NCBI RefSeq assembly: GCF_900112895.1
Contig: NZ_FONL01000002.1
Span: forward strand, 124,001 to 188,000
Direction of reading: 5' to 3'
Source of the DNA: Succiniclasticum ruminis DSM 9236
Lineage (GTDB): Bacteria > Bacillota > Negativicutes > Acidaminococcales > Acidaminococcaceae
Length of the DNA: 64,000 bases
Shown: positions 1 through 64,000 of the stretch, piece by piece
Position numbering within the stretch: the first letter of the stretch is position 1
Layout of the letters: each line of letters begins with the position of its first letter
Notes under the pieces: model-generated
The model's database searches: none
What the model was told of the DNA's origin: nothing
The model's input: the letters and a program-made list of their open reading frames with translations, nothing else
Made by a program: the position numbers and the translations under genes

Positions 1-669
1 GACGAAGCCGTAAAAGACAGGAAGGACTATGCGGAGAATGAAATCGTACAGGATGATTCCTTCAGCTATAACGGCTATCAGGTGGTACGGGGGGAATTCT
101 TCGCGCATCTGTATGAGCCGTCCATCTGTTTCAACCAGAGCAAGATATACGTCAATACAGGCTGCCTGAAACGGATGCAGGATGTGGACTATGTCCAGAT
201 ACTGGTGAACGCGGAGGAAAAAAAGCTGGTCATCAGGCCTGCAGATGAGGACGAAAAGGACGCCTTTTTATGGTGCAGCATAAAGAACAACGGCAGAAAG
301 CCGAAACAGATTACCTGCAGGGTCTTCTTTGCCAAAATAGCAAACCTCATGTCCTGGAATACCGATTACAGGTACAAACTGCTGGGGAAAATAATCCGGA
401 GCGGGGAGGAGAAACTGATCGTCTTTGACCTTACCGCTACCGAAATCTACCTGAGAACGCCCAAAAACGGGGAAAAGCCCAGGACATCCCGGAAACCGGT
501 ATTTCCTGCCGAATGGGAAAACCAGTTCGGCCTTCCTGTGGAGGAACACAGAAAACAGCTTCAGGTCAATATATTCAACGGTTACACGGTATTCGGAATC
601 CGGGAAAACAAAAAACCGGCAGATATAACCTCCGAAACCGGCAGCATAAGGGGATCAAACAATGACTAA
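1..669 (+). CDS. 5'-truncated protein of unknown function, element core
   Basis: The frame is open from base 1, so the true start lies upstream of the window; the GTG at 82 is an internal codon in an already open frame. I do not recognise a named domain. The segment around residues 10-60 from that GTG (SICFNQSKIYVN..., then VQILVNAEEKKLVIRP) resembles the protein encoded next (SILIDMRKNRIRIH..., VVLIINPGEYSIGIKC), so the two are probably a divergent paralogous pair. It overlaps the next gene by 8 bp and heads a four-gene block with two ParB-like genes, which suggests a maintenance or DNA-transaction role; that role is inference. Confidence 0.6.
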   Translation, partial: DEAVKDRKDYAENEIVQDDSFSYNGYQVVRGEFFAHLYEPSICFNQSKIYVNTGCLKRMQDVDYVQILVNAEEKKLVIRPADEDEKDAFLWCSIKNNGRKPKQITCRVFFAKIANLMSWNTDYRYKLLGKIIRSGEEKLIVFDLTATEIYLRTPKNGEKPRTSRKPVFPAEWENQFGLPVEEHRKQLQVNIFNGYTVFGIRENKKPADITSETGSIRGSNND

Positions 670-1024
670 GGCATCTGTATTTAAACCTTCAATACTGATC
701 GACATGCGCAAGAACAGGATCCGTATCCATCAAAAGACCCTCAGGGCCCTGGGGGACCCTGACTTCGTTGTTCTTATCATCAACCCGGGAGAATACAGCA
801 TAGGGATAAAATGCAGTGTGTTGGACGACAAGCTGGCCCACCGTATCCATAAAGACACCCTGAAAAATGACTGCGAGCTGTACAGCAAGGCTTTTATGAC
901 AGCACTCCATGAACTTTGCCCGGAATGGAACGTCAGGGAAAAATACCGGATTGAGGGTGAGATCATCGCGGAAGAGAATATGGCTGTTTTTTCCTTGCGG
1001 GAGTACGCTTTGCTTGAACATTAA
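662..1024 (+). CDS. Small protein, paralogue of the preceding gene
   Basis: 120 residues, starting at an ATG that overlaps the end of the upstream gene, typical of translational coupling. The N-terminal half is beta-rich and aligns by eye with the corresponding part of the upstream protein. No catalytic motif is visible. It is followed 12 bp later by the ParB-like gene, with an AAGGAGG ribosome binding site between them. Function unknown; context suggests it works with the ParB-like proteins of the element. Confidence 0.65.
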   Translation: MTKASVFKPSILIDMRKNRIRIHQKTLRALGDPDFVVLIINPGEYSIGIKCSVLDDKLAHRIHKDTLKNDCELYSKAFMTALHELCPEWNVREKYRIEGEIIAEENMAVFSLREYALLEH

Positions 1025-1036
1025 GGAGGACTGTTC

Positions 1037-1966
1037 ATGGAACTGCAGTTGTACCGGCTGGAGACGGATCCCGTACTGAGACGGCTCGTGGCTCCGATGA
1101 ATTCCGTCGAACTGCATGAGATGGAAGAAGATATAAGGCTGAACGGGGGTAACAGAGGTGTCAGGGTATGGGGAAGAATCATACTTGCGGATCATGAATA
1201 TTATGAATACTGCCACAGGCAGAATATTCCGTTCTGCCTTGTCGATGTGCCCTTGACAAACCGTACGGAAGCCATCGCATGGGTTTGCAGGAACCAGCTG
1301 TCCCGGAAATCCCTGGTTGGGGAAATGAGGAAATACCTGATCGGAAAACAAAGCATCGCGGAACGGTCGGCCGCATCATATCTTTTGAAGTCCCCAGTAC
1401 ACCGGGAAGGCGGCCTGACATTGGGAAGTATTGAAAAAACTTACCGTGAAAACACCCTGACACGTTTAAGAGCGAGAATCGGCACCCAGTATGCCATAAA
1501 TCATATTACTGTCAGAAAATACGAGGCGTACGCAAGATCAATAGACAGGATTTACCAGTCGTCACAGGATTTTGTCAATGCCCATCTTTCAGGGAGACTG
1601 AAACTGTCATTTGAAAAAGTGGAAAGTCTGGCATCCCTTGACCCGGACATAATTGCCTGCAAATGCCAGAGATGGCTGACAGGTACGCATGAGAAAGGCA
1701 CCCTGAACCACGAAGATGATAATATGACAGTTCCCGTTGTCTCCATCAAAACAATGCCCGCATATGATCCTGACGGGGAGATAACAAGCCTCTCCCTTAC
1801 GATTCCTTCCTGGATAAGCAGCATCATGCGGGTAAGGAATGTCACAAGGATGGAGGAAACCTCGGAAAGCGCCCGGTTCCGGCTGCACAGAGCGCTTCTC
1901 AGGCTCAAATCCACAACGGACAAGATGATTTTTGTATTAAGAAAGGAAACCGATGGCAGACTATAG
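1037..1966 (+). CDS. ParB-like nuclease/partition domain protein
   Basis: 309 residues with a good AAGGAGG site 5' of the ATG. Residues 25-95 carry the ParB N-terminal pattern: a helix (ELHEMEEDIRLNGGNRGVRVW), a GR/ILADHEYYEYC stretch matching the usual 'dGhrR' segment, and EAIAWVCRNQLSRKS, which corresponds to the conserved 'ANLQR' box. ParB-fold proteins bind DNA and hydrolyse CTP or cleave DNA. The C-terminal half is not recognisable. Its 3' end overlaps the next ParB-like gene by 14 bp. Partition protein or ParB-fold regulator cannot be separated here, and no ParA is in view. Confidence 0.75.
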   Translation: MELQLYRLETDPVLRRLVAPMNSVELHEMEEDIRLNGGNRGVRVWGRIILADHEYYEYCHRQNIPFCLVDVPLTNRTEAIAWVCRNQLSRKSLVGEMRKYLIGKQSIAERSAASYLLKSPVHREGGLTLGSIEKTYRENTLTRLRARIGTQYAINHITVRKYEAYARSIDRIYQSSQDFVNAHLSGRLKLSFEKVESLASLDPDIIACKCQRWLTGTHEKGTLNHEDDNMTVPVVSIKTMPAYDPDGEITSLSLTIPSWISSIMRVRNVTRMEETSESARFRLHRALLRLKSTTDKMIFVLRKETDGRL

Positions 1967-2831
1967 AGAATTCGTTCCTGATGTGCATTTTGAACTGATC
2001 CCGATCAAAAGGCTTGTTTCCAATCAGGACTATCAGAGGAATCTGTCCCTGCAGCACATCAAGAAGACCGCGGAAAACTTTGACCTTTACCAGATCAACC
2101 CTGTCAAGGTCAGCCGCCGCAACGGAGTAAACTACGTGTTCAACGGCCAGCACACGATAGAAATCGTCGCAATGGTCTCCGGTTCCCGCGATACCCCGGT
2201 ATGGTGCATGGTTTACGACGATATGGATTACAGGATTGAGGCGGATGTATTTGCGAACCAGCAGAAATATGTCAAGACCCTTGCACCGTACGAAATCTTT
2301 ATGGCCAACATTGAAGCCGAGAATGATTTTCAGGTGGCGATCAAAACCCTCGTGGAATCCTATGACCTTACCATATCAAAAGTAAGGGCTCCCGGCATGA
2401 TCTGCGCGGTTTCTTCACTGGAACTCATTTATGAAAAATACGGCTTCCACGTGCTTGACAGAACAATACGCCTCTGCGTAGGGACATGGGAAGGCGAGGC
2501 CGGTTCCCTGTCTTCCGGGATACTGAAAGGGATCGCGATACTGGTGGCAGTTTTCGGCGATTCCCTGAGGGACGACATCTTCAAGGAAAAAGTAGGGGTT
2601 TACTCCTCCCGGGATATTACCCGTCTTGCAAAGGAACGCAAGGCCGGTTCAATGGGTTATGCGGAAGCAATGCTTATCGCATATAACCGGAAATCCAAAA
2701 AGGGCTTGAGCTGGGCAAAACTGTACTCCGGACGTAAGAAGCAGACAGACGAAGCAGGATTTGAAGAATATGCCGAAGAAGAAGAGACAAACGATCAGGA
2801 AGCTTTGGAACAGGCTGATGACGGAGAATAA
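1953..2831 (+). CDS. ParB N-terminal-like domain protein (DUF6551-like)
   Basis: 292 residues, start overlapping the previous gene. Residues 10-90 show a ParB/Srx-like fold signature: IPIKRLVSNQDYQRNLS, then INPVKVSRRNG-YVFNGQHTIEIV, where the NGQHT segment matches the phosphate-binding 'dGqHR' motif. Similar proteins occur in phage and conjugative elements of Firmicutes. The C-terminus is acidic and rich in Glu. It is the last gene of the block and runs into a shared bidirectional terminator. Exact role not known; ParB-fold assignment is fairly firm, the DUF number is from memory. Confidence 0.7.
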   Translation: MADYREFVPDVHFELIPIKRLVSNQDYQRNLSLQHIKKTAENFDLYQINPVKVSRRNGVNYVFNGQHTIEIVAMVSGSRDTPVWCMVYDDMDYRIEADVFANQQKYVKTLAPYEIFMANIEAENDFQVAIKTLVESYDLTISKVRAPGMICAVSSLELIYEKYGFHVLDRTIRLCVGTWEGEAGSLSSGILKGIAILVAVFGDSLRDDIFKEKVGVYSSRDITRLAKERKAGSMGYAEAMLIAYNRKSKKGLSWAKLYSGRKKQTDEAGFEEYAEEEETNDQEALEQADDGE

Positions 2832-2835
2832 AAAG

Positions 2836-2871
2836 AACCCCGCTGCTACAGGGCAGCGGGGCTTTAAAATT
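2836..2871. terminator. Bidirectional intrinsic terminator
   Basis: CCCCGCTGC and GCAGCGGGG form a 9-bp GC stem with a 6-base loop, flanked by T-rich sequence on the plus side and A-rich sequence on the other. It lies between the convergent ParB-like gene and greA and can end both. Confidence 0.85.
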
Positions 2872-3354
2872 TTAAGCGGCAATTATTTTTATACGGTAGG
2901 TTAAATAGCCGTCCGGGGCGAGTACAACCACGGTTTCGCCGGACTTTTTCCCCATGACAGCCTTGCCGACAGGGCTGACATTTGAGAGTTTTCCCGCCAG
3001 CGGATCAGCCTCTGCAGTACCAACAATAACGAAACTGCCTTTAAAACTTTCCGTGCATCCTTCGCCAACATCCTCAAGCTCAACGTTTGAACCGAGCGTT
3101 ACAACGTCGCCGTTTCCCTCATCGTTTATGATCTTGGCGATACTGACCATGCGTTCCAGTTCCGCTATTCGACCGGCAATGCGCGCCTGTTCATCCTTGG
3201 CAGCGTCGTACTCCGCGTTTTCCGCAATATCACCCTGTGATATTGCCTCCTGCAGCCGTTCAACGTTATCATTGCGTTTGACATAGAGCGCATCCAGTTC
3301 CGCCGTTGCCTTTGCAAGGCCTTCTGCCGTTAAATATGTGTTTTCTGATGCCAT
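2872..3354 (-). CDS. greA: Transcription elongation factor GreA
   Basis: 160 residues, the normal GreA length. The N-terminal coiled coil carries the conserved tip sequence GDIAENAEYDAAKDEQ with the two acidic residues (D42, E45) that reach into the RNA polymerase secondary channel and stimulate cleavage of backtracked transcripts. The C-terminal FKBP-like part ends NVSPVGKAVMGKKSGE, as in GreA. Start supported by an AGGGAGG site upstream. It is transcribed alone from a promoter that has the same unusual box-and-spacing as five other genes on this element, so it is probably an element-encoded GreA rather than the housekeeping copy. Confidence 0.93.
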   Translation of the reverse strand: MASENTYLTAEGLAKATAELDALYVKRNDNVERLQEAISQGDIAENAEYDAAKDEQARIAGRIAELERMVSIAKIINDEGNGDVVTLGSNVELEDVGEGCTESFKGSFVIVGTAEADPLAGKLSNVSPVGKAVMGKKSGETVVVLAPDGYLTYRIKIIAA

Positions 3355-3390
3355 AAAAAATCCTCCCTTTCAAATGTTTTGGCATTTATA

Positions 3391-3437
3391 ATACTAAACG
3401 GGCAGATCATAGCTTTTCCGACGGTGGAGGATATTTG
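3391..3437 (-). promoter_or_regulatory. Promoter of greA, shared six-site architecture
   Basis: Read on the minus strand: A/T tract and CCTCC (box CTCC at 3426-3429), six bases, GGAAAA as a poor -35 (3414-3419), exactly 17 bases, then TAGTAT as -10 (3391-3396). The same arrangement recurs upstream of the genes ending at 29647, 35096, 35754, 36386 and 37008. Confidence 0.65.
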
Positions 3438-3495
3438 AGAATCTTTATAATAAACGGGTTTTTTGATATAATGATTCGTGAATAGGAGGCATATC

Positions 3496-3762
3496 ATGTT
3501 CCGGGTTTTACGTTACTGCTACATATGCCTGACAGCCGGCCTGATCGGCATGCTGACGGGTATGGCAGGGCAGGTGTATATTTTCGAGTTCTCTGACAAA
3601 AGCACTGCACTGATGCAGGCGGCCGGCATGTTTAAGGAACTGGACGGACTCTCGTTCCTTGTGGCATTTGTTTCAGTCATCGTATTCCTGTATTTCTGCA
3701 TCGTGCTGGAATACCGGCGGTGGAGCAGGAACAAAAAATGCCGGCAAAAGTACGAAGGTTAA
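3496..3762 (+). CDS. Small two-TM membrane protein, unknown function
   Basis: 88 residues from the ATG at 3496, which has a TAGGAGG site 7 bases upstream; the in-frame GTG at 3478 overlaps that site and is unlikely. Two hydrophobic segments (about residues 5-30 and 52-70) predict a membrane hairpin, followed by a basic tail (RRWSRNKKCRQK) likely cytoplasmic. No family recognised. It is divergent from greA and about 30 bp upstream of the thioesterase gene, so probably co-transcribed with it. A TATAAT at 3468 region may serve as its -10. Confidence 0.6.
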   Translation: MFRVLRYCYICLTAGLIGMLTGMAGQVYIFEFSDKSTALMQAAGMFKELDGLSFLVAFVSVIVFLYFCIVLEYRRWSRNKKCRQKYEG

Positions 3763-3791
3763 GGAAATGAACGGAAAGATGGGCAACCGGT

Positions 3792-4244
3792 ATGAATGAT
3801 AACAAAAGAATCCGCAAGCTGATCGAGGATACAATCCACAGGCTGTATGACAACAGTCCTTTCATCCGTATCTGCGGGATAGAACTCGTGGATTTCGGAT
3901 GCGGTGAAATAACCATGCGCATGAAGATATCCGGGGATATCCACGTCAATACGCACGGTGTTGCCCATGCAGGGGCATTCGTTACACTGGCGGATACTGC
4001 CTTCGGGGCTGTATGCATCACCAAAGGCAGACGGTCTGTGACAACGGGTCTCAGTTTTAACGTGATCGGAAACGTAAAACCGGGGGGAACGGCAACAGCG
4101 GTTGTCAAAGCGGGGCATCTTGGACGTACTGTAGGCTCTGCAACGGTAGATATAACTGACGACAAGGGGAGGCTGCTTTGTCAAGGGATCGGCAATCTCC
4201 ATATGACAGAGATTCTGGAGGATATACCGGCCGAATGGGATTAA
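3792..4244 (+). CDS. PaaI-type hotdog-fold acyl-CoA thioesterase
   Basis: 150 residues. The sequence shows the PaaI/YdiI pattern: HVNTHGVAHAGAFVTLADTAFG around residues 52-75, with the HGG/A-like segment and an acidic residue in the central helix, then VTTGLSFNVIGNVKPG and a C-terminal strand with 'ITDDKGRLLCQGIG'. Such enzymes hydrolyse acyl- or aroyl-CoA thioesters as tetramers in the cytoplasm. Substrate cannot be predicted. It lies just upstream of a nitroreductase gene; both may be metabolic cargo of the element. Confidence 0.85.
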   Translation: MNDNKRIRKLIEDTIHRLYDNSPFIRICGIELVDFGCGEITMRMKISGDIHVNTHGVAHAGAFVTLADTAFGAVCITKGRRSVTTGLSFNVIGNVKPGGTATAVVKAGHLGRTVGSATVDITDDKGRLLCQGIGNLHMTEILEDIPAEWD

Positions 4245-4326
4245 GGGCAAGAACTGATTATGAGGCCGGATATAACGGCAGACAACACATAAAGACCAAA
4301 CCGATAAAAGAACAGGAGCGAAAACA

Positions 4327-4839
4327 ATGGAGTTCAAGGAAGTAGTGAAGAACCGTTATTCCTGCAAAAAGTTCAGTGACAGGCAGGTGGAGAGCGAAAA
4401 ACTGAATGCCGTCCTGGAGGCAGGAAGACTGGCTCCTACTGCAAAGAACCTGCAGGAGCAGCGCATTTACGTGGTACAGGCGGAACAGATGCTTGCCAAA
4501 ATTGATGCGGTTACCCCGTGCCGTTACGGTGCGCCTACGGTTCTGGTCGTCGCCTATGATACAAACAATGTCTTCACCTATCCGGGCGGCAAACGTAATT
4601 CCGGGGCGGAGGATGCAACAATAGTAGCAACGCATATGATTCTCGCAGCCGCTGATGAAGGGGTGGACAGCTGCTGGATAAACTTCTTTGATCCTGACAA
4701 GATGGCAAGAGCCCTTGAACTGCCGGAAAACGAAGAAGTTCTGATGCTGATGGACCTGGGATATGCAGCAGAAGGAACATGTGCACTTCCTAACCATACG
4801 AACAGAAAACGGCTGGAACAGACTGTAAGTTTTATGTAA
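4327..4839 (+). CDS. Nitroreductase family protein
   Basis: 170 residues, ATG preceded by an AGGAG site. N-terminal VVKNRYSCKKFSDRQVESEKL carries the Arg/Ser pair that binds FMN phosphate, followed by GRLAPTAKNLQEQRIYVV, where nitroreductases have 'aP.g.n.QpW.f'. The mid segment ATIVATHMILAAADEGVDSCWI is the usual helix followed by the GxxxxW strand. The family reduces nitro-aromatics, quinones or flavins with NAD(P)H as an FMN dimer. Short for the family but apparently complete. Confidence 0.87.
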   Translation: MEFKEVVKNRYSCKKFSDRQVESEKLNAVLEAGRLAPTAKNLQEQRIYVVQAEQMLAKIDAVTPCRYGAPTVLVVAYDTNNVFTYPGGKRNSGAEDATIVATHMILAAADEGVDSCWINFFDPDKMARALELPENEEVLMLMDLGYAAEGTCALPNHTNRKRLEQTVSFM

Positions 4840-4850
4840 GGCGGGTTAGT

Positions 4851-5657
4851 ATGAAAAAGATTATAGCTGTATTGCTATTGTTGCTGTCGCTTGCCTCAAC
4901 GGCTTTCCCGGCAGAAAAACTTTCGCCGGAAGCAGAGGCGTATTTAAACGAACTGGGCGTTGCGTTCTCTGAATGCAAACTGAAACCTCCAAGATGGATG
5001 TTTGTAACCTCTTTAGATGAAAAAGTCAATACAGTTGTTTTTTATGACAGACAGTCTGTTGCTTCCCCATATTATGATGAAAAAGACGTCTGGGTAGGTA
5101 TTTTTTATCGTGGCAAAAACCCGTGCGAATACCCGGTTTGTAAAGAAAAGAACATTCAGTCTACAAAGCATTATCACTTAAGCCGCTGGAGACTGAATGC
5201 CCGGTTGATGCAGTATAAAATATTATCAGTAACCGCAAGAGATGAAAACTACAACCTGGTTGATTCCTTCGATATTCCAAGTTATCTGCAAGAAGCAAAA
5301 ACGATTGAGCCTGATACAGTTGGAGAGCAGGTTTTAAATGAAATAAAGGACGACAGGAAGGAAACAAGGACTGAAAAGGTGAGTGGGGTTGATATACAGA
5401 AAACAACCCCGCCTTCAACTAATAAACTTGTATATCGGGTCGGAGACAAGGGCTGGAAAGTCAAGCAGGCCCAGCAGTATCTGTCAAAGCTTGGCTTTGA
5501 TCCTGGTGAGACGGATGGAAGGTTTACAAAGTCAACCCGTACAGCCCTTCGCAATTTTCAGTATAAATATCATTTGAAAGAAACCGGTGATCTCGATAAT
5601 GCCACTTATGAAGAATTAAAGTGGCAGGCTGAGGCAAAAGACTACAGGAAGAAGTAA
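4851..5657 (+). CDS. Exported protein with C-terminal peptidoglycan-binding domain
   Basis: 268 residues. Residues 1-20 form a Sec signal peptide (MKKIIAVLLLLLSLASTAFPA, cleavage after TAFPA). The middle (25-175) is unassigned. Residues 195-260 match a PG_binding_1 domain: VGDKGWKVKQAQQYLSKLGF.PGETDGRFTKSTRTALRNFQYKYHL, with the DGRFT.sT..AL..FQ signature. It should act in the periplasm bound to cell wall. It begins 12 bp after the nitroreductase gene but is clearly more AT-rich, so this point may mark the start of a separately acquired patch. Confidence 0.75.
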   Translation: MKKIIAVLLLLLSLASTAFPAEKLSPEAEAYLNELGVAFSECKLKPPRWMFVTSLDEKVNTVVFYDRQSVASPYYDEKDVWVGIFYRGKNPCEYPVCKEKNIQSTKHYHLSRWRLNARLMQYKILSVTARDENYNLVDSFDIPSYLQEAKTIEPDTVGEQVLNEIKDDRKETRTEKVSGVDIQKTTPPSTNKLVYRVGDKGWKVKQAQQYLSKLGFDPGETDGRFTKSTRTALRNFQYKYHLKETGDLDNATYEELKWQAEAKDYRKK

Positions 5658-5779
5658 TTTTATCAAGTTTGGAATGAAAGCGCAAAACAGCATTGTTGGG
5701 TTGCTGAATAACGAGATACATACGTCATACTGATTTTTAATGCAGCGTAATACTGATAATTCAGAAGGAGGTCGTAAAA

Positions 5780-7225
5780 ATGAAGAATAAAGCAAAATGG
5801 TTGGTGTTATTCTTATTGTCTGTGATTTGTTTAGTGTTTTTATGTGCATGTGGTGGAGGTAGTAAAACTGTTGGTGATGTTTCCAAAGGATTGCAACCAC
5901 CGCTCACTAACCCCTTTAGAAAACATGCAGAGTTTGTATCCACCTTATCCCATGAGAGAAAGGAAAAGCTCAAAGAGTTAGTATATCTCTTGAAAGAACG
6001 TGGAACCAAACGTGATTATGATGAGATTGGAAGTTACGACTGGGGTGCAGCGGGTACACCTAACAGAACTTTTGCCATTAATGAGGAAGACTATAAACAG
6101 GTATCCTTTTGGAGAAACGACGAAGGGGGAAGAAATGTAACTCCATTAGGGAACTTCAAATTTTACAAAATAGTTCCAGGTTCAGGTTACAGCCTGCCAA
6201 AAAATCCCGATGATGTTAAAGTCGAAGAAATTAAGCCAAAAGCATTTGAACAATTTCCGTTTGAGATGGAAAAAGGGAAAAAAAAGCCAAATGTTCTTAA
6301 TTATGCTTCTCAAGGTGACTACAGTGCTTTCTATGTCTTTGCAGATAAATTCTATCTCGCTGCTCCGTTTATTGGAAAAGCAGACAAAAACAACGAAGTC
6401 CCTATTACTGTTTTTGTTATGGAGCCGGTTGAATTTATTAAGCTTAGTGATAAGAACAAGGACCTGGAAAAACCTTATGCTTCATCAATATATTATAAAC
6501 AGTTGACAGAAGATTTGGCCTACCTGGAATTTATGTTGAATACCTGCTTTGGTAACTATCCGGGCAACGAAAGACTTTGGGACGAATATCGTTCTTGGGC
6601 CGCTAAAGAACTTGAAAAGGAACTAACCGGGAAAAACAGTAACAACAACAGCAACACTACCAGCAAGGCCGAAGAAACGGAAAAACTCGCACAGGCTTTC
6701 GGTCCAGGCAATGGCCAACAATCCTATGTGGTGAATTCAGCGCCCCAGGTCAAAAAACAGAAGATGTTTAATCCGGTAGACACGCCGCAGTCTGTTGCCA
6801 TAATGAAAGGTGTTTCCGGCACTTCTTCCTCGTCGGCGCTTAAAGAAGGAGACAAAGTTTATTCAGCATCCAATATTATAGATTCGAATGGACATACCTG
6901 TTGGGCAGATGGTGTTGAAGGGCTTGGAATTGGGGAAAGCATAACCATAAACTTTAATCAGAAATATAACATCAGCGGTTTCAGAATCTTTAACGGCCAT
7001 CAAAAGAGCCAGGATCTTTATAACAAGAATTCACGGCCGACAGTTTTGAGAGTTATTGGTTCTGACGGCTCCAATGTGGTTTATAATATTGAGGATTCGA
7101 TTTATGAACAGGATATCTATTTTGATAAAATGATCAGTGTCGACAATATTAAACTCGTAATAGAAAAAGTCGCGCGCGGAAGCAAGTATGAAGATACCTG
7201 CATATCGGAGTTAATATTCTTCTGA
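5780..7225 (+). CDS. Lipoprotein with C-terminal discoidin-like glycan-binding domain
   Basis: 481 residues, strong AGAAGGAGG site. A signal peptide ends in the lipobox LVFLCAC, followed by GGG. The central part has no recognised domain. Residues about 355-480 match the NADase-type glycan-binding/discoidin family: ASNIIDSNGHTCWADGVEGLGIGESITINFN, then GFRIFNGHQKSQDLYNKNSRP, a highly characteristic pair. A Ser/Asn/Thr-rich linker precedes it. It is likely lipid-anchored on the inner or outer membrane with a carbohydrate-binding tip. AT-rich cargo; terminator follows. Confidence 0.75.
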   Translation: MKNKAKWLVLFLLSVICLVFLCACGGGSKTVGDVSKGLQPPLTNPFRKHAEFVSTLSHERKEKLKELVYLLKERGTKRDYDEIGSYDWGAAGTPNRTFAINEEDYKQVSFWRNDEGGRNVTPLGNFKFYKIVPGSGYSLPKNPDDVKVEEIKPKAFEQFPFEMEKGKKKPNVLNYASQGDYSAFYVFADKFYLAAPFIGKADKNNEVPITVFVMEPVEFIKLSDKNKDLEKPYASSIYYKQLTEDLAYLEFMLNTCFGNYPGNERLWDEYRSWAAKELEKELTGKNSNNNSNTTSKAEETEKLAQAFGPGNGQQSYVVNSAPQVKKQKMFNPVDTPQSVAIMKGVSGTSSSSALKEGDKVYSASNIIDSNGHTCWADGVEGLGIGESITINFNQKYNISGFRIFNGHQKSQDLYNKNSRPTVLRVIGSDGSNVVYNIEDSIYEQDIYFDKMISVDNIKLVIEKVARGSKYEDTCISELIFF

Positions 7226-7258
7226 CTTTTGACTAAGACAATTCGCGTTTATCTCATT

Positions 7259-7296
7259 AAAGCCCTGTCATAAAGACCGGGCTTTATTCTTTTTAC
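7259..7296 (+). terminator. Intrinsic terminator after the lipoprotein gene
   Basis: AAAGCCC and GGGCTTT form a 7-bp stem with a 13-base loop, followed by ATTCTTTTT. Confidence 0.75.
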
Positions 7297-7463
7297 TTGC
7301 TGCAATATTTTAATATGAAATCTCAAACCCCGCATAAACATTGGTATACAGCGTTTCTGGAAGTACATATTTATGGACGCTTTTTGGTTTATAATATAGA
7401 TAGTGGAACACCTCCCTCGCGTAGATGAGTATTGACGGTCCTGTTAAGAAAGATAAGGAGGAC

Positions 7464-7736
7464 ATGATGAAAGTTTCAAAAACAAATGGCGTAGACAGTG
7501 CTGGACAAACCGGATGAAATCTATGACGAGGAAGATTTTCATACGGCTATTCTGACTGCATTAAAAACCGATTATGAGTGTGAACACCTCTTGAGAGTGA
7601 TCGATAAGTACACATACAGACTCCAGACATTGTTTTGATCAGCATGATAATTATCAATGAAGTGTGTCAGAGGGCGGAACGGAAAGGCGATTGCCTGAAA
7701 GATATAGATTATTGTATTAAGAAAGTTTTATCGTGA
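7464..7736 (+). pseudogene. Small gene broken by frameshifts
   Basis: A good AAGGAGG site precedes ATG at 7464, but that frame stops after 17 codons. A second frame (7498-7638) continues with protein-like sequence (LDKPDEIYDEEDFHTAILTA... ending YTYRLQTLF), and a third (from the ATG at 7649) gives INEVCQRAERKGDCLKDIDYC... to a stop at 7736. Joining the three frames gives one plausible ~90-residue acidic helical protein. It reads best as a gene with two frameshifts; no family is recognised. The 170 bases before it hold only weak promoter-like AT-rich sequence. Confidence 0.45.
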
Positions 7737-7784
7737 TGGGAAACAATCTGTTTCCTGCAAGTTGAACGTATATTAGGAAGAGAC

Positions 7785-8012
7785 ATGAACGCGTTAAGAA
7801 TTGAGTTCGATCCAAACACCAGTGTATTTCCGGAACCTTTAACTGATGAATTTGAAGGCAGTATAGACGCTATCAGTTGTTTGCATTATGCTGCAATATA
7901 TGAAAAATGGGCAGAAAGAGCAAAAAGTTCAGGACGCAATGATCTGGCAACGGAATATGAAGCAGCAACTGCTTACTGGAAATCATACTATGAGAGTTGG
8001 GAGCCAAGATGA
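7785..8012 (+). CDS. Small acidic hypothetical protein
   Basis: 75 residues, ATG after an AGGAAG site. Sequence is acidic and Tyr/Trp-rich in the C-terminal half (EKWAERAKSSGRNDLATEYEAATAYWKSYYES), predicted helical. No known family. It overlaps the 5' end of a second small frame (7990-8130) and precedes the GIY-YIG gene, so the three may be one transcript. Could be a toxin-immunity-type partner, but nothing shows it. Confidence 0.5.
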   Translation: MNALRIEFDPNTSVFPEPLTDEFEGSIDAISCLHYAAIYEKWAERAKSSGRNDLATEYEAATAYWKSYYESWEPR

Positions 8013-8130
8013 TATAATAAAACAAATAATATCTGTAGAAAGTGAATTATCCAGCCATGACTACTTAGCGCTTTATACGATATTATTAAAAAGTCTCACA
8101 AAAATGAATAAAACAGCTAAGGAGGATTAA
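7990..8130 (+). CDS. Possible translationally coupled micro-ORF
   Basis: 46 residues from an ATG overlapping the 3' end of the previous gene by 23 bp. The part after the overlap (DDIIKQIISVESELSSHDYLALYTILLKSL) has an amphipathic helical pattern that looks selected rather than random, and an AAGGAGG-like site for the next gene follows immediately after its end. Start codon is uncertain. Confidence 0.35.
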   Translation: MRVGSQDDIIKQIISVESELSSHDYLALYTILLKSLTKMNKTAKED

Positions 8131-8140
8131 AAAGGTTGCC

Positions 8141-8974
8141 ATGAAAAAAATACTGTTGAACGATTTGTTAAGATTTAACGAAGAAGAACTGTGGAATATC
8201 CGGGTAAAGATGAATGTTCACGATGGAACAACAAATCCGCTGGATGATTATAAAACTAATCCGGATTACATAAATACCGGATGGTTTTTATTTCATAAGA
8301 AACGCAGATACTTTAGAATAGGACAAATTGCTATTTGCCTGTTAAAAATAGATTATGACAGGTGGTTGTTAACGACAATTAAGCGAATTACGAAATATTT
8401 GGATGTTGAAAACGGTGTGGGATATGAAGCAGAAGAACTTGAAGAATACACACAATTATACGGGCGTGTTGTAATTAAGTATCATAATACCGCTATGCGC
8501 ATGGTGAGAAAATTTGAATACGTAATGAATGATTATGAAGTCATTGAAATCCTTCCGGTAGCCTATGACGGTGATGATTTTCCTGGCTATGATAATGTCA
8601 GACTTTCATATTATCAGTTGGAAACAATTATCAAACGTCAACGCTCAACCTGGATTGCGGCGTTACAAAATCAGAAAGCGGTTTATCTTATTACCGATAA
8701 AGCTACGGGTAAACTGTATGTGGGTTCTGCTACAGCCCAGGACAAAATGTTGCTGCAAAGATGGTCCGACTACGTTGCAAATGGTCATGGTGGGAATACG
8801 GAATTAAAATCGATTGTAAAAGAAAAAGGTTTTGATTATGTAAAGAAGAATTTTCAATATTCTATTCTTGAAAATTATAATGCCAGAATGGACGACGACT
8901 ATATCAAAAAGAGAGAAAGATGGTGGAAATATACACTGTGTACGAAACAATGGGGATATAACGATAACTACTAA
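8141..8974 (+). CDS. GIY-YIG nuclease family protein
   Basis: 277 residues. Residues about 180-260 form a GIY-YIG domain: AVYLITDKATGKLYVGSATAQDKMLLQRW, in which the GIY strand is VYL and the YIG strand is YVG, with the conserved Arg (QRW) downstream and a Glu further on (SILENYN...). The N-terminal 170 residues are a separate, unrecognised domain that likely sets target specificity. Low-GC and located among broken small genes, it may be a stand-alone endonuclease that arrived as cargo. The layout resembles a restriction-type or homing-type nuclease; function inferred only from the domain. Confidence 0.8.
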   Translation: MKKILLNDLLRFNEEELWNIRVKMNVHDGTTNPLDDYKTNPDYINTGWFLFHKKRRYFRIGQIAICLLKIDYDRWLLTTIKRITKYLDVENGVGYEAEELEEYTQLYGRVVIKYHNTAMRMVRKFEYVMNDYEVIEILPVAYDGDDFPGYDNVRLSYYQLETIIKRQRSTWIAALQNQKAVYLITDKATGKLYVGSATAQDKMLLQRWSDYVANGHGGNTELKSIVKEKGFDYVKKNFQYSILENYNARMDDDYIKKRERWWKYTLCTKQWGYNDNY

Positions 8975-9192
8975 ATACCGGATACCCAAAAACCTTTGAA
9001 GACAAACAAAAAATGGAACAGATGGCAATGGATAATGAGGTCCTATAAAAACAATTCCACAGATACCTTATGCTGGGTAGATAACCCTGACAACGACGGT
9101 GGTTAAAACTGAAGTTTTGTGCAAAGAGCGTGCCGAAACGCAGTCGATGCTCGGCAGGTGCTCATTGCTGTGTACCATCGCGGAGGATGAAG
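8975..9192 (+). other. Gap with gene remnant and hairpin
   Basis: No complete gene. Bases 8984-9107 hold two adjoining open frames (KTFEDKQKMEQMAMDNEVL, then KNNSTDTLCWVDNPDNDGG) that look like one degraded coding segment with a frameshift. Bases 9126-9163 contain an imperfect inverted repeat (GTGCCGA / TCGGCAGG). Nothing else is supported. Confidence 0.3.
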
Positions 9193-9483
9193 ATGAACAA
9201 TGAAGGCAGTTACCCTCGTGAAATACAGGCTCTTATTCACGAAATGAAGGCTTATGTGATTGCAGAAGAGGACAAATGGTATGAGAGTCTTGGCGGAACT
9301 TATTGGGTCGTAAAAGGTGCTTCAGAAAACTTTATGTATAAAGGCTCGTTTTATGTCATTTATCCTGAAGATGTGGGTTGCAAAACACACGCATTTTTTG
9401 AACATATGATGATTCACAAATTCGAGGATAAACTTAAATCACTTGGCGCAACCCGTGTAACTTGTACGGGAATGATAGATTGA
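9193..9483 (+). CDS. Small hypothetical protein
   Basis: 96 residues from the ATG at 9193, which has a GGAGG six bases upstream; upstream in-frame codons extend through a hairpin and are unlikely to be translated. Central strand-rich part (GGTYWVVKGASENFMYKGSFYVIYPEDVGCKTH) and a C-terminal helix. No family recognised. It ends the AT-rich cargo patch. Confidence 0.55.
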   Translation: MNNEGSYPREIQALIHEMKAYVIAEEDKWYESLGGTYWVVKGASENFMYKGSFYVIYPEDVGCKTHAFFEHMMIHKFEDKLKSLGATRVTCTGMID

Positions 9484-9514
9484 GAAGCCATAGAAATTGT
9501 TATGAACATGACAG

Positions 9515-10234
9515 ATGTGTCAAGAACTGCTTATGAAAAATTTATTCGGTTATTCCCGTGTACTCGCTGTTGGCGACATCCACGGTATGCATGAAAAGTT
9601 AATAATGCTGATGGACAAAATCCGGTTCGCCCCGGAGGAAGACCTCCTGGTTTTCCTTGGGGACTATATCGACCGCGGCCCGGATTCTGTCAAATGCCTG
9701 CAGTACGTGCATGACCTGCAGCTGCAGTCCCCGGACTCCGTGGTCTGCCTTATGGGAAACCACGAGGTGATGATGTCGTCCTATCTCATGGAAAAGCGCG
9801 TCAGCTACAACACCCTGATCGGCGATTATTCCGAGTCCTGGCTGGAGAACGGCGGATTCCGTACACTTCAGCAGCTGAACGAACTGGACATGGATAAAAA
9901 AGAAGGGCTGCTTTCATGGGTCACAGACCTTCCGGTAAAATTCCGGTATCAGGAGTTTTTCTTCTGCCATGCAGGAATAGATCCCGATGTTCCGTTGCCT
10001 GCCCAGTCAGAGTTTGACATGCTTTGGCGCCGCCGGCAGTGGTGGGAACAGTACAGCGGCGAGGAGATTATCGTAGTGGGGCATACGCCGGTACAGAAGG
10101 TGAGGAAAAAGACAAGGAGCGCAAAACCCCTGTTTTTACCAAACCGGGTCATGATGTGCGATACGGGCGCATACATGGCCGGCGGACGGCTGAGCTGCGT
10201 GGATGTATTAAGCAGGAAGGTATGGCAGGCCTGA
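9515..10234 (+). CDS. PPP-family serine/threonine phosphatase (metallophosphoesterase)
   Basis: About 230-239 residues; starts at 9515 or at the internal ATG at 9533, neither with a strong ribosome binding site. All PPP motifs are present: GDIHG, GDYIDRGPDS, GNHE, FFCHAGI and VVGHTP, giving the two-metal active site. Relatives include lambda phosphatase and bacterial PrpA/diadenosine tetraphosphatase-like enzymes, common on mobile elements. The upstream 30 bp read in another frame as protein-like sequence and base composition changes sharply here, so the 5' end may be a recombination junction. Confidence 0.88.
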   Translation: MCQELLMKNLFGYSRVLAVGDIHGMHEKLIMLMDKIRFAPEEDLLVFLGDYIDRGPDSVKCLQYVHDLQLQSPDSVVCLMGNHEVMMSSYLMEKRVSYNTLIGDYSESWLENGGFRTLQQLNELDMDKKEGLLSWVTDLPVKFRYQEFFFCHAGIDPDVPLPAQSEFDMLWRRRQWWEQYSGEEIIVVGHTPVQKVRKKTRSAKPLFLPNRVMMCDTGAYMAGGRLSCVDVLSRKVWQA

Positions 10235-10274
10235 CCCAGTTTATGGGAATAACGTTTATTAGGGAGGCAGCGAT

Positions 10275-11756
10275 ATGGGCATAGGGCTGAGCAAATCAAA
10301 ATACTGCAGGGGAGTGCAGTGCCCCAAAATGCTTTGGATGGACAGGCACAAACCGGAAGAGGCGGAGGATGTCCTGTCCGAATCACTTATGGTAAACGGC
10401 AACAGGGTTGGGGATGTTGCCAGGGGATACTTCGGAAAATATAATCTCGTGGAATATGATTCCGACAAAACCGTCATGGCGGAAAAGACCGTAAAGTTCA
10501 TGAAAGCAGGATCCGGGAATATTGCAGAGGCCAGTTTCCTGACCGACGGGCTTTACTGTGCCGTGGACATCCTGCACAAAAACGGAAAAGGCTACGACAT
10601 CATTGAAGTAAAAAGTTCCACCGAGGTCAAGGATGTTTATATCGATGACATGGCTTTCCAGTATTATGTCCTGAAACAGTGCGGGATTGACGTGAGGAAA
10701 GTATTCCTCATGCATCTTAACAGCGACTATGTAAGGCATGGCGAGCTTGATCTGAAGGAACTGTTTGTCCTGGAAGAATTTACCACTGCCGTAAAGGGCA
10801 AATACAGCGAGGTCAAATCCAATATCCGGGCAATCCGCGATTATGTGGATACGGACGATGAGCCGGAACGTGATATAGATACTTACTGTGAAGCGCCCTA
10901 TGCCTGCGCGTATCACGGATACTGCGCCAGACACATCCCGGAGCAGTCTGTGTTTAATGTACGCAGGCTGAAAACCGAGAAAAAGTATGAATACTATCAT
11001 CAAGGGATTGTCACGTTTGAGGATATCGTCAAGCAGCAGCCGAAACTGAGCGACAAGCAGTGGAAACAGGTAGAAACCGCTTACTACGGCAGGGCGGATG
11101 AGGTTGACACCGCCGCCATAAAAGAGTTCCTGAGTGAACTGACATACCCCCTGTACCATCTTGATTTCGAGACCTTTCAGCAGGCGATACCGGAATATGA
11201 CGGGCTCAGCCCGTACTCGCAGATCCCGTTCCAGTATTCCCTGCACATCGAGCATGCGGACGGGACGCTGGAACACAGGGAATTCCTGGCAAAAGAGGGG
11301 ACAGACCCGAGAAGAGCCGTTGCCGAGAGCCTGTGCAAAGACATTCCCGGACATGTCTGCGTCCTTGCCTACAACAGGTCGTTCGAGCAAAGGGTGATCC
11401 AGAGCCTTGCCGATTGTTTCCCGGACCTGTCAAAACGGTTGCTGGGGATTAGGAACAACATACACGACCTGATGGTTCCTTTTCAAAAACAGTATTATTA
11501 CAGCAGGGCAATGCAGGGATCCTATTCAATCAAATACGTTCTTCCTGCGCTGTGCCCTGATGACCCTGGGCTTGATTACCAAGCCCTTGAGGGTGTCCAC
11601 AACGGCAGCGAGGCTTCCGAAACTTTTGCGGACATGCCAAACCATACACCGGAGGAAATCAGGGTTATGAGAAACAACCTCCTGAGATACTGCCGCCTTG
11701 ATACCCTGGCAATGGTGAAGGTACTGGAAAAACTGAGGGAGTCTGTCAAAGGTTGA
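10275..11756 (+). CDS. DUF2779 protein: Cas4/RecB-like nuclease plus DEDD-type exonuclease-like domain
   Basis: 493 residues, AGGGAGG site. The N-terminal half resembles Cas4/AddB-type PD-(D/E)XK nucleases: KYCRGVQCPKMLW near the start, DILHKNGKGYDIIEVKSS with the Asp and E-x-K active-site pattern, and a Cys cluster YCEAPYACAYHGYCARH that with the first Cys residues could hold an iron-sulfur cluster. The C-terminal half is DUF2779, with YHLDFETFQ (DEDD-type D-x-E) and a late CRLDTLAMV Asp. Biochemical role is not established for the family; it often occurs near mobile or defence genes. Confidence 0.85.
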   Translation: MGIGLSKSKYCRGVQCPKMLWMDRHKPEEAEDVLSESLMVNGNRVGDVARGYFGKYNLVEYDSDKTVMAEKTVKFMKAGSGNIAEASFLTDGLYCAVDILHKNGKGYDIIEVKSSTEVKDVYIDDMAFQYYVLKQCGIDVRKVFLMHLNSDYVRHGELDLKELFVLEEFTTAVKGKYSEVKSNIRAIRDYVDTDDEPERDIDTYCEAPYACAYHGYCARHIPEQSVFNVRRLKTEKKYEYYHQGIVTFEDIVKQQPKLSDKQWKQVETAYYGRADEVDTAAIKEFLSELTYPLYHLDFETFQQAIPEYDGLSPYSQIPFQYSLHIEHADGTLEHREFLAKEGTDPRRAVAESLCKDIPGHVCVLAYNRSFEQRVIQSLADCFPDLSKRLLGIRNNIHDLMVPFQKQYYYSRAMQGSYSIKYVLPALCPDDPGLDYQALEGVHNGSEASETFADMPNHTPEEIRVMRNNLLRYCRLDTLAMVKVLEKLRESVKG

Positions 11757-11807
11757 TCCTAAGGTTCTGTAAGAAAGACATATGTAATTCAAGGAGGTGT
11801 GCTGCCC

Positions 11808-12536
11808 ATGGTCTCAGACATCATAAAAAGAGATTTTGACTGTTTTGATAAAGGTAAATTCTCGTGGCGGGCATGGTCAGCCCCGGTTCTGTTCTCACCG
11901 GCCGAAATACGGAAACGGCTGGATGTACTAAGGCTGGAAGGACGGAAGATTACAGATCTCAAGCTGGTCGGTTTGAATTACTGTCTGTCGTATTATCATC
12001 TTGAATCACTGCTTTTGAAAGAACCTGACGAAAGTGGAAACAACGTTCAGTCAGTAGACCTTGAAACCCCCATAGGCATATGTGCAGAGATTGATGAACC
12101 CATGCTGATCCGCTTTGAAGACGGGGATGTACTGGAAATAATGGAAGAAACTGACGGAGAGCACCGGATCAGTATGAACCGTATCCCCTGGGACATCAAA
12201 GCAGGGACAAACTTGCCCAACATAGATGCTTCGATATTCTTCAAGGACTGTATAGGGCGAACCATAAAAACAGTAGAATTGCATACATCAGACCTCAGCG
12301 AAAGGGAAGACTATTTTCAGCCATGGAATCCGGAGGCAAAACAGAGCAGCTTTGTGAAATATATTGTTTTGCGGCTCGATGACGGCTATGGACTAAGGTT
12401 CTCAGGATGGCTGGACTTTTGCATTGTTGATTACATAGATTGCAGCAACAACTATGTGAAGAAGACATTTAAAGAAGTTGCACCTGCGTTCTACGATCTT
12501 GATGAACTGATCGAGGATCTGCTAAGCAACGAATGA
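11808..12536 (+). CDS. Hypothetical acidic protein
   Basis: 242 residues from the ATG at 11808, which is 10 bases after AAGGAGG; the GTG at 11799 is too close to that site. The protein is acidic, rich in strand-like segments (IGICAEIDEPMLIRFEDGDVLEIMEE; KYIVLRLDDGYGLRFSGWLDFCIVDYID). No signal peptide and no recognised domain. It resembles the general style of polymorphic-toxin immunity proteins, but there is no adjacent toxin, so this is only a comparison. Confidence 0.6.
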   Translation: MVSDIIKRDFDCFDKGKFSWRAWSAPVLFSPAEIRKRLDVLRLEGRKITDLKLVGLNYCLSYYHLESLLLKEPDESGNNVQSVDLETPIGICAEIDEPMLIRFEDGDVLEIMEETDGEHRISMNRIPWDIKAGTNLPNIDASIFFKDCIGRTIKTVELHTSDLSEREDYFQPWNPEAKQSSFVKYIVLRLDDGYGLRFSGWLDFCIVDYIDCSNNYVKKTFKEVAPAFYDLDELIEDLLSNE

Positions 12537-12682
12537 ATACAGACAGAAATATGCGTACAGGAATGCGCAGTACCTTATGGTGTTACGGTTACGGGCTGCA
12601 AACAGATATGCGGGTAAAACATAAGCCTGAAGAAAAGATCAAATAACACGTAGAAAACCCGGTGAGTTAATGGAGGATTGCA

Positions 12683-12871
12683 ATGAACCTGGCTGACCTG
12701 AAAAAAGAAAAGGATGCAGTAAACAACGAAATAGCTGATTTTCGTGAAAAATCCCGGACCGGCAAGGTACCAGCCGACATTAAGGCCTGGATTGCCGAGG
12801 AGAAACGGCTGCTTGCCAAAAGAGACGCAATTAATAAACGAATTTACGATTACTGTTGCAAGAAAAATTGA
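12683..12871 (+). CDS. Small coiled-coil protein
   Basis: 62 residues, ATG after TGGAGGATT. Highly charged, entirely helical pattern (MNLADLKKEKDAVNNEI..., EEKRLLAKRDAINKRIYDYC), ending CCKKN. No family recognised. Followed 20 bp later by a terminator-like inverted repeat. Confidence 0.55.
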   Translation: MNLADLKKEKDAVNNEIADFREKSRTGKVPADIKAWIAEEKRLLAKRDAINKRIYDYCCKKN

Positions 12872-12888
12872 TAAACCTTGAGTACGAA

Positions 12889-12935
12889 GAAAAAAGCACT
12901 TCCAACGTAGATTGGTAGTGCTTCTTGTTTTGTTT
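12889..12935. terminator. Bidirectional terminator-like inverted repeat
   Basis: AAGCACT (12894) and AGTGCTT (12917) pair; a six-T run follows on the minus strand and a T-rich stretch (CTTGTTTTGTTTT) on the plus strand. It can end the small plus gene and a minus-strand remnant. Confidence 0.65.
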
Positions 12936-13115
12936 TCAGTATAAGAAACTCGTAGAATGTCTGGTCAAAGAAAAGCCTTTGTACGATTGATCCTGGAATA
13001 TGATTACAAGTATCAATTCATCACCTTTGACATCAGATTCGAACTCGATATTACGTTCTGCCAGTTTATTTGCGGGAAGTAATATACTAGTTCTTATGAG
13101 AAGAGGAGATGATTG
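12936..13115 (-). pseudogene. Minus-strand gene remnant without start codon
   Basis: A 59-codon open frame reads as credible protein (RTSILLPANKLAERNIEFE..., GDELILVIIFQDQSYKG) and ends just before a minus-strand terminator, but has no ATG, GTG or TTG near its 5' end. The neighbouring frame upstream (MHCNKTLYDNHLL, start near 13140) could be the missing 5' part joined by a frameshift. Most likely a decayed small gene; family unknown. Confidence 0.4.
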
Positions 13116-13250
13116 TCATAAAGCGTTTTGTTGCAATGCATATATTTTGCCGGATTGTGAAATTTTATTAGTATTAAGTGGAGAAAAATCAAGAAAATGA
13201 ACAAGAAATAAGAAAAATCAAATAAAAAATAAAAAAACAAAAAATAGTTA

Positions 13251-13279
13251 TTGACAAACAAAAACCAATTTGATAAAAT
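13251..13279 (+). promoter_or_regulatory. Strong sigma70-type promoter for structured RNA 1
   Basis: Perfect -35 TTGACA (13251-13256), 17-base spacer, -10 TAAAAT (13274-13279), embedded in an A-rich stretch. No coding gene begins downstream before 14318. Confidence 0.8.
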
Positions 13280-13285
13280 AGCCAT

Positions 13286-13635
13286 GCTTGATCATTGAAA
13301 AACAACGTGAGTGTCTGACAAGAAAGGATACGAACCAAAAAAAGACTTCGGATATAAAGCATCGACAGGTGTTAACACAGGTACCCAATCCTGCTTCTGG
13401 CGGGATACGTGTGCCTGTACGGCCCTGGGATGTTTTGGATCCGAAGTCTTTTTCGTTTCAGGGCCGTCCTGAACCTTGAGAACCGGATATTGCCGGTCTC
13501 TCCCTTGGGCCTGAATAAGGCGCAGGGGACGTAAAACCTTCCGGCGGGAGTGTCAATCTATGATAGCGAGCGCGCTGAAACTGACGAGACGGTGCGCGAG
13601 GACCTTACAGCATGCACCGCAGGGAGAGACCGGGG
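13286..13635 (+). ncRNA. Candidate structured RNA, copy 1
   Basis: Non-coding stretch behind a near-consensus promoter. Visible helices: AAGACTTCGGAT (from 13342) with ATCCGAAGTCTT (from 13439); an inner ATCCTGC/GCGGGAT hairpin near 13388-13406; TTCAGG/CCTGAA at 13457-13473; and a perfect 12-bp long-range pair CCGGTCTCTCCC (13493) with GGGAGAGACCGG (13622). A near-identical core (TGAAACTGACGAGACGGTG, near 13575) and a CCTTGASAACCGRATA segment recur in copy 2. The 3' end is not clear. Large ornate phage-associated RNAs (ROOL, GOLLD) are possible relatives; not recognised with certainty. Confidence 0.6.
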
Positions 13636-13746
13636 CAAACATTTGAAAAAGCATATATTTCATGCCATTAAAGATGTAGAAATGCGCAAAACTTTTGCTA
13701 AATGCAAAATAAAACGAATAAAAAATATAAATTTCGAAATAAGCTA

Positions 13747-13775
13747 TTGACAAAACTTTGCGGCTGCTGTATACT
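13747..13775 (+). promoter_or_regulatory. Strong sigma70-type promoter for structured RNA 2
   Basis: Perfect -35 TTGACA (13747-13752), 17-base spacer, -10 TATACT (13770-13775). Confidence 0.8.
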
Positions 13776-13781
13776 GACTAT

Positions 13782-14240
13782 GCCGGCACCGGGGTTCGGC
13801 TGCCGGCAGGGATAACTGAATAGACGAGGAACCATTCATACAAGTTGCAACAAGTAAGACAACCCGGCCATTTCATTGAAACATCAACCGCAAAACAAAG
13901 ACTTCGGACGTAATGATATTGTTTGTTGAGGGTCGCGGCAGCGATCATGGAGGAAGGCAGGACATCAGCCGGACTGCAGGACTCCCTAACGTTAAGAGAA
14001 AGACTGAATCAACCAGACACTGACTGCGATATCATTACGCCTGAGGTCTTTTTTCTTCCAAATCAGGAAACGCAATCTGAACCTTGACAACCGAATACCG
14101 GGTGTCTTGTGTGGGGAACATGTCACGGAAGCGAGCGCCGACGCCAAGGTGCGACGACCTTCATATGGCAGAGAGCATGGTGAAACTGACGAGACGGTGT
14201 GCGAAGACCTGCCAGCATGAAACCGCATAAGAGACCGGAC
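13782..14240 (+). ncRNA. Candidate structured RNA, copy 2
   Basis: Paralogue of the RNA at 13286. An extended helix joins AAAGACTTCGG.CGTAATGATAT (13897-13919) to ATATCATTACG.CTGAGGTCTTT (14029-14052), followed by TCAGG/TCTGA, the CCTTGACAACCGAATA segment, and the shared core TGAAACTGACGAGACGGTG near 14181. The stem sequences differ from copy 1 while pairing is kept, which is evidence for selection on structure. No open frame fits. It lies directly upstream of the gene at 14318 and may form its leader or be processed. Confidence 0.6.
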
Positions 14241-14317
14241 CAAAGAAAGATTCATTTATAACTGACGACAGCTGAAGGATAACTGTCTGTTACCGTGTAT
14301 GGCAAAGGAGGTGCACC

Positions 14318-14596
14318 ATGGCGGTAATTTATCTGAACCGTCGCAGAAAGCTGACGGAAGAACAGAAACGGGTGGCGACATCGTTATTGCACAACGAAGT
14401 CAATGAAGTGATGGCTGACCTGGAAATTATTGAGGATTCACTGGACAGAACATTCCTGTTTGGGGAACTGAACTTGAGGGAGCTGGCGGAAGGCTATATT
14501 GAAGAACGGCTTAAAACGAACCCTGACGGGAGTTATGATGAGGAACTCCTGAAGCGTGTATACAACCATTACTTCGGTGAGCAGAAAGGGGAGTGA
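14318..14596 (+). CDS. Small protein, first of a pair preceding ClpX genes
   Basis: 92 residues, AAAGGAGG site. Starts MAVIYLNRRRKLTEEQKR and is helical and acidic; it is related along its length to the protein at 17313 (MAVIYMEDEWYMSEEQK..., ending DGSLKEEILKQVY against DGSYDEELLKRVY). Both sit upstream of a clpX paralogue, so they may be partners, adaptors or substrates of these unfoldases. That role is inferred from synteny alone. Confidence 0.65.
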   Translation: MAVIYLNRRRKLTEEQKRVATSLLHNEVNEVMADLEIIEDSLDRTFLFGELNLRELAEGYIEERLKTNPDGSYDEELLKRVYNHYFGEQKGE

Positions 14597-14600
14597 CAGT

Positions 14601-14750
14601 TTGCTCAGGTTTGGGATCCTGCATTGCTACGTGCTGGCCATTTTAATTTTCCTGTTGCGCCGGTGCCCGGAACTTGTAACCGGTTTCGGGTTCGGCTTCA
14701 TGTACATGGTCATCCTGGGTATTTTCTACCATATGATGGACAGGCAGTAA
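14601..14750 (+). CDS. Small membrane protein, TTG start
   Basis: 49 residues from TTG at 14601 with a GGGGAG site eight bases upstream, 4 bp after the previous stop codon. Two hydrophobic stretches (HCYVLAILIFLL and GFGFGFMYMVILGIFYHMM) separated by RRCPELV predict a two-pass membrane peptide. No family recognised. Confidence 0.5.
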   Translation: MLRFGILHCYVLAILIFLLRRCPELVTGFGFGFMYMVILGIFYHMMDRQ

Positions 14751-14793
14751 TGCTGCCGGAGCGAAAGGAAAGGGAAAAGAAAGGAGTGATAGC

Positions 14794-16062
14794 ATGACGG
14801 AACACAAATGCAGTTTCTGCGGTGCCAGGGAGGACGAGGAGAATGTCCTGGTAGGCGACTCCGAGAAGAAGGTTTTCATCTGCCAGTCCTGCTGGAAAAC
14901 AGTGGGGATGATGCTGGACGAGCCGGAAGCGGAACGCGCGGATGCGGAATTTCATGAACCAAAGAACGAGGTTGACTGGTCGGCCATAAGCCCGGAAATA
15001 ATCAAGGAATATTTGGACAGGCACATCATCGGTCAGGACCGGGCGAAAAAGATCCTGTCCGTAGCCGTTTACAATCACTACAAGATGCTGGATCATACAA
15101 AAAAGCACGCGGATGAAAAAAACGGCGTCAAACTGGAAAAGAGCAATATCCTGATGCTGGGTCCTACGGGCGTTGGCAAGACAGCGCTTATCAAGGCACT
15201 GGCAGACGTGCTGAAAGTGCCCTTTGCCATCAGCGATGCCACGACGATGACGGAAAACGGGTATGTGGGAGCGGATCCTGAAAGCTGTATCCAGCGCCTT
15301 CTGCAGGCTGCCGGCGGGGATGTCATGAAAGCCGAGACAGGCATCGTATATATCGACGAGATAGACAAACTTGCATGCAAAGGGGAAAACATGTCCATCA
15401 CGAGGGACGTCAGCGGGGAAGGGGTACAGCAGGCACTCCTGAAAATAATAGAAGGGACGCAGGTAGATGTCGTGGAATCAGGGGGGCGCCGTCATCCGAT
15501 GGCACAAACCACATCCGTGGATACCAGCCGCATCCTTTTCATCGTAGGAGGTGCGTTTGTGGGCATAGACAGCCTGATCCGCAGCAGGACCGAAAAATCC
15601 TCCGGTAACACGCTGGGTTTCTGCGTGGAAAAGAAGCCGGCGGAGCAGGAAGCATCGCATTCCTTTAATGATCTGATAGACCGGGTAACACCGGAAGATA
15701 TCCGCAAGTACGGTGTCATCCCCGAGCTTTTGGGAAGGCTGCCAGTCATCGCCCCGCTGCACGAGCTGAAAGCTGATGACTTGTGCAGGATCCTGACTGA
15801 GCCACAGAATGCGCTGGTCAAGCAGTACAAGGAGATCTTCCGGTATGACAATGTGGAACTGCGGTTCAGCGAAGGCGCCCTACAGGCTGTTGCAGACAGG
15901 GCTATACGCAACGGGACAGGGGCCAGGGGACTGCGCGCCATTTTGGAATCGGTGCTCCTGGAACGTATGTACACAATCAGGAGAAACGCAAAAGGCGGGG
16001 TGCTGGTCATCACCAAGCGCGACATTGACAAAGCGTTTGCCAACGGCATACAGGCAGCATAA
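14794..16062 (+). CDS. clpX: ClpX-type AAA+ unfoldase, element copy 1
   Basis: 422 residues, normal ClpX length. N-terminal zinc-binding domain with C6, C9, C30, C33; Walker A GPTGVGKT (123-130); pore loop GYVG (156-159); Walker B IVYIDE (184-189); sensor-2 GTGARGLR. The RKH substrate-recognition loop is kept as RRH (232-234) and the ClpP-docking IGF loop as LGF (274-276), so docking to ClpP is plausible. It ends ...GIQAA. Located in a mobile region with a second ClpX and a ClpP, it probably redirects proteolysis for the element. Confidence 0.92.
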
Positions 16063-16155
16063 GCAACACCCGTGCTGAAAAGCATGCCAACAAAACAGGA
16101 AGCGGGAAATATTTTCCTGCTTCCTACCCAAGGGTCAACGGAAGGAGAATACAAG

Positions 16156-16296
16156 ATGTTTTGTAGCGAAGAAAACCGCAACAGCCGCCGCGACAAGAAA
16201 CGCCATGCCGCCCGGTATAAACCGGTACGGCACAGCGGCGTGAAGGGATTCAGCAGATATGAATGGTTCAGGCGCGAAAAGAGACAGGAGGGCTGA
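16156..16296 (+). CDS. Small basic protein
   Basis: 46 residues from ATG at 16156 with a GGAAGGAG site. Very rich in Arg, Lys and His (NSRRDKKRHAARYKPVRHSG), which suggests nucleic-acid binding or disorder. No family recognised. It is followed four bases later by the small lipoprotein gene. Confidence 0.5.
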   Translation: MFCSEENRNSRRDKKRHAARYKPVRHSGVKGFSRYEWFRREKRQEG

Positions 16297-16300
16297 CCTC

Positions 16301-16411
16301 ATGACAAAACGGACAAAAATTGTGTTGGCCATGCTGCTGTTGTTAGTCATTTTAAACACGCTGACAGCCTGCGGTGGCGGATTTACGGGCAATCCCGCTA
16401 TTTTCCACTAG
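16301..16411 (+). CDS. Tiny lipoprotein
   Basis: 36 residues from ATG at 16301, with CAGGAGG upstream. A basic N-terminus (MTKRTK), a hydrophobic core and the lipobox LTAC followed by GGG are clear; the mature peptide is only about 16 residues (GGGFTGNPAIFH end). In size it recalls colicin-lysis or entericidin-type lipopeptides, but that is only a size and layout comparison. Probably co-transcribed with clpX copy 1 and the downstream Sel1 gene. Confidence 0.55.
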   Translation: MTKRTKIVLAMLLLLVILNTLTACGGGFTGNPAIFH

Positions 16412-16447
16412 GCTTGCAATGCTTACATAAAGGCAGGTGATGCAGAT

Positions 16448-17281
16448 ATGCGAGGCAACTGGCGGAAAGAGCCTGTCCTGGGCTTTGAATTCAGCACCAT
16501 GGAAGGCGGTCTTAAAGAACGCGGAAGTAACGGCCAAAAAAGCCGGTGGATACATTACTGCAAGACCGTCAGTTTTTCTGAAGACAATATGTCCTCCTAC
16601 TGGAAAGACGCACTGTTCTGGTATAGAAAAGCAGCCCTGCAGGGCGATTCCCTGGCTTTGAAAATGCTTCAGCAGGCTACGGACTGCTCCGGCATCAGGA
16701 GAAGGGCGATGAAAGGCGACGCACAAGCCCAGTACCTGCTGGCTGTGTATTACTATCATGCGTACGGCACGTACCGGGATGTATATATGGGCAACTGCTG
16801 GATAAAGGAAGCAGCCAGAAACGGCAGCAAATCCGCACTCATATCCGTAAAAAGACACAGCCCCTATTCTGAAATCAAGCAGGCGCTGGAAGACCCGGAT
16901 TACTTTGCACTGCCGGTTTATCTCCCTGAAGAGGTGCTGGGTTCCGATATGGCAAAGCGCCATGGGAAACTGAGAAGACAGCTGATCCAGGAGACGGAAA
17001 TGGGAACCGTATGGGAAAAATATTCCGGGCTTGATTTTGACGCAACGTATCATGAGGCCATAGCAGGGATTGCTGAAAAACAGTATGCTCTTGCATGGCT
17101 GTACGACTGGGGGCATGGCGTCAAACAGGATATCAGGGAAGCATTCAAATGGTTTACGGAAGCGGCTTTCAACCGGTATGCCCCTGCACAGGCAGAACTG
17201 GGGATCCTGTACCAGTTCGGAATTTCGGCGAGAACGACAGATCTGGAAATGTTTGACGGGAAAGAGCGGTTGTATGGATGA
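16448..17281 (+). CDS. Sel1-repeat protein, element copy 1
   Basis: 277 residues. Start fixed by a GGCAGGTG site and by alignment of its first residues (MRGNWRKEPVLGFEFS) with the related gene at 24036 (MLIRTDWKKEPVLQFGF). Sel1-like helical repeats are seen at YWKDALFWYRKAALQGDSLAL, KGDAQAQYLLAVYYYHAYG, and AEKQYALAWLYDWGHGVKQD...FKWFTEAAFNRYAPAQAELG. Sel1 repeats mediate protein-protein contacts. No signal peptide, so cytoplasmic. Confidence 0.8.
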   Translation: MRGNWRKEPVLGFEFSTMEGGLKERGSNGQKSRWIHYCKTVSFSEDNMSSYWKDALFWYRKAALQGDSLALKMLQQATDCSGIRRRAMKGDAQAQYLLAVYYYHAYGTYRDVYMGNCWIKEAARNGSKSALISVKRHSPYSEIKQALEDPDYFALPVYLPEEVLGSDMAKRHGKLRRQLIQETEMGTVWEKYSGLDFDATYHEAIAGIAEKQYALAWLYDWGHGVKQDIREAFKWFTEAAFNRYAPAQAELGILYQFGISARTTDLEMFDGKERLYG

Positions 17282-17312
17282 ACTGACGGATAATCACAGG
17301 AGGTGATGCATC

Positions 17313-17576
17313 ATGGCAGTCATATATATGGAAGATGAATGGTATATGTCTGAAGAACAGAAGCAGGCAGCGGAAGTAATGGCTGAAGGAGAGTTTTATA
17401 GAGCGGAAATGAAAATCGAGGAACTGCAGGAGAAGCTGCACGAGAACCCGCTCTTTGAAAAGCTGGATTTAGTGGAAGCATTCAAGGGATTTTTATCCGG
17501 TTGCAGGAAAGAGGAAGACGGCAGTCTTAAAGAGGAAATTTTAAAGCAGGTATATTGCCAAAAATTCATGTCGTGA
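17313..17576 (+). CDS. Small protein, second of the pair preceding ClpX genes
   Basis: 87 residues, CAGGAGGTG site. Related to the protein at 14318 (shared MAVIY start, helical middle, D-G-S-x-x-E-E-x-L-K/L-x-V-Y near the end). It lies 64 bp upstream of clpX copy 2, repeating the gene order of copy 1. Acidic and helical; unknown function. Confidence 0.65.
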   Translation: MAVIYMEDEWYMSEEQKQAAEVMAEGEFYRAEMKIEELQEKLHENPLFEKLDLVEAFKGFLSGCRKEEDGSLKEEILKQVYCQKFMS

Positions 17577-17640
17577 CCAGTCCGTGAGCAATAAGGCCGG
17601 TAATTATAGAGACAAACAGTTTAAATCCGGGGGTGGGAAA

Positions 17641-18921
17641 ATGAAGGAGCGGTGCAGCTTTTGCGGAACGGAAGAAAGCGACGCAGTCCTTTTGATCGGC
17701 AAGCGGAACCGGAACGCCTATATATGCGAAACATGCTGGAAAACCGTGGGCATGCTGATGGGAAAAGTTCCCAAACCGACAACGCACAGGGACAATGCTG
17801 TAAAAAACGAACCGGGCAGGAACAACAACTGGGGTTCCTTAAGCCCGGTAAAAATAAAGCAGCATCTGGACCAATACATTATAGGGCAGGATTATGCGAA
17901 GAAAGTCCTGTCCGTGGCTGTATACAACCACTACAAATCGCTGGATGCGATGAAAGAAGAGACGGATAAAAACGGAAAGACAGAAGTGGAAAAGAGCAAT
18001 ATCCTGATGGTGGGACCGACCGGCGTGGGAAAAACCGCAATCATCAAGGCATTGGCAAAGATGCTTCAGGTACCGTTTGCCATCAGTGACGCAACCACCA
18101 TGACCTCCAGCGGGTATGTCGGTGACGACCCTGATACCTGTATCCAGCGCCTGCTCCAGGCAGCCGAAGGAGACGTAAAAAAAGCGGAAACAGGCATTGT
18201 TTATATAGATGAAATTGACAAGATCGCCAGCAAGGGCGACAGCAGGAGCCATCGTGATGTTGGCGGGGAAGGCGTCCAGCAGGCCCTTCTGAAAATCATT
18301 GAAGGAAGCGTGGTGGACGGTGTATGGGATGATAACAATAATGAATACGTAGATATAGATACCAGCCACATCCTGTTCATTGTGGGAGGCGCGTTTGCCG
18401 GGATTGACGGTATCATACGTGAAAGAATCACCGAGCCCGAAACCAGGCATCCCGCAGGATTCTGTTCAGAAGACGGGCAGAAACAAGATAAGCAGAATAA
18501 CCGGGATGTTTCTTTCAACAGCGTAATTGACCGGATAGTGCAGGAAGACCTGCACGAATTCGGGATGATCCCTGAACTTCTGGGGAGGCTTCCGGTGATC
18601 GCCCCCCTGCATGAGCTGGAAAGGGAAGATTTTTGCAGGATCCTTACGGAGCCACGGAATGCACTGGTAAAACAGTATCAGGAAATATTCCGGCGCGACA
18701 ACATCGATCTGGCATTCAGCAGAGACGCGCTGGAAGCGATTGCGGACAAGGCGGTGCAGAGCGGGACAGGGGCAAGGGGGCTGCGGTCGATAATGGAACA
18801 GGTACTGCTGGATAAAATGTATAACATCAGGGAAAACACAGCAGGAAGCCGGCTGCTGGTCACCAGAGCCGAGGTCCTGAACACAAGCAGTCATTCAGCA
18901 AGACAGCAGAACGTGTGCTGA
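17641..18921 (+). CDS. clpX: ClpX-type AAA+ unfoldase, element copy 2, divergent loops
   Basis: 426 residues from the ATG at 17641; an upstream GTG at 17584 is possible but adds a non-homologous tail. Zinc-finger Cys 5, 8, 29, 32; Walker A GPTGVGKT (125-132); GYVG pore loop (158-161); Walker B IVYIDE; sensor-2 GTGARGLR. Unlike copy 1 it has no RKH loop: that position reads GVWDDNNNEYVD, acidic. Its IGF-loop position reads AGF (272-274). It should still be an ATPase, but substrate choice and ClpP docking are likely altered. Confidence 0.9.
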   Translation: MKERCSFCGTEESDAVLLIGKRNRNAYICETCWKTVGMLMGKVPKPTTHRDNAVKNEPGRNNNWGSLSPVKIKQHLDQYIIGQDYAKKVLSVAVYNHYKSLDAMKEETDKNGKTEVEKSNILMVGPTGVGKTAIIKALAKMLQVPFAISDATTMTSSGYVGDDPDTCIQRLLQAAEGDVKKAETGIVYIDEIDKIASKGDSRSHRDVGGEGVQQALLKIIEGSVVDGVWDDNNNEYVDIDTSHILFIVGGAFAGIDGIIRERITEPETRHPAGFCSEDGQKQDKQNNRDVSFNSVIDRIVQEDLHEFGMIPELLGRLPVIAPLHELEREDFCRILTEPRNALVKQYQEIFRRDNIDLAFSRDALEAIADKAVQSGTGARGLRSIMEQVLLDKMYNIRENTAGSRLLVTRAEVLNTSSHSARQQNVC

Positions 18922-18956
18922 CAATCCGGATCATACTTTAACGAGGTAAAACTATC

Positions 18957-19793
18957 ATGCTTGATTTCTATATCATTACGGACTGCACGGAACGGGGCCT
19001 GTACCGTAAAGCAAAGCTGGCAAAACGGATATCGCAGAAATACCCGGAAGCAAGGGTCGTCCGCTTCCAGTCCCCGGAAGATATTCCTGCGGCGCAGGCT
19101 TTCTGCAACGAGAGCGGAATCGGCGTAACGGCCCACGAATGGGAAGAACTTCAGACGGCGGGACGCTTGCGTCTGTTTGCTGAAAAAGGGGTACTGCCTC
19201 CACCCTCTGAAACAGGAAGCAGGGAAACACAGCAGAAAATTACCGAAAAGAAGGTAAGCCTCCCCCTGGACGCAGCTGCCGTGATTTATACGGACGGAAG
19301 CTATATCGAATATGAACGCGAGAAAAAGAAACGCATCAAAAATGCTTTTGGCGGCTGGGCAGCCGTCATCGTGCTGCGTGAGTTCTCGGATGCCCGTATC
19401 ACGCTTTCCGGTTACAGAAAATGCAGATTCAAGGACCATGATTCGTATTTCATGGAACTTGTGGCTGTGGCAAAGGCACTGAAACGGCTGACGAAGTATG
19501 CCGTTAATGGAAAGACAATACTCTATACGGACTGCCAAAGACTGGTAAACGAATACAATACCAAACTGGCAGGATGGGAGGAGTGCGGTTGGCGAACACC
19601 TGACGGGGAACGGATCAAGTGCTGGAAACTGTGGCGCAAAATCCAGCGCAGGTCAAGGGAATTTGATCTTCAGGTCCACTGGGTCAAGGGACATGCCAAA
19701 AACATCTTAAACAACCAATGCCATTATTCCGCCCAGGCGGAAGTGATGATGCGGAAAAACCACAGGAAACAGGAAGGCGATTCTCATGAGTAA
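18957..19793 (+). CDS. Ribonuclease H type-1 domain protein
   Basis: 278 residues. Residues 1-75 are a separate N-terminal region (MLDFYIITDCTERGLYRKAK...) similar in style to Cas/caulimovirus-like RNase H leaders. Residues 105-262 fit type-1 RNase H: YTDGS (D113), SYFMELVAVAKAL (E167), LYTDCQRLV (D192) and VHWVKGHAKN. The fourth catalytic Asp is replaced (NNQCHYSAQA, H256 where NxxCDxLA is usual). It may cut RNA in RNA-DNA hybrids or be reduced in activity. It overlaps the next gene by 8 bp. Confidence 0.82.
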   Translation: MLDFYIITDCTERGLYRKAKLAKRISQKYPEARVVRFQSPEDIPAAQAFCNESGIGVTAHEWEELQTAGRLRLFAEKGVLPPPSETGSRETQQKITEKKVSLPLDAAAVIYTDGSYIEYEREKKKRIKNAFGGWAAVIVLREFSDARITLSGYRKCRFKDHDSYFMELVAVAKALKRLTKYAVNGKTILYTDCQRLVNEYNTKLAGWEECGWRTPDGERIKCWKLWRKIQRRSREFDLQVHWVKGHAKNILNNQCHYSAQAEVMMRKNHRKQEGDSHE

Positions 19794-20148
19794 AGAGGGA
19801 AAAAAGGAAAAAGACAGCCGGCCGGATTTTCTCCGGAGGCTTAAACAGGGAAGGGAATGCGTATCCGGTACAGACGGGTCAAAGCCCGCCGTATGCGAGG
19901 TATTCCCCCTGCGGGATTACTGGCTTCTGCTTTTCTTCAGCAACGGGGAAATCAGGCTGTACGATTGCGCCTGGGTCTTAAAACTATCGTCCATGGAAAG
20001 ACTGAACAAGAAAGGCTTCTTAAGAAAAGCGCAGGCCGTAAATGGCACGGTCAAGTGGAACAAAAGCATCGCATTGCAGGCAGATGAACTTTACGGGAAC
20101 AGTACCCCGCTGACGGATAACGAGGGAAATCTGCTGAAACTGTTGTAA
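19786..20148 (+). CDS. DUF2442 domain protein
   Basis: 120 residues, start overlapping the RNase H gene. The segment VFPLRDYWLLLFFSNGEIRLYDCAWVL followed by VNGTVKWNKSIALQADELYGNSTPL is the DUF2442 pattern, a small fold found alone or with toxin-antitoxin-like genes. Function is not established. Likely co-translated with the RNase H protein. Confidence 0.72.
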   Translation: MSKEGKKEKDSRPDFLRRLKQGRECVSGTDGSKPAVCEVFPLRDYWLLLFFSNGEIRLYDCAWVLKLSSMERLNKKGFLRKAQAVNGTVKWNKSIALQADELYGNSTPLTDNEGNLLKLL

Positions 20149-20163
20149 CACAAAGAAAGGCTT

Positions 20164-20325
20164 ATGGAAATAGAATATGAGAAAGAAATGGAATGCAATG
20201 AACTTGAGCTTAAGGGAACGCAGGCACTCAGAGCTTTATCTTTTGCTGAGCGCTGCGATGAAGAGCGCAATAAACGGATTGCGGACCGGCAACGTGAGAA
20301 GGGAAACAATTTCTCTGCCGGATGA
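20164..20325 (+). CDS. Possible small acidic-basic helical protein
   Basis: 53 residues from ATG at 20164 with an AAAGG site (MEIEYEKEMECNELELKGTQ..., ERCDEERNKRIADRQREKG). The composition looks more protein-like than the overlapping frame starting at 20177, but that frame ends in a plausible tail (LPDDTPLLEKLEEGRG), so a frameshift or overlap cannot be excluded. Confidence 0.35.
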   Translation: MEIEYEKEMECNELELKGTQALRALSFAERCDEERNKRIADRQREKGNNFSAG

Positions 20326-20371
20326 TACGCCTCTGTTAGAAAAACTGGAAGAAGGAAGGGGATGACTTCAA

Positions 20372-20749
20372 ATGGGAAAAATCACTAAAGAACTGATTGA
20401 CAGCCTGACCCCGCTGGAAAAGGAATCTGCGGAATGGTGCTACCAAGGATTTCAGCGATGGCTGGACAAAAACAAGAAGAACGAGGAGAAAGACGAGAAC
20501 TGCGTAACAATAGCGCATATGGTATTCATTACGGCGCATCATTTCCAACCGGGAGAACTGGAAGCATTCAAATCGCTTCATGAGAAGGGGATCATCTGGG
20601 ACATCATTCCGTATGAAGAAATGGATGAAGAAGATGCCAAAGAATGCAGAAACCTTGGCAACGACGTCCACGAAATTGTTTTGGACGATACGATAGTTGC
20701 CGTATACAAACTACTGGCAGAAAACATTTCCGTTGAACAGGTACAGTAA
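20372..20749 (+). CDS. Hypothetical protein, mobile-element type
   Basis: 125 residues, GAAGGGG site. Largely helical, acidic (DKNKKNEEKDENC, EEMDEEDAKECRNLGNDVHEIVLDD). Possible Trp-rich N-terminal helix with SAEWCYQGFQRWLDK. No family recognised. It is in the run between the RNase H pair and clpP. Confidence 0.6.
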   Translation: MGKITKELIDSLTPLEKESAEWCYQGFQRWLDKNKKNEEKDENCVTIAHMVFITAHHFQPGELEAFKSLHEKGIIWDIIPYEEMDEEDAKECRNLGNDVHEIVLDDTIVAVYKLLAENISVEQVQ

Positions 20750-20783
20750 AAAGTTATTGGAAATAACGGAGGTTTGAAGATTT

Positions 20784-21143
20784 ATGCAAAAAGCAAAAAT
20801 AAAACTTAAAATCGAGGTTTCAAGAGAATTTGAAGATTATGTGGAAGAGCAATACATGGAACAGATTCTGATGCGGGTTGCAAACAGGATAGTCAGTGAA
20901 GTAAGATGGCAGATCGAGAATCCGGGCCTGCCTGAGGAAGAACGTTTCGACATCGATAAATTTAACGCTACGATAGAATGCGGCTCCGGCAAACGCGGCA
21001 CCTTTGCCGGTGCAAGTTTCGGATCAAGGACAACCACAACCGCAAGTTCTTCAAAGACGACTGACAGCGTTTCTATCACACATAGTTCCACAAAACGGAT
21101 TTCTGGCAGCAGGATGATCCCGGGCAACCGTAATAAGAAATAA
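20784..21143 (+). CDS. Hypothetical protein with Ser/Thr-rich tail
   Basis: 119 residues, ACGGAGG site. N-terminal 70 residues are amphipathic helices (REFEDYVEEQYMEQILMRVANRIVSEVRW); residues 75-119 are low complexity (GSRTTTTASSSKTTDSVSITHSS) with a basic end. No recognised family. Terminator follows. Confidence 0.6.
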   Translation: MQKAKIKLKIEVSREFEDYVEEQYMEQILMRVANRIVSEVRWQIENPGLPEEERFDIDKFNATIECGSGKRGTFAGASFGSRTTTTASSSKTTDSVSITHSSTKRISGSRMIPGNRNKK

Positions 21144-21184
21144 TCCCTTGTCTTTCCCGATAATAGTCCAACAGGAAACAGGAA

Positions 21185-21225
21185 AAAAGCGGTCGCAGGC
21201 AACAAAACCACGGCCGCTTTCTTTT
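21185..21225 (+). terminator. Intrinsic terminator
   Basis: AAAGCGGTCG and CGGCCGCTTT pair (one mismatch) and are followed by CTTTT. It separates the RNase H-DUF2442 run from the membrane protein and clpP genes. Confidence 0.8.
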
Positions 21226-21246
21226 GGGTAAAGGAAAGGAAAACAG

Positions 21247-21663
21247 ATGAAATTCTTGCTTGAAACCCTATTCGGCTTAGTATTTTTTGCGATTTTCATA
21301 TGGGCACTGCCTGCCATCATCGGCATTTTTGCTCTGGGTTTGATCCTGTATTTTGTTTTCTCGCTGGCAACCGGTTCTTCCGGTGATTCTGCCGGCAAAA
21401 GGCATGACAAAACTTACAGGAACTACAGGACTGATGATGGCAGAGATGAAAATACCGGCAGAACGGATGCACAGTATGAAGCTAAAACCAGAACTGCCGA
21501 ACAGGCAACACATTACACTAACACCGGCTGCTCAGGTTACCGTCATTATGGCGGCGATAATTATGAAAGCCGTTACAGCAGTTATTACGATGACTGGGAC
21601 AACGATGATACGCCGCCCGAAGACGATATCCATTTCCGCGGAACAGGAGCTCCTTTCTTATGA
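21247..21663 (+). CDS. Membrane protein with disordered polar tail
   Basis: 138 residues, AAAGGAAAGG site. Residues 3-42 are strongly hydrophobic (two short TM segments, FLLETLFGLVFFAIFIWAL and IIGIFALGLILYFVFSLA). The remainder is polar, Tyr/Asp/Gly-rich (YRHYGGDNYESRYSSYYDDWDND) and probably disordered in the cytoplasm. No family recognised. Located 85 bp upstream of clpP. Confidence 0.55.
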   Translation: MKFLLETLFGLVFFAIFIWALPAIIGIFALGLILYFVFSLATGSSGDSAGKRHDKTYRNYRTDDGRDENTGRTDAQYEAKTRTAEQATHYTNTGCSGYRHYGGDNYESRYSSYYDDWDNDDTPPEDDIHFRGTGAPFL

Positions 21664-21747
21664 ACGATAACGGATTCGTGCGAAATGGTTTGCGGTAGCA
21701 ATGCAAAGTAAAAGATATAAATTAAGAAACGAAAGGAGAAGATAGTA

Positions 21748-22329
21748 ATGAGTTATGTGCCTTTTGTTATTGAACAGGATAGAAACAGTGAGCGTTCCTA
21801 CGACATTTTCTCGCGGCTTCTGAAAGACAGGATCATTTTCCTGACAGGCCCCATCGTTGACGCGACGGCCAACGTGGTCATCGCACAGATGCTGTTTTTG
21901 GAATCGGACAACCCGGACAAGGATATCTTTCTGTATATCAACAGCCCGGGCGGCAGCGTGACGGCAGGCATGGCGATCTATGATACCATGCAGTACATCA
22001 AGCCGGATGTCTCCACAATCTGCATCGGGTCTGCAGCCAGCATGGCATCCATCCTGCTGATGGCAGGAGCCAAGGGGAAACGCTTCGCGCTGCCCCATTC
22101 CGAGGTGATGCTGCACCAGCCCCTTGGCGGATGCAGCGGCCAGGCTTCGGACATTGCAATCCATGCGAAGAACATCCTGCGCATCCGGGAGGAGATGTAT
22201 GACGTGATCGTATCCCATACCGGCCAGGAGCGGGAAAAGGTGATCGCGGACACGGACCGTGACAATTACCTGACGGCATGTGAGGCGCTGGAATACGGCA
22301 TTATCGACACCGTTGTGTCCGAGCGGTAA
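21748..22329 (+). CDS. clpP: ATP-dependent Clp protease proteolytic subunit
   Basis: 193 residues, GAAAGGAG site. Normal ClpP length and motifs: [27 protein letters not shown], catalytic Ser98 in GSAASMAS, His123 in MLHQPLGG and Asp172 in DTDRDN. It forms the tetradecameric chamber fed by ClpX or other AAA+ rings. With two ClpX-like genes on the same element it is a likely self-encoded Clp protease, though the host will have its own copy. Confidence 0.95.
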
Positions 22330-22360
22330 GAATCATAAGAAGAAAAGGAAAAGGCTCTTT

Positions 22361-22396
22361 GCGTGCATGGTTCCTGAAGACAAAAGCCATGCACGC
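22361..22396. terminator. Perfect 10-bp inverted repeat after clpP
   Basis: GCGTGCATGG (22361) and CCATGCACGC (22387) pair exactly with a 16-base loop. T-run is weak on both strands; a terminator or transcript-end structure is the likely role. Confidence 0.5.
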
Positions 22397-22493
22397 ATTA
22401 CATATGTACTGTTTTTACAAATCAAAACAGAACCCTAATCTTCAGTAACTGTTTTCTTTATGATAGGAAAAGCGTTGGCGGGCAGGTGATTCA

Positions 22494-23921
22494 ATGAGAT
22501 TAACCCTAAAAGACAAATTGGCAAAGGATGCCCTTAATCAGGAAAGATACCGTTATGGCACTGACTTTTTGCAAAATCTTATATTTTGCAATGGCTTTCC
22601 CGTGATAGTGAAGGGAAAGTTCGACATTGCAAGCAGAGAGGAAAACAGACTGGTCTTTATGACCATACGGCCTTATAACGAATCAGTAAAAACAATGCCT
22701 AAAATATGCAGTGAACTTGTTTTCCCAATAGATTCCTTATGGAAGGCAAGGATTCTGAAAACGGCTGACTATAAAGAACCGTTCTATATCATTGGGCGCA
22801 TTAAAGTTGTTTACAAAGACGGAAGACCGAAAGGAACAATCGTTCTTGCAGAAGATGTCTTCCAACGTTCAATCCTGACAGAAAGCCAGTTTGCAGACAA
22901 TTATTCCAAGTTTTGCAGCCGGTGCTATAAATGGCCTGTGCAAGGGGAAGTAAGGCACATCATGCCTCCCGTAGTGAAAAGAATGCATGGCTTTGAAAGC
23001 AGGGATAAACGTAAGAAAGAACGGACCTGGAACCGGAAATCGGCTCCATGCTGCAGAAAAAAAACAGAAACGGAAACCCAGGAATTTGTCAACCCGGTTG
23101 CCAACCCCATAACGAATAATAGACCTTCAGAACAAGGCATAACCCATGTTGCGAGCATCTTACCGGATAACCGGCTGGAAAGCAAACAAGGGCAATCAAC
23201 CAAAAAAGCGGCGGAGCCAGGTCGTTCAGAACCTAAGCCTGAAACACAAGAAAAGGCAGCCAATACTCCGGATGTGCGCCAACTGATGAAAGCGCAAGCT
23301 GAAGAGCATCATACCCAAACCAATGAAAAGGCCGGTTACAGTAAATTTTTTACGCCGTTGGGTAAAAAGTGGCTTCTGGAATTTGAAACCACTGAAACTA
23401 CAGTTGAATATGCGGGGTGCACATGCAGCTATCTGGACGGCATTATCTATATAGACAGCCATGCTGAAGAGTGGCAGTTACGGTATTCCACGCTTTTCGA
23501 AAGAACTGTGCTGTATCATAAAAATAAAAGAAATTATGCAGTCAATAAAGACAGAGAACCGGTTGATGGCTATCATGTACAATACATTCAGTCGATGCTT
23601 AATTTGAACGCGGATGATTTGCATGAATTTCGGAAACCGCAGGACCATGAATTCAGCCTGATCCAGAATATTAAAGGACAGCCTGCGATTAAGGATTATA
23701 TAGGCTATATATGCCAGCACAGGCAACTGGCAGAAAAACGGCAGGAAATGTTTGGGAAAAAAATTGAATCCATAAATGCATTATTGGCGGACAAAAATGT
23801 CAGTTACGCAATCAAACAAAAGAAGAAAAAGGAACTGAGGAAAATATTGAACCATGCAAGTTCTATAGATGTTTTGGAACTGCTGAAACGGTTGGAATCT
23901 GTGAAGAAAGATGAAGATTAG
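22494..23921 (+). CDS. Hypothetical protein, possibly multi-domain
   Basis: 475 residues, GGGCAGGTG site. Residues 1-160 look like an OB- or beta-barrel-type domain (FPVIVKGKFDIASREENRLVFM, EPFYIIGRIKVVYKDGRPKGTIVLAEDVF). Two possible Cys pairs (FCSRCYKW) follow. Residues 180-270 are polar and disordered. The last 200 residues are helical and lysine-rich (RQLAEKRQEMFGKKIESINALL... KKKKELRKILNHA). No named family recognised. Perhaps a nucleic-acid-binding protein of the element; inference only. Confidence 0.55.
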   Translation: MRLTLKDKLAKDALNQERYRYGTDFLQNLIFCNGFPVIVKGKFDIASREENRLVFMTIRPYNESVKTMPKICSELVFPIDSLWKARILKTADYKEPFYIIGRIKVVYKDGRPKGTIVLAEDVFQRSILTESQFADNYSKFCSRCYKWPVQGEVRHIMPPVVKRMHGFESRDKRKKERTWNRKSAPCCRKKTETETQEFVNPVANPITNNRPSEQGITHVASILPDNRLESKQGQSTKKAAEPGRSEPKPETQEKAANTPDVRQLMKAQAEEHHTQTNEKAGYSKFFTPLGKKWLLEFETTETTVEYAGCTCSYLDGIIYIDSHAEEWQLRYSTLFERTVLYHKNKRNYAVNKDREPVDGYHVQYIQSMLNLNADDLHEFRKPQDHEFSLIQNIKGQPAIKDYIGYICQHRQLAEKRQEMFGKKIESINALLADKNVSYAIKQKKKKELRKILNHASSIDVLELLKRLESVKKDED

Positions 23922-24035
23922 CAAAGGAACTGCCAGTTTGCAAGGGATATCTTTTAGCCCAGCCCTCGCAATCAGTTGTTCTCAGTAATCCAATATAATT
24001 AAATAAAACTTACATTGATGGAAAGGATGTGCTTC

Positions 24036-24863
24036 ATGCTTATCAGGACTGACTGGAAGAAGGAGCCTGTATTGCAGTTCGGCTTTATGACGATGCAGGC
24101 AATGATATCTGAGATAGATAAAGAAACCGGGGGAAAAATGGAACCGACGTATTCCGAATCGGTGTTCTTTGATTATGATGCAGACCCGCAGCTGTATTGG
24201 CCGTATGCATTGAAATGGTATAAAAGGGCAGCGTTGCAGAAAGAGCCGCTGGCTGTCGAGATCCTGCGACAAATAGAATGCTTTAAAAGCACGGAACAAA
24301 AAGCAACAGAAGGTGATGCGGAAGCGCAGTATTTGCTGTCCGTATATTACCATGACAGTTATGGGACTTACCAAGATTTTGAAAAATGCACGGAATGGCT
24401 AAAAAAGGCGGCCATCAACGGGAATGAGGATGCAGTCCGGTCAATAGCGGAATGGAACCGGCTGACAGGCTGCAAGCAAAAATTAAGCGATCCGGATTTC
24501 AGTGCGGAACCTGATTTTTATCCGGATGAAGATAACATTTTTCTCGGAGGCCGACACGGATGGGTTGACGAGGAGAACCGTGAATTAGCCCATGTCGATA
24601 TAATTTGGGAAAAGTTTTACAATCTGGACTTTGACGATACGCTGAGGGCTGCGGAAGCCGGCGATGCGGAAAAACAGTACCAGCTTGCATGGCTGTACGA
24701 CTGGGGCAAAGGAACGGAGCAGGATACCAAAAAGGCAATCGAATGGTTTGTAAGGTCTGCCTATAACGGCTACGCCCCGGCGCAGACGGAGGTGGGAATA
24801 CTTTACCATGCCGGGATCATGGTCACAAAATCAAAGCTGGAGGTTTTTTCCGGAAAAGGTTAA
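24036..24863 (+). CDS. Sel1-repeat protein, element copy 2
   Basis: 275 residues from ATG at 24036, placed 9 bases after AAAGG and matching the start of its relative at 16448. Sel1-like repeats: YALKWYKRAALQKEPLAVEIL, TEGDAEAQYLLSVYYHDSYGTYQD, AGDAEKQYQLAWLYDWGKGTEQDTKKAIEWFV. Overall gene is a clear paralogue of copy 1, including the unusual central insertion (residues 155-205). Cytoplasmic interaction protein by inference. Confidence 0.8.
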   Translation: MLIRTDWKKEPVLQFGFMTMQAMISEIDKETGGKMEPTYSESVFFDYDADPQLYWPYALKWYKRAALQKEPLAVEILRQIECFKSTEQKATEGDAEAQYLLSVYYHDSYGTYQDFEKCTEWLKKAAINGNEDAVRSIAEWNRLTGCKQKLSDPDFSAEPDFYPDEDNIFLGGRHGWVDEENRELAHVDIIWEKFYNLDFDDTLRAAEAGDAEKQYQLAWLYDWGKGTEQDTKKAIEWFVRSAYNGYAPAQTEVGILYHAGIMVTKSKLEVFSGKG

Positions 24864-24877
24864 GAGCAGGATTTTTA

Positions 24878-24906
24878 TGTACTAAGTACCGAAAATGAAG
24901 TATAAT
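24878..24906 (+). promoter_or_regulatory. Promoter with overlapping palindrome
   Basis: TGTACT, 17 bases, TATAAT (24901-24906). The -35 lies in the palindrome GTACTAAGTAC, which may be an operator for the TPR-helicase gene downstream. Confidence 0.45.
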
Positions 24907-24972
24907 ACTACCAAGTAACAAATCACGCGTGTAACTAAATGACATAGCTACAGAACTTTTCGGGGTATTGTA

Positions 24973-26583
24973 ATGAAACGGAACTCTTACCAATTATCAA
25001 ATTCACAAAAACAGGAAAACACAGTAAAATCAAAAATCGGATTCAGTGAACCCAAACTTTACGGAAATCATCCGGATACGATTAATAATCTGCAGGATCG
25101 GGTCAATAAGATTATTTCCTGCAGCAAGAACGCCATTTCGTTGTCAAATGCCGGAATGCAGGATAATGCACTGCGATTACAACGAATGGTTTTGGTACGA
25201 CAAAAAGAGATTTTCGACGAGTATCATCCAAATACAATCATCGCAATGAATAATCTGGCAGTTATATTGTTAAAATCAGGGCAGTACGAAAAGGCTTTGG
25301 ACTGGCAGCAAAGAGTTTTTAAAAACAGAAGAATTATTCTGGGAGAGAATCATCCGAATACAATTAATGCAAAGAAAAAAATGGCAAACACGATTGTAAG
25401 GATGAATCAGAAAGCTATCGAATTATCAAATGCCGAAATGTTTAAAGATGCATTGAAATTACAACAGTCGGTTTATGATAAACAAATTGAACTCTTCGAT
25501 GAGAATCATCCAAATACGATCATCGCAATGAGTAACCTAGCAGAAATTTTGTTGAAATTAAGACAATATGAAAAGGCCTTAGCGTTGCAGCAAAAGGTTT
25601 TTAACAACAGAAAAGCTGTTCTGGGAGAAAAACATCCTCGTACAGTTTTATCTGAAAAAAACATAAAGAATACTTTTGCAACAATGAACTTAGAGGTTAC
25701 CAAGCTGTCAAATGAGGCAAAGTACGATGAAGCATTAATGTTACAACTTACAATTTTAAATAACGCAAAAAAAATATTTGGGGAAGAACATCCTGAAACG
25801 ATTTTTGCCAAGTATAACGAAATACTTTTATTAACTCAATTGAAAAAACGTTATAACGAAGCGTTAAAATTATACGAAAGCGACTTAATAAAAGCAGATC
25901 CTGCCATAAAATTCCCGCCTTGCCCATTGGTTGATTCAATTAATATTTTTGACTTTTTTTCCGAATGTAAGCAATCGGATATTATAACGGCCTCACCTCG
26001 GAAGAGCTTTTTTGTAGACGCAGGACCCGGGACAGGAAAAACTTATACTTTAATCCAAAAGTTAAATTATATGGTTACCCAGGAAGGCGTAGAAGCCGAC
26101 GGCATACTTGTTTTATGTTTTACTAATGCGGCGGTTGACGAAATAAGATTTCGTCTTAAGCAGTTTGTTGCCAACGGTGCCGACAGAAGCCTTGTTCTTG
26201 TTGATGTAAGAACCTTTCATTCATTTGCATGGTGGCTGATCAATGAGGCAAATTCCGAATTGATTGATTCGGGCTGGGATCCTGTTAATATGGCAAGTTT
26301 GTATTTTGAAAAGTCTTTGGTATACGCCAAAAAGATATTCGAGTCATTTGGTCAAGAAGTAGTAGCAAGATGGGAATATTTCATTGTTGATGAAATTCAG
26401 GACTTGACAAATACCCTGGGTAATTTTGTATTGGAAATTATTAATGCGTGTCTGTCAGTCGGTTGCGGTGTGTCGGTTTTAGGAGATGCATGCCAGGCAA
26501 TATACGATTATCAGGAGTCACAGTCAAATTCGCTAAAATCAGGCGAATTTTATAAAACATTGTTCCCATCCCATTACAGGTGA
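24973..26583 (+). CDS. TPR domain fused to truncated UvrD/SF1 helicase
   Basis: 536 residues. Residues 40-310 carry kinesin-light-chain-type TPR repeats (DEYHPNTIIAMNNLAVILLKSGQYEKALDWQQRVF and similar, about four). Residues 340-530 match SF1A helicase motifs: AGPGTGKT (motif I), LCFTNAAVDEIRFR, the Ia/Ib region FHSFAWW, and VDEIQDLT (motif II), then LGDACQAIYDYQ (motif III). The frame ends right after SHYR, before motifs IV-VI, so the helicase lacks its second RecA domain. Truncated and likely inactive as a helicase, or a fragment of a defence-type TPR-helicase. Confidence 0.8.
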   Translation: MKRNSYQLSNSQKQENTVKSKIGFSEPKLYGNHPDTINNLQDRVNKIISCSKNAISLSNAGMQDNALRLQRMVLVRQKEIFDEYHPNTIIAMNNLAVILLKSGQYEKALDWQQRVFKNRRIILGENHPNTINAKKKMANTIVRMNQKAIELSNAEMFKDALKLQQSVYDKQIELFDENHPNTIIAMSNLAEILLKLRQYEKALALQQKVFNNRKAVLGEKHPRTVLSEKNIKNTFATMNLEVTKLSNEAKYDEALMLQLTILNNAKKIFGEEHPETIFAKYNEILLLTQLKKRYNEALKLYESDLIKADPAIKFPPCPLVDSINIFDFFSECKQSDIITASPRKSFFVDAGPGTGKTYTLIQKLNYMVTQEGVEADGILVLCFTNAAVDEIRFRLKQFVANGADRSLVLVDVRTFHSFAWWLINEANSELIDSGWDPVNMASLYFEKSLVYAKKIFESFGQEVVARWEYFIVDEIQDLTNTLGNFVLEIINACLSVGCGVSVLGDACQAIYDYQESQSNSLKSGEFYKTLFPSHYR

Positions 26584-26611
26584 GAGAAAGATTGATCACA
26601 TTGAAATTAAT

Positions 26612-27319
26612 TTGGATTCCATTGCATTATTTGCACGCATTTCTCATTATGGTGATGAACAGGAAGAGCAGGTTAAAGGATTTATTATACATGTAGTGCT
26701 GCATGAATTGGCTCATTTGGACCAGGAGGTTGATTTTGGGCAGGACAATAAGACAAAAAACGAGTATCAAAAACGAATGGAAAACGCTAATGAGACATAT
26801 ACCTATAACTGGATTATGAAGCATATGAACGAGCTGGTCAGAAGGTTTGGGCCGTTTCGTCTGGAATTAGCAGCAAATTCCGGCACCTACCGCTATGACA
26901 ATCGATATGTCTACAAACGTATTAATTCCGTAGCTGATGTGCTGAAATCATTACTTTATTTTTTAAGCAATGTGGATATAGAAAAACTGATTGATAAATT
27001 TAATTCTGTATTTATTATGATGATACTGAAACTCAGAAACGGTGCACATTTCAGATGTTTAATACTGGGTAAAAATGATTCACCGGTAAAAATTCGTAAG
27101 ATACGTGATCTTCTCACATTCTTGGATCAGAATATAATACAGAAAAACCGTGTGTTTACGTCAAAATCTTGGTTGGAATATGATGAAAGTATCGTTCTTA
27201 AGTCAGATAATAAGCCTGGTTCCAGAACCTTTCATATCCCATTTCTTGTAATAACTCTGGAAGAAAGTGATGAAGAAGCAAAAACATTTACTATCGAATA
27301 CAAAAAAGAAAAGGCCTGA
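26612..27319 (+). CDS. Fragment with HExxH metallopeptidase-like motif
   Basis: 235 residues from a weak TTG; the frame is open 5' of that, overlapping the end of the helicase frame, so it probably lost its native start. Near residue 30 is VVLHELAHLDQ, an HExxH zinc-peptidase signature, in a helix. The rest (AANSGTYRYDN..., DVLKSLLYFLSNVD..., HFRCLILGKNDSPVK) has no recognised domain. It looks like the C-terminal part of an unrelated protein joined to the helicase by deletion. Zinc peptidase activity is unproven. Confidence 0.5.
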   Translation: MDSIALFARISHYGDEQEEQVKGFIIHVVLHELAHLDQEVDFGQDNKTKNEYQKRMENANETYTYNWIMKHMNELVRRFGPFRLELAANSGTYRYDNRYVYKRINSVADVLKSLLYFLSNVDIEKLIDKFNSVFIMMILKLRNGAHFRCLILGKNDSPVKIRKIRDLLTFLDQNIIQKNRVFTSKSWLEYDESIVLKSDNKPGSRTFHIPFLVITLEESDEEAKTFTIEYKKEKA

Positions 27320-27383
27320 TTATACTAATGTCATTAAATTAAGCTAAATTGCTGTTTGTTTTAGTGACGGGGATAACAGAGTA

Positions 27384-27412
27384 TTGTTAAAGCAGGTACT
27401 TATTGGTATAAT
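27384..27412 (+). promoter_or_regulatory. Promoter of candidate RNA at 27419
   Basis: TTGTTA (27384-27389), 17 bases, TATAAT (27407-27412). Confidence 0.7.
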
Positions 27413-27418
27413 ATTTAT

Positions 27419-27552
27419 GAGCCTTGATGGTGTGCCGTTAATAGCGGTTGTGAACACACCGTCAGGGTTTCATTTAAAGATAGGACTTGTGCGTGCGTAC
27501 GCCCCCGGTTTTCCGGTGCGCGTGCGGTACATGGCAGGTTCTATTTTTATTT
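27419..27552 (+). ncRNA. Candidate small structured RNA with terminator
   Basis: About 134 nt between a strong promoter and a U-rich end. 5' hairpin: CCTTGATGGTGTG pairs with CACACCGTCAGGG around a GTTAATAGCG loop region. 3' hairpin: ATAGGACTTG (27480) pairs with CAGGTTCTAT (27535), enclosing GTACGC/GCGTGC, then TTTTTATTT. Looks like an independent sRNA ending in a rho-independent terminator. No known family recognised. Confidence 0.6.
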
Positions 27553-27578
27553 GCGTTTCACTAGTATTCTGTTATAAT
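27551..27578 (+). promoter_or_regulatory. Promoter of candidate RNA at 27585
   Basis: TTGCGT (27551), 16 bases, TATAAT (27573-27578); starts within the terminator tail of the preceding RNA. Confidence 0.6.
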
Positions 27579-27584
27579 GAATGA

Positions 27585-27707
27585 GGAATATTTCTTTAGC
27601 AAGCACGATCGCAGAACCAGTTCCACCTTTGATACTGGTATCTGTCGAAAGCAGACCGCAGGTGGTAACGGTCGATGGGCGGGCGGAGCCATCGTAAAGA
27701 ATATTCC
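27585..27707 (+). ncRNA. Candidate multibranched structured RNA
   Basis: The ends pair: GGAATATTTCTTTA (27585) with TAAAGAATATTCC (27695). Inside: GATCG/CGGTC; GTTCCACCT with AGGTGGTAAC enclosing two hairpins (GATAC/GTATC and TCTGT/GCAGA); and the hairpin CGATGG/CCATCG. About 123 nt, promoter adjacent, no coding frame. Folding is clear by eye; family not identified. There is no reverse transcriptase, so a retron is not supported. Confidence 0.6.
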
Positions 27708-27717
27708 AAATAATGCT

Positions 27718-28146
27718 TTAGCATATACGTTCTTTCATCAGAACCAGCAGATTATCACGCGTCAATTTTGTATCAGCCACTAAAAAACCGGCAACTTGTT
27801 TATGTGTGCAGAGCGTATAAGCATAGTCTTCTGCATCAGTACCTTTTTCTTTCAGTTCTGCAATATGGACCAGACCATGGCTGAATCTGCCCCATAAAGA
27901 GCCTTCTGGCACTTCATAAACGTATAAAACCGATAATTCTTCAGATGGTTCTACAGTAGTACTGCGCATATATTCGATATACTTTATGATTCTGTCCCTG
28001 AACATATTCCAAATTTCTTTTCCAGTAACAGTTTCTTTCTTTTTCATTACTTCTATCATTTCATCACGAATGAATGGTATGGCAAGATACGCATTCAGCA
28101 ATTCTTCCATATCAAATTCCCGTAAACATTCCTGTACTGTTTTCAC
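27718..28146 (-). CDS. Hypothetical protein (possibly DUF6557-like)
   Basis: 142 residues. Starts MKTVQECLREFDMEELLNAYL; middle VLYVYEVPEGSLWGRFSHGLVHIAELK and a C-terminal YAYTLCTHKQVAGFLVADTKLTRDN. I associate this arrangement with a Firmicute family (DUF6557) but only from memory. Last gene of a minus-strand operon with two small membrane proteins and a YccA-type protein; its start overlaps the upstream gene's stop by 4 bp. Confidence 0.55.
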   Translation of the reverse strand: MKTVQECLREFDMEELLNAYLAIPFIRDEMIEVMKKKETVTGKEIWNMFRDRIIKYIEYMRSTTVEPSEELSVLYVYEVPEGSLWGRFSHGLVHIAELKEKGTDAEDYAYTLCTHKQVAGFLVADTKLTRDNLLVLMKERIC

Positions 28147-28475
28147 AATATCCCTTCTTCCGTAAGTTTTTCTTTCAATATTTTCTGGTCTTTCTCTGTA
28201 AGAATATCCTTTTTTAGCAGTTCATCCATATATTTTCCTGTAAGGGAGACGATTTCCGGATCTTCTTCGATAATAAGGCTTTGGAGCAGGTATGCTGCAA
28301 AGAAGAACACAAAGAAACCGATCGTACCAAATATGACTGTCCATGCTGTACTGTGCTCCATTTCAGGCATGATCCGGCAGAAGATCAGACTCCCGATCAG
28401 CGTAGCCCAAAGCACAAACTGAAGCTTTTTCAAAAATACGATATATGCCATTTCCTTCAGATTTTCAGAAGTCAT
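28143..28475 (-). CDS. Small membrane protein
   Basis: 110 residues with two transmembrane segments (around residues 17-36 and 44-68, the latter IFGTIGFFVFFFAAYLLQSLII), followed by an acidic cytoplasmic helix. No family recognised. Overlaps both neighbours by 4-11 bp, so translationally coupled in the 29543-27718 operon. Confidence 0.6.
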   Translation of the reverse strand: MTSENLKEMAYIVFLKKLQFVLWATLIGSLIFCRIMPEMEHSTAWTVIFGTIGFFVFFFAAYLLQSLIIEEDPEIVSLTGKYMDELLKKDILTEKDQKILKEKLTEEGIL

Positions 28476-28776
28476 GACATAACCATCCTTTTTGTATTGT
28501 TCTACAGCAGGCCTTTTTTTTCATATATACCATACCTGTTGCAGAAAAGAGCAGGCATGCCATGAAAAGAACCATATTGCATTCGAACATTTCAGGATTG
28601 GTGCTCACTTTCCATGGGAACGTACCCATGTAAATTATAACAGATATGGTCATAAGCAAAGCCATAACCGCAGTCGCAAACGCATATAAATTGTAACCGA
28701 TTTTAAACGGGAGATTATCTATATCCCCACGAAATAAAATCAGATATATTGCCATCACTGTTGCAAATTTTTCCAT
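28465..28776 (-). CDS. Small membrane protein, unknown
   Basis: 103 residues, start chosen at the ATG at 28776 (AAGGAGG upstream); longer in-frame starts lie in the overlapping gene. Three hydrophobic helices predicted (LYAFATAVMALLMTISVIIYMG; CNMVLFMACLLFSATGMVYM). No family recognised; part of the coupled membrane operon. Confidence 0.55.
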   Translation of the reverse strand: MEKFATVMAIYLILFRGDIDNLPFKIGYNLYAFATAVMALLMTISVIIYMGTFPWKVSTNPEMFECNMVLFMACLLFSATGMVYMKKKACCRTIQKGWLCHDF

Positions 28777-28811
28777 ACGTAAATTATCCTCCTTCAATAT
28801 AGCCTTAACCG

Positions 28812-29543
28812 TCATCGTTTGATTTTCCGCAACAGATTCAGCACTTCCAGATACATCCAGATTAGGGAAACCATAAACGAAAAGGCAAAATACCACTCAA
28901 AGTAAGAAGGGAATCCTTTTGCTGTTAATGAGTCGATATCTGCAAAATCACAGGCAAGATTGGATGCAGCAATGACAATGACTATCAAGGAAATACTAAT
29001 ACCTTTCCATCCCATGTCATGCAGCATGGGTATTTCCATACCAAATCCCATAATCAGTACCAAATCAACAACATATAACAGAGCAATTGCACCTGTAGCC
29101 CTAACTACATTATTTCGAAACGCTTCATTTACATTGATCCATTTCCTGCAGTAAGAAAGTGCTGTCAAAAAAGCGAGAATAAAAGTCACAAGTACAGACT
29201 GAAGGACAATACCATCGCAGGATGTTTCTTCATGAACAGAGACCTGACCCAGTACAATACCTTCCAATACTGCATATACAGGTGATAGACACATGGAACT
29301 TTTTGGGTTCCAGCATATATACAGCCCAGTAATAAATGCTCCAATAATCATCAACAGTATGGATCTGTTGGAAAATGCATATAAACAGGAAATTACTGAA
29401 GATACTATCACCAAAGCCAGCAATAATAGGCTTTTCAGGGAGGCTCGTTCTGTTGTTGCAACTTTCTGGTATGATTCTGTAATATTCTTGTTTTTGATCC
29501 GTTTCAGTACCGGATTACGTGTTTTATTCGTTTCATTGTCCAT
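28812..29543 (-). CDS. Bax inhibitor-1/YccA family membrane protein
   Basis: 243 residues with seven predicted transmembrane helices. Diagnostic segments: YAVLEGIVLGQVS, GIVLQSVLVTFILAFLTALSY, AFRNNVVRATGAIALLYVVDLVL, and near the C-terminus DFADIDSLTAKGFPSYFEWYFAFSFMVSLIWMYLEVLNLL, all typical of the long-tailed YccA/BaxI group. These proteins modulate ion leak and, in YccA, the FtsH protease. First gene of the minus-strand membrane operon. Confidence 0.85.
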   Translation of the reverse strand: MDNETNKTRNPVLKRIKNKNITESYQKVATTERASLKSLLLLALVIVSSVISCLYAFSNRSILLMIIGAFITGLYICWNPKSSMCLSPVYAVLEGIVLGQVSVHEETSCDGIVLQSVLVTFILAFLTALSYCRKWINVNEAFRNNVVRATGAIALLYVVDLVLIMGFGMEIPMLHDMGWKGISISLIVIVIAASNLACDFADIDSLTAKGFPSYFEWYFAFSFMVSLIWMYLEVLNLLRKIKR

Positions 29544-29565
29544 TGATAAATTACCTCCATAAATA

Positions 29566-29600
29566 CAAAAAAGATCCCTCTGCCAATAGTAGCAGAGGGT
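29566..29600 (-). terminator. Intrinsic terminator after the gene at 29647
   Basis: CCCTCTGC and GCAGAGGG form an 8-bp stem; on the minus strand a six-T run follows. Confidence 0.8.
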
Positions 29601-29646
29601 TTGTAGAAATATCAGCTTTCAACATTTTAATAACTTTATTCTTTTT

Positions 29647-29901
29647 TCAACCTTTTACAGCGCTGCTGTCAGACCTGCCGCCAGACCGCCGCCGGTCAAG
29701 GCGCTTTTTTCTTTCTTTTGTACCGTAGCCGTACCGGCAGCAACGGCACACAAATGCCTGCACTTCAGGACAATCCAAGCCAGCTGTTTTGCGAAGCAGG
29801 GCAACAGCTTTCGGGTCGTTTTCTTCTTTTGCGTATTTGTATACATAACGCACCAAACCGGAGAGCTTCTCCCGCTGTTCCTCTGTCTGTTCCAATTCCA
29901 T
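29647..29901 (-). CDS. Degenerate single-repeat Sel1-like protein
   Basis: 84 residues, AGGAGG site. One recognisable Sel1-like unit (DPKAVALLRKTAGLDCPEVQAFVCRCCRYGYGTKE) and a very basic tail (RKKRLDRRRSGGRSD). An overlapping frame (29655-29909) is a shadow. It stands alone behind a promoter of the shared six-site type and next to the Sel1 array, so it is probably a reduced member of that family. Confidence 0.55.
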   Translation of the reverse strand: MELEQTEEQREKLSGLVRYVYKYAKEENDPKAVALLRKTAGLDCPEVQAFVCRCCRYGYGTKERKKRLDRRRSGGRSDSSAVKG

Positions 29902-29978
29902 TCTTGCACCTCCTGTTCCGCACCGGCCGTGCGGCCGGCTTATTTTTTCAATGTTTGCGGTGTTCCCGCACCATTAAC

Positions 29979-30025
29979 AGTATAGACCATCAAGAACAAC
30001 TTTTTCCCCGGGTGGAGGTTATTTC
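29979..30025 (-). promoter_or_regulatory. Promoter of the 29647-29901 gene, shared architecture
   Basis: On the minus strand: AT tract and CCTCC (box CTCC, 30014-30017), six bases, GGAAAA (30002-30007), 17 bases, TATACT (29979-29984). Confidence 0.65.
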
Positions 30026-30085
30026 AAGAATCTGCAGTTCGTGATTTTGCGGAAGCGGGGCATGCTTCCGGTTATCAATCAGAAT

Positions 30086-30120
30086 AAGCCCCTGCCATTA
30101 AAGGCAAGGGCTTTCCTTAT
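30086..30120. terminator. Inverted repeat between convergent transcripts
   Basis: AAGCCCCTGCC and GGCAAGGGCTT form an 11-bp stem (one mismatch), with T-rich flanks. Likely the end of the minus-strand Sel1 transcript; T-run is weak. Confidence 0.55.
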
Positions 30121-30147
30121 CGCTTCCTGTCTGACGGGTGCCGCAGG

Positions 30148-30504
30148 CTATATATAATATCTCGGTCTTTCGCCCTGGCAGACGAGGCCCTTCTTTTCAG
30201 CTTCCCTCATCCATTTCTCATAATCGGGAAAGCTTCTTTTTACACCGTCACCCATGTAATAACAGACAGCCAGTGCGAACTGGGCCGGGCCGTTTCCGAG
30301 TTCGGCAGCACCGAGGTAGCATTTCACTGCCTCCGTTCTGTCTTTTTCGATCCCATTGCCAACATAATAGCAGTTGCCGAGAGAATAAAGAGCGTCAGCA
30401 TTGCCTTTTTCGGCAGCATCCTTTATGGTATTGAAAGCTTCCGCATCATTATTCTCACAGACCTTTTTATATAAGTCTTCAAAATTTACATCATTTCCTG
30501 CCAT
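30148..30504 (-). CDS. Sel1-repeat protein (tandem array, gene 1)
   Basis: 118 residues, GGGAGG site. Three Sel1-like repeats: NNDAEAFNTIKDAAEKGNADALYSLGNCYYVGNGIEKD, AVKCYLGAAELGNGPAQFALAVCYYMGDGVKRS and a short last one. Cytoplasmic. It follows the next upstream Sel1 gene by 23 bp and is presumably in the same transcript. Confidence 0.85.
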   Translation of the reverse strand: MAGNDVNFEDLYKKVCENNDAEAFNTIKDAAEKGNADALYSLGNCYYVGNGIEKDRTEAVKCYLGAAELGNGPAQFALAVCYYMGDGVKRSFPDYEKWMREAEKKGLVCQGERPRYYI

Positions 30505-30527
30505 AGTAATTTTTCCTCCCTGGTGAA

Positions 30528-31436
30528 TTAATGTTGATTTTTAGGGGTTTTATTCCAGAAATCCGAGATAAAGGCAAGATCATTAGCGGCATCAGGATCG
30601 CCAGCCTCAGCAGCTTTGCGAAGCAGCCTCATTCCTTCCATCTCATCGAATTCCACACCGTTGCCGGACATGTAACATCTGCCCAGCCGTCCAATAGCGA
30701 ACGGCAAGCCTTGTGCGGCAGCTTCACGGTACAGTTCCGCTGCTTTTGTGAAATCCTGTTCCACAACATCGCCATTAAAATAAAAATCACCCAGCAAAGA
30801 CTTGGCATGCGGTTCTCCCTGTTCTGCAGCTTTTGAGAGCCATTGTAACGCTTTATCTTTATTTTCAACCGTTCCCGTACCTGTAAGGTAACATCTGCCC
30901 AGTTCACATTGGGCAAATGCGTCTCCCCGTTCGGCAGCAGTTTCAAACAGTTCAAAAGCCTTTTTCTCGTTTTTTTCAACGCCTATGCCATCCAGATGAC
31001 AGTCGCCTAAAATACCCATGGCAAAGGTATCGTCGTTATCGGCGGCCTTCTGAATCCATTTTGCCGCTTCTTTTGCATCAGCTTTTACGCCAAAGCCATG
31101 ATAATAGCACAGACCCAGACAAACCACACACCCAGGTTCTCCCTGTTCTGCAGCTTTACGCATCCATTCGGCGGCTTTTACGAGATCTTTTTTTGCGCCC
31201 CTGCCAAAAAAGTAAGCATGACTTAAATCACGCATGGACTCAAGTTTTCCCTGTTCAGCAGATTTCTGAAGCCATTTTAATGCTTCTTTTTCGTCAATCT
31301 CAACGCCGTTGCCATAATGGTAACACCTGGCCAGCGACCACTGGGCGTTTTCGTCACCGGCTTCTGCCTTTCTTAAAAGTTCATCAATTTCTTCCTTGCC
31401 CAGCAGTCTTTCCATTCTTTCAATCCTGTTATTCAC
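30528..31436 (-). CDS. Sel1-repeat protein (tandem array, gene 2)
   Basis: 302 residues from a GTG with a GGGAGG site. Eight Sel1-like repeats run along almost the whole protein (e.g. ENAQWSLARCYHYGNGVEID, EPHAKSLLGDFYFNGDVVEQD), ending in a short polar tail. No signal peptide. Such long alpha-solenoids serve as protein-protein scaffolds. Largest member of the array; a weak TATATT -10 lies just upstream. Confidence 0.88.
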   Translation of the reverse strand: MNNRIERMERLLGKEEIDELLRKAEAGDENAQWSLARCYHYGNGVEIDEKEALKWLQKSAEQGKLESMRDLSHAYFFGRGAKKDLVKAAEWMRKAAEQGEPGCVVCLGLCYYHGFGVKADAKEAAKWIQKAADNDDTFAMGILGDCHLDGIGVEKNEKKAFELFETAAERGDAFAQCELGRCYLTGTGTVENKDKALQWLSKAAEQGEPHAKSLLGDFYFNGDVVEQDFTKAAELYREAAAQGLPFAIGRLGRCYMSGNGVEFDEMEGMRLLRKAAEAGDPDAANDLAFISDFWNKTPKNQH

Positions 31437-31536
31437 TACAAATACCTCCCTCGGTAATTTAATATAATCAGACCGTTTCTTTACAGGCCATCACAGCAGG
31501 ACCCGTTGTAAGGAAACAGCCGGAGATTCGGATAAC

Positions 31537-31575
31537 AGCCTTGGAAACCTTTGGAGATTCCAAGGCCGTTTTATT
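31537..31575. terminator. Inverted repeat downstream of the 31658 gene
   Basis: GCCTTGGAA and TTCCAAGGC pair with an 11-base loop, followed by GTTTTATT on the plus strand. T-run on the minus side is short. Confidence 0.5.
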
Positions 31576-31657
31576 CCGGACGCCGTTTTATCCGCCAAAA
31601 GCTGAAAGGAGAGCAGGGTAGAGCGGGAACACGGCGCGAAGTTACTTTTGCAGAACC

Positions 31658-32251
31658 TTATACTTCAATACCGAAATAGCTGAAGAGGGTAGTCTTTGCC
31701 GCATCAATACCGTTATCCGCGGCTTTGTACAGCCATTTCGTCGCCTCAGCCTTGTTTTCTTTTGCGCCGTGCCCGAACAGGTAGCACTTGGCCAGTTCGA
31801 ACTGGGCCAGCCCGACTTCCTGCTCAGCAGCCTTGCGGAACCATCTGATTGCTTCCCGGATATCCCTTTCAACACCGCACCCGCTCAGAAAGCACATGCC
31901 GTAATTATACTGTCCGAAGCCGTCACCCTGTTCCGCAGCCTTACGGAACCATTTCATGGCTTCCGTATTATTTTGGTTCATGTGCTCACCGTTCAGATAG
32001 CAGCCTCCCAGTATGTTTTGGGAACTGGCATATCCTTGTTCTGCGGCCTTAAGAAGCCAAGTTACACCTTCAGCTTCATCCTGTTCGGAACCGCGCGCCA
32101 AAATACAGAACATCCTTTGCTGCGCTTCGTGATTGCCGTTTTCAGCAGCAGTTTTTATAAAATCAAAGGCTTTCTGGTCCTTATTCAGCAGAAACCTTGC
32201 CTGTGCATCAGTGATTTCTTCGACAGTTATACTGCCGGAAGTATTATCCAT
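31658..32251 (-). CDS. Sel1-repeat protein (tandem array, gene 3)
   Basis: 197 residues, AGGAGG site. Five Sel1-like repeats, e.g. GYASSQNILGGCYLNGEHMNQN, GDGFGQYNYGMCFLSGCGVERD, VGLAQFELAKCYLFGHGAKEN. The N-terminus (EEITDAQARFLLNKDQKAF) is unique. Its own terminator-like repeats flank it, so it may be a separate transcript unit. Confidence 0.85.
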   Translation of the reverse strand: MDNTSGSITVEEITDAQARFLLNKDQKAFDFIKTAAENGNHEAQQRMFCILARGSEQDEAEGVTWLLKAAEQGYASSQNILGGCYLNGEHMNQNNTEAMKWFRKAAEQGDGFGQYNYGMCFLSGCGVERDIREAIRWFRKAAEQEVGLAQFELAKCYLFGHGAKENKAEATKWLYKAADNGIDAAKTTLFSYFGIEV

Positions 32252-32329
32252 TATTGTTTCCTCCTCTTAAATAAGAAAAGCATGTTCCCTGTCACCGGCA
32301 GGTTGTACAGATCTGCCGGACCGGAAGCA

Positions 32330-32358
32330 AACCCCCTGACGGACAGGTCCAGGGGGTT
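32330..32358 (-). terminator. Inverted repeat after the 32369 gene
   Basis: AACCCCCTG and CAGGGGGTT form a 9-bp stem with an 11-base loop. Confidence 0.65.
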
Positions 32359-32368
32359 CAGTACATAG

Positions 32369-32929
32369 TTACTCAGGCTGGATATTGAAACGTTTCAGGG
32401 TACTTATAAGTATCTCGCAGTCATCGCAATGCTGGGATTTTGCTTTCTCCAGCCATTGCATCGCTTCATCCTTGCTGCCCTGTGCCCGGCCCAGACGGCA
32501 AAGATCATTGAAGACCAAATATGCGGCAGGACAGCCGGTTTCGCATGCCGCCCTGACCCATTTGATGGCTTTCTTTTCATTTTCTTTGGGATTTTCTTCA
32601 TAAAGATCATAAGAATAGCACTGGGCAAGATAAAGCATGGCTTCGGGATTTTCCTGCGCCGCAGCTTTTTCAAACCAGCTTACAGCCTTACCCATATCCT
32701 TATCCGCATCTACGCCAAGATAATAGAATTTCCCCAAAGCAAACTGGGCCATCCCAAAATTTTGTTCTGCAGCCTTATTGACCCACTTGAGTCCTTCTTC
32801 CACGTCTTTTTTCACGCCGAGACCTTCAAGGTACGAAATGCCCACAGAAAACTGTGCCTCTGCGTCACCCTGTTTCGCCTTTTCGCAGAGGGTAAAAACC
32901 GGGTCTTCTACATCCAGTATTTTTTTCAT
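32369..32929 (-). CDS. Sel1-repeat protein (tandem array, gene 4)
   Basis: 186 residues, AAGGAG site. Sel1-like repeats: GDAEAQFSVGISYLEGLGVKKD, FGMAQFALGKFYYLGVDADKD, and further degenerate ones to residue 150. Ends in a 40-residue non-repeat tail (QHCDDCEILISTLKRF). Preceded by a small frame at 32969. Confidence 0.85.
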   Translation of the reverse strand: MKKILDVEDPVFTLCEKAKQGDAEAQFSVGISYLEGLGVKKDVEEGLKWVNKAAEQNFGMAQFALGKFYYLGVDADKDMGKAVSWFEKAAAQENPEAMLYLAQCYSYDLYEENPKENEKKAIKWVRAACETGCPAAYLVFNDLCRLGRAQGSKDEAMQWLEKAKSQHCDDCEILISTLKRFNIQPE

Positions 32930-32968
32930 GGCAACATTCTCCTTTGACTCTTATTTAATACAACACAC

Positions 32969-33127
32969 TCATGAACTCAAACGTGATCTTGCAGTAACGG
33001 GATCTTCGCCCGTCTCGTCACAATAATATACAGAAGTATCTTTGTCACTGCTTTCGCCTCCTTCCTGCGCAGGACTGACGGATCCGGTCACGAAGCCATA
33101 CGGGGCATGCATATTGCGGTCCGTCAT
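32969..33127 (-). CDS. Possible small protein upstream of the Sel1 array
   Basis: 52 residues from ATG at 33127 (MTDRNMHAPYGFVTGSVSPAQ..., ending RLSS). The frame remains open and protein-like further upstream (YIFDGLSYKQ) with a GGAAGGAAG there, but lacks an ATG in that part; the start is therefore uncertain. Acidic middle (ESSDKDTSVYYCDETGED). No family known. Confidence 0.4.
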   Translation of the reverse strand: MTDRNMHAPYGFVTGSVSPAQEGGESSDKDTSVYYCDETGEDPVTARSRLSS

Positions 33128-33180
33128 CTGTTTATATGATAAGCCGTCAAAAATGTAATCTTCCTTCCGTGGTGGTTTTT

Positions 33181-33219
33181 AAAAAAAGAAGTCCCGGTTA
33201 TTTCTGTCAATCCCGGGAC
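33181..33219 (-). terminator. Intrinsic terminator, minus strand
   Basis: GTCCCGG and CCGGGAC pair; on the minus strand a TTCTTTTTTT run follows. It ends transcripts from the LRAT-domain gene. Bases 33220-33470 show no other feature. Confidence 0.75.
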
Positions 33220-33470
33220 AGCTGCGATTTTGTGTTTATTTTTCAATTAAATTATTGCCATATCTCAGGCTTGGTTTTGCCATATCAGAACATGTAAATA
33301 TATTTTTATTGGGAATGTTGCACTGTTTATTAAATTCAATTTAATTTCCCGGCTTTTATCGCGTTCCCGGACGTTATTACGGTTTATAACAAAACCGGTA
33401 CTGACAGGATTCTTCACATACAGGACATGGTGCGTAAAAGGGCAGGGCCGGTCTGAAGGAATAAGTATGG

Positions 33471-33971
33471 TCACACATCCTGTATCAAGGAAAGGAGCCC
33501 GTTCTCCAGCTTTTTGACCTGACTTGACTCGCTGATGTTAGTCCTGCACCAGAGGGCGAAATGCTCACAGTTGTTGCCCACAAGGTCATACTGCCGTTCC
33601 CCCAGCCGCTGATAGGCTCGTTCCACGGTCTCCTTTTTGGTAAACAGGTGATACCCCCTGATCCTGCAATGTTTGGGGAATTTGCAGATAAAATACTGCC
33701 CGGCCCCGTCCAAAAACTGTTCCATGGACGTTTTATGAATCGAAATATCATCACCGAAATCCCCGTCCCGGTTAGAGTAGTGGATGACTTCGCCGTTCCC
33801 GGCATAAACACCGTAATGCCGGTACAGGTTAAAGTTCCTTTCCACAAAAATCACATCTCCGGGACGGATCTGTTTCTCCGGTTCCGTTTCCTGCGGTATG
33901 GTTTCCTCCGTATCATCATCCAAAAATAATGCCGCAGCCAGTAAAATCAAAAGCTTTAAAATTATAATCAC
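33471..33971 (-). CDS. LRAT-domain (lecithin-retinol acyltransferase-like) protein
   Basis: 166 residues if begun at GTG 33971. N-terminal hydrophobic segment (IIILKLLILLAAALF) is a membrane anchor or signal. LRAT/NlpC-P60-type domain: GDVIFVERNFNLYRHYGVYAGNGEVIHY with the catalytic His, and YDLVGNNCEHFALWC with the NCEHF Cys. Such proteins are acyltransferases, phospholipases or peptidases. The only good ribosome site (AAGGAGGG, 33971-33978) is too close to GTG; ATT or ATA codons at 33962-33968 are better placed. A longer frame to 34055 crosses a hairpin and is unlikely. Confidence 0.75.
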   Translation of the reverse strand: MIIILKLLILLAAALFLDDDTEETIPQETEPEKQIRPGDVIFVERNFNLYRHYGVYAGNGEVIHYSNRDGDFGDDISIHKTSMEQFLDGAGQYFICKFPKHCRIRGYHLFTKKETVERAYQRLGERQYDLVGNNCEHFALWCRTNISESSQVKKLENGLLSLIQDV

Positions 33972-34210
33972 CCTCCTTAATGAAAGTAATAAGCCCCGGC
34001 CTTTACGGCCGGAACTTTCTAAGTTCCTATGTTCCTTTATACAAGGGGCCAGCAATTGTCTGGGCCATAACTATAATATCTTTTTAAAAAAGCGGAATTA
34101 TACAACAGGTCTGCCCTGAACAGCTTTCCTGAACTTCAGGATCACTGTTGCCGGACCGGAAAACCGCAGATCAGCTTTTTTCAGGTTACGGGAAACAACA
34201 TAAAAATAAA

Positions 34211-34229
34211 GGTATGTACAGGACATACC
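34211..34229 (+). promoter_or_regulatory. Perfect operator-like palindrome
   Basis: GGTATGT-ACAGG-ACATACC, a 7-bp perfect inverted repeat with a five-base centre, located 36 bp before the start of the HTH gene. It suits autoregulation by that protein; untested. Confidence 0.55.
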
Positions 34230-34264
34230 CTGAACCAAAAAGAACAATTAGGGAGGAATGTGTT

Positions 34265-34462
34265 ATGAGCCGGACTATAGACAAACTGTTAATTACCGTA
34301 GTGGAGGCGGCATACTATCTGCACTACAGCACGCAGTACGTTTACAATCTGCTGAAAGAAGGAAAACTTCGTTACAAAAAGAAGGGGAGGGATTACCTGA
34401 TCTTTTCCGAAGACGTTGAAAATTATGCGAAGTCTACGCTTCTCAGGAAAAGACCGGGATAA
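34265..34462 (+). CDS. Small excisionase-family helix-turn-helix protein
   Basis: 65 residues from ATG at 34265, GGGAGGA site eight bases upstream. The HTH_17 pattern is clear: LITVVEAAYYLHYSTQYVYNLLKEGKLRYKKKGRDYLIFSEDVENY. Such winged-helix proteins act as excisionases or small regulators of mobile elements. Because an excisionase-like gene lies near the element boundary and no integrase is in view, either role is possible. Confidence 0.78.
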   Translation: MSRTIDKLLITVVEAAYYLHYSTQYVYNLLKEGKLRYKKKGRDYLIFSEDVENYAKSTLLRKRPG

Positions 34463-34579
34463 CTGTCTGCTCCCCGCAGGCATTTTTGCGGAATTTATGA
34501 TAATGCCGGAAGGTCCGTTTTAATAATTGTTTTATGATGCAACATATTTAGTAAAAACCCGGAAGGAGGTAAGATAATC

Positions 34580-34762
34580 ATGTTTAGTGAATACGGGGAT
34601 ATTTTAAGTGTCGAAGACGTGATGGAGATATTGAACATTGGGAAAAATGCTGCCTACAGACTATTCCGGGACAAAGCAATACGGTGTTTCCGTATCAACG
34701 GCAGATGGAAGATCCCAAAGCAGTCCCTTATGGAATATGTGGAAGAACAGCGCAGAGCCTGA
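34580..34762 (+). CDS. Small excisionase-family helix-turn-helix protein
   Basis: 60 residues, GGAAGGAGG site. ILSVEDVMEILNIGKNAAYRLFRDKAIRCFRINGRWKIPKQSLMEYV fits the HTH_17/excisionase pattern. It is related in type to the gene at 34265 but not closely similar. Next to the minus-strand array of four paralogues, it is a candidate regulator of that array. Confidence 0.75.
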   Translation: MFSEYGDILSVEDVMEILNIGKNAAYRLFRDKAIRCFRINGRWKIPKQSLMEYVEEQRRA

Positions 34763-34804
34763 ACAAACTATCCAAACCTACAGGGCAGGAAGTGTCCTGC
34801 TTTA

Positions 34805-34885
34805 AAACCATTGCGGTCAATCTCTCGACGAGGCTTTGCCTTATGGGGCACGCCTTCGTCCGCCCGAAACCGACCGCAATGGTTT
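34805..34885. repeat. Long nested inverted repeat
   Basis: AAACCATTGCGGTC (34805) and GACCGCAATGGTTT (34872) are perfect 14-bp arms, with a second imperfect stem inside (CGACGAGGC/GCCTTCGTCCG). No open frame fits. It resembles a structured RNA or a site-specific DNA hairpin; nothing further can be concluded. The rest of 34763-35050 shows no feature. Confidence 0.5.
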
Positions 34886-35052
34886 ATGCATCCGGCAGGT
34901 CTGTCAGGCACCCGGGCCAACGGACCCGAACGAAAACGGCCTATATCAAATCAACGCGAGAATAATATAAAGATAAAGCAGGATACCGGGTTGTCTTACA
35001 GGTATCGTAATACCGGCCGGGAACCGATCAAAAAACTACGCATCAACAAAAC

Positions 35053-35083
35053 TAAAAAAGGCCAGCCCGGTAAAGGGCTGGCC
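35053..35083 (-). terminator. Terminator of paralogue D
   Basis: GCCAGCCC and GGGCTGGC form an 8-bp stem, followed on the minus strand by a six-T run. Confidence 0.85.
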
Positions 35084-35095
35084 GGCATTGTCCTG

Positions 35096-35533
35096 TTATG
35101 AATTCCGCATGTATTCTTCGATAAGCTCCATCTGGTAACGGTCACTGTAAATCTGCAGTCCCGCCTTGTAAAGCAAAAGCGATGCGTTTTTGCTGACAGG
35201 AAAGCTGTTTTCGCCGTACTCAAAGCAGTAGGCAAGTTCCGATGCGAAGTCAGCGGCGCCGCTTCCTGATGAGACTGCGGAATAATTTCCTGCGTAATAA
35301 AACCAGACGGTGTTGAACAGCAGTTCCGTTTCGGAATTGTCTTTCCCGTATGTCGCTTCCGCCAGCGAAGAGTAAATATCGGCATCCTTGCCCCTGATCG
35401 CATTGTTGATCTCCCTGATTACCCACGCGGCAGGATGGCCGAGGTTTGCAAGGTGCGAGATGCGCCTGTCGGACGGCCTGAAGGGGTTAAAGCGAAGTCC
35501 CATGAAATCTTTGTCAATCATTCCGGTGTACAT
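35096..35533 (-). CDS. Paralogue D of the ~130-aa family
   Basis: 145 residues, AAGGAGG site. Shares with the genes at 35754, 36386 and 37008 the pattern LxxxGHPAAxVIxxInxAixGxxxDI, a central WFYYxG, and LAxxFxxGxxxFPV at the C-terminal side (here WVIREINNAIRGKDADIY; TVWFYYAGNYSAV; CFEYGENSFPVSK). Mostly helical, cytoplasmic, no catalytic motif. Family unrecognised. It is a self-contained transcription unit with its own promoter and terminator. Confidence 0.7.
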   Translation of the reverse strand: MYTGMIDKDFMGLRFNPFRPSDRRISHLANLGHPAAWVIREINNAIRGKDADIYSSLAEATYGKDNSETELLFNTVWFYYAGNYSAVSSGSGAADFASELAYCFEYGENSFPVSKNASLLLYKAGLQIYSDRYQMELIEEYMRNS

Positions 35534-35621
35534 ACATTTTCCTCCTTTGTCGGATCCTACGTATTACAAGCCATACGGCTTTAAACAAAGCGTCCTTCTG
35601 CCGTATGACAGCTTTGTATCC

Positions 35622-35667
35622 ATAGTATCAGATGTAAGACACGGAATTCGCCGCGAGGATGTTTTTT
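35622..35667 (-). promoter_or_regulatory. Promoter of paralogue D, shared architecture
   Basis: On the minus strand: A6 tract and CATCC, six bases, CGAATT (35645-35650), 17 bases, TACTAT (35622-35627). Same geometry as the greA promoter. Confidence 0.65.
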
Positions 35668-35704
35668 CCAAAAGTGCAATACTACAGAGTATTACAAAAT
35701 AATA

Positions 35705-35726
35705 AGCCGGCATCATTGATGCCGGC
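35705..35726 (-). terminator. Terminator of paralogue C
   Basis: GCCGGCATC and GATGCCGGC pair perfectly across a four-base loop. The minus-strand tail (TTATTTTGTAAT) is T-rich. Confidence 0.7.
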
Positions 35727-35753
35727 CGGATTTTAAATTTTACATTTCATGTG

Positions 35754-36158
35754 TTACATAAAGTACTTAGTATAAATCATCGCATCGTGAGCCAGCTTGT
35801 TGGAAACCTTGATGCTTTTTGGGAAGTTGTCTTCACCGGTCGCAAACGCATTTGCCAGCATCATCAGGAAATCCCCAATGTCGTCCCACTGTGAAAACGT
35901 TCTTTCCCTGCCTGAGAAGTTATACCAAATTTCTTTAAAAAACTCTTCATTTCCATATTCATCGCCGAAATCCTTTTCGGCCTTGATTATAACGGCAAGG
36001 ATGTTGACCTGGTTCCCGTTCATGGCCTGATAAATTGCGTCCACAACGCAGGAAACGGGATCGCCCATAGCAGCAAGGCAATTGACCACGCTGATATATT
36101 CATGGGAGGAATTGCGTTGCGTTTTATCCAGCAGCTCTTCTTTTGTTTTCTTGTTCAT
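35754..36158 (-). CDS. Paralogue C of the ~130-aa family
   Basis: 134 residues from ATG at 36158, which has AAAGGAG upstream; the longer frame to 36227 crosses the promoter and is unlikely. Family pattern: LAAMGDPVSCVVDAIYQAMNGNQVNILAVI, FFKEIWYNFSGRERTF, LMMLANAFATGEDNFP. Divergent member with GDP in place of GHP. Function unknown. Confidence 0.7.
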   Translation of the reverse strand: MNKKTKEELLDKTQRNSSHEYISVVNCLAAMGDPVSCVVDAIYQAMNGNQVNILAVIIKAEKDFGDEYGNEEFFKEIWYNFSGRERTFSQWDDIGDFLMMLANAFATGEDNFPKSIKVSNKLAHDAMIYTKYFM

Positions 36159-36206
36159 AGTAAAAACTCCTTTATAAAATATTTGCCGGTGCCGGCATCT
36201 GCATAA

Positions 36207-36252
36207 ATTGTAATACATTCGTATCACACAATTCTTTTTAGGGAGTTTTTTG
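36207..36252 (-). promoter_or_regulatory. Promoter of paralogue C, shared architecture
   Basis: On the minus strand: AAAAAACTCC, six bases, AGAATT (36230-36235), 17 bases, TACAAT (36207-36212). Confidence 0.65.
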
Positions 36253-36345
36253 AAAGAACAAAATCAAAAAAGTAATACAGTAATTAAAATTCATTGCGCA
36301 GAAGCATACAGAACCTGACCCACTGTAATACAGCGGGAAAACAAC

Positions 36346-36374
36346 AAAAAAAGCCAGTGCGTTTCAGCACTGGC
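36346..36374 (-). terminator. Terminator of paralogue B
   Basis: GCCAGTGC and GCACTGGC form an 8-bp stem; a seven-T run follows on the minus strand. Confidence 0.85.
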
Positions 36375-36385
36375 CTAGACTGCAA

Positions 36386-36799
36386 CTACGCGATAATACC
36401 GCTCCAACTGACAGAACGTCTTACGTCTTTCATAATTACGCAGGACAGTTCTTTGTGTACCGGAAAACCGTTGGACCCTTCAAACAGGGATTTTGCCAGT
36501 TTGTAAAGGAATTCACTTACAAAAGTAAAATCGGTAAATTCATTGTCCTGCCCTGTAAAGTAAAACCAAACCTGATTATACAGCGTCCCGTCACCGTATA
36601 CGTTATCCACATCATCAAGTGCCTTGAACACCGCATTCATAATGTCTGTGTTGTTACCATTCATTGCATCAATGATCGCTTTGATTACTTTCGCCGCGGG
36701 ATGTCCCGCACCTGCAAGGGTCTCGATCACTTCATCGGTCTGACCGGTGTGGCTCCGGTCTGTTTTTACAAAAATTTCCTCATACATCAGGTCTTCCAT
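36386..36799 (-). CDS. Paralogue B of the ~130-aa family
   Basis: 137 residues from ATG at 36799, GGGAGGG site. Clear family features: LAGAGHPAAKVIKAIIDAMNGNNTDIM, LYNQVWFYFTGQDNEF, LYKLAKSLFEGSNGFPVHK. Mostly helical. Own promoter and terminator. Function unknown. Confidence 0.72.
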   Translation of the reverse strand: MEDLMYEEIFVKTDRSHTGQTDEVIETLAGAGHPAAKVIKAIIDAMNGNNTDIMNAVFKALDDVDNVYGDGTLYNQVWFYFTGQDNEFTDFTFVSEFLYKLAKSLFEGSNGFPVHKELSCVIMKDVRRSVSWSGIIA

Positions 36800-36850
36800 A
36801 AAAATCCCTCCCATAAACACTGTTATTACGCAGTAACCTGCGTTGAAGTA

Positions 36851-36898
36851 ATATTATCATCACCACAGTCCCATGTTCGGCATAAGGAGTTTTTTTGA
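36851..36898 (-). promoter_or_regulatory. Promoter of paralogue B, shared architecture
   Basis: On the minus strand: AAAAAAACTCC, six bases, CGAACA (36874-36879), 17 bases, TAATAT (36851-36856). Confidence 0.65.
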
Positions 36899-36964
36899 AA
36901 AAGCCACCAAAAAACGCAAAAAGAAAGTGCCGGCACATCCGGCACACCCCGCACAGTCAAACAC

Positions 36965-36995
36965 AAAAAAGAAGGCCGGCGCACAATGCGCCGGC
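36965..36995 (-). terminator. Terminator of paralogue A
   Basis: GCCGGCGC and GCGCCGGC pair across five bases, followed on the minus strand by CTTCTTTTTTG. Confidence 0.8.
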
Positions 36996-37007
36996 CCGGC
37001 ATAATAA

Positions 37008-37400
37008 CTAAAACAGCTTTCCCGCCGACTGGTAAAGCAGCTTCGCGGTTCTTTTGTTGACCGGGAAATCATCCGATCCGCTGTCAAATGCTTCGGCCAG
37101 ACTTCCAAGAAAAACCCAGGGATCATGGCCCAACAGGAAAACCGCTTCCTTTCCGGAGTAATACCGCCAGATATCCTGAAAAAGTACTGATTCATCACCG
37201 GCGTAATCTGCATCGCGTAACACAGAGACTAACGAACAGAGAATGTCTTTATAACCGCCCCGCAAAACTGCGTTAAGATCGGTTATCACCTTGGCCGCCG
37301 GGTATCCTGATCTTGCCAGTTGCTCGATGACAGCATCCGGATACTTTACCGGGTCATACTTCGCTTGTCTGAACATTTCCTTCATTTCCAACTGATTCAT
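37008..37400 (-). CDS. Paralogue A of the ~130-aa family
   Basis: 130 residues, AAGGAGG site. Family pattern: LARSGYPAAKVITDLNAVLRGGYKDIL, LFQDIWRYYSGKEAVF, LAEAFDSGSDDFPVNK. Closest in layout to paralogue B. Farthest gene of the four in the array, next to the element boundary. Confidence 0.72.
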   Translation of the reverse strand: MNQLEMKEMFRQAKYDPVKYPDAVIEQLARSGYPAAKVITDLNAVLRGGYKDILCSLVSVLRDADYAGDESVLFQDIWRYYSGKEAVFLLGHDPWVFLGSLAEAFDSGSDDFPVNKRTAKLLYQSAGKLF

Positions 37401-37444
37401 TTTTTCCTCCTTCGGATCAAACCTGCTGTTTTCCAGCTGATACT

Positions 37445-37491
37445 AGACTATCAGCATCACGGACGGGTTTTCCTTTGACGGAGGTTTTTTT
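37445..37491 (-). promoter_or_regulatory. Promoter of paralogue A, shared architecture
   Basis: On the minus strand: AAAAAAACCTCC, six bases, GGAAAA (37468-37473), 17 bases, TAGTCT (37445-37450). The AT-rich bases from here to 37786 hold only a GGGCA/TGCCC hairpin (37762-37779). Confidence 0.65.
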
Positions 37492-37786
37492 AAAGCACAG
37501 CAAATATGACAAAATACAGTACCCGGCACATTTGACACAGCCAGCACAAATGGTATAATAACCATAAACAATTAATAAATATACAACAGCCAAAAGAGCA
37601 GATTCCGGCAAAAAAATGAATATGGCAGTAAAACCGTCGTACCGGAACCGGTACTTTTTTTTCATAAAAATCAGCCGGATTTATACCTGTGTGTTTGAAT
37701 TTAGAATTAATTACATATCTGCAGGAAGCCGCGTTTTAACTAGGTTTAAACACGTTTTTAAGGGCAAAAAAAACTGCCCGGGATAG

Positions 37787-38017
37787 CTTGGGGTGGAAGA
37801 GGTCGCTAGTTCAAATCTAGTCGCTCCGACCAATTAAAAAAAGACGGGAATCCGCACAGTGAGCGGGTTCCCGAATTTTTTATATTTAACTGCAATTTAC
37901 ACAATTCTCTTTGATTATATCTAATAGATATAACTCGTCCCAAAATCGTCCCAATTTGGTAAAAATAATGCTTTATAATTTCGTCTAACTGCAAGGAATT
38001 TTAAACAGTTAAAAATT
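37787..38017. repeat. Attachment-site-like repeat, left copy (tRNA 3' end plus integrase remnant)
   Basis: Bases 37787-37832 read as the 3' end of a tRNA: T-arm GCTAG-TTCAAAT-CTAGT, acceptor strand CGCTCCG, A, CCA; this acceptor fits tRNA-Pro. A terminator hairpin (CGGGAATCCGC/GCGGGTTCCCG) follows. On the minus strand, a frame ending at 37886 (WDELYLLDI...NCS) may be the 3' end of a tyrosine integrase. The unit recurs, diverged, at 46711-46932. Together they look like old attachment sites. Confidence 0.6.
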
Positions 38018-38084
38018 TCTAATTAGTCTATGCGGAATAGCTCGTTCAAAATTATTAATTAACATTTATTTAGGGCAGGTTGTC

Positions 38085-38112
38085 TTGATAATTTACTGAT
38101 TAATGATAAAAT
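38085..38112 (+). promoter_or_regulatory. Possible promoter of the adhesin gene
   Basis: TTGATA, 16 bases, TAAAAT, followed by a second similar AT-rich repeat (GATTATTGATAAAATAATA). Gives a leader of about 330 nt. Confidence 0.4.
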
Positions 38113-38310
38113 AATACTACAGATTATTGATAAAATAATAACGATAATAATTAAGTTGATGTGTCGTAAAAGATTGGGGTGAAAAGGAATGGTTGTTTTG
38201 CATTTTTCAAAACAAAGCAGAACAGAAGCTAACTATACCCTCTTGCCCCTGTGCGGCGGCAGTCGCTTTCGTGTTGCCGCGCCTGCTGAAACCATACACA
38301 CGATGTACCT

Positions 38311-38356
38311 GTCGGGTAAAGGGACAACGATGTCCTTTCGCCTGACTTTTTATTTT
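38311..38356 (+). promoter_or_regulatory. Attenuator-like hairpin in the adhesin leader
   Basis: GTCGGG.AAAGGACA-type arms (38311-38326 with 38331-38346) form a long stem with a four-base loop, followed by TTTTTATTTT. It looks like an intrinsic terminator within the 5' leader, upstream of the GGAGG site at 38438-38442. Leader attenuation of a costly surface protein is plausible. Confidence 0.45.
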
Positions 38357-38448
38357 GGATTAATTGGTGCTGTTGTGTTTCATCGAAGGTTGTGCAACAG
38401 CAGAGCAAAAGATAAAATAAAAAATGAAATAGATTCTGGAGGCGCAAC

Positions 38449-41400
38449 ATGAACCGAATTTACAAAGTAATCTGGAGTAAAACGAAACATTGTTACGTGG
38501 TAGTGAGCGAACTGGCGAAACGGCACGCCAAGGGCGGAAACGCGGGCGGTTGCCGCATGATGACGGTCCGAGTTCTGAGCACGCTGCTGTTGGGCGCGTA
38601 CCTGGTGGGCGGCTACAGCTTGCCCTCGGCGTGGGCGGACGGTGAGTCGCAAGACGTAGGCACACGGACTGAGGGAATTACACGCACATCAACAGATGCA
38701 ACGAATCCGGTAATTTACACCACAAAAATAGAAAATAGCCTTACCGTAACAAGTGATGGTAAAGTGCAATGGGGTAACGGTACGCAAGCACTGGGCGATT
38801 ATTCCACGGCGTTTGGTAATAATACAACAACGGCAGCGGTGACGTCGTTAAAATATAGGGATCCTTATAATAATGACTGGACGGAAGCGAAGATTATCAC
38901 TAAAAATTCTGACACAGGTCTTAAATATGTAATTGTTGAGGCTGCCGATCCTAACAAAGAACTATATTTTTCCTATTTCGACACCGAAGAAGCGGCAATG
39001 AATGAGATTGCGCGTGAAGGCAAGATCACTGGCGGGTATGGCGCGACTGCTTTCGGTCTGCAGTCGGAAGCGAAAGGCTCACATTCTACCGCCTTTGGCG
39101 TTCAAACGGTAGCCGAAGGGACCGGCGCTACCGCGTGGGGTCGCTATGCGAAAGCTACAGGCGATTATTCCACTGCCTGGGGATTCAACACAGAAGCAAT
39201 TAATGATAAATCCACAGCTTTTGGTGATAACACTATAGCCGGCGGCAAAATCGCTACCGCCTGGGGTAATAAAACAGCAGCCGGAGGCAGGACTTCCACC
39301 GCTTTCGGTAGTGAGACAGTAGCGCTGACAGAAGGTGCTACCGCCTGGGGCAACAATACGAAAGCCGGCAAGTGGACATATGCAGGTCACGATGTTTTTA
39401 TTAAAAAAGAAGGAGATGGACGTTACCACATTATAGATGAATACGGTAATTCGGGTAGTAATGGGTTACCTGGTCAAACTTTTGTAAGCTATGATGCAGC
39501 TTATGAGTATATATCATCGCAGGGAACGGTGAAGGGCGTCTATGCAACCGCCTGGGGTAACGGCACGAAAGCCGAAGGCGATTATTCCACTGCCTTTGGT
39601 AATTATACAAAAACGGCGGCGGTGACATCGATTGAATATAACGGGATTGTTAAAAAAGTAAATGAAGAAAAATATGCAATTGTTGATGCTAACAATCCTG
39701 ACGTAATACTATCTAATGGGTATTTCGATACCGAAGAAGAGGCAACGAAAGAGCTTAGGCTTAACGCCACGATCACCGGCGGGTATGGTGCGACGGCTTT
39801 CGGTCTGTACTCGGAGGCAAATGGCGCACATTCCACCGCTTTTGGCGTTGGAACAACAGCCAGAGGAACCGGCGCGACGGCTTTTGGTTTCAAAACCATT
39901 GCCAACGGCGATAACTCCACGGCGTTCGGTTCTGGTACTAGAGCCAGCGGCGCTAACTCCACGGCGTTCGGTTCTGGTACTACAGCCAGTGACATGAATG
40001 CCACGGCTTTTGGTTCCAGGACCATTGCCAGCAGCGATAACTCCACGGCCTTTGGTGCTGGTACTACAGCCAAAGGTGAAAGCTCCACGGCGTTTGGTTC
40101 TGGTACTACAGCCAGCGGTGTATACTCGACGGCGTTCGGTGAAGGTACTTTAGCCGACGGCTCCCACTCCACGGCATGGGGAGATTATACCCAAGCACTT
40201 AGTCATAAATCCACAGCTTTCGGTGATCATACTACAGCCGGCCACGATAATGCTACCGCCTGGGGTTACGAAACAACAGCCGGAGACAGGACTACCACGG
40301 CCTTCGGCGATAATACAGCAGCGCTGATGGAAGGCGCTACCGCCTGGGGCCACAATACGAAAGCCGGCAAGTGGACGGTTAAAGATGATACGGGTAAAGT
40401 CCACGATCTGATTATTGAAACATATACTGATCATAATCCTACTGGAGATTCCATAAGGTACGCGGTTAAATATGCTGAAAATAAAGGTACAGATGACGTG
40501 TTCATTGGAGGACAGAATAGTTATACTGATGCTTATGAGGCGTTAAAAGGGCGTGCGTCAACAGACCCGTACGTAACGATGCAGGGTAACTATGCCACCG
40601 CCTGGGGCAACGGAACAGAAGCCGAAGGCGATTATTCCACCGCTTTTGGTAATTATACAAAAACAGCGGCGGTGACGTCGTTTAAATATTACGGGACGGA
40701 AGCGAAGGTCGTTTCTGAAGTAGTTGTGGTTAAGGACGCAAACGGCAATCCGGTAATGATAACAGATCCGGGCAATCCGGAATCTGGTGAAACGATACCT
40801 GCAACTGAATTAAAATATACAATTGTTAACGCTGATAATCCAGAAATAAAGCTATCAGGCACTTATTTCGATTCCGAAGATGCGGCAATGAACGAGATTG
40901 TGCAAAACGGCACGATCACCGGCGGGTATGGGGCGACGGCTTTCGGTTTGCTCTCGGAAGCGAAGGGCGCGCACTCCACCGCTTTTGGCGTTGGAACGAC
41001 AGCTGAAGGAATCGGTGCTACTGCGTGGGGCAACGGAGCGCAAGCCACAGGCGATTATTCTACGGCGTTCGGTAACGGTTCTGTTGCGAATGCATCCAAT
41101 TCCCTGGCAGCGTTGGGCGGTACGACAGCAGAAGATGCGGTGAACTCGCTGGCGGTGGGGTTAGGCGCACAGACAACACTGCCTGACTCAATTGCTTTAG
41201 GCAGTGGTGCTGTCGCAGACCGGGCGAAGTATGATGGGACGGACAATAAATATACGGCATATTTGGGCGATGAGACAGGCGAAACAAAAACTGGTTCTGC
41301 ATGGAGAGCTACCGCAAACGCCATTGCAATCGGTGATATTGACACCACTGACGATACAAAATCAGTCACCCGCCAGATCATCGGCGTGGCTGCAGGTACC

Positions 41401-44400
41401 GAAGACACCGACGCAGTGAACGTGGCGCAGTTGAAAGCAGCTACGTTTGACATGCAGGGGATTACGCGAACCGAAACGGGTATACCCGGCGAGGCTGGCT
41501 ATGTAGCTACCACAACTATTGAAAACAACCTTTCTGTTTCCAGTGACGGAAAAGTAAAATGGGGCAACGGAACAAAAGCCGAAGGCGATTACTCCACAGC
41601 TGGGGGTTACAATACAAAGGCAATGGGCAAAAACGCTACAGCGTTTGGCAATTATACACAGGCCAACGGTTATAATTCCACAGCGTTTGGGAACGCTGCA
41701 AAGGCCAACGGTCAGTATACCACAGCGTTTGGCAGCACTACACAGGCCAACGGTCAGTATGCTACAGCGTTTGGCAATTATACAGAGGCCAACGGTTATA
41801 ATTCCACAGCGTTTGGCAATTATACACAGGCCAACGGTCAGGATGCTACGGCGTTTGGATACCGTTCGATTGCTGCTGGTGATCATTCTACGGCGTTCGG
41901 CAGCTACACACAGGCAGGTAAGCTGACGTATAAAAAAGAAAATGGCAGTGAAACTGAAGCGAAAATTGTAGAGTATACTACTGCCGCGGGAGATAGAAAA
42001 TACAAGATTGTTTCTAAGGATGGAAATGATGATTTATCAGATAATGGTGGAGCAGGTTTCTACTATTACGATGTTCTTCGCGATAGCAACCTGACTAAGC
42101 AAGGGGATTATTCTACCGCATTTGGCAGCAGCACAGAGGCGCTCGGTGATTTTTCCACGGCGTTTGGCAGCAACACACAGGCTCTTGGCGATTATTCTAC
42201 GGCGTTTGGCAGCAGCACAGAGGCCAACGGTCAGTTTGCTACAGCGTTTGGCAGCAGCACAGAGGCAAGCGGTCCGTCTAGCACGGCGTTTGGCAGCACT
42301 ACACAGGCCAACGGTCTGTATTCTACGGCGTTTGGCAGCACTACACAGGCCAACGGTCACTATGCTACGGCGTTCGGCAGCCACACACAGGCAGGTAAGC
42401 TGACGTATAAAAAAGATGGCAGTGAAACTGAAGCGAAAATTGTAGAGTATACTACTGATGCAGGAAATAGAAGATACAAGATTGTTGACCTGTGGAATGA
42501 AAATGATGTTTTATCAGATAATAATGGAGCAGGTTTCAACATGTATGAATCTGCTTTTCTTGATAATAACCTGACTAGGCAGGGGGATTATTCTACCGCA
42601 TTCGGCAGCAGCACGATAGCACTCGGCGATTACTCCACAGCTTGGGGGTTTAGCGCACAAGCAAATGGCAATTATTCAACGGCGTTCGGTAACGGTTCCG
42701 TTGCAAATGCATACAATTCCCTGGCAGCGTTGGGCGGCACGACGGGTGAAAAGGCAACAAATTCAGTAGCAATTGGCACAGGTGCAACGGTAGGCGGAGC
42801 ATATGTTTCCGGAAATACAGAAACAGAAGGCACTAACGCGTTTGCATTTGGAAATGGCGCACAGGCAACTCTTTCTGATTCAGTCGCTTTGGGCAGCGGA
42901 GCAGTTGCAAACCGGGCAAAATATAATGCGTCGAACAATGCGTATAAGGCATATTTGAATGAGGATGATAATAATCAAAAAACTGATCCTGCATGGCGTG
43001 CAACGCATAACGCCATTGCGGTAGGCGCGTCTGCAACTGACAGCGACACAGCAACTGTTACCCGTCAAATCACCGGTGTGGCAGCAGGCACATATGATAC
43101 CGACGCTGTGAACGTGGCGCAGTTGAAAGCGGCAACGTTTAATATGCAGGGAATTACGCGCACTCGCAGCGGGAATGATAATGATGGTTATACCTATACC
43201 ACGACAATAGAAGACAAGCTTTCTGTTTCAAGCAACGGTGCGTTCAGTATTTCCGGCGATAAATTTACCGTAGATTCGGATGGCGCCATCAGTGCAGCAG
43301 GTGGAATCAGTGCAGCAAAAGGTGCTGGTGGTTATAATTTCACTGTGGATTCTAGTGACGGATCAATCAGGACAAACGGTAATATTTCTGCGGTAGGCGC
43401 CATCAGTGCTGACAATATCACAGTAGCTGAAGGTACGTATAGTTACATCAGTGCAGGTACCGATGTAGCAGGGAGCCTGGTATCGTTAGATAATGCGGTG
43501 AAAGCGAATGCAGGTACGATTCAAGGAATTACACGTAGTGGAGATGCAACAGACGGATATACCACAACAATAGAAGGTAAACTTTCTGTTTCAAGCAATG
43601 GGGCGTTTAGTATTTCCGGTGATAAATTCACCGTAGATTCTGACGGCGCCATCAGCGCAGCCGGCGGTAAATTCGTTGTTGGCGCAGAGGGTACATTAAG
43701 TGCAGGTGCGACAACGGTTAGCGGCTTGACGGTAGGAACAAAGGAAAGAACTACAGAACTGACTACAGAAGGGGTAGTTGCAGACGGAGATGCAGGTGCA
43801 GGCTATGTAACCGGCAGTACGGTAGCTACAGCATTAGCAGGTAAGGCAGACGTTGCAACCACGTTGGCAGGTTACGGCATCACGGATGCTGCCAAGATTG
43901 ACGGCTCTAATGTAACGACACCTGCAACTTGGGGAACAAAGCTGGGAACGGGTGCTATTGACCTTAATAATGGTGAGCTGGTAACCGGCGGCACGGTGCA
44001 TGCGGTGACAAGTGCACTGGATACGAGAATAACGGCAAATACAACTGCACTTGAAAACAAAGCAGGCGTAGATCTTGCCAATATTTCTGATGCTGGCAAA
44101 ACGGCAGTACGGAGTCTGATTCAACTGGAGCAGGGTGATAATGTTACCGTTGCTAAAACAACATCAGAGTCAGGCGTTGATACCTATAGAATCAGTGCAG
44201 TGGCAGGAAGCGGCAGCGGGTTATATAACTCTGGTGAAGGCATCAGTATTACCGGTACAGAAATCAATGTAAATGCAGGCGAAGACTTTACCTTTGATTC
44301 AAATAAACTGCAATTGAAAAAGGATGGAGTTATAGCTGACGGTAACACAGGCGTTATAACCGGCGGCAAAGTGTACAGTGCGTTAAGTGCATACGCTAAG

Positions 44401-46668
44401 AGCGACGGAGCAACACTGACCAACACGACGATTAGTTCCGGTAATATCGCGGACGAGGTTAAGCTTGTTGGGACAGATTCCACGATTACCGTTGGAACTT
44501 TGAAAGCGAGCGTAACTGCTAACACAAGTGATATCAGTACATTGAAATCTACAGTCAGCGGGCATACGGATTCGATTAGTGCATTGGATGAAACGGTAAA
44601 CAAACCCGAAACAGGGTTGGTCGCGAGGGTAGATAAAAATACGAGTGCGATTGGCGACGCTAGCAGCGGTTTGACAAAAGCTGTTGCAGACAATGCAACT
44701 GCGATTGCAGGCAAAGCAGATAAGGCAACCACGTTAACAGGCTATGGTATTACAGACGCCTACACGATTATGGCGGCAGATGAAAAGTTTGCTCAGAAGG
44801 CAACGACACTTACCGGTTACGGCATTACCGATGCTTATACAAAGACGGCTGCAGATGAAAAATTCGCTCAAAAAGCGACGACTCTGTCCGGTTATGGCAT
44901 TACGGATGCATATACGAAGACCGCCGCAGACAATAAGTTTGCGCAGAAAGCGGCGACACTGTCCGGATACGGCATTACGGATGCAGCTATGGTGGACGCT
45001 TCCAACATTGACGCGGCAGTCTGGGGGACGAAGTTAGGCACGGGTGCGGTAGCGAGCGGTAATGCGGGTCTTGTGACCGGCGGAACGGTATACACGGAAG
45101 TACGTCCCGCCAACGGCACGTATGTAAAGAAAGCGAATACGACAGCCGCGAACCTGTCTGCGCTGGACACTCAGGTAAAAGCAAACGCGGATGCAATAGC
45201 GGATAAGGCAGATGCAAGTGTGGTTTCTGAATTGACTGACATGGTCGGTGCCAATGAAAAGGCGATTGAGAAGAATGCAACAAATATTGCCGCCAACAAG
45301 ACGGCGATTGACAAGAACGCCAATGATATTTCTTCGTTGGGAACAAGGGTAACGGCTAATGAAACCGCGCTGGCAAAGAAGGCGGACAAGGCAAACACGT
45401 TGAAGGGTTACGGCATTGAAGACGCCTATACGAAGGAGGATACGGACACGCTGTTGAACAAAAAGGCGGACAAGACGGAACTGGCAGAGGTAAAAGCGAC
45501 TGCGGACAGTAACAAGGCTGCGTTGGATGCGCTGGGTGATGTGCAGGAACTGGCAAAAGACGCTGAAGCAGTCAGGAAAATTGCAGATGATGTGGAAACG
45601 GTCGTGAAAGAGCAGGACGGCGTGGTCGCTGAGGAAGGACAGAAGAATGCGGACGAACTGGTGAAAGGTTCCACCGTGTATGATTACCTGAACAAAGGCA
45701 AAGACGGTGACGGAAAGCTTGTTCTTGGTACAGATAGCAAGAGCATAAGCATTGGCAAGGACAGCGAAGCTACAGAGGATAATTCCATTGCTATCGGTAC
45801 GGGTATTAAAGTTCATGGCAAACGCAGTGGCGCGATAGGCGATCCGGGCGATGTGTTCGGCGATGACAGCTATGTAATTGGCAATAATCCCAACGTAAAC
45901 GGAAATGGTACCTTTGTAGTTGGCAATAATGCGAATGTAACCGGTGATACTAATTTTGTGCTGGGGCATAATGCCAATGTTACTGGCAAGAACAACATTG
46001 TATTAGGAAATGACGTAACCGTTGAAAATGTGGATGACGCGATTGTGATAGGCAATGGTTCCACTGCGGAAGCAGGTGCTGTTTCCGTGGGTTCCAAAGA
46101 TGGTGAGCGGCAGATCAAACATGTGGCCCCCGGCGAGGATGATACCGATGCAGCAACTGTCGGTCAGGTACGGGAAGTTAACCAGGCTGCTTACAACAAT
46201 GCTGTCAACCTGAGTAACAGCATTAACAAACTGGACAGCCGTATCAGCAAGGTGGGCGCCGGTGCGGCAGCGCTGGCAGCATTGCATCCCATTGATACGG
46301 ACGACAAGTTCACCATGGGTCTGGGCTACGGCAATTACCGGAGCGCTAACGCCATGGCGATGGGAATGTTCTACCGCCCGACTGAAAAGATGATGATCAG
46401 CGTCGGCGGTGCCTTTGGCAATGGCGAGAATATGGTCAATGCAGGCATATCCATTGCATTGGATAAGAACAAAGGTTTTGGCACAAGTAAGGCAGTCATG
46501 GCGAAGAATATCAAGGCGCTGTCGGCAGAAAACGCGGCCATCAAGGAAGAGAATGCGGACATGCGGAAGCAACTGAACGCTCAGGATGCTAAGTTGACAA
46601 CCCAGGAAGCGGAAATCCAGGCATTGAAAGCGGCATTAGCCCGTCTGGAAGCGAAGATTGGAAAATGA
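38449..46668 (+). CDS. Giant YadA-type trimeric autotransporter adhesin
   Basis: 2739 residues, TGGAGG site. Residues 1-62 are an ESPR-type extended signal peptide (MNRIYKVIWSKTKHCYVVVSE..., core LLLGAYLVGGYS, cleavage near SAWA). The head is a run of YadA beta-roll units of the form STAFGxxTxAxG, interrupted by 60-80-residue inserts. A stalk follows with coiled coils and several TLxGYGITDAYTK repeats as in phage fibres. A second head (NNPNVNGNGTFVVGNNANV) precedes the C-terminal YadA anchor (LAALHPIDTDDKFTMGLGYGNYRSANAMAMGMFYRP). A 60-residue coiled coil lies after the anchor. Surface adhesin or biofilm factor; flanked by old attachment sites. Confidence 0.95.
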   Translation: MNRIYKVIWSKTKHCYVVVSELAKRHAKGGNAGGCRMMTVRVLSTLLLGAYLVGGYSLPSAWADGESQDVGTRTEGITRTSTDATNPVIYTTKIENSLTVTSDGKVQWGNGTQALGDYSTAFGNNTTTAAVTSLKYRDPYNNDWTEAKIITKNSDTGLKYVIVEAADPNKELYFSYFDTEEAAMNEIAREGKITGGYGATAFGLQSEAKGSHSTAFGVQTVAEGTGATAWGRYAKATGDYSTAWGFNTEAINDKSTAFGDNTIAGGKIATAWGNKTAAGGRTSTAFGSETVALTEGATAWGNNTKAGKWTYAGHDVFIKKEGDGRYHIIDEYGNSGSNGLPGQTFVSYDAAYEYISSQGTVKGVYATAWGNGTKAEGDYSTAFGNYTKTAAVTSIEYNGIVKKVNEEKYAIVDANNPDVILSNGYFDTEEEATKELRLNATITGGYGATAFGLYSEANGAHSTAFGVGTTARGTGATAFGFKTIANGDNSTAFGSGTRASGANSTAFGSGTTASDMNATAFGSRTIASSDNSTAFGAGTTAKGESSTAFGSGTTASGVYSTAFGEGTLADGSHSTAWGDYTQALSHKSTAFGDHTTAGHDNATAWGYETTAGDRTTTAFGDNTAALMEGATAWGHNTKAGKWTVKDDTGKVHDLIIETYTDHNPTGDSIRYAVKYAENKGTDDVFIGGQNSYTDAYEALKGRASTDPYVTMQGNYATAWGNGTEAEGDYSTAFGNYTKTAAVTSFKYYGTEAKVVSEVVVVKDANGNPVMITDPGNPESGETIPATELKYTIVNADNPEIKLSGTYFDSEDAAMNEIVQNGTITGGYGATAFGLLSEAKGAHSTAFGVGTTAEGIGATAWGNGAQATGDYSTAFGNGSVANASNSLAALGGTTAEDAVNSLAVGLGAQTTLPDSIALGSGAVADRAKYDGTDNKYTAYLGDETGETKTGSAWRATANAIAIGDIDTTDDTKSVTRQIIGVAAGTEDTDAVNVAQLKAATFDMQGITRTETGIPGEAGYVATTTIENNLSVSSDGKVKWGNGTKAEGDYSTAGGYNTKAMGKNATAFGNYTQANGYNSTAFGNAAKANGQYTTAFGSTTQANGQYATAFGNYTEANGYNSTAFGNYTQANGQDATAFGYRSIAAGDHSTAFGSYTQAGKLTYKKENGSETEAKIVEYTTAAGDRKYKIVSKDGNDDLSDNGGAGFYYYDVLRDSNLTKQGDYSTAFGSSTEALGDFSTAFGSNTQALGDYSTAFGSSTEANGQFATAFGSSTEASGPSSTAFGSTTQANGLYSTAFGSTTQANGHYATAFGSHTQAGKLTYKKDGSETEAKIVEYTTDAGNRRYKIVDLWNENDVLSDNNGAGFNMYESAFLDNNLTRQGDYSTAFGSSTIALGDYSTAWGFSAQANGNYSTAFGNGSVANAYNSLAALGGTTGEKATNSVAIGTGATVGGAYVSGNTETEGTNAFAFGNGAQATLSDSVALGSGAVANRAKYNASNNAYKAYLNEDDNNQKTDPAWRATHNAIAVGASATDSDTATVTRQITGVAAGTYDTDAVNVAQLKAATFNMQGITRTRSGNDNDGYTYTTTIEDKLSVSSNGAFSISGDKFTVDSDGAISAAGGISAAKGAGGYNFTVDSSDGSIRTNGNISAVGAISADNITVAEGTYSYISAGTDVAGSLVSLDNAVKANAGTIQGITRSGDATDGYTTTIEGKLSVSSNGAFSISGDKFTVDSDGAISAAGGKFVVGAEGTLSAGATTVSGLTVGTKERTTELTTEGVVADGDAGAGYVTGSTVATALAGKADVATTLAGYGITDAAKIDGSNVTTPATWGTKLGTGAIDLNNGELVTGGTVHAVTSALDTRITANTTALENKAGVDLANISDAGKTAVRSLIQLEQGDNVTVAKTTSESGVDTYRISAVAGSGSGLYNSGEGISITGTEINVNAGEDFTFDSNKLQLKKDGVIADGNTGVITGGKVYSALSAYAKSDGATLTNTTISSGNIADEVKLVGTDSTITVGTLKASVTANTSDISTLKSTVSGHTDSISALDETVNKPETGLVARVDKNTSAIGDASSGLTKAVADNATAIAGKADKATTLTGYGITDAYTIMAADEKFAQKATTLTGYGITDAYTKTAADEKFAQKATTLSGYGITDAYTKTAADNKFAQKAATLSGYGITDAAMVDASNIDAAVWGTKLGTGAVASGNAGLVTGGTVYTEVRPANGTYVKKANTTAANLSALDTQVKANADAIADKADASVVSELTDMVGANEKAIEKNATNIAANKTAIDKNANDISSLGTRVTANETALAKKADKANTLKGYGIEDAYTKEDTDTLLNKKADKTELAEVKATADSNKAALDALGDVQELAKDAEAVRKIADDVETVVKEQDGVVAEEGQKNADELVKGSTVYDYLNKGKDGDGKLVLGTDSKSISIGKDSEATEDNSIAIGTGIKVHGKRSGAIGDPGDVFGDDSYVIGNNPNVNGNGTFVVGNNANVTGDTNFVLGHNANVTGKNNIVLGNDVTVENVDDAIVIGNGSTAEAGAVSVGSKDGERQIKHVAPGEDDTDAATVGQVREVNQAAYNNAVNLSNSINKLDSRISKVGAGAAALAALHPIDTDDKFTMGLGYGNYRSANAMAMGMFYRPTEKMMISVGGAFGNGENMVNAGISIALDKNKGFGTSKAVMAKNIKALSAENAAIKEENADMRKQLNAQDAKLTTQEAEIQALKAALARLEAKIGK

Positions 46669-46710
46669 CGCCGGTCAGTTTATTTGAAATTCTACCGTGA
46701 TAAAATTTCA

Positions 46711-46932
46711 CTTGGGGTGGAAGATGTCGCCAGTTCAGATCTAGTCACTCCGACCAATTAAAATAGTATCGGGAATCCGCACAGTGAACGGGTTCCCGAT
46801 TTTTTTATTTTTAACGGCAATTTGCACAGTTTGGCTCAGTTACATCTATAAGATATAGCGCGCCCCAAATTTGGAAAATTGGTGCTTTTTTAATTTGTCT
46901 GATAGCGAGAAGTTTTGAACAGTTAAAAATTC
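46711..46932. repeat. Attachment-site-like repeat, right copy
   Basis: Diverged copy of the unit at 37787-38017: T-arm and acceptor end CACTCCG-A-CCA (46754-46756 is the CCA), terminator CGGGAATCCGC.../GCGGGTTCCCG-type hairpin (46769-46806), and a minus-strand frame ending ...LYLIDVTEPNCANCR, in the same frame and with the same stop position as the left copy. About 80 percent identity by eye. Together they bracket the adhesin. Confidence 0.6.
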
Positions 46933-47079
46933 GTATTTAACGGACAAAACGTTATGACCCCGCCTGCCATACAGTTTTAATTTGCTGCATGGCAATGATT
47001 TGCAGACAGACATAATCACTGTCTATCATATATTAATGAGTGCGTAGGGCGTAACATCAGTAACTGTGCGGCCTCATGA

Positions 47080-47165
47080 AAAAAATCCGGGTGTTTTTTC
47101 CCCCGGATCAGGTTGCCCGGCGCCAGTCAAACCTTCACCGGGTGTAAATCCGGTCTCTTCTTTTC
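47080..47165. other. Competing hairpins in the 46933-47328 gap
   Basis: ATCCGGG (47088) can pair with CCCGGAT (47101) to make a minus-strand terminator with a T-run, while the same CCGGAT can instead pair with ATCCGG at 47145, followed by a T-rich tail on the plus strand. Mutually exclusive stems suggest a transcript-end or attenuator role. The rest of this gap shows nothing firm; an extended -10 (TGTGGTATAAT, 47272-47282) lies before the next gene. Confidence 0.35.
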
Positions 47166-47328
47166 TTTTGGAAATTATTAAACAAAGCCCATGCCTATCG
47201 CTAAAACAGAATTCTTTGTGATGGAAAGGGGTTATTTTATCTTTTTATTTTTGTGGCTAACTCTGGCGTGTTGTGGTATAATATTATGTATTTTATTTTA
47301 CAGCATTTTATAATTGAAGGAGTTTGCT

Positions 47329-48030
47329 ATGATTCGTACATTGCCTCTCACCTGTTCCCGCTGCGGCAAAGTATTCACTGCTCAGGATCATCTGTATTAT
47401 CAGGACGATTTTACCGCACAGAGTTTTAAAGATATTAAACTGGTCTGTGATGACTGTATCCGTGAATGGAAAGAAAAATGGCAGATTGACCATGCGGAAT
47501 TTCACGAAGAAAACTATGTTCTCACCGTAACCATTACTCTGAAAGACGGAACAGTTTACAAAAACATGGACTGCACTCCAATGGAAGACACGGAATCGGT
47601 CGTTACCGGAGAAGATATTCCGCCGGAAGCCCAGCATACCCTGTACGAATATTATGTTACTTTTGCGCAGAAACGCGAATCGCAGCAGATTAAAGACTGC
47701 TTCTTTACCAAAGAAGCAGAAGGGAAGATGTCCGCCGATATTACCACAGTAGGCGGCGAACGGTATGACAAGCTTGTGTTTTATGTGGAAGACGGCTACC
47801 TGAAAACGGAGCAGGATGTACCGGACTATGTTATGGACGGTCTGGTCATCGCGTACAAATCCTATCTGGCCCAGGAGGAGATGCTTTCCACCGCTTCCCA
47901 GCCGGCACCCCGTATGCCCCAGCGAAAACCGATGCCGGAAAGCCAGTGGAATACGGGTGAAGGCTACGGCAGCGGAAACACGACCGGTGGTTTCGGACGC
48001 CATAACAGGAATCCTTTCGGGGGATTTTAA
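47329..48030 (+). CDS. Zinc-ribbon protein of unknown function
   Basis: 233 residues from ATG at 47329 (AAGGAG upstream; a TTG at 47314 would overlap that site). N-terminal zinc ribbon: CSRCGKVF ... CDDC. Middle region is strand-rich (HEENYVLTVTITLKDGTVYKNMD). The tail is Gly/Asn/Met-rich and likely disordered. No family name recognised. Sits alone before prfC. Confidence 0.65.
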   Translation: MIRTLPLTCSRCGKVFTAQDHLYYQDDFTAQSFKDIKLVCDDCIREWKEKWQIDHAEFHEENYVLTVTITLKDGTVYKNMDCTPMEDTESVVTGEDIPPEAQHTLYEYYVTFAQKRESQQIKDCFFTKEAEGKMSADITTVGGERYDKLVFYVEDGYLKTEQDVPDYVMDGLVIAYKSYLAQEEMLSTASQPAPRMPQRKPMPESQWNTGEGYGSGNTTGGFGRHNRNPFGGF

Positions 48031-48144
48031 GCTAGTACTGATTTGACCGGTTTACTGTTTAAGCCCGGTAAAAGTAAAATTTTGCCTGCCTGATACCGTG
48101 TTTTCAGGAGGCGGGGACATACTGAAATATATTCGGGAGATACC

Positions 48145-49755
48145 ATGAGCGAATTAAAAGAAAAAATAGAAAAACGGCGTACCTTTGCCATCATTTCACA
48201 TCCGGACGCCGGCAAAACGACCTTAACCGAGAAATTGCTGCTGTACGGCGGCGCTATTCACCTGGCAGGCAGTGTAAAAGCCAGAAAAGCAAATAAGCAT
48301 GCCGTTTCCGACTGGATGGAAATTGAAAAGCAGCGCGGTATTTCTGTTACGTCTTCGGTGCTGCAGTTCGATTACCAGGGCTATCGCGTCAATATTTTGG
48401 ATACACCCGGCCATCAGGACTTTTCGGAAGACACGTACCGCACTCTGATGGCGGCTGACAGCGCTGTCATGCTGATTGACGCAGCCAAAGGCGTGGAACC
48501 CCAGACCAAAAAGCTGTTCTGGGTCTGCCACCGCCGTCACCTGCCGATTTTTACCTTTATTAACAAGCTGGACCGTTTCGGCCGGGAACCTCTTGACCTG
48601 ATGGAAGAAGTGGAAAAGATTCTGCAGATCAAGGTGTATCCCATAACCTGGCCGGTGGGCCTGGACGGAAAATATAAAGGCGTGTATAACCGCCTGACCA
48701 GAGAGGTTTCGTTATTTAAAACGGATGCCAGCCATGGCAGTAAGCAACTGGAAGAATTTTCCGCGGACATCGATGATCCCCGCATTAAGGAAATGATCGG
48801 AGATGAACTGTTCGAAGCACTGCTGGGCGATATCGAGTTACTGGACATGGCAGGGGAAGAGTTCCATATCGAGGACGTATTAAAAGGGGAACTTACACCC
48901 ATGTTCTTCGGCAGCGCCATGACCAACTTTGGTGTGCAGGAGTTTCTGGAAAAGTTTCTGGAAATGTCTCCGGCGCCCCAGCCCCGCACACTGTTAAATG
49001 GTGATGTACTGGAACCTGACAATCCGCTGTTCAGCGCCTTTGTTTTTAAGATTCAGGCCAATATGAACCCGGCACACCGGGACCGCATCGCGTTCATGCG
49101 CATCTGCTCCGGCGAATTTGATAAAGGCATGACAGTGTATCATGCCCAAAGCGGTAAGCCTGTAAAGCTGGCCCAACCACAACAGTTTTTAGCGCAGGAA
49201 CGTACCATTGTAGAAAAGGCGTACCCCGGCGACATCATCGGTTTGTTTGATCCGGGCATCTTCGGTATCGGCGACAGTCTCAGTGATGATAAGCTGAAAC
49301 TGCGTTTTGAAGATTTTCCCGTGTTCCCGGCAGAAATTTTTGCCCGGGTGCAGCCAAAAGATTCCCTGAAACGAAAACAATTTGAAAAGGGGATCCTCCA
49401 GCTTTCCCAAGAGGGCGCCGTGCAGGTGTTCACTCAAAAACATGTGGGGCTGGAAAGTTTTATCGTCGGCGTAGTGGGACAGCTGCAGCTGGAAGTACTG
49501 GAATACCGTCTGAAGAATGAATACAACGCCCAGCTTGTGATGACTCAGCTTCCCTTTACCGTAGCCCGCTGGGTCTATGCGGAAAAGCCGGAAGACATTG
49601 AAAAGCTGCGGGGTCTTGACAACGGCATGCTTGTGTATGATAAAAAAGACCGCCCGGTTATCCTGGTGAACAACGAATGGGCACTGAACTGGATTCTGCA
49701 GCGCAACCCGGGACTGGAATTTCTGGTCGTACCTTCGGATAAGGCGAGAGTATAA
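48145..49755 (+). CDS. prfC: Peptide chain release factor 3
   Basis: 536 residues, the usual RF3 length. GTPase motifs: SHPDAGKTTLTEKLL (G1), DTPGHQDF (G3), NKLDR (G4); the RF3-specific opening KRRTFAIISHPDAGKT and QRGISVTSSVLQF are present. It recycles RF1/RF2 from the ribosome after termination. Translation starts after GGGAG; the next gene follows by 2 bp. Confidence 0.96.
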   Translation: MSELKEKIEKRRTFAIISHPDAGKTTLTEKLLLYGGAIHLAGSVKARKANKHAVSDWMEIEKQRGISVTSSVLQFDYQGYRVNILDTPGHQDFSEDTYRTLMAADSAVMLIDAAKGVEPQTKKLFWVCHRRHLPIFTFINKLDRFGREPLDLMEEVEKILQIKVYPITWPVGLDGKYKGVYNRLTREVSLFKTDASHGSKQLEEFSADIDDPRIKEMIGDELFEALLGDIELLDMAGEEFHIEDVLKGELTPMFFGSAMTNFGVQEFLEKFLEMSPAPQPRTLLNGDVLEPDNPLFSAFVFKIQANMNPAHRDRIAFMRICSGEFDKGMTVYHAQSGKPVKLAQPQQFLAQERTIVEKAYPGDIIGLFDPGIFGIGDSLSDDKLKLRFEDFPVFPAEIFARVQPKDSLKRKQFEKGILQLSQEGAVQVFTQKHVGLESFIVGVVGQLQLEVLEYRLKNEYNAQLVMTQLPFTVARWVYAEKPEDIEKLRGLDNGMLVYDKKDRPVILVNNEWALNWILQRNPGLEFLVVPSDKARV

Positions 49756-49757
49756 AC

Positions 49758-50495
49758 ATGGAAGAGATTGCAACGATTTTAGGTGTTCCTGTGGTACCGT
49801 ACACCATGGACGAAGCAGTAATGAAACTGACCCAGGACACGCTGAAGAACAAACGAAACTTTGTAGTCACTGCCAATGCGGAAATTATCATGATGGCACA
49901 GGACGACAAAGAATACAAAACACTGTTGTCGGAAACTGCGGATTTAATCCTTCCGGACGGAGCCGGAACGGTATGGGCTGGCAACTATCTGGGTTATACC
50001 ATACCGGAGCGGGTTGCAGGCTACGATTTATATCTGCGTCTTCTGGAAGAGGCGGCAAAGAAAAAGTTCCCCGTGTACTTCTTCGGCGGCAAGCCCGGCA
50101 TTGCGGAAGAAGCAGCGGAGGAAGGTAAGCGCCGCTGGCCCGGTCTGAACGTAGCCGGCTGCCGCAATGGCTATTTTTCGTCTGAAGAAGAAACGGAAAT
50201 TATTGAAGGCATCAATCGCAGCGGCGCAGCCATGCTGTTCGCTGCCTTAGGTGCGCCCAAACAGGAAAAGTGGTTAGCAAAGTACAGGGAAGAGTTGAAG
50301 CCATGTTTACTGATGGGCATCGGCGGCAGCTTTGACGTGTTGGCCGGAAAAGTGCAGCGGGCACCCAAATGGATGCAGGACGCCAAACTGGAATGGCTCT
50401 TCCGTCTGATAAAACAACCCAGCCGATTCGGAAGAATGCTGGCACTGCCAAAATTTGTATTTGCGGTTCGCAATGAAAAAGCAAAGAAAAAATAA
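49758..50495 (+). CDS. WecG/TagA/CpsF family glycosyltransferase
   Basis: 245 residues. Family motifs: VTANAEIIMMAQDDKEYKTLL, LILPDGAGTVWA, VAGYDLYLRLLEEAAKKKFPVYFFGGKPG, FAALGAPKQEKWLAKYRE, GIGGSFDVLAGKVQRAPKWMQDAKLEWLFRLI. These enzymes transfer ManNAc-type sugars to lipid-linked intermediates for teichoic-acid, ECA or other glycans at the inner membrane. The Negativicute product is not known. Starts 2 bp after prfC, probably coupled. Confidence 0.92.
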   Translation: MEEIATILGVPVVPYTMDEAVMKLTQDTLKNKRNFVVTANAEIIMMAQDDKEYKTLLSETADLILPDGAGTVWAGNYLGYTIPERVAGYDLYLRLLEEAAKKKFPVYFFGGKPGIAEEAAEEGKRRWPGLNVAGCRNGYFSSEEETEIIEGINRSGAAMLFAALGAPKQEKWLAKYREELKPCLLMGIGGSFDVLAGKVQRAPKWMQDAKLEWLFRLIKQPSRFGRMLALPKFVFAVRNEKAKKK

Positions 50496-50505
50496 CTAAA
50501 TATAG

Positions 50506-50534
50506 TAGACAAATTCGTTTTTACATACTATAAT
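50506..50534 (+). promoter_or_regulatory. Promoter of psd-pssA operon
   Basis: TAGACA (50506-50511), 17 bases, TATAAT (50529-50534). The leader carries a TTCCCTGC/GCAGGGAA hairpin near 50580. Confidence 0.75.
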
Positions 50535-50684
50535 GTACAAGTTAATGTTAGTTTATGTTTTAATCCATTACGCAGGATACATTTCCCTGCACAAAGCATA
50601 GCAGGGAAAGCATTTTAACCTGTGCTTACCGACGATAACGAAGTACAGGGAAACTCAGACAGGTACGAAGAAAGGAGGCCGCTC

Positions 50685-51314
50685 ATGCATATTGTAAGAC
50701 AGGGATATCCCTTTATTGCCGCAGCACTGGTGCTGGCGGTAGTCTGCTTTATCGCATTCGGAATCCGAATTGCCGTAATTCCGCTGGTGCTGGCCTGCTA
50801 TTTCGCATATTTCTTCCGTAACCCTGACAGGGAAGTCGTTCAGGATACTTCGCTGTTATATTCTCCGGCTGACGGAACGGTCATGGAAGTATCGGATTTC
50901 TATGACGATGAGTTCCTGAATGCAAAAGCCAAAAAGGTGACGATTTTCCTTTCCGTATTTAATGTGCATGTAAATCGAAGCCCTGCAGAAGGCACAATCA
51001 AATTCCAGCGTTATACGGTAGGCGAATTTCTGCCGGCGTTTAACCAGAAGGCTGCTTTTGAAAATGAACGTTTCGCCATGGGAATTGAAAATGACCGTAT
51101 GAAAATCCTGGTCATCCAGATAGCCGGAATTCTGGCACGCCGTATCGATAACTGGGTAAATTTAGGTAATCATCTGGATCAAGGTGAGGTTTACGGCATG
51201 ATTAAATTCGGTTCCTGTACGGAACTCGTCGTGCCGGAAAAGGTAGAAATCCTCTGCAAAAAGGGTGACAAGGTGAAAGGCGGCATTACTGTATTGGGTC
51301 GTATAAACCCATAA
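50685..51314 (+). CDS. psd: Phosphatidylserine decarboxylase
   Basis: 209 residues from ATG at 50685 (AAAGGAGG site); an upstream TTG/GTG frame at 50622 adds a non-homologous tail. Short, archaeal/Sinorhizobium-type Psd. N-terminal two-helix hydrophobic anchor, then SPADGTVMEV, NVHVNRSPAEG, and the self-cleavage site FGSCTEL, where Ser becomes the pyruvoyl group. Converts phosphatidylserine to phosphatidylethanolamine. Operon with pssA. Confidence 0.95.
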   Translation: MHIVRQGYPFIAAALVLAVVCFIAFGIRIAVIPLVLACYFAYFFRNPDREVVQDTSLLYSPADGTVMEVSDFYDDEFLNAKAKKVTIFLSVFNVHVNRSPAEGTIKFQRYTVGEFLPAFNQKAAFENERFAMGIENDRMKILVIQIAGILARRIDNWVNLGNHLDQGEVYGMIKFGSCTELVVPEKVEILCKKGDKVKGGITVLGRINP

Positions 51315-51372
51315 AACAGTAGCGCAAGCCCGTGTATTATTGACAGTATTTCGGAATCGGGAGGACAAAAGC

Positions 51373-52059
51373 GTGAATTACAAGCGCATCGTTCCTAACA
51401 CCATCAGTGGCATCAGCCTGGTTTTGGGAGTTTTTTCCATTTTTTATACGCAGGAACAGAATTATTTTATGGCGTCAATCTGCATCATCCTGTCCGTCGT
51501 CGCTGATTCGTTAGACGGAAGGGCAGCCCGTGCACTGGGTGTTCAGGGCCCCTTTGGCGTAGAGATGGATTCCCTTTGTGACCTGGGTGCTTTTGGGGTA
51601 GCTCCCGCCATTTTAATTTACCAGTTTGCCTTGACAGACCTGGGTTGGTGGGGTAAAATAATCGCCGGATTGTACACGTTCTTCGGAGCTATGCGTCTGG
51701 CGCGTTTTAATGTGAACACATCTGTAGTTCACGGGTACTTCCAGGGAATGCCCATTCCCGCAGGCGCCTGCTGTATTGCAACCTATGTATTGTCCGGTTT
51801 TAATTTTACGCCCGTTGTGGCAGGGATTATGACCCTGGCTGTAGCTATCATCCTGTACAGCAGCGTAAAATTTCCCGACTTTAAAGGAAAAGGCAATCCC
51901 ATGTACCGGTATCCGGTTATTTTGGCTGTTTTAATTGGTGCGTATCTGTTATGGCAGCGGCCTTCCGGCTGGCCGTTCGTCGGAATGTTTACATATTTTA
52001 TTGCCGGTATCATCAATGCAGTTTACTGCCTGTTATTTGTAAAAGAGGAAGGAAACTGA
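51373..52059 (+). CDS. pssA: CDP-diacylglycerol-serine O-phosphatidyltransferase
   Basis: 228 residues from GTG at 51373, which has GGGAGGA eight bases upstream. CDP-alcohol phosphatidyltransferase motif DxxDGxxAR...GxxxDxxxD is complete (ADSLDGRAARALGVQGPFGVEMDSLCD region). About seven hydrophobic helices. It makes phosphatidylserine, the substrate of the Psd encoded just upstream; the two form the phosphatidylethanolamine branch. Confidence 0.94.
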   Translation: MNYKRIVPNTISGISLVLGVFSIFYTQEQNYFMASICIILSVVADSLDGRAARALGVQGPFGVEMDSLCDLGAFGVAPAILIYQFALTDLGWWGKIIAGLYTFFGAMRLARFNVNTSVVHGYFQGMPIPAGACCIATYVLSGFNFTPVVAGIMTLAVAIILYSSVKFPDFKGKGNPMYRYPVILAVLIGAYLLWQRPSGWPFVGMFTYFIAGIINAVYCLLFVKEEGN

Positions 52060-52141
52060 TTTTATAATATGGGTTTGGCAAATCGCGTTCGTCAGTAATG
52101 TTTGTAAAAGGTTAAGGAAAGGAAAAGGTGCATAGGTCCAA

Positions 52142-53425
52142 ATGCATTTTAATTTCGATGTGGTGATGATCCCGCTCCAGTTGATCATCGTGTTCTTTAC
52201 TATTTATTATTTCGTCGTATCCTGGTTCGGTCTCTTCGGCAAAATGAAAGAGACGAAACAGTTCCCGGAAAAAAGTACCTTCGCGTTGATTGTCTGCGCG
52301 CATAACGAGCAGCAGGTCATTGCAAAGCTGGTTGAAAATCTGAAGCAACTGAACTATTCCGACAAGTTATACGACATCTTCGTCGTGGCGGATAACTGCG
52401 TGGATAAAACCGCAGAAGCTGCCCGCAACGCCGGCGCCATTGTGTATGAACGTTTCAGCGAAACGGGGAAGGGCAAAGGCTTTGCCATGGAATGGATGTT
52501 CCACCGCCTGTTCGGTCTGGAACGCCAGTACGACGCAGTCTGTGTGTTCGATGCAGATAATCTGGTACATCCGGATTTCCTGAAGATCATGAACAACCAT
52601 CTGTGCAACGGGGAGCGTCTGATCCAGGGCTATATGGATTCCAAAAACCCGGAAGACACCTGGGTGTCCGGCATGTTCTCCATTTCTTTCTGGATTGTAA
52701 ACCATATCTGGCACCTGGCAAAATACAATATCGGTCTGTCCTGTGTGCTGGGCGGTACCGGTATGTGCATCGATACCAAACTCCTGAAACAGTACGGCTG
52801 GGGCGCCACCTGCCTGACAGAAGACATGGAATTCACCATGAAAGCCCTGATGGAAAATATTCCCACCACCTGGGCCCATGACGCAGTCATCTATGACGAA
52901 AAACCGCTGACTTTCAAAGCGGCCTGGAACCAGCGCAAACGTTGGGCACAGGGACATTTCGACGTGGCCAACCGTTACATTCCCAAAATGTTGTGGAAGG
53001 GAATCACCGAGCACAACATCGTGGTGCTGGACGGTATGATTAATCTGGTACAACCGTATTTCCTGCTGCTGTCCACCTTCTTTGTAATTTGCACTTATAT
53101 TTACAATCTGGTTCCTTTCTATACGAACGTATTGTATGAAGTGCTTCCCATCCAGGTATGGCAGATCATCGGCGTAGGGCAGTATATCTTCCCGGTTGCC
53201 GTACTCTGGAAGATTCGCGCTTCCTTTAAGTCCTGGCTGTATCTCTTGGTATATCCTGTCTTCATTTACAGCTGGATTCCCATTGTGATGCTCGGTTTCC
53301 TGCATCGGAACGAACACGAATGGTGCCACACTTTACACACCCGCAGCATCAGCTTCGACGATGTAATCATTCCGGATGACGTGGTGAACGTGGGCCCGAA
53401 GCAAGTTGCTTTCAAGAAAAAATAA
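52142..53425 (+). CDS. Family 2 processive-type glycosyltransferase, membrane
   Basis: 427 residues. One N-terminal TM helix, a GT-A domain with LIVCAHNEQQVI, VVADNCVDKTAE, FDADNLVHPDF (DxD), GGTGMCI, TEDMEF and the QxxRW-type QRKRWAQG, then three to four C-terminal TM helices. This arrangement resembles hyaluronan/cellulose-synthase-like GT2 enzymes, which polymerise and export a polysaccharide. Product unknown. Weak start: ATG at 52142 with AAAGG further upstream. Confidence 0.88.
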   Translation: MHFNFDVVMIPLQLIIVFFTIYYFVVSWFGLFGKMKETKQFPEKSTFALIVCAHNEQQVIAKLVENLKQLNYSDKLYDIFVVADNCVDKTAEAARNAGAIVYERFSETGKGKGFAMEWMFHRLFGLERQYDAVCVFDADNLVHPDFLKIMNNHLCNGERLIQGYMDSKNPEDTWVSGMFSISFWIVNHIWHLAKYNIGLSCVLGGTGMCIDTKLLKQYGWGATCLTEDMEFTMKALMENIPTTWAHDAVIYDEKPLTFKAAWNQRKRWAQGHFDVANRYIPKMLWKGITEHNIVVLDGMINLVQPYFLLLSTFFVICTYIYNLVPFYTNVLYEVLPIQVWQIIGVGQYIFPVAVLWKIRASFKSWLYLLVYPVFIYSWIPIVMLGFLHRNEHEWCHTLHTRSISFDDVIIPDDVVNVGPKQVAFKKK

Positions 53426-53470
53426 CATGTTGAAGTTTTGTATTTTTTAAACTCATTTTAAATGAGAAAG

Positions 53471-53530
53471 CCTCCTGTGATTTACTTGATGTGTCCTGGC
53501 AGTCACACCGGTATCACAGGAGATTTTTTT
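53471..53530 (+). terminator. Intrinsic terminator after the GT2 gene
   Basis: CTCCTGTGAT (53472) and ATCACAGGAG (53513) form a 10-bp stem with a long loop, followed by a seven-T run. Confidence 0.8.
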
Positions 53531-53561
53531 AAGCAGGTAAACTCACGAGGTAATAATTATT

Positions 53562-54251
53562 ATGAAAATTATTCTGGCTTCCGGTTCGCCGCGACGTATG
53601 CAGCTTTTACAGCAGATGGGTTGGACAGTAGAAGTTCATTCTCTGCCGTTTGCAGAAGCTGAAACGGTTAATGAAGCAACGGAAAAGTTAGACAGCCTGC
53701 GAAAACAGTTTTTGTTTTCCGGTAAAAAAAATCACACACACAATGAACCCGTTCTTTCTGAAAAAGGTGTGACCTTACTTTTACCTTACCGGAATGCGGA
53801 TCTGGTCTGCGCCTATAACGCATTGGGCAAAGGCAGGGCAGCCGCAAAAGAAACGGGTACGGGTTTCCCCGTAGTGGCTGCCGACACTATTGTTGTTTTG
53901 GGAGAACATATTTTGGGCAAACCGGCCGATACGGTGGAAGCAAAACATATGCTGCAAACCCTTTCAGGCAAGATGCACACAGTAAAAACCGCAACAGTTG
54001 TCTTGTATCAGAAAAAAACGCTGCTTCAGGTCGTAACGACCAATGTTTATTTCCGCAGGCTTACAGACGAGGAAATAAATTGGTATGTGGAAACCGGGGA
54101 ACCTCTGGATAAGGCAGGGGCCTACGGGATACAGGGCAAGGGCGCTGTACTGGTTGAAAGAATCGAAGGCAGCTATGATAATGTGGTCGGCCTGCCGTTA
54201 ACTGCGGTTTATGAAATGTTACGCAGAGCAGGCGTTGATTCTATAGTTTAA
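53562..54251 (+). CDS. maf: Maf family nucleotide pyrophosphatase, with insertion
   Basis: 229 residues. Starts MKIILASGSPRRMQLLQQMG, then AADTIVVLGEHILGKPADTVEAKHML, GKMHTVKTATVV and ...GAYGIQGKGAVLVERIEGSYDNVVGLPL, all Maf signatures; the enzyme hydrolyses non-canonical dNTPs such as dTTP/UTP. Between residues 45 and 105 there is an extra Lys/His-rich segment (FSGKKNHTHNEPVLSEKG) compared with typical ~190-residue Maf proteins. Ends at a perfect terminator hairpin. Confidence 0.93.
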   Translation: MKIILASGSPRRMQLLQQMGWTVEVHSLPFAEAETVNEATEKLDSLRKQFLFSGKKNHTHNEPVLSEKGVTLLLPYRNADLVCAYNALGKGRAAAKETGTGFPVVAADTIVVLGEHILGKPADTVEAKHMLQTLSGKMHTVKTATVVLYQKKTLLQVVTTNVYFRRLTDEEINWYVETGEPLDKAGAYGIQGKGAVLVERIEGSYDNVVGLPLTAVYEMLRRAGVDSIV

Positions 54252-54270
54252 TAACAGTCAGTAAAATATA

Positions 54271-54309
54271 ATAATAGCGCTCCTGCTGATTAAGCAGGAG
54301 CGCTATTAT
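54271..54309. terminator. Perfect 17-bp terminator hairpin between convergent genes
   Basis: ATAATAGCGCTCCTGC and GCAGGAGCGCTATTAT pair exactly with a short loop and serve maf (+) and the minus-strand gene ending at 54363. Confidence 0.88.
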
Positions 54310-54362
54310 GTTTTACAGAATCGTATATAACATTTTTACGGACTGTTAAATTGAAATTTACA

Positions 54363-55787
54363 TCACTGCTTCGGTGCTCCGCAGCCTACGCAGAACTGAC
54401 CCTGATTCGGTGTTCCACAGTTGGGGCAGGTCCAGCTCCCTGCATCCGCCTGTTGCGGATACCCTTGCTGGGGCATCTGTCCGGGATAACCCTGTTGCGG
54501 ATAACCCTGCTGGGGCATCTGTCCGGGGTAACCCTGCTGCGGATAACCCTGCTGGGGCATTTGTCCGGGATAACCCTGTTGCGGATAACCCTGCTGGGGC
54601 ATCTGTCCGGGGTAACCCTGTTGCGGATAACCCTGCTGGGGCATTTGTCCGGGATAACCCTGTTGCGGATAACCCTGCTGGGGCATCTGTCCGGGGTAAC
54701 CCTGTTGCGGATAACCCTGCTGGGGCATTTGTCCGGGATAACCCTGCTGCGGATAGCCCTGCTGAGGCATCTGTCCGGGGTAACCCTGTTGCGGATAACC
54801 CTGCTGGGGCATTTGTCCGGGGTAACCCTGCTGCGGATAGCCCTGCTGAGGCATCTGTCCGGGGTAACCTTGCTGCGGATAGCCCTGCTGAGGCATTCCG
54901 GCAGCTGCCATACCACCAGCGGCTGCCATACCGGCTACACCGCCTACAGTTCCCATACCGGCGTTGGCGCCCATACCCGTGCCGGGATTCGGCACTGCTG
55001 AGCCCGGATTACGAAGATTCAACAAAGATACGCGGATATCTTCTGCAATCGCCATACTTTCCTGGTATTCAGGCGGATACATGGCGGCAGGGTTGCCTGC
55101 GTTCATACTGTTCTGCAAACCGTTGATGACAGCGCCTAAGATACCGGCTGCCGTACCCATATTCCCCATATTTCCGCCAGCGTTAAACGAGTTACCCATA
55201 GTGCGATTGCCAAAATTGCTCAGGCCTCTGGCCTGGAGGTAGTCATATCGTACCCAGACACTGCTGCTGTTCACTTTTATGCGCCTGTGGCTGCAATGGG
55301 GATGACTTACGTCAATATCTACATAAAAATCGTAGGAAAAATCATACCGCGGGGGATTGTACGATACGCTCCGTCCTTCTTCATCCTTAGTCCGTAGTTC
55401 ATGTTTGGATTCGTTGATATCAACTGCAACGTTGGTAATAGCGGAAGCGTCAATCACGTCCGGATTGTCCTTCTGCAAATCACTGGCGCTGGAAACCATG
55501 AATTTCCGGTTCATCTCGTCCAGATAAACCTTGGTAGATTTCCCGATGGTACGGGTCGCACGGAACTGCGCTACCGCCTGCCGGTTCTGTTCACGGTAAG
55601 CGAGATGCTCCTGAATCTGCTGCGGAGTGGAAGCTTTGCGGGCTTCTGTCGAAAACCAATCGGAAAGCTTTTCCGCACAGTCATCACACAGATTGCCGCC
55701 GGATAATTCTTTGCGTTCCGTGAGTCCCATTTCCTTTCCGCAGATAGAGCACTGTCTCTTTTCAAATAAGCTGCCAAAGAATCCCAT
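54363..55787 (-). CDS. Zinc-ribbon protein with DUF4428 domain and PQQGYP repeat linker
   Basis: 474 residues, AGGAGG site. N-terminus [25 protein letters not shown] is a DUF4428-type zinc domain. Residues 75-230 are a globular region of unknown function. Residues 305-450 are about ten 14-residue units ([14 protein letters not shown]), disordered and sticky. A final zinc ribbon [17 protein letters not shown] ends the protein. Cytoplasmic. The repeat may vary in number between strains. Confidence 0.8.
54440..54900 (-). repeat. 42-bp tandem repeat array inside coding sequence
   Basis: Ten near-identical 42-bp units encode the 14-residue PQQGYP linker of the gene ending at 54363, with a partial unit at each end. 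Not a CRISPR array: no spacers, in-frame. Confidence 0.9.
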
Positions 55788-55961
55788 TGTGAACCTCCTT
55801 GTAATTAAAAATATGTTTTATAATACTTTCATAATTCTTTCCTGAATGCAACATTTCTCTTATTATATTTATTATACACATTTCATACATGAAAATAAAG
55901 ATTCTGTTTTGATATATTAATAGTTAAATACAACAATTATGCTTGTATGATTACCGCATTT

Positions 55962-55991
55962 TTAACAAATTATCTGCCCGTATGATATAAT
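55962..55991 (+). promoter_or_regulatory. Promoter of the zinc-ribbon membrane gene
   Basis: TTAACA (55962), 18 bases, TATAAT (55986-55991), in the AT-rich divergent gap. Confidence 0.6.
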
Positions 55992-56048
55992 ATAGAAAAC
56001 AAAACATTACAGTATCCTTTATGATTTTGTGGAAAGGAGCGCGACGCC

Positions 56049-57737
56049 ATGGAGGAAACCCGAAAGAAAATGAATCCCCTTCGTATTTTTTGTAAAAACT
56101 GCGGCGCTCCCGCAGGTTTTGACATTATACGCCAGACCTACAGCTGCCCGAACTGCGGGCAGGTTTCCGGTATCCAGGAAGTGCAACGGAAGATGAGCCA
56201 GTGGCGCGACCTGAACAAAAAGAATATAAAAGCCGGTTCGGCAGGCCAGACGCTGGAAGAACACTCCTGTCCCACCTGCGGGGCACAGGTGATTTTTAAA
56301 GCAGGGGAGGCTTCCGGTACCTGTGACTTCTGCGGCAGCAAACTGATCCGGAAGGATCTGCTGCGTCCGGAGCAGATGCCGGAACTGATCATTCCTTTTT
56401 TTATCACCCCGGAAGAGGCGAAAAAACGGATGCTGGAATGGGCTCACGAGAATGAAAAAACGCCGGAAGGCCAGGCAGTCCTTTCCAACATGGACCAGTT
56501 CAAAGGATATTACCTGCCTTATCAGCTGGCCCGGGGACCCGTGGCTGCCAGAGTGACCAGGGACGAAACACAGCGCAGTTATTACTGCGACGGATATCTG
56601 GACGGCACTGCGGTGAATACTTCCAAACAGCTGGACAACCTGACGTTAAACGCCATGGAGCCCTTTGACTGGTCGGAAGCCCGTCCTTTTGAATACGGAT
56701 ACATCGCCGGACAGAATGTAAAGCTTTCCGATATCTCCGGCGCCCAGACGGAAAAACGCATCCTGCAGGAAGTAGAAGAAGATTTCCTGCCGGAGGTGGA
56801 ACGGGTCATGCAGACCGAGGGCGTCGACATTCGTTTAGTGTCCGGTAATCTGCTGACCATGCCGGTATTGCTTCCGGTTTATTTTATCAAAGCCAAATTT
56901 AATGACAAGGGCGTAACTGCGGTCATGAACGGCCAGACCGGGCGCATCGCCGTCTCTACCGGGCGGGAGAAAAAATCCAGGCCCTGGCTGTGGAACTGGT
57001 TCCTGTACACCCTGGGCACCTTCCTTCTCCTGACATTTCTATTCGGCAATGCATGGGTAGGTCTGTATATCACCTCCGTGCCCTTTATCATTTACGGGGT
57101 TATGTTTTCGCAAAACGGCAGTGAGGTAGTGCGCAGCATTGTATTAAAAACGGAAGCCGCCAAAGCGGAACGCAAGGGAAATGCCCTTTCCATAGCGGAA
57201 GGGGAAGACGTTTTGGAAAATCCGTACGATAATACGCCGGTCTTCCGGGAGAGAAACGACGACGGAAAACTGGTGCCGGTTCATCTTCGTTTTTATCCGT
57301 TGAGCCGCATGGTTTCCGTTATTGTGAACACCGTTGTTACGGTATTTTTGCCAGCCATCATCGCCGCATTCTTCCGTTGGGTCAGTATGAAGGAAGGCGA
57401 AAAGTTTATGGACTGTTTTTCCCCGGGTTACGGGGCGGCCTGGTATTGCATCGCCTTCATCCTCGTCCTGCTGTATCTGTCGAAAGGGCTGCGCATGGAC
57501 GCCTTTGACCATCCTTTTATTTATGAGATTCTGGAAAACGGCAAAGAAAAACTCATTGGCGACAGCGATTCACGGAAGCTCACCGTACTGTCCATGTTCG
57601 GCGTAGGCGTGAAGGATGAGAACGGTGAAAGCTGGGGCCTCATCAAAACGCTGCGGATGATGGGCGGTATGGGTTTGTTTTTAGGGGTTGCGCTGCTGTT
57701 CATTTTAATTGGCAGCACAGCAGCGATTATAATGTAG
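56049..57737 (+). CDS. Zinc-ribbon membrane protein
   Basis: 562 residues, GAAAGGAG site. Starts with two zinc ribbons, CKNCGAP...CPNCGQ and CPTCGAQ...CDFCGSK, followed by a strand-rich 200-residue domain and four to five transmembrane helices (about residues 315-355, 430-480, 530-560). No family name recognised; resembles membrane proteins with cytoplasmic zinc ribbon heads found in Firmicutes. Divergent from the PQQGYP gene, which also bears zinc ribbons, so they may be linked. Confidence 0.75.
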   Translation: MEETRKKMNPLRIFCKNCGAPAGFDIIRQTYSCPNCGQVSGIQEVQRKMSQWRDLNKKNIKAGSAGQTLEEHSCPTCGAQVIFKAGEASGTCDFCGSKLIRKDLLRPEQMPELIIPFFITPEEAKKRMLEWAHENEKTPEGQAVLSNMDQFKGYYLPYQLARGPVAARVTRDETQRSYYCDGYLDGTAVNTSKQLDNLTLNAMEPFDWSEARPFEYGYIAGQNVKLSDISGAQTEKRILQEVEEDFLPEVERVMQTEGVDIRLVSGNLLTMPVLLPVYFIKAKFNDKGVTAVMNGQTGRIAVSTGREKKSRPWLWNWFLYTLGTFLLLTFLFGNAWVGLYITSVPFIIYGVMFSQNGSEVVRSIVLKTEAAKAERKGNALSIAEGEDVLENPYDNTPVFRERNDDGKLVPVHLRFYPLSRMVSVIVNTVVTVFLPAIIAAFFRWVSMKEGEKFMDCFSPGYGAAWYCIAFILVLLYLSKGLRMDAFDHPFIYEILENGKEKLIGDSDSRKLTVLSMFGVGVKDENGESWGLIKTLRMMGGMGLFLGVALLFILIGSTAAIIM

Positions 57738-57778
57738 CGGCGATTCTGTTTTAGGAATGATTGATAATGGAGCTGAGA

Positions 57779-58879
57779 ATGATGAAAACTTTCAGTAAAA
57801 CCATCGCAAAGCTGACAATTCTTACCATCCTTTTCTGTCTTTTCTCTTTGCCCTGTTTCGCTGAATTGCGACGGGTGCCTGCCGCTTCTATCGTTGAACA
57901 GGGACTGATCGCCATAACGGTAGACGCGGAAGGGGCGGAAGATTTCCGCTACGTAGGGCTAAAAGATAAGAGGCACACCTATGTAGGCAAAATCAAACCG
58001 GAAAGCAAAATTAAATTTGTGATCGGCGGCGCCTTAAAGAATGCAAAGGAGCTTCCCATCACAGATCGTACCAGCCTAGTACGTATGCAGGTTACCGTCA
58101 AAAAGGGAGACACGGTCATTAAAACCCAGAGTTTCCGGAAAGAGAACACGAGCAAAGTGTTCCTGAACTACACTGTTCCCAAAGACGCGGATACACTGGA
58201 AGTCATCGAAAATTTTGTCCTGACCAATAAAAGCGGAGACAGTAAATTCAACCAGAAAGTCACCACTGTCAACAAACTAATCCTGTCCACCAGAGAGGAA
58301 ATTCTTGCAGCGGCTTCAGGCCATCCGGTAACTAATAACAGTTCGGACAAAAAAGCAACCACTGACACAGACGATAAAAAAACAACGGTCGACGCAAACA
58401 AGAGTAAAGAGGGCAGCAGCAAAAACACCGAAAAGACTGACGGAAAAAACGGTAAGAGCACCAAAGAAAGTCCGGAGGCTGAAGCAGCCAAACGCTTCAC
58501 GCGTATCGTTTCCGGCTCGGCGTTTTTGGCATTGCTTGCCGGAGTGGGCATCTATTTCTTCTTAAAAAATAAGAAAAGCAACCGGATAGCTTCCGATCGA
58601 CTGGCACATAAAGAACAGTTGCGTTTGCAGGCGATTGAGCGCCAGAAAAATCTGCAGCAAAACAGCCGGCCGGAAGAAGTAGAGGACGAATGGCAACAGG
58701 CAGACGGTCCCTCTGAGGATGCATTGCATCAGAATGATCCATACCAGGATATTCCCCAGGAATGTGAACAAATTGCGTCGGTAGCAGCCGGGACGACACA
58801 GGCGCTCTACTGTCAGAACTGTGGCGCTCCGCTAAAACCGGATAGCAGATTCTGTGAAAACTGCGGCAGCAAAGTCTGA
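57779..58879 (+). CDS. Membrane-anchored protein with C-terminal zinc ribbon
   Basis: 366 residues; ATG at 57779 (or 57782) has TGGAG upstream. Sec signal peptide (ILTILFCLFSLPCFA), an extracytoplasmic domain of about 150 residues, a Lys/Ser/Thr-rich linker, a TM helix (IVSGSAFLALLAGVGIYFFL) and a cytoplasmic tail ending in a zinc ribbon CQNCGAPLKPDSRFCENCG. Function unknown. It follows the zinc-ribbon membrane gene in the same orientation. Confidence 0.75.
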   Translation: MMKTFSKTIAKLTILTILFCLFSLPCFAELRRVPAASIVEQGLIAITVDAEGAEDFRYVGLKDKRHTYVGKIKPESKIKFVIGGALKNAKELPITDRTSLVRMQVTVKKGDTVIKTQSFRKENTSKVFLNYTVPKDADTLEVIENFVLTNKSGDSKFNQKVTTVNKLILSTREEILAAASGHPVTNNSSDKKATTDTDDKKTTVDANKSKEGSSKNTEKTDGKNGKSTKESPEAEAAKRFTRIVSGSAFLALLAGVGIYFFLKNKKSNRIASDRLAHKEQLRLQAIERQKNLQQNSRPEEVEDEWQQADGPSEDALHQNDPYQDIPQECEQIASVAAGTTQALYCQNCGAPLKPDSRFCENCGSKV

Positions 58880-58934
58880 AGGAGGAAGTAAAACCATCTC
58901 GTACGTATTTAGAACTGTAAGGAGGCGATTTCAA

Positions 58935-59714
58935 TTGATCAGGAAAATAATAGCTGTCTGTTTTCTGATTTTTGCAATGGCATTGCATGGTGTCGTACTT
59001 GCCGGGACCGGCCCCGACGGAGCCGGTCCGGATGTACGTGATCCGAAGTATTATGAAGCCACGGACAAAGTATATCTGGGTACCTGGGAATGTATCAATG
59101 ACATGAATTCCAAACTGACCATAAAAGAGGCCAATCCGCAGACAGGCGGATATTACGTGGACTTTTTCTTTTACCGCCTGGCCCATGCCGACGGTTATGC
59201 CAACATCAATGGTGACAAGCTGTCCATAAACCAGGGTTCTGTTAATGACGACCAGGATTTTCGCGGTATTTTTGAAAGAACGCAGAACGGCATCCGTTTT
59301 ACCGTGACCGAGTCCGGTTTTACTTATCTTAAGCCTGGCGACATCTTTGAGTATAAAAAGATGAACGGAAAACCTGCCATTGCCGATACGGATATCATCG
59401 GTACGTGGACGTTACGCAGCTGGGCGAATGCTTCTATCGTACGTTACGAGTTTACCAAAGATAATTTCTGGACTGCTTATTCTCCCCAGTGGGTTGGACC
59501 TGATCCCAGAGCGGTATCTGACGAAAACGGTGTTTATAAAAAGGCTGCGGCAGGCAGTTATAAAGTGATGCACGAAGGCAACTATAATCCCATTTTTAAA
59601 TTGTATGATGCCACCGGAAAATTTTACGCCTATGTTTCTATCGAAGACGATGCGAATGCGGGAGGTAAAGTGTTGTTCGTCAACGGTCGGGAAGCGTGGT
59701 TTTACAAAGATTAA
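58935..59714 (+). CDS. Exported protein, TTG start
   Basis: 259 residues from TTG at 58935 (AAGGAGG site); the longer ORF from 58854 overlaps the preceding gene. Signal peptide LIRKIIAVCFLIFAMALHGVVLAG. Mature part is beta-rich (YLGTWECINDMNSKLTIKE; YYVDFFFYRLAHADG). The repeat of GTW-E/T...-strand patterns suggests two related beta-domains. Family unknown. Confidence 0.65.
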   Translation: MIRKIIAVCFLIFAMALHGVVLAGTGPDGAGPDVRDPKYYEATDKVYLGTWECINDMNSKLTIKEANPQTGGYYVDFFFYRLAHADGYANINGDKLSINQGSVNDDQDFRGIFERTQNGIRFTVTESGFTYLKPGDIFEYKKMNGKPAIADTDIIGTWTLRSWANASIVRYEFTKDNFWTAYSPQWVGPDPRAVSDENGVYKKAAAGSYKVMHEGNYNPIFKLYDATGKFYAYVSIEDDANAGGKVLFVNGREAWFYKD

Positions 59715-59814
59715 ATAATATATTACTGCGTTATTTACAAAGAGACTGTTAAATGATTATAATTTATGGTGGTCATGCTGTAAAATATATTATTTATAAG
59801 GAGGATGATTCAAC

Positions 59815-60402
59815 ATGAGCAAAATAACCAAAGGCTTGCTGGCCGGTGCTGTTGTCGTATCGTTATTTGCTACCATGGGCTGTGGCGGCGGCGACAAAAA
59901 GAAAGAAGAACCGAAACCGGCCACTACAACTACGACGCAGAAACAGGATAAGGCTCCGGAAGTAAAACAGGCAAAAGTTAAACCGGTTCCCAAATCCAGT
60001 CTGTACAGGTATGCGTTGCATCTGGACGATGTGAACAAACTGCCGCCCATGACAGACGAAGTCATTAAAGAATTTGAAAAACAGGCAAAACCCATTAAGA
60101 TTGCAGAAAAAGATCCCAAGAAACATCGTACCGGGATTTGGACATTCAATAGTGCCCCCCAAAGGAAAGGCGCACAGGTTTATACTTATCGCTGGACTGC
60201 GGAACTGGATGGGCATCACGATAGCCAGTTTGAAAATGACAAAGGCAAAAAGATTAACGAACAGCACTTTGCCCACATCGAAATGACCACCGACGGGAAA
60301 ACGGAAAAACTGCGCAGCGTCCGCGTGGTTAAATACCATGTAACCAAGGAAACCGGCGAAAAGGGCAAGCTGGAAGAACTTTACAAACAGACTTATAAAT
60401 AA
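59815..60402 (+). CDS. Lipoprotein of unknown function
   Basis: 195 residues, AGGAGG site. Lipobox LFATMGC after MSKITKGLLAGAVVVS, then GGGDKKKEEPKP and a Thr-rich linker. C-terminal ~120 residues (RYALHLDDVNKLPPMTDEVIKEFEKQAKPIKIAEKDPKKH...) have no recognised domain. Ends at a strong terminator. Confidence 0.8.
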   Translation: MSKITKGLLAGAVVVSLFATMGCGGGDKKKEEPKPATTTTTQKQDKAPEVKQAKVKPVPKSSLYRYALHLDDVNKLPPMTDEVIKEFEKQAKPIKIAEKDPKKHRTGIWTFNSAPQRKGAQVYTYRWTAELDGHHDSQFENDKGKKINEQHFAHIEMTTDGKTEKLRSVRVVKYHVTKETGEKGKLEELYKQTYK

Positions 60403-60424
60403 TTTCATAACAGACGTTATGCAT

Positions 60425-60456
60425 GGAGAGGAAATGAGTTTCCTCTCCATTTTTTG
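60425..60456 (+). terminator. Intrinsic terminator after the lipoprotein gene
   Basis: GGAGAGGAAA and TTTCCTCTCC pair with a four-base loop, followed by ATTTTTTG. Confidence 0.9.
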
Positions 60457-60607
60457 TAGCGAACTGACGTTAACTCAGGATAACTTTTTCTATATGATTA
60501 AACATTTTCGTGGAAATGAATTACCGCAAATCCGCATATTACCCTGTAATGTATGATATAATAATTATAAACGTATTCATTGTTTTTTATTGGAGGTGGA
60601 AGGCAGG

Positions 60608-61396
60608 ATGATAAAGAGAGAATCGTTTTTCTCAATTATAATTGGTTTATGTTTACTGATTATCTCACCTCTTATCGTTCACGCCGCTCCGGAAGAGATA
60701 CAGCCTGTGAAAGCAGGTGAGTACCACTGTGTTTCGTATCCCGGTATCGGAACACGGGTTCTTACACTGTTCCGGGAACCGGACGGCACGGTATATTTTT
60801 CGTTGGAAGGAAGAAATGGGTACGGACTAAAGAATAAAGACGCTTTTAACCGGGAAGGGCAGTGTTGTACGTTAGCCGGCATTTTCCGTCAGGAAGGAAG
60901 GCACGGGATTCTGGACGCAGGGACTGTTGACTTTTCGCATCCCATGGAATTACAGCTCCATCACAGGGCACCGGTTATAATAGTTTACCATGCGGAAATC
61001 ACAGGGGATGAGATACACATCACCCAGGAAGAAAAAGATAAAACCGGATTTACCGAATTTATTAAACTGACGGGGATTTACAAATATAAGCAAACGGATC
61101 AGATACCTCCTGTCATCAACCGGACACTGGCGCTGTACCGGGTGGAAAACCTGCCCGGCAACGCGAAAAAGGCAGGCTTCGATCCCCGGAAAATTGTAGA
61201 GACAAAAATAAGATCTTTTGAGGATGTCACAAATAACAATGCCACAAGTTGGTCTGTATCCGTATTTACTGAAGACAGGAAACATTACGATTACTGCGTC
61301 GCTTTGAACGGCCGGGAGATATACAAACTAACCGGGCTTGGCCTGTGGCTCATTGTAAAGGACGGAGTCCCCAGTGAAGGAGAGATTCCAAAATAA
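60608..61396 (+). CDS. Exported protein of unknown function
   Basis: 262 residues from ATG at 60608; the TTG at 60590 adds only a few residues. Signal peptide ...FFSIIIGLCLLIISPLIVHAAP. Mature protein beta-rich (GEYHCVSYPGIGTRVLTLFREPDGTVYFSLEGRNGYG). First of four adjacent exported proteins that look functionally linked by position. Family unknown. Confidence 0.65.
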   Translation: MIKRESFFSIIIGLCLLIISPLIVHAAPEEIQPVKAGEYHCVSYPGIGTRVLTLFREPDGTVYFSLEGRNGYGLKNKDAFNREGQCCTLAGIFRQEGRHGILDAGTVDFSHPMELQLHHRAPVIIVYHAEITGDEIHITQEEKDKTGFTEFIKLTGIYKYKQTDQIPPVINRTLALYRVENLPGNAKKAGFDPRKIVETKIRSFEDVTNNNATSWSVSVFTEDRKHYDYCVALNGREIYKLTGLGLWLIVKDGVPSEGEIPK

Positions 61397-61417
61397 ATCA
61401 CACGGAGGGAAAACGCA

Positions 61418-62317
61418 ATGAAAAAAAGATATTTTCTATTGTCAGTTCTGTGCTTTGCAATGGCATTGTTCTTTATAGCAGAAAATGTGACAGCTGCACC
61501 CGTTGGCAGCAAGGAAACGTATAAACCGCAAATCTCGGTACATGAAGCACAAAACTGGCCTATTGCAGCACAATACCAAAACAAAGGGGAGATTTGGCCT
61601 CCTGTGCCCGGATGGTATGAACGGAAAAATCCCAACGGACTGGGAAACTCCCTGATCCACGTAGCCGTACTTCCGAATCAGTGGCCCGTGGTCAGCCTGC
61701 ACGGTTGCGGATATGACGGACCGGCTGGTAAACAGGGCCTGGCAGCCCTTGATACCAGCCCCGGCATCTGGCTGGGCGGAACCATTCAGCCTGCACAGAT
61801 GGGACTGGCGGTGCGGTTTGTCATCGGAGCCAAAACCATTGGTATTTACAGAGGGGGCGGAATTATTGAAACGCTGGCGCCTCAACAGATTTTCATGCTG
61901 AACAGCGGTATCAGATCCTTAAAAAACCGGATTGTCATTGATTTTTCCGGAGATTGTCCCAAAGGCCTGCCGGATATCCGGGGCGAATATGTGTTAGGCA
62001 AAGACAGCGTGCCGCTTATGGACGAATATGCCGCCTTTGCCTTAGTCGAATCGCTTCGCCGGAACGAAAGCAAAACCGATTTCTTTGACAAGTCACTGCA
62101 GATCATCCCGGCTCCCATTACCGACAAAGAAGCGGCTGACTATGATAAGCTGATTGGTGACTATAGCTTTGACGACTTTGCCTATACCATAAAGGTTTTC
62201 AAAAACGGCATGCTGCTGCGCACCTTTATCGTAACCCATGACCTTAGCGCGGTGTACCGGTTTGAAAGCGACGGCAACGGCGTTATGATTTACAATATCG
62301 ACGGATCAAAAGGATAA
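61418..62317 (+). CDS. Exported protein, paralogue of the next gene
   Basis: 299 residues, GGAGGG site. Signal peptide LSVLCFAMALFFIAENVTAAP. The C-terminal 60 residues (YTIKVFKNGMLLRTFIVTHDLSAVYRFESDGNGVMIYNIDG) align with those of the gene at 62405 (KAYDGNKLIMLFLVSKDFKQIYRIKPDGDALLIYNAEG). Function unknown. Confidence 0.7.
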   Translation: MKKRYFLLSVLCFAMALFFIAENVTAAPVGSKETYKPQISVHEAQNWPIAAQYQNKGEIWPPVPGWYERKNPNGLGNSLIHVAVLPNQWPVVSLHGCGYDGPAGKQGLAALDTSPGIWLGGTIQPAQMGLAVRFVIGAKTIGIYRGGGIIETLAPQQIFMLNSGIRSLKNRIVIDFSGDCPKGLPDIRGEYVLGKDSVPLMDEYAAFALVESLRRNESKTDFFDKSLQIIPAPITDKEAADYDKLIGDYSFDDFAYTIKVFKNGMLLRTFIVTHDLSAVYRFESDGNGVMIYNIDGSKG

Positions 62318-62404
62318 TTATTTAGAAAAAGGAACAGAACCTCTGTCTATATGACCGGGTGCGGATTCTCATGTTCTGCAAAGACGACAGGAGGCGAAAT
62401 CACA

Positions 62405-63196
62405 ATGAACAGAATTTGGAAATGGTTAGTATGCGCAAGCCTTTTTATGACAATGATTTTCAGCAGCGATCCGGTTAACGCGGAACCGAAAGCAATCGAT
62501 GACTGGATGCCGGCAGAAGGACTGTATTTGCGCAAAACCGCCAGCGGCATCCCTAACGGGCGGATCGATGTCATTGTAATCAAAGATTTTTATATGAATC
62601 CTTCTGTTCTTGTAGGCGTGGAAAGCAGAAACTATACAGGCAACAGTTATGAAGGTTCGGACATGGCCCCGCGGATTTACGTCGCCGGTACCATGGATGC
62701 TTCCCGTGTTGTTCTGTCCTACGGTTATTCGGACAAACGGGATCCCATGCCTGATCCCAAAGTACTGCCACCCATGACATGTGTGGTGTACAATTCGGAT
62801 GTGAAAAATAAATCCATCAACCTGACGCCCCAGATGTTTGATCAGACCCGGGCCATGCGCACGGATCCGGATCTGGCAGGCACGTATGTATGGCAAGGCA
62901 ATTACGCTTCGCCTTCTGCCTTTATGGCCATGGCCTGGGTACGGCAGCAAAATCCGCAGGTCACCGGACTGGAACCGGGGCTGGATTACCGCTTCGAAGA
63001 TAATTTTGTAGGAGATGGCATGGAGAAAAATTATCCGGGTGTCGGTCCCATCAAACCTTCCTATGAACTGAAGGCCTATGACGGCAATAAACTGATTATG
63101 CTTTTCCTGGTCAGCAAGGATTTCAAACAGATTTACAGGATCAAGCCCGATGGTGATGCGCTGCTGATTTATAATGCCGAAGGCGGGGTAGGCTGA
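62405..63196 (+). CDS. Exported protein, paralogue of the previous gene
   Basis: 263 residues from ATG at 62405 (CAGGAGG site); a longer in-frame extension to 62351 lacks a site. Signal peptide MNRIWKWLVCASLFMTMIF, cleavage near VNAE. Middle has VGVESRNYTGNSYEGSDMAPRIYVAGTMD; C-terminus shares the fold with the preceding protein. Ends 1 bp before the next gene. Confidence 0.7.
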   Translation: MNRIWKWLVCASLFMTMIFSSDPVNAEPKAIDDWMPAEGLYLRKTASGIPNGRIDVIVIKDFYMNPSVLVGVESRNYTGNSYEGSDMAPRIYVAGTMDASRVVLSYGYSDKRDPMPDPKVLPPMTCVVYNSDVKNKSINLTPQMFDQTRAMRTDPDLAGTYVWQGNYASPSAFMAMAWVRQQNPQVTGLEPGLDYRFEDNFVGDGMEKNYPGVGPIKPSYELKAYDGNKLIMLFLVSKDFKQIYRIKPDGDALLIYNAEGGVG

Positions 63197-63197
63197 T

Positions 63198-64000
63198 ATG
63201 AAAAAGAATCTGATCACAGTATTTTCATTTTTATTATTTATTTGCTGCTGCTTTTTGCCGTTCGGGTCATTTGCGGCTCCGGCCCCGGATGTATCTGTCA
63301 TACAGGACGGAATACGGTTTTCGGAATGTGTACGCCCCTATGACGGAGGTGTGCTGATTGCCAATTACGGTTCTAAACATAAAATTCCGGCCATCCATGA
63401 AATTAAAGGCTACATTCTGTACCGGAAAGACGGGCAGACGAAAACGCTGATTCCACCCGGCTTGCTGCAGTACCCGTCGGGTATGGCGGTCAAGGATGAT
63501 TACCTGTTTGTGTGCGACGGCGAACATCTTCGCGTTTACAATTTACAGCAGCCGGAAAAAGCGCCCCAGACGGTCACGTTTCCTAAACCCTATTGGCTGA
63601 AAGCGGCTGCTGTTGACGAAAATACACTGTATGTTTCTTCTAACAATATTGGGCAAATCTTTACTCTTGATATTTCCCATCCGGAAAAAATGGGCCGTGT
63701 GCAGCCGAAAAAGTGGCTGGAACTGCAGGGCGTGGAGTGTATGGCAGTGGGTAACGGTGTCATGTACATCACGGCCTCTCCTGAAAACGGCCCGGAAACT
63801 GAAGAAGCAGATATGGAAAACATAATTTACCGGGTCAGCGACCTGCGTCATCCGCAGGCGGAAAAATTTATCAGCAAAAAGGTATATTCCGGCAATCCGG
63901 CTGCCGATAAAAACGTCTCTGTTTATTATGAGGGCATAACACTTTCGGAAGATAATTACGCGCTGTATGTAGCAGACCACCGGGTAAAGACGGGAGCCAT
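63198..64000 (+). CDS. Exported beta-propeller-like protein, cut by window end
   Basis: At least 267 residues, no stop in the window. Signal peptide FSFLLFICCCFLPFGSFA. Mature part has repeated strand blocks of the type YPSGMAVKDDYLFVCDGEHLRVYNLQQP and VDENTLYVSSNNIGQIFTLDISHPEK, each a blade-like unit of NHL/beta-propeller type. Probably a periplasmic or surface propeller. Start is 1 bp after the previous stop, so co-transcribed. Confidence 0.7.
   Translation, partial: MKKNLITVFSFLLFICCCFLPFGSFAAPAPDVSVIQDGIRFSECVRPYDGGVLIANYGSKHKIPAIHEIKGYILYRKDGQTKTLIPPGLLQYPSGMAVKDDYLFVCDGEHLRVYNLQQPEKAPQTVTFPKPYWLKAAAVDENTLYVSSNNIGQIFTLDISHPEKMGRVQPKKWLELQGVECMAVGNGVMYITASPENGPETEEADMENIIYRVSDLRHPQAEKFISKKVYSGNPAADKNVSVYYEGITLSEDNYALYVADHRVKTGA

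Follow-up and report, generated by a model that had tools for sequence, protein, structure and literature searches.

Promoters, hairpins and a truncated unit in the window

The window, 64,000 nt of Succiniclasticum ruminis DSM 9236 (G000:C23:124001-188000, G000 being the window's own genome), was scanned with Pfam for ten ORFs near the locus, which gave a TPR and UvrD N-terminal ORF, a Bax-inhibitor-like ORF, Sel1-repeat proteins and an LRAT-like ORF. At 24973-26583, TPR repeats are fused to an early-ending N-terminal part of a UvrD helicase, and the Sel1-repeat protein at 30531-31436 is one of several Sel1-like ORFs. The original prediction described two tandem promoter-driven small RNAs here, termed RNA 1 and RNA 2 below; the features of the locus are listed in Table 1.

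Table 1. Features of the locus in window coordinates
Feature	Position	Strand	Source or remark
Promoter 1: TTGTTA, 17 nt, TATAAT, TG before -10	27384..27412	+	promoter scan
Hairpin A of RNA 1, within dispersed module A (27345-27475)	27419..27470	+	
Hairpin T1 and T-rich tract, likely 3' end of RNA 1	27475..27550	+	not called by terminator scan
Promoter 2, extended -10, TGTTATAAT, contains TATAAT	27570..27578	+	read in sequence
Unit D (D1)	27592..27707	+	
P1 of D1	27592-27598/27695-27701	+	
P2 of D1	27612-27620/27635-27644	+	
P3 of D1	27654-27658/27669-27673	+	
P4 of D1	27674-27678/27689-27693	+	
Kissing loop 5' half CCACCU, in loop of P2	27623..27628	+	
Kissing loop 3' half AGGUGG, in loop of P3	27660..27665	+	
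D2 start	27708..27732	+	long-RNA homology ends after 27732

Both promoters had been credited with TATAAT. Both hexamers are present and promoter 1 is complete and a good sigma-70 match in the promoter scan, whereas promoter 2 has no -35 element reaching the scan threshold. The strong terminator assigned to the end of RNA 1 was not recovered: the terminator scan called 0 sites in 26500-28500, and the structure concerned is a large hairpin that contains internal loops and precedes a T-rich tract. RNA 1 folds to -69 kcal/mol against a shuffle mean of -41.4 kcal/mol (z -7.7), and RNA 2 (27585-27707) also folds better than its shuffles (z -3.6). Because the antisense strand of RNA 2 folds equally well (z -4.2), its strand is not given by energy alone. 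The interior of T1 (CGTGCGKAC...CGGTACAYGGCAGGT) is conserved, and this hairpin ends RNAs in the window, at 1035-1112 of L006/L057 and at 862-928 of L055. The exact T1 pattern occurs in three genome contigs and two viral contigs; one of the genome contigs, from an actinobacterium, is probably a chance hit.

Parts of the locus are dispersed. The stretch 27345-27475 recurs in G000 at C28 (95%) and partly at C33 (86%) without the downstream part, and 27482-27732 recurs at C26 of the same genome (94%) without hairpin A, so RNA 1 consists of two separable modules. Module A is also present in G010 and in the metagenomic phage contig L044; the element A pattern gave 0 hits in a first search of viral contigs and L044 only in a later one. 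In L044, A, T1 and the second RNA follow one another as they do in the window, and D1 of the window is identical to L044 over 116 nt. The IMG/VR contig L043 is the same DNA as C26. In L043 and L044 the second RNA continues to a terminator-like hairpin, about 540 nt in total, with two differences between them in about 490 columns from P1 to the terminator hairpin. A third, more diverged copy of this long RNA (89% to L044 over 359 nt) lies in L055 (DLYJ01000007.1), a 3.7-kb contig filed under a Treponema MAG, which may be misbinned; a related T1 hairpin ends the long RNA there. The layout of the long RNA is D1-D2-X-D3, with one promoter and one terminator, X being a separate motif described below.

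Beyond 27732 the window is no longer homologous to the long RNA and therefore lacks the rest of D2, together with X, D3 and the terminator. RNA 2 is unfinished, since the RNA of its homologues runs on and the window homology stops without a T-run. Taken together, the long copies elsewhere and the break in the window identify RNA 2 as what is left here of a longer RNA of sporadic occurrence, namely its 5' unit. Two finished stand-alone small RNAs in tandem, as originally proposed, are rejected: the two hairpin modules of RNA 1 are found separately elsewhere, and RNA 2 is truncated. The long RNA was found in one of 14 genomes of the genus, G000 itself, and any part of the window stretch was matched in 5 of 100 relatives; searches of named phages with the long RNA and of plasmids with the window stretch gave no match. 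The folding energy of the full long RNA does not stand out (z -1.9, with 5 of 100 shuffles folding as well).

Several repeats and cassettes were noted near related elements. In L055, the palindrome GTCGCCATGATGGCGAC lies on the minus strand at about 1448 and 816, just before the long-RNA promoter and again past the terminator, a placement resembling that of a phage repressor operator. A dispersed repeat of about 22-45 nt (ATACGATACGGCGAAAATGGAGTATCGTAT-like, with inverted ends) lies beside several hairpin cassettes in G000 and its genus, at sites including L003 1130-1160, L046 7108-7152 and L047 1559-1580. About 5-7 kb before the window start, positions 1300-2800 of L047 (G000:C23:116000-120000) hold dense promoter-hairpin-terminator-like cassettes, with eight promoter-like sites versus 2.3 expected and no excess of terminator-like sites (2 versus 1.8); they include duplicated 68-nt and 48-nt units (85% and 90%) and a D unit at 2337-2453 (E 8.5e-11).

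Structure, covariation and distribution of D and X

Unit D folds into a junction: P1 encloses the hairpins P2, P3 and P4, and the P2 loop pairs with the P3 loop. Compensatory changes in L055 indicated P3 and the P2-P3 loop pairing (three pairs). R1, a covariance model of D1, matched D2 just downstream in the long RNA (E 6e-14), where the kissing loop reads CGCUACU x AGUAGCG in place of CCACCU x AGGUGG; further matches were to other families and to a third unit of L055. For D3 the score is good in L055 and weak in C26 (E 1.8e-4). R1 matched in 8 of 380 genomes of the class at E up to 0.1, two of them judged chance, and a model built from D units (R2) placed D in 13 of the 380 at E up to 0.01. 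E-values of the covariance models built here are rough, and the searches over 40 genomes used filters that lose weak matches.

When 13 D units, 11 of them distinct, were aligned, 94.2% of cells were paired. Both sides had changed in 29 of 32 pairs, a level reached by 0 of 500 shuffles and compared with 4 to 9 in slid controls. A lack of conserved pairing in homologues had been set beforehand as refuting; the pairing is conserved. The kissing helix, which lies outside the search model, changed on both sides in five of six pairs; it is really 5 bp long, since the sixth pair is mostly unpaired (7/10). A measure of further pair types did no better for D than shuffles (130/500). Identical alignment rows were counted once, alignments A6, A7, A8 and A11 are fitted to the model structures, and L077 and L078 (E 0.009 and 0.07, judged chance) and L049 (same DNA as L043) were dropped before A6.

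This structure retains only part of what had been drawn for RNA 2. From the 13-bp pairing of its ends, GGAA/UUCC and UUCUUUA/UAAAGAA are kept but the middle is not: the 5' strand reads GGAATATT in the window, GGAACACT in L043, GGAATTGT in L044 and GGAAACAT in L055, and the 3' strand is constant. A multibranched interior is backed by covariation, in the form of P1 around P2, P3 and P4, although the branching differs from that of the single-sequence minimum-energy fold.

Motif X, located between D2 and D3 of the long RNA and absent from the window copy, comprises two hairpins, a closing stem and two conserved loops, and also occurs alone elsewhere. Across eight sequences, 23 of its 26 pairs change on both sides; L063, L064 and L066-L069, which have no two-loop motif, were dropped before alignment A4. 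With model R3, 26 of the 380 class genomes have X when E up to 0.01 is accepted (22 of them below 1e-9), each in one to three copies. The exact X pattern has 0 matches in viral contigs, and other loci have X with different loop letters. At 1397-1861 of L072 (G336:C2), X is followed directly by D, and these by a hairpin and a tRNA gene, all intergenic.

At the gathering score, Rfam 15 had nothing in the window, nor any family over the RNA in L002-L010, the full RNAs of L044 and L055, L059-L069 and L072-L078, where the sole match was the tRNA beside D in L072. On 27300-27800, one chance-level match was returned. At E up to 10, L044 gave two chance matches to miRNA families and L055 none, and the ROOL and GOLLD models did not match the full RNAs of either. 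A known Rfam family or riboswitch is ruled out for the scanned stretches. The idea of a stable functional RNA outside known families thus stands with regard to the family, and no description of D- or X-like RNAs was found in the accessible parts of the open-licence literature.

Placement relative to long ORFs and phage nuclease domains

Where an ORF of 250 or more codons covers an element (eight X and eight D), the element lies on the opposite strand in all 16 cases, and the longest same-strand frame over any D or X element has 238 codons. Counting distinct elements under opposite ORFs of at least 180 aa, we found a -10-like element upstream in 15 of 21 X, against 0.10 in control windows, and in 9 of 10 D, against 0.12. 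T-runs come after 15 of 21 X (control 0.09) and after 8 of 10 D (control 0.18). Among the remaining elements, array-internal units included, the -10-like element was seen in 11/17 X and 8/13 D and the T-run in 8/17 X and 3/13 D. On the RNA strand, G-U exceeds A-C in both X (58:15 and 20:1) and D (34:10). Judged by these sequence features, the embedded copies look like small RNA genes with the closing helix as terminator stem and selection acting on the RNA strand. A purely protein-coding origin of the conservation was ruled out: in our reading the peptides of L043, L044 and L055 are in different frames, and the G-U excess on the RNA strand also contradicts it. Embedded copies are complementary to the mRNA of the host ORF (the toxin), arrays and intergenic copies are not embedded, and L043, L044, L055, L059, L072 and L073 carry D or X without any long ORF.

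The nuclease domain associated with X is PBECR1 (PF18809), a predicted phage RNase. Of ten scanned ORFs that host or adjoin X, six (L095, L097, L100, L101, L108 and L111) exceed the curated whole-protein cut-off of 27.6 bits for PBECR1; L103 scored 21.5, below that cut-off, and L106, L112 and L121, the X and D hosts that lack the domain, had no Pfam match to it. In the converse test, the Pfam model alone was searched against 300 of the 380 genomes and found PBECR1 in nine. At eight of these nine loci, X lies on the other strand, -5 to +22 nt from the PBECR1 3' edge. The ninth, in G053, matched profile positions 1-85, has no X and in our reading sits in a portal protein. Eight of the 26 genomes with X are among these nine, G307 also has PBECR1, and the rest, which make up most of the X genomes, were undrawn or without a match.

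Among PBECR1 loci from IMG/VR, X is at the edge in 8 of 10, and the other two (L143/L144) are one sequence. These loci and those of Acinetobacter were found with X-linked protein queries, and only the Pfam search is free of that bias. The loci also overlap: L137 equals G307, L141 equals G311, L140 equals L142, L143 equals L144, and G064 is 97.8% like G084. In Acinetobacter phage vB_AbaM_ABMM1 (L133), X occurs at 1810-1903 on the minus strand (E 9e-14), 10 nt past the PBECR1 match and with a T-run, an example of X next to PBECR1 in a phage that infects a distant host. Five A. baumannii records in the plasmid collection have the Acinetobacter version of PBECR1, and that of L095 was not found in plasmids. 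At two Helicobacter phage loci with weak PBECR1 similarity, R3 gave no match. Comparative sequence analysis demonstrates the D and X families and the positional link of X to PBECR1.

R2 had 0 matches on PBECR1 loci. The D-hosting ORFs share a stretch of about 120 aa, which lies directly before D in 6 of 11 copies and is present in part in L083. It had no Pfam match above cut-off; one of six members matched PBECR3 weakly (E 0.0057), and hhalign against PBECR1 gave a weak 17.8%. A conserved His and a terminal Thr fit the BECR pattern given in PMC5512222. This stretch is a candidate BECR-like domain, and the link of D to it is weaker than that of X to PBECR1. It was found in none of the named phages, and its best match in its own genome reached only E 0.03. 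The Pfam search did not find PBECR1 in G000, the array-carrying genome, and tandem D units occur only in arrays with no toxin seen nearby.

Proposed role, rival readings and known systems

Position ties two RNA families, both backed by covariation and both lacking an Rfam match, to a phage nuclease domain, and for one of them the tie is tight. We infer, with a probability of about 0.5, that D and X are RNA antitoxins or immunity RNAs of phage BECR nucleases and that RNA 2 of the window is a truncated orphan remnant. Each RNA would be the immunity element of a cognate nuclease, made from its own promoter in phage-carrying cells, and would block the nuclease by binding it, in the manner of type III antitoxins. 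Arrays lacking a nuclease, such as that at C26 in G000, would be orphan immunity genes retained as a defence against nucleases from other phages. The window copy, which has kept a promoter and one unit and is missing its terminator, is for that reason in our view decaying; it would be the remnant of such an array, and a defined RNA is probably no longer made from it.

PBECR proteins have been proposed to be packaged and injected (PMC5512222). A wider and more tentative version of the antitoxin reading is that phage polyvalent toxins may have RNA rather than protein immunity: genes of structured RNAs would be nested on the antisense strand at the 3' edge of the injected nuclease domains, with one RNA family per nuclease family. 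Prophages and bacteria would then hoard orphan copies as 'RNA immunity islands', of which the window remnant and the array of cassettes some 5-7 kb ahead of the window could be examples. If D and X are antitoxins, they would explain how cells survive phage-packaged RNases, each family would offer a matched pair of RNA and nuclease, and unexplained bacterial hairpin arrays would become readable immunity records.

The opposite-strand position of all 16 elements under ORFs of at least 250 codons would also be expected if X and D silenced the toxin in cis, pairing in a type I-like manner with its mRNA just 3' of the nuclease-coding part and using their stem-loops as first contacts. We consider this unlikely, because loops and architecture are conserved between loci, which pairing in cis does not need, the G-U excess is confined to the RNA strand, and there are copies without a long ORF. 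That both strands of RNA 2 fold about equally well and that modules are shuffled between loci would suit palindromes acting in DNA, as recombination or replication sites, but the one-strand G-U excess, the oriented promoter-like elements and T-runs, and the constant orientation relative to long ORFs make this reading highly improbable.

Shuffled modules dispersed within one genome, the sporadic distribution and the in-frame copies inside long ORFs bring to mind a selfish palindromic element of the Rickettsia type, inserting into ORFs and intergenic DNA alike. Such mobility is improbable given that X sits at one defined place, the PBECR1 3' edge, at eight of nine loci, has few copies per genome and is accompanied, like D, by its own promoter-like elements and T-runs. 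A large 'ornate' phage RNA of the ROOL or GOLLD kind, serving packaging or assembly independently of the nucleases, would account for the length of about 540 nt, the several domains, the loop-loop contacts and the occurrence on phage contigs; single units beside nuclease domains and the lack of an Rfam match to such families render it distinctly improbable. The antitoxin reading is compared below with the systems nearest to it.

The type III antitoxin RNAs ToxI, antiQ, CptI and TenpI resemble D and X: they are structured RNAs with pairing loops, are in some cases organised as tandem units, and neighbour a predicted endoRNase. According to PMC4147584, type III antitoxins bind the toxin, and the antitoxin RNA precedes the toxin gene within a shared operon, the two being separated by a terminator. 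X, in contrast, is antisense at the nuclease 3' edge, the toxin is of PBECR1 type rather than ToxN type, and units measure about 116 nt here versus 36 nt. With type I antisense antitoxins, D and X share the strand opposite the toxin gene and an own promoter, and complementarity to the toxin mRNA is found in the embedded copies only; they differ in their conserved, covarying architecture and loops, in having copies without a toxin gene and in that the toxin is a predicted RNase domain within a large protein.

ROOL, GOLLD and OLE are likewise large multi-domain RNAs with loop-loop contacts, and phage context is a further likeness, whereas the long RNA has no Rfam match, is built of repeated D units and X, and is linked to nuclease domains. 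Rickettsia palindromic elements are structured and lie in frame inside ORFs, as D and X do, and insert in many unrelated genes; here X has the same place at the edge of the nuclease domain in eight of nine PBECR1 loci, but some X and D hosts (L106, L112 and L121) lack that domain. A fixed place at a nuclease domain edge, a promoter-like element with a T-run and a small number of copies set the present RNAs apart from them. For the phage polymorphic (MuF) toxins, immunity is attributed to small ORFs downstream (PMC5576092). Those genes and the RNAs described here have in common that a protective determinant adjoins a phage-delivered toxin domain, and they differ in that the candidate determinant here is an RNA on the other strand.
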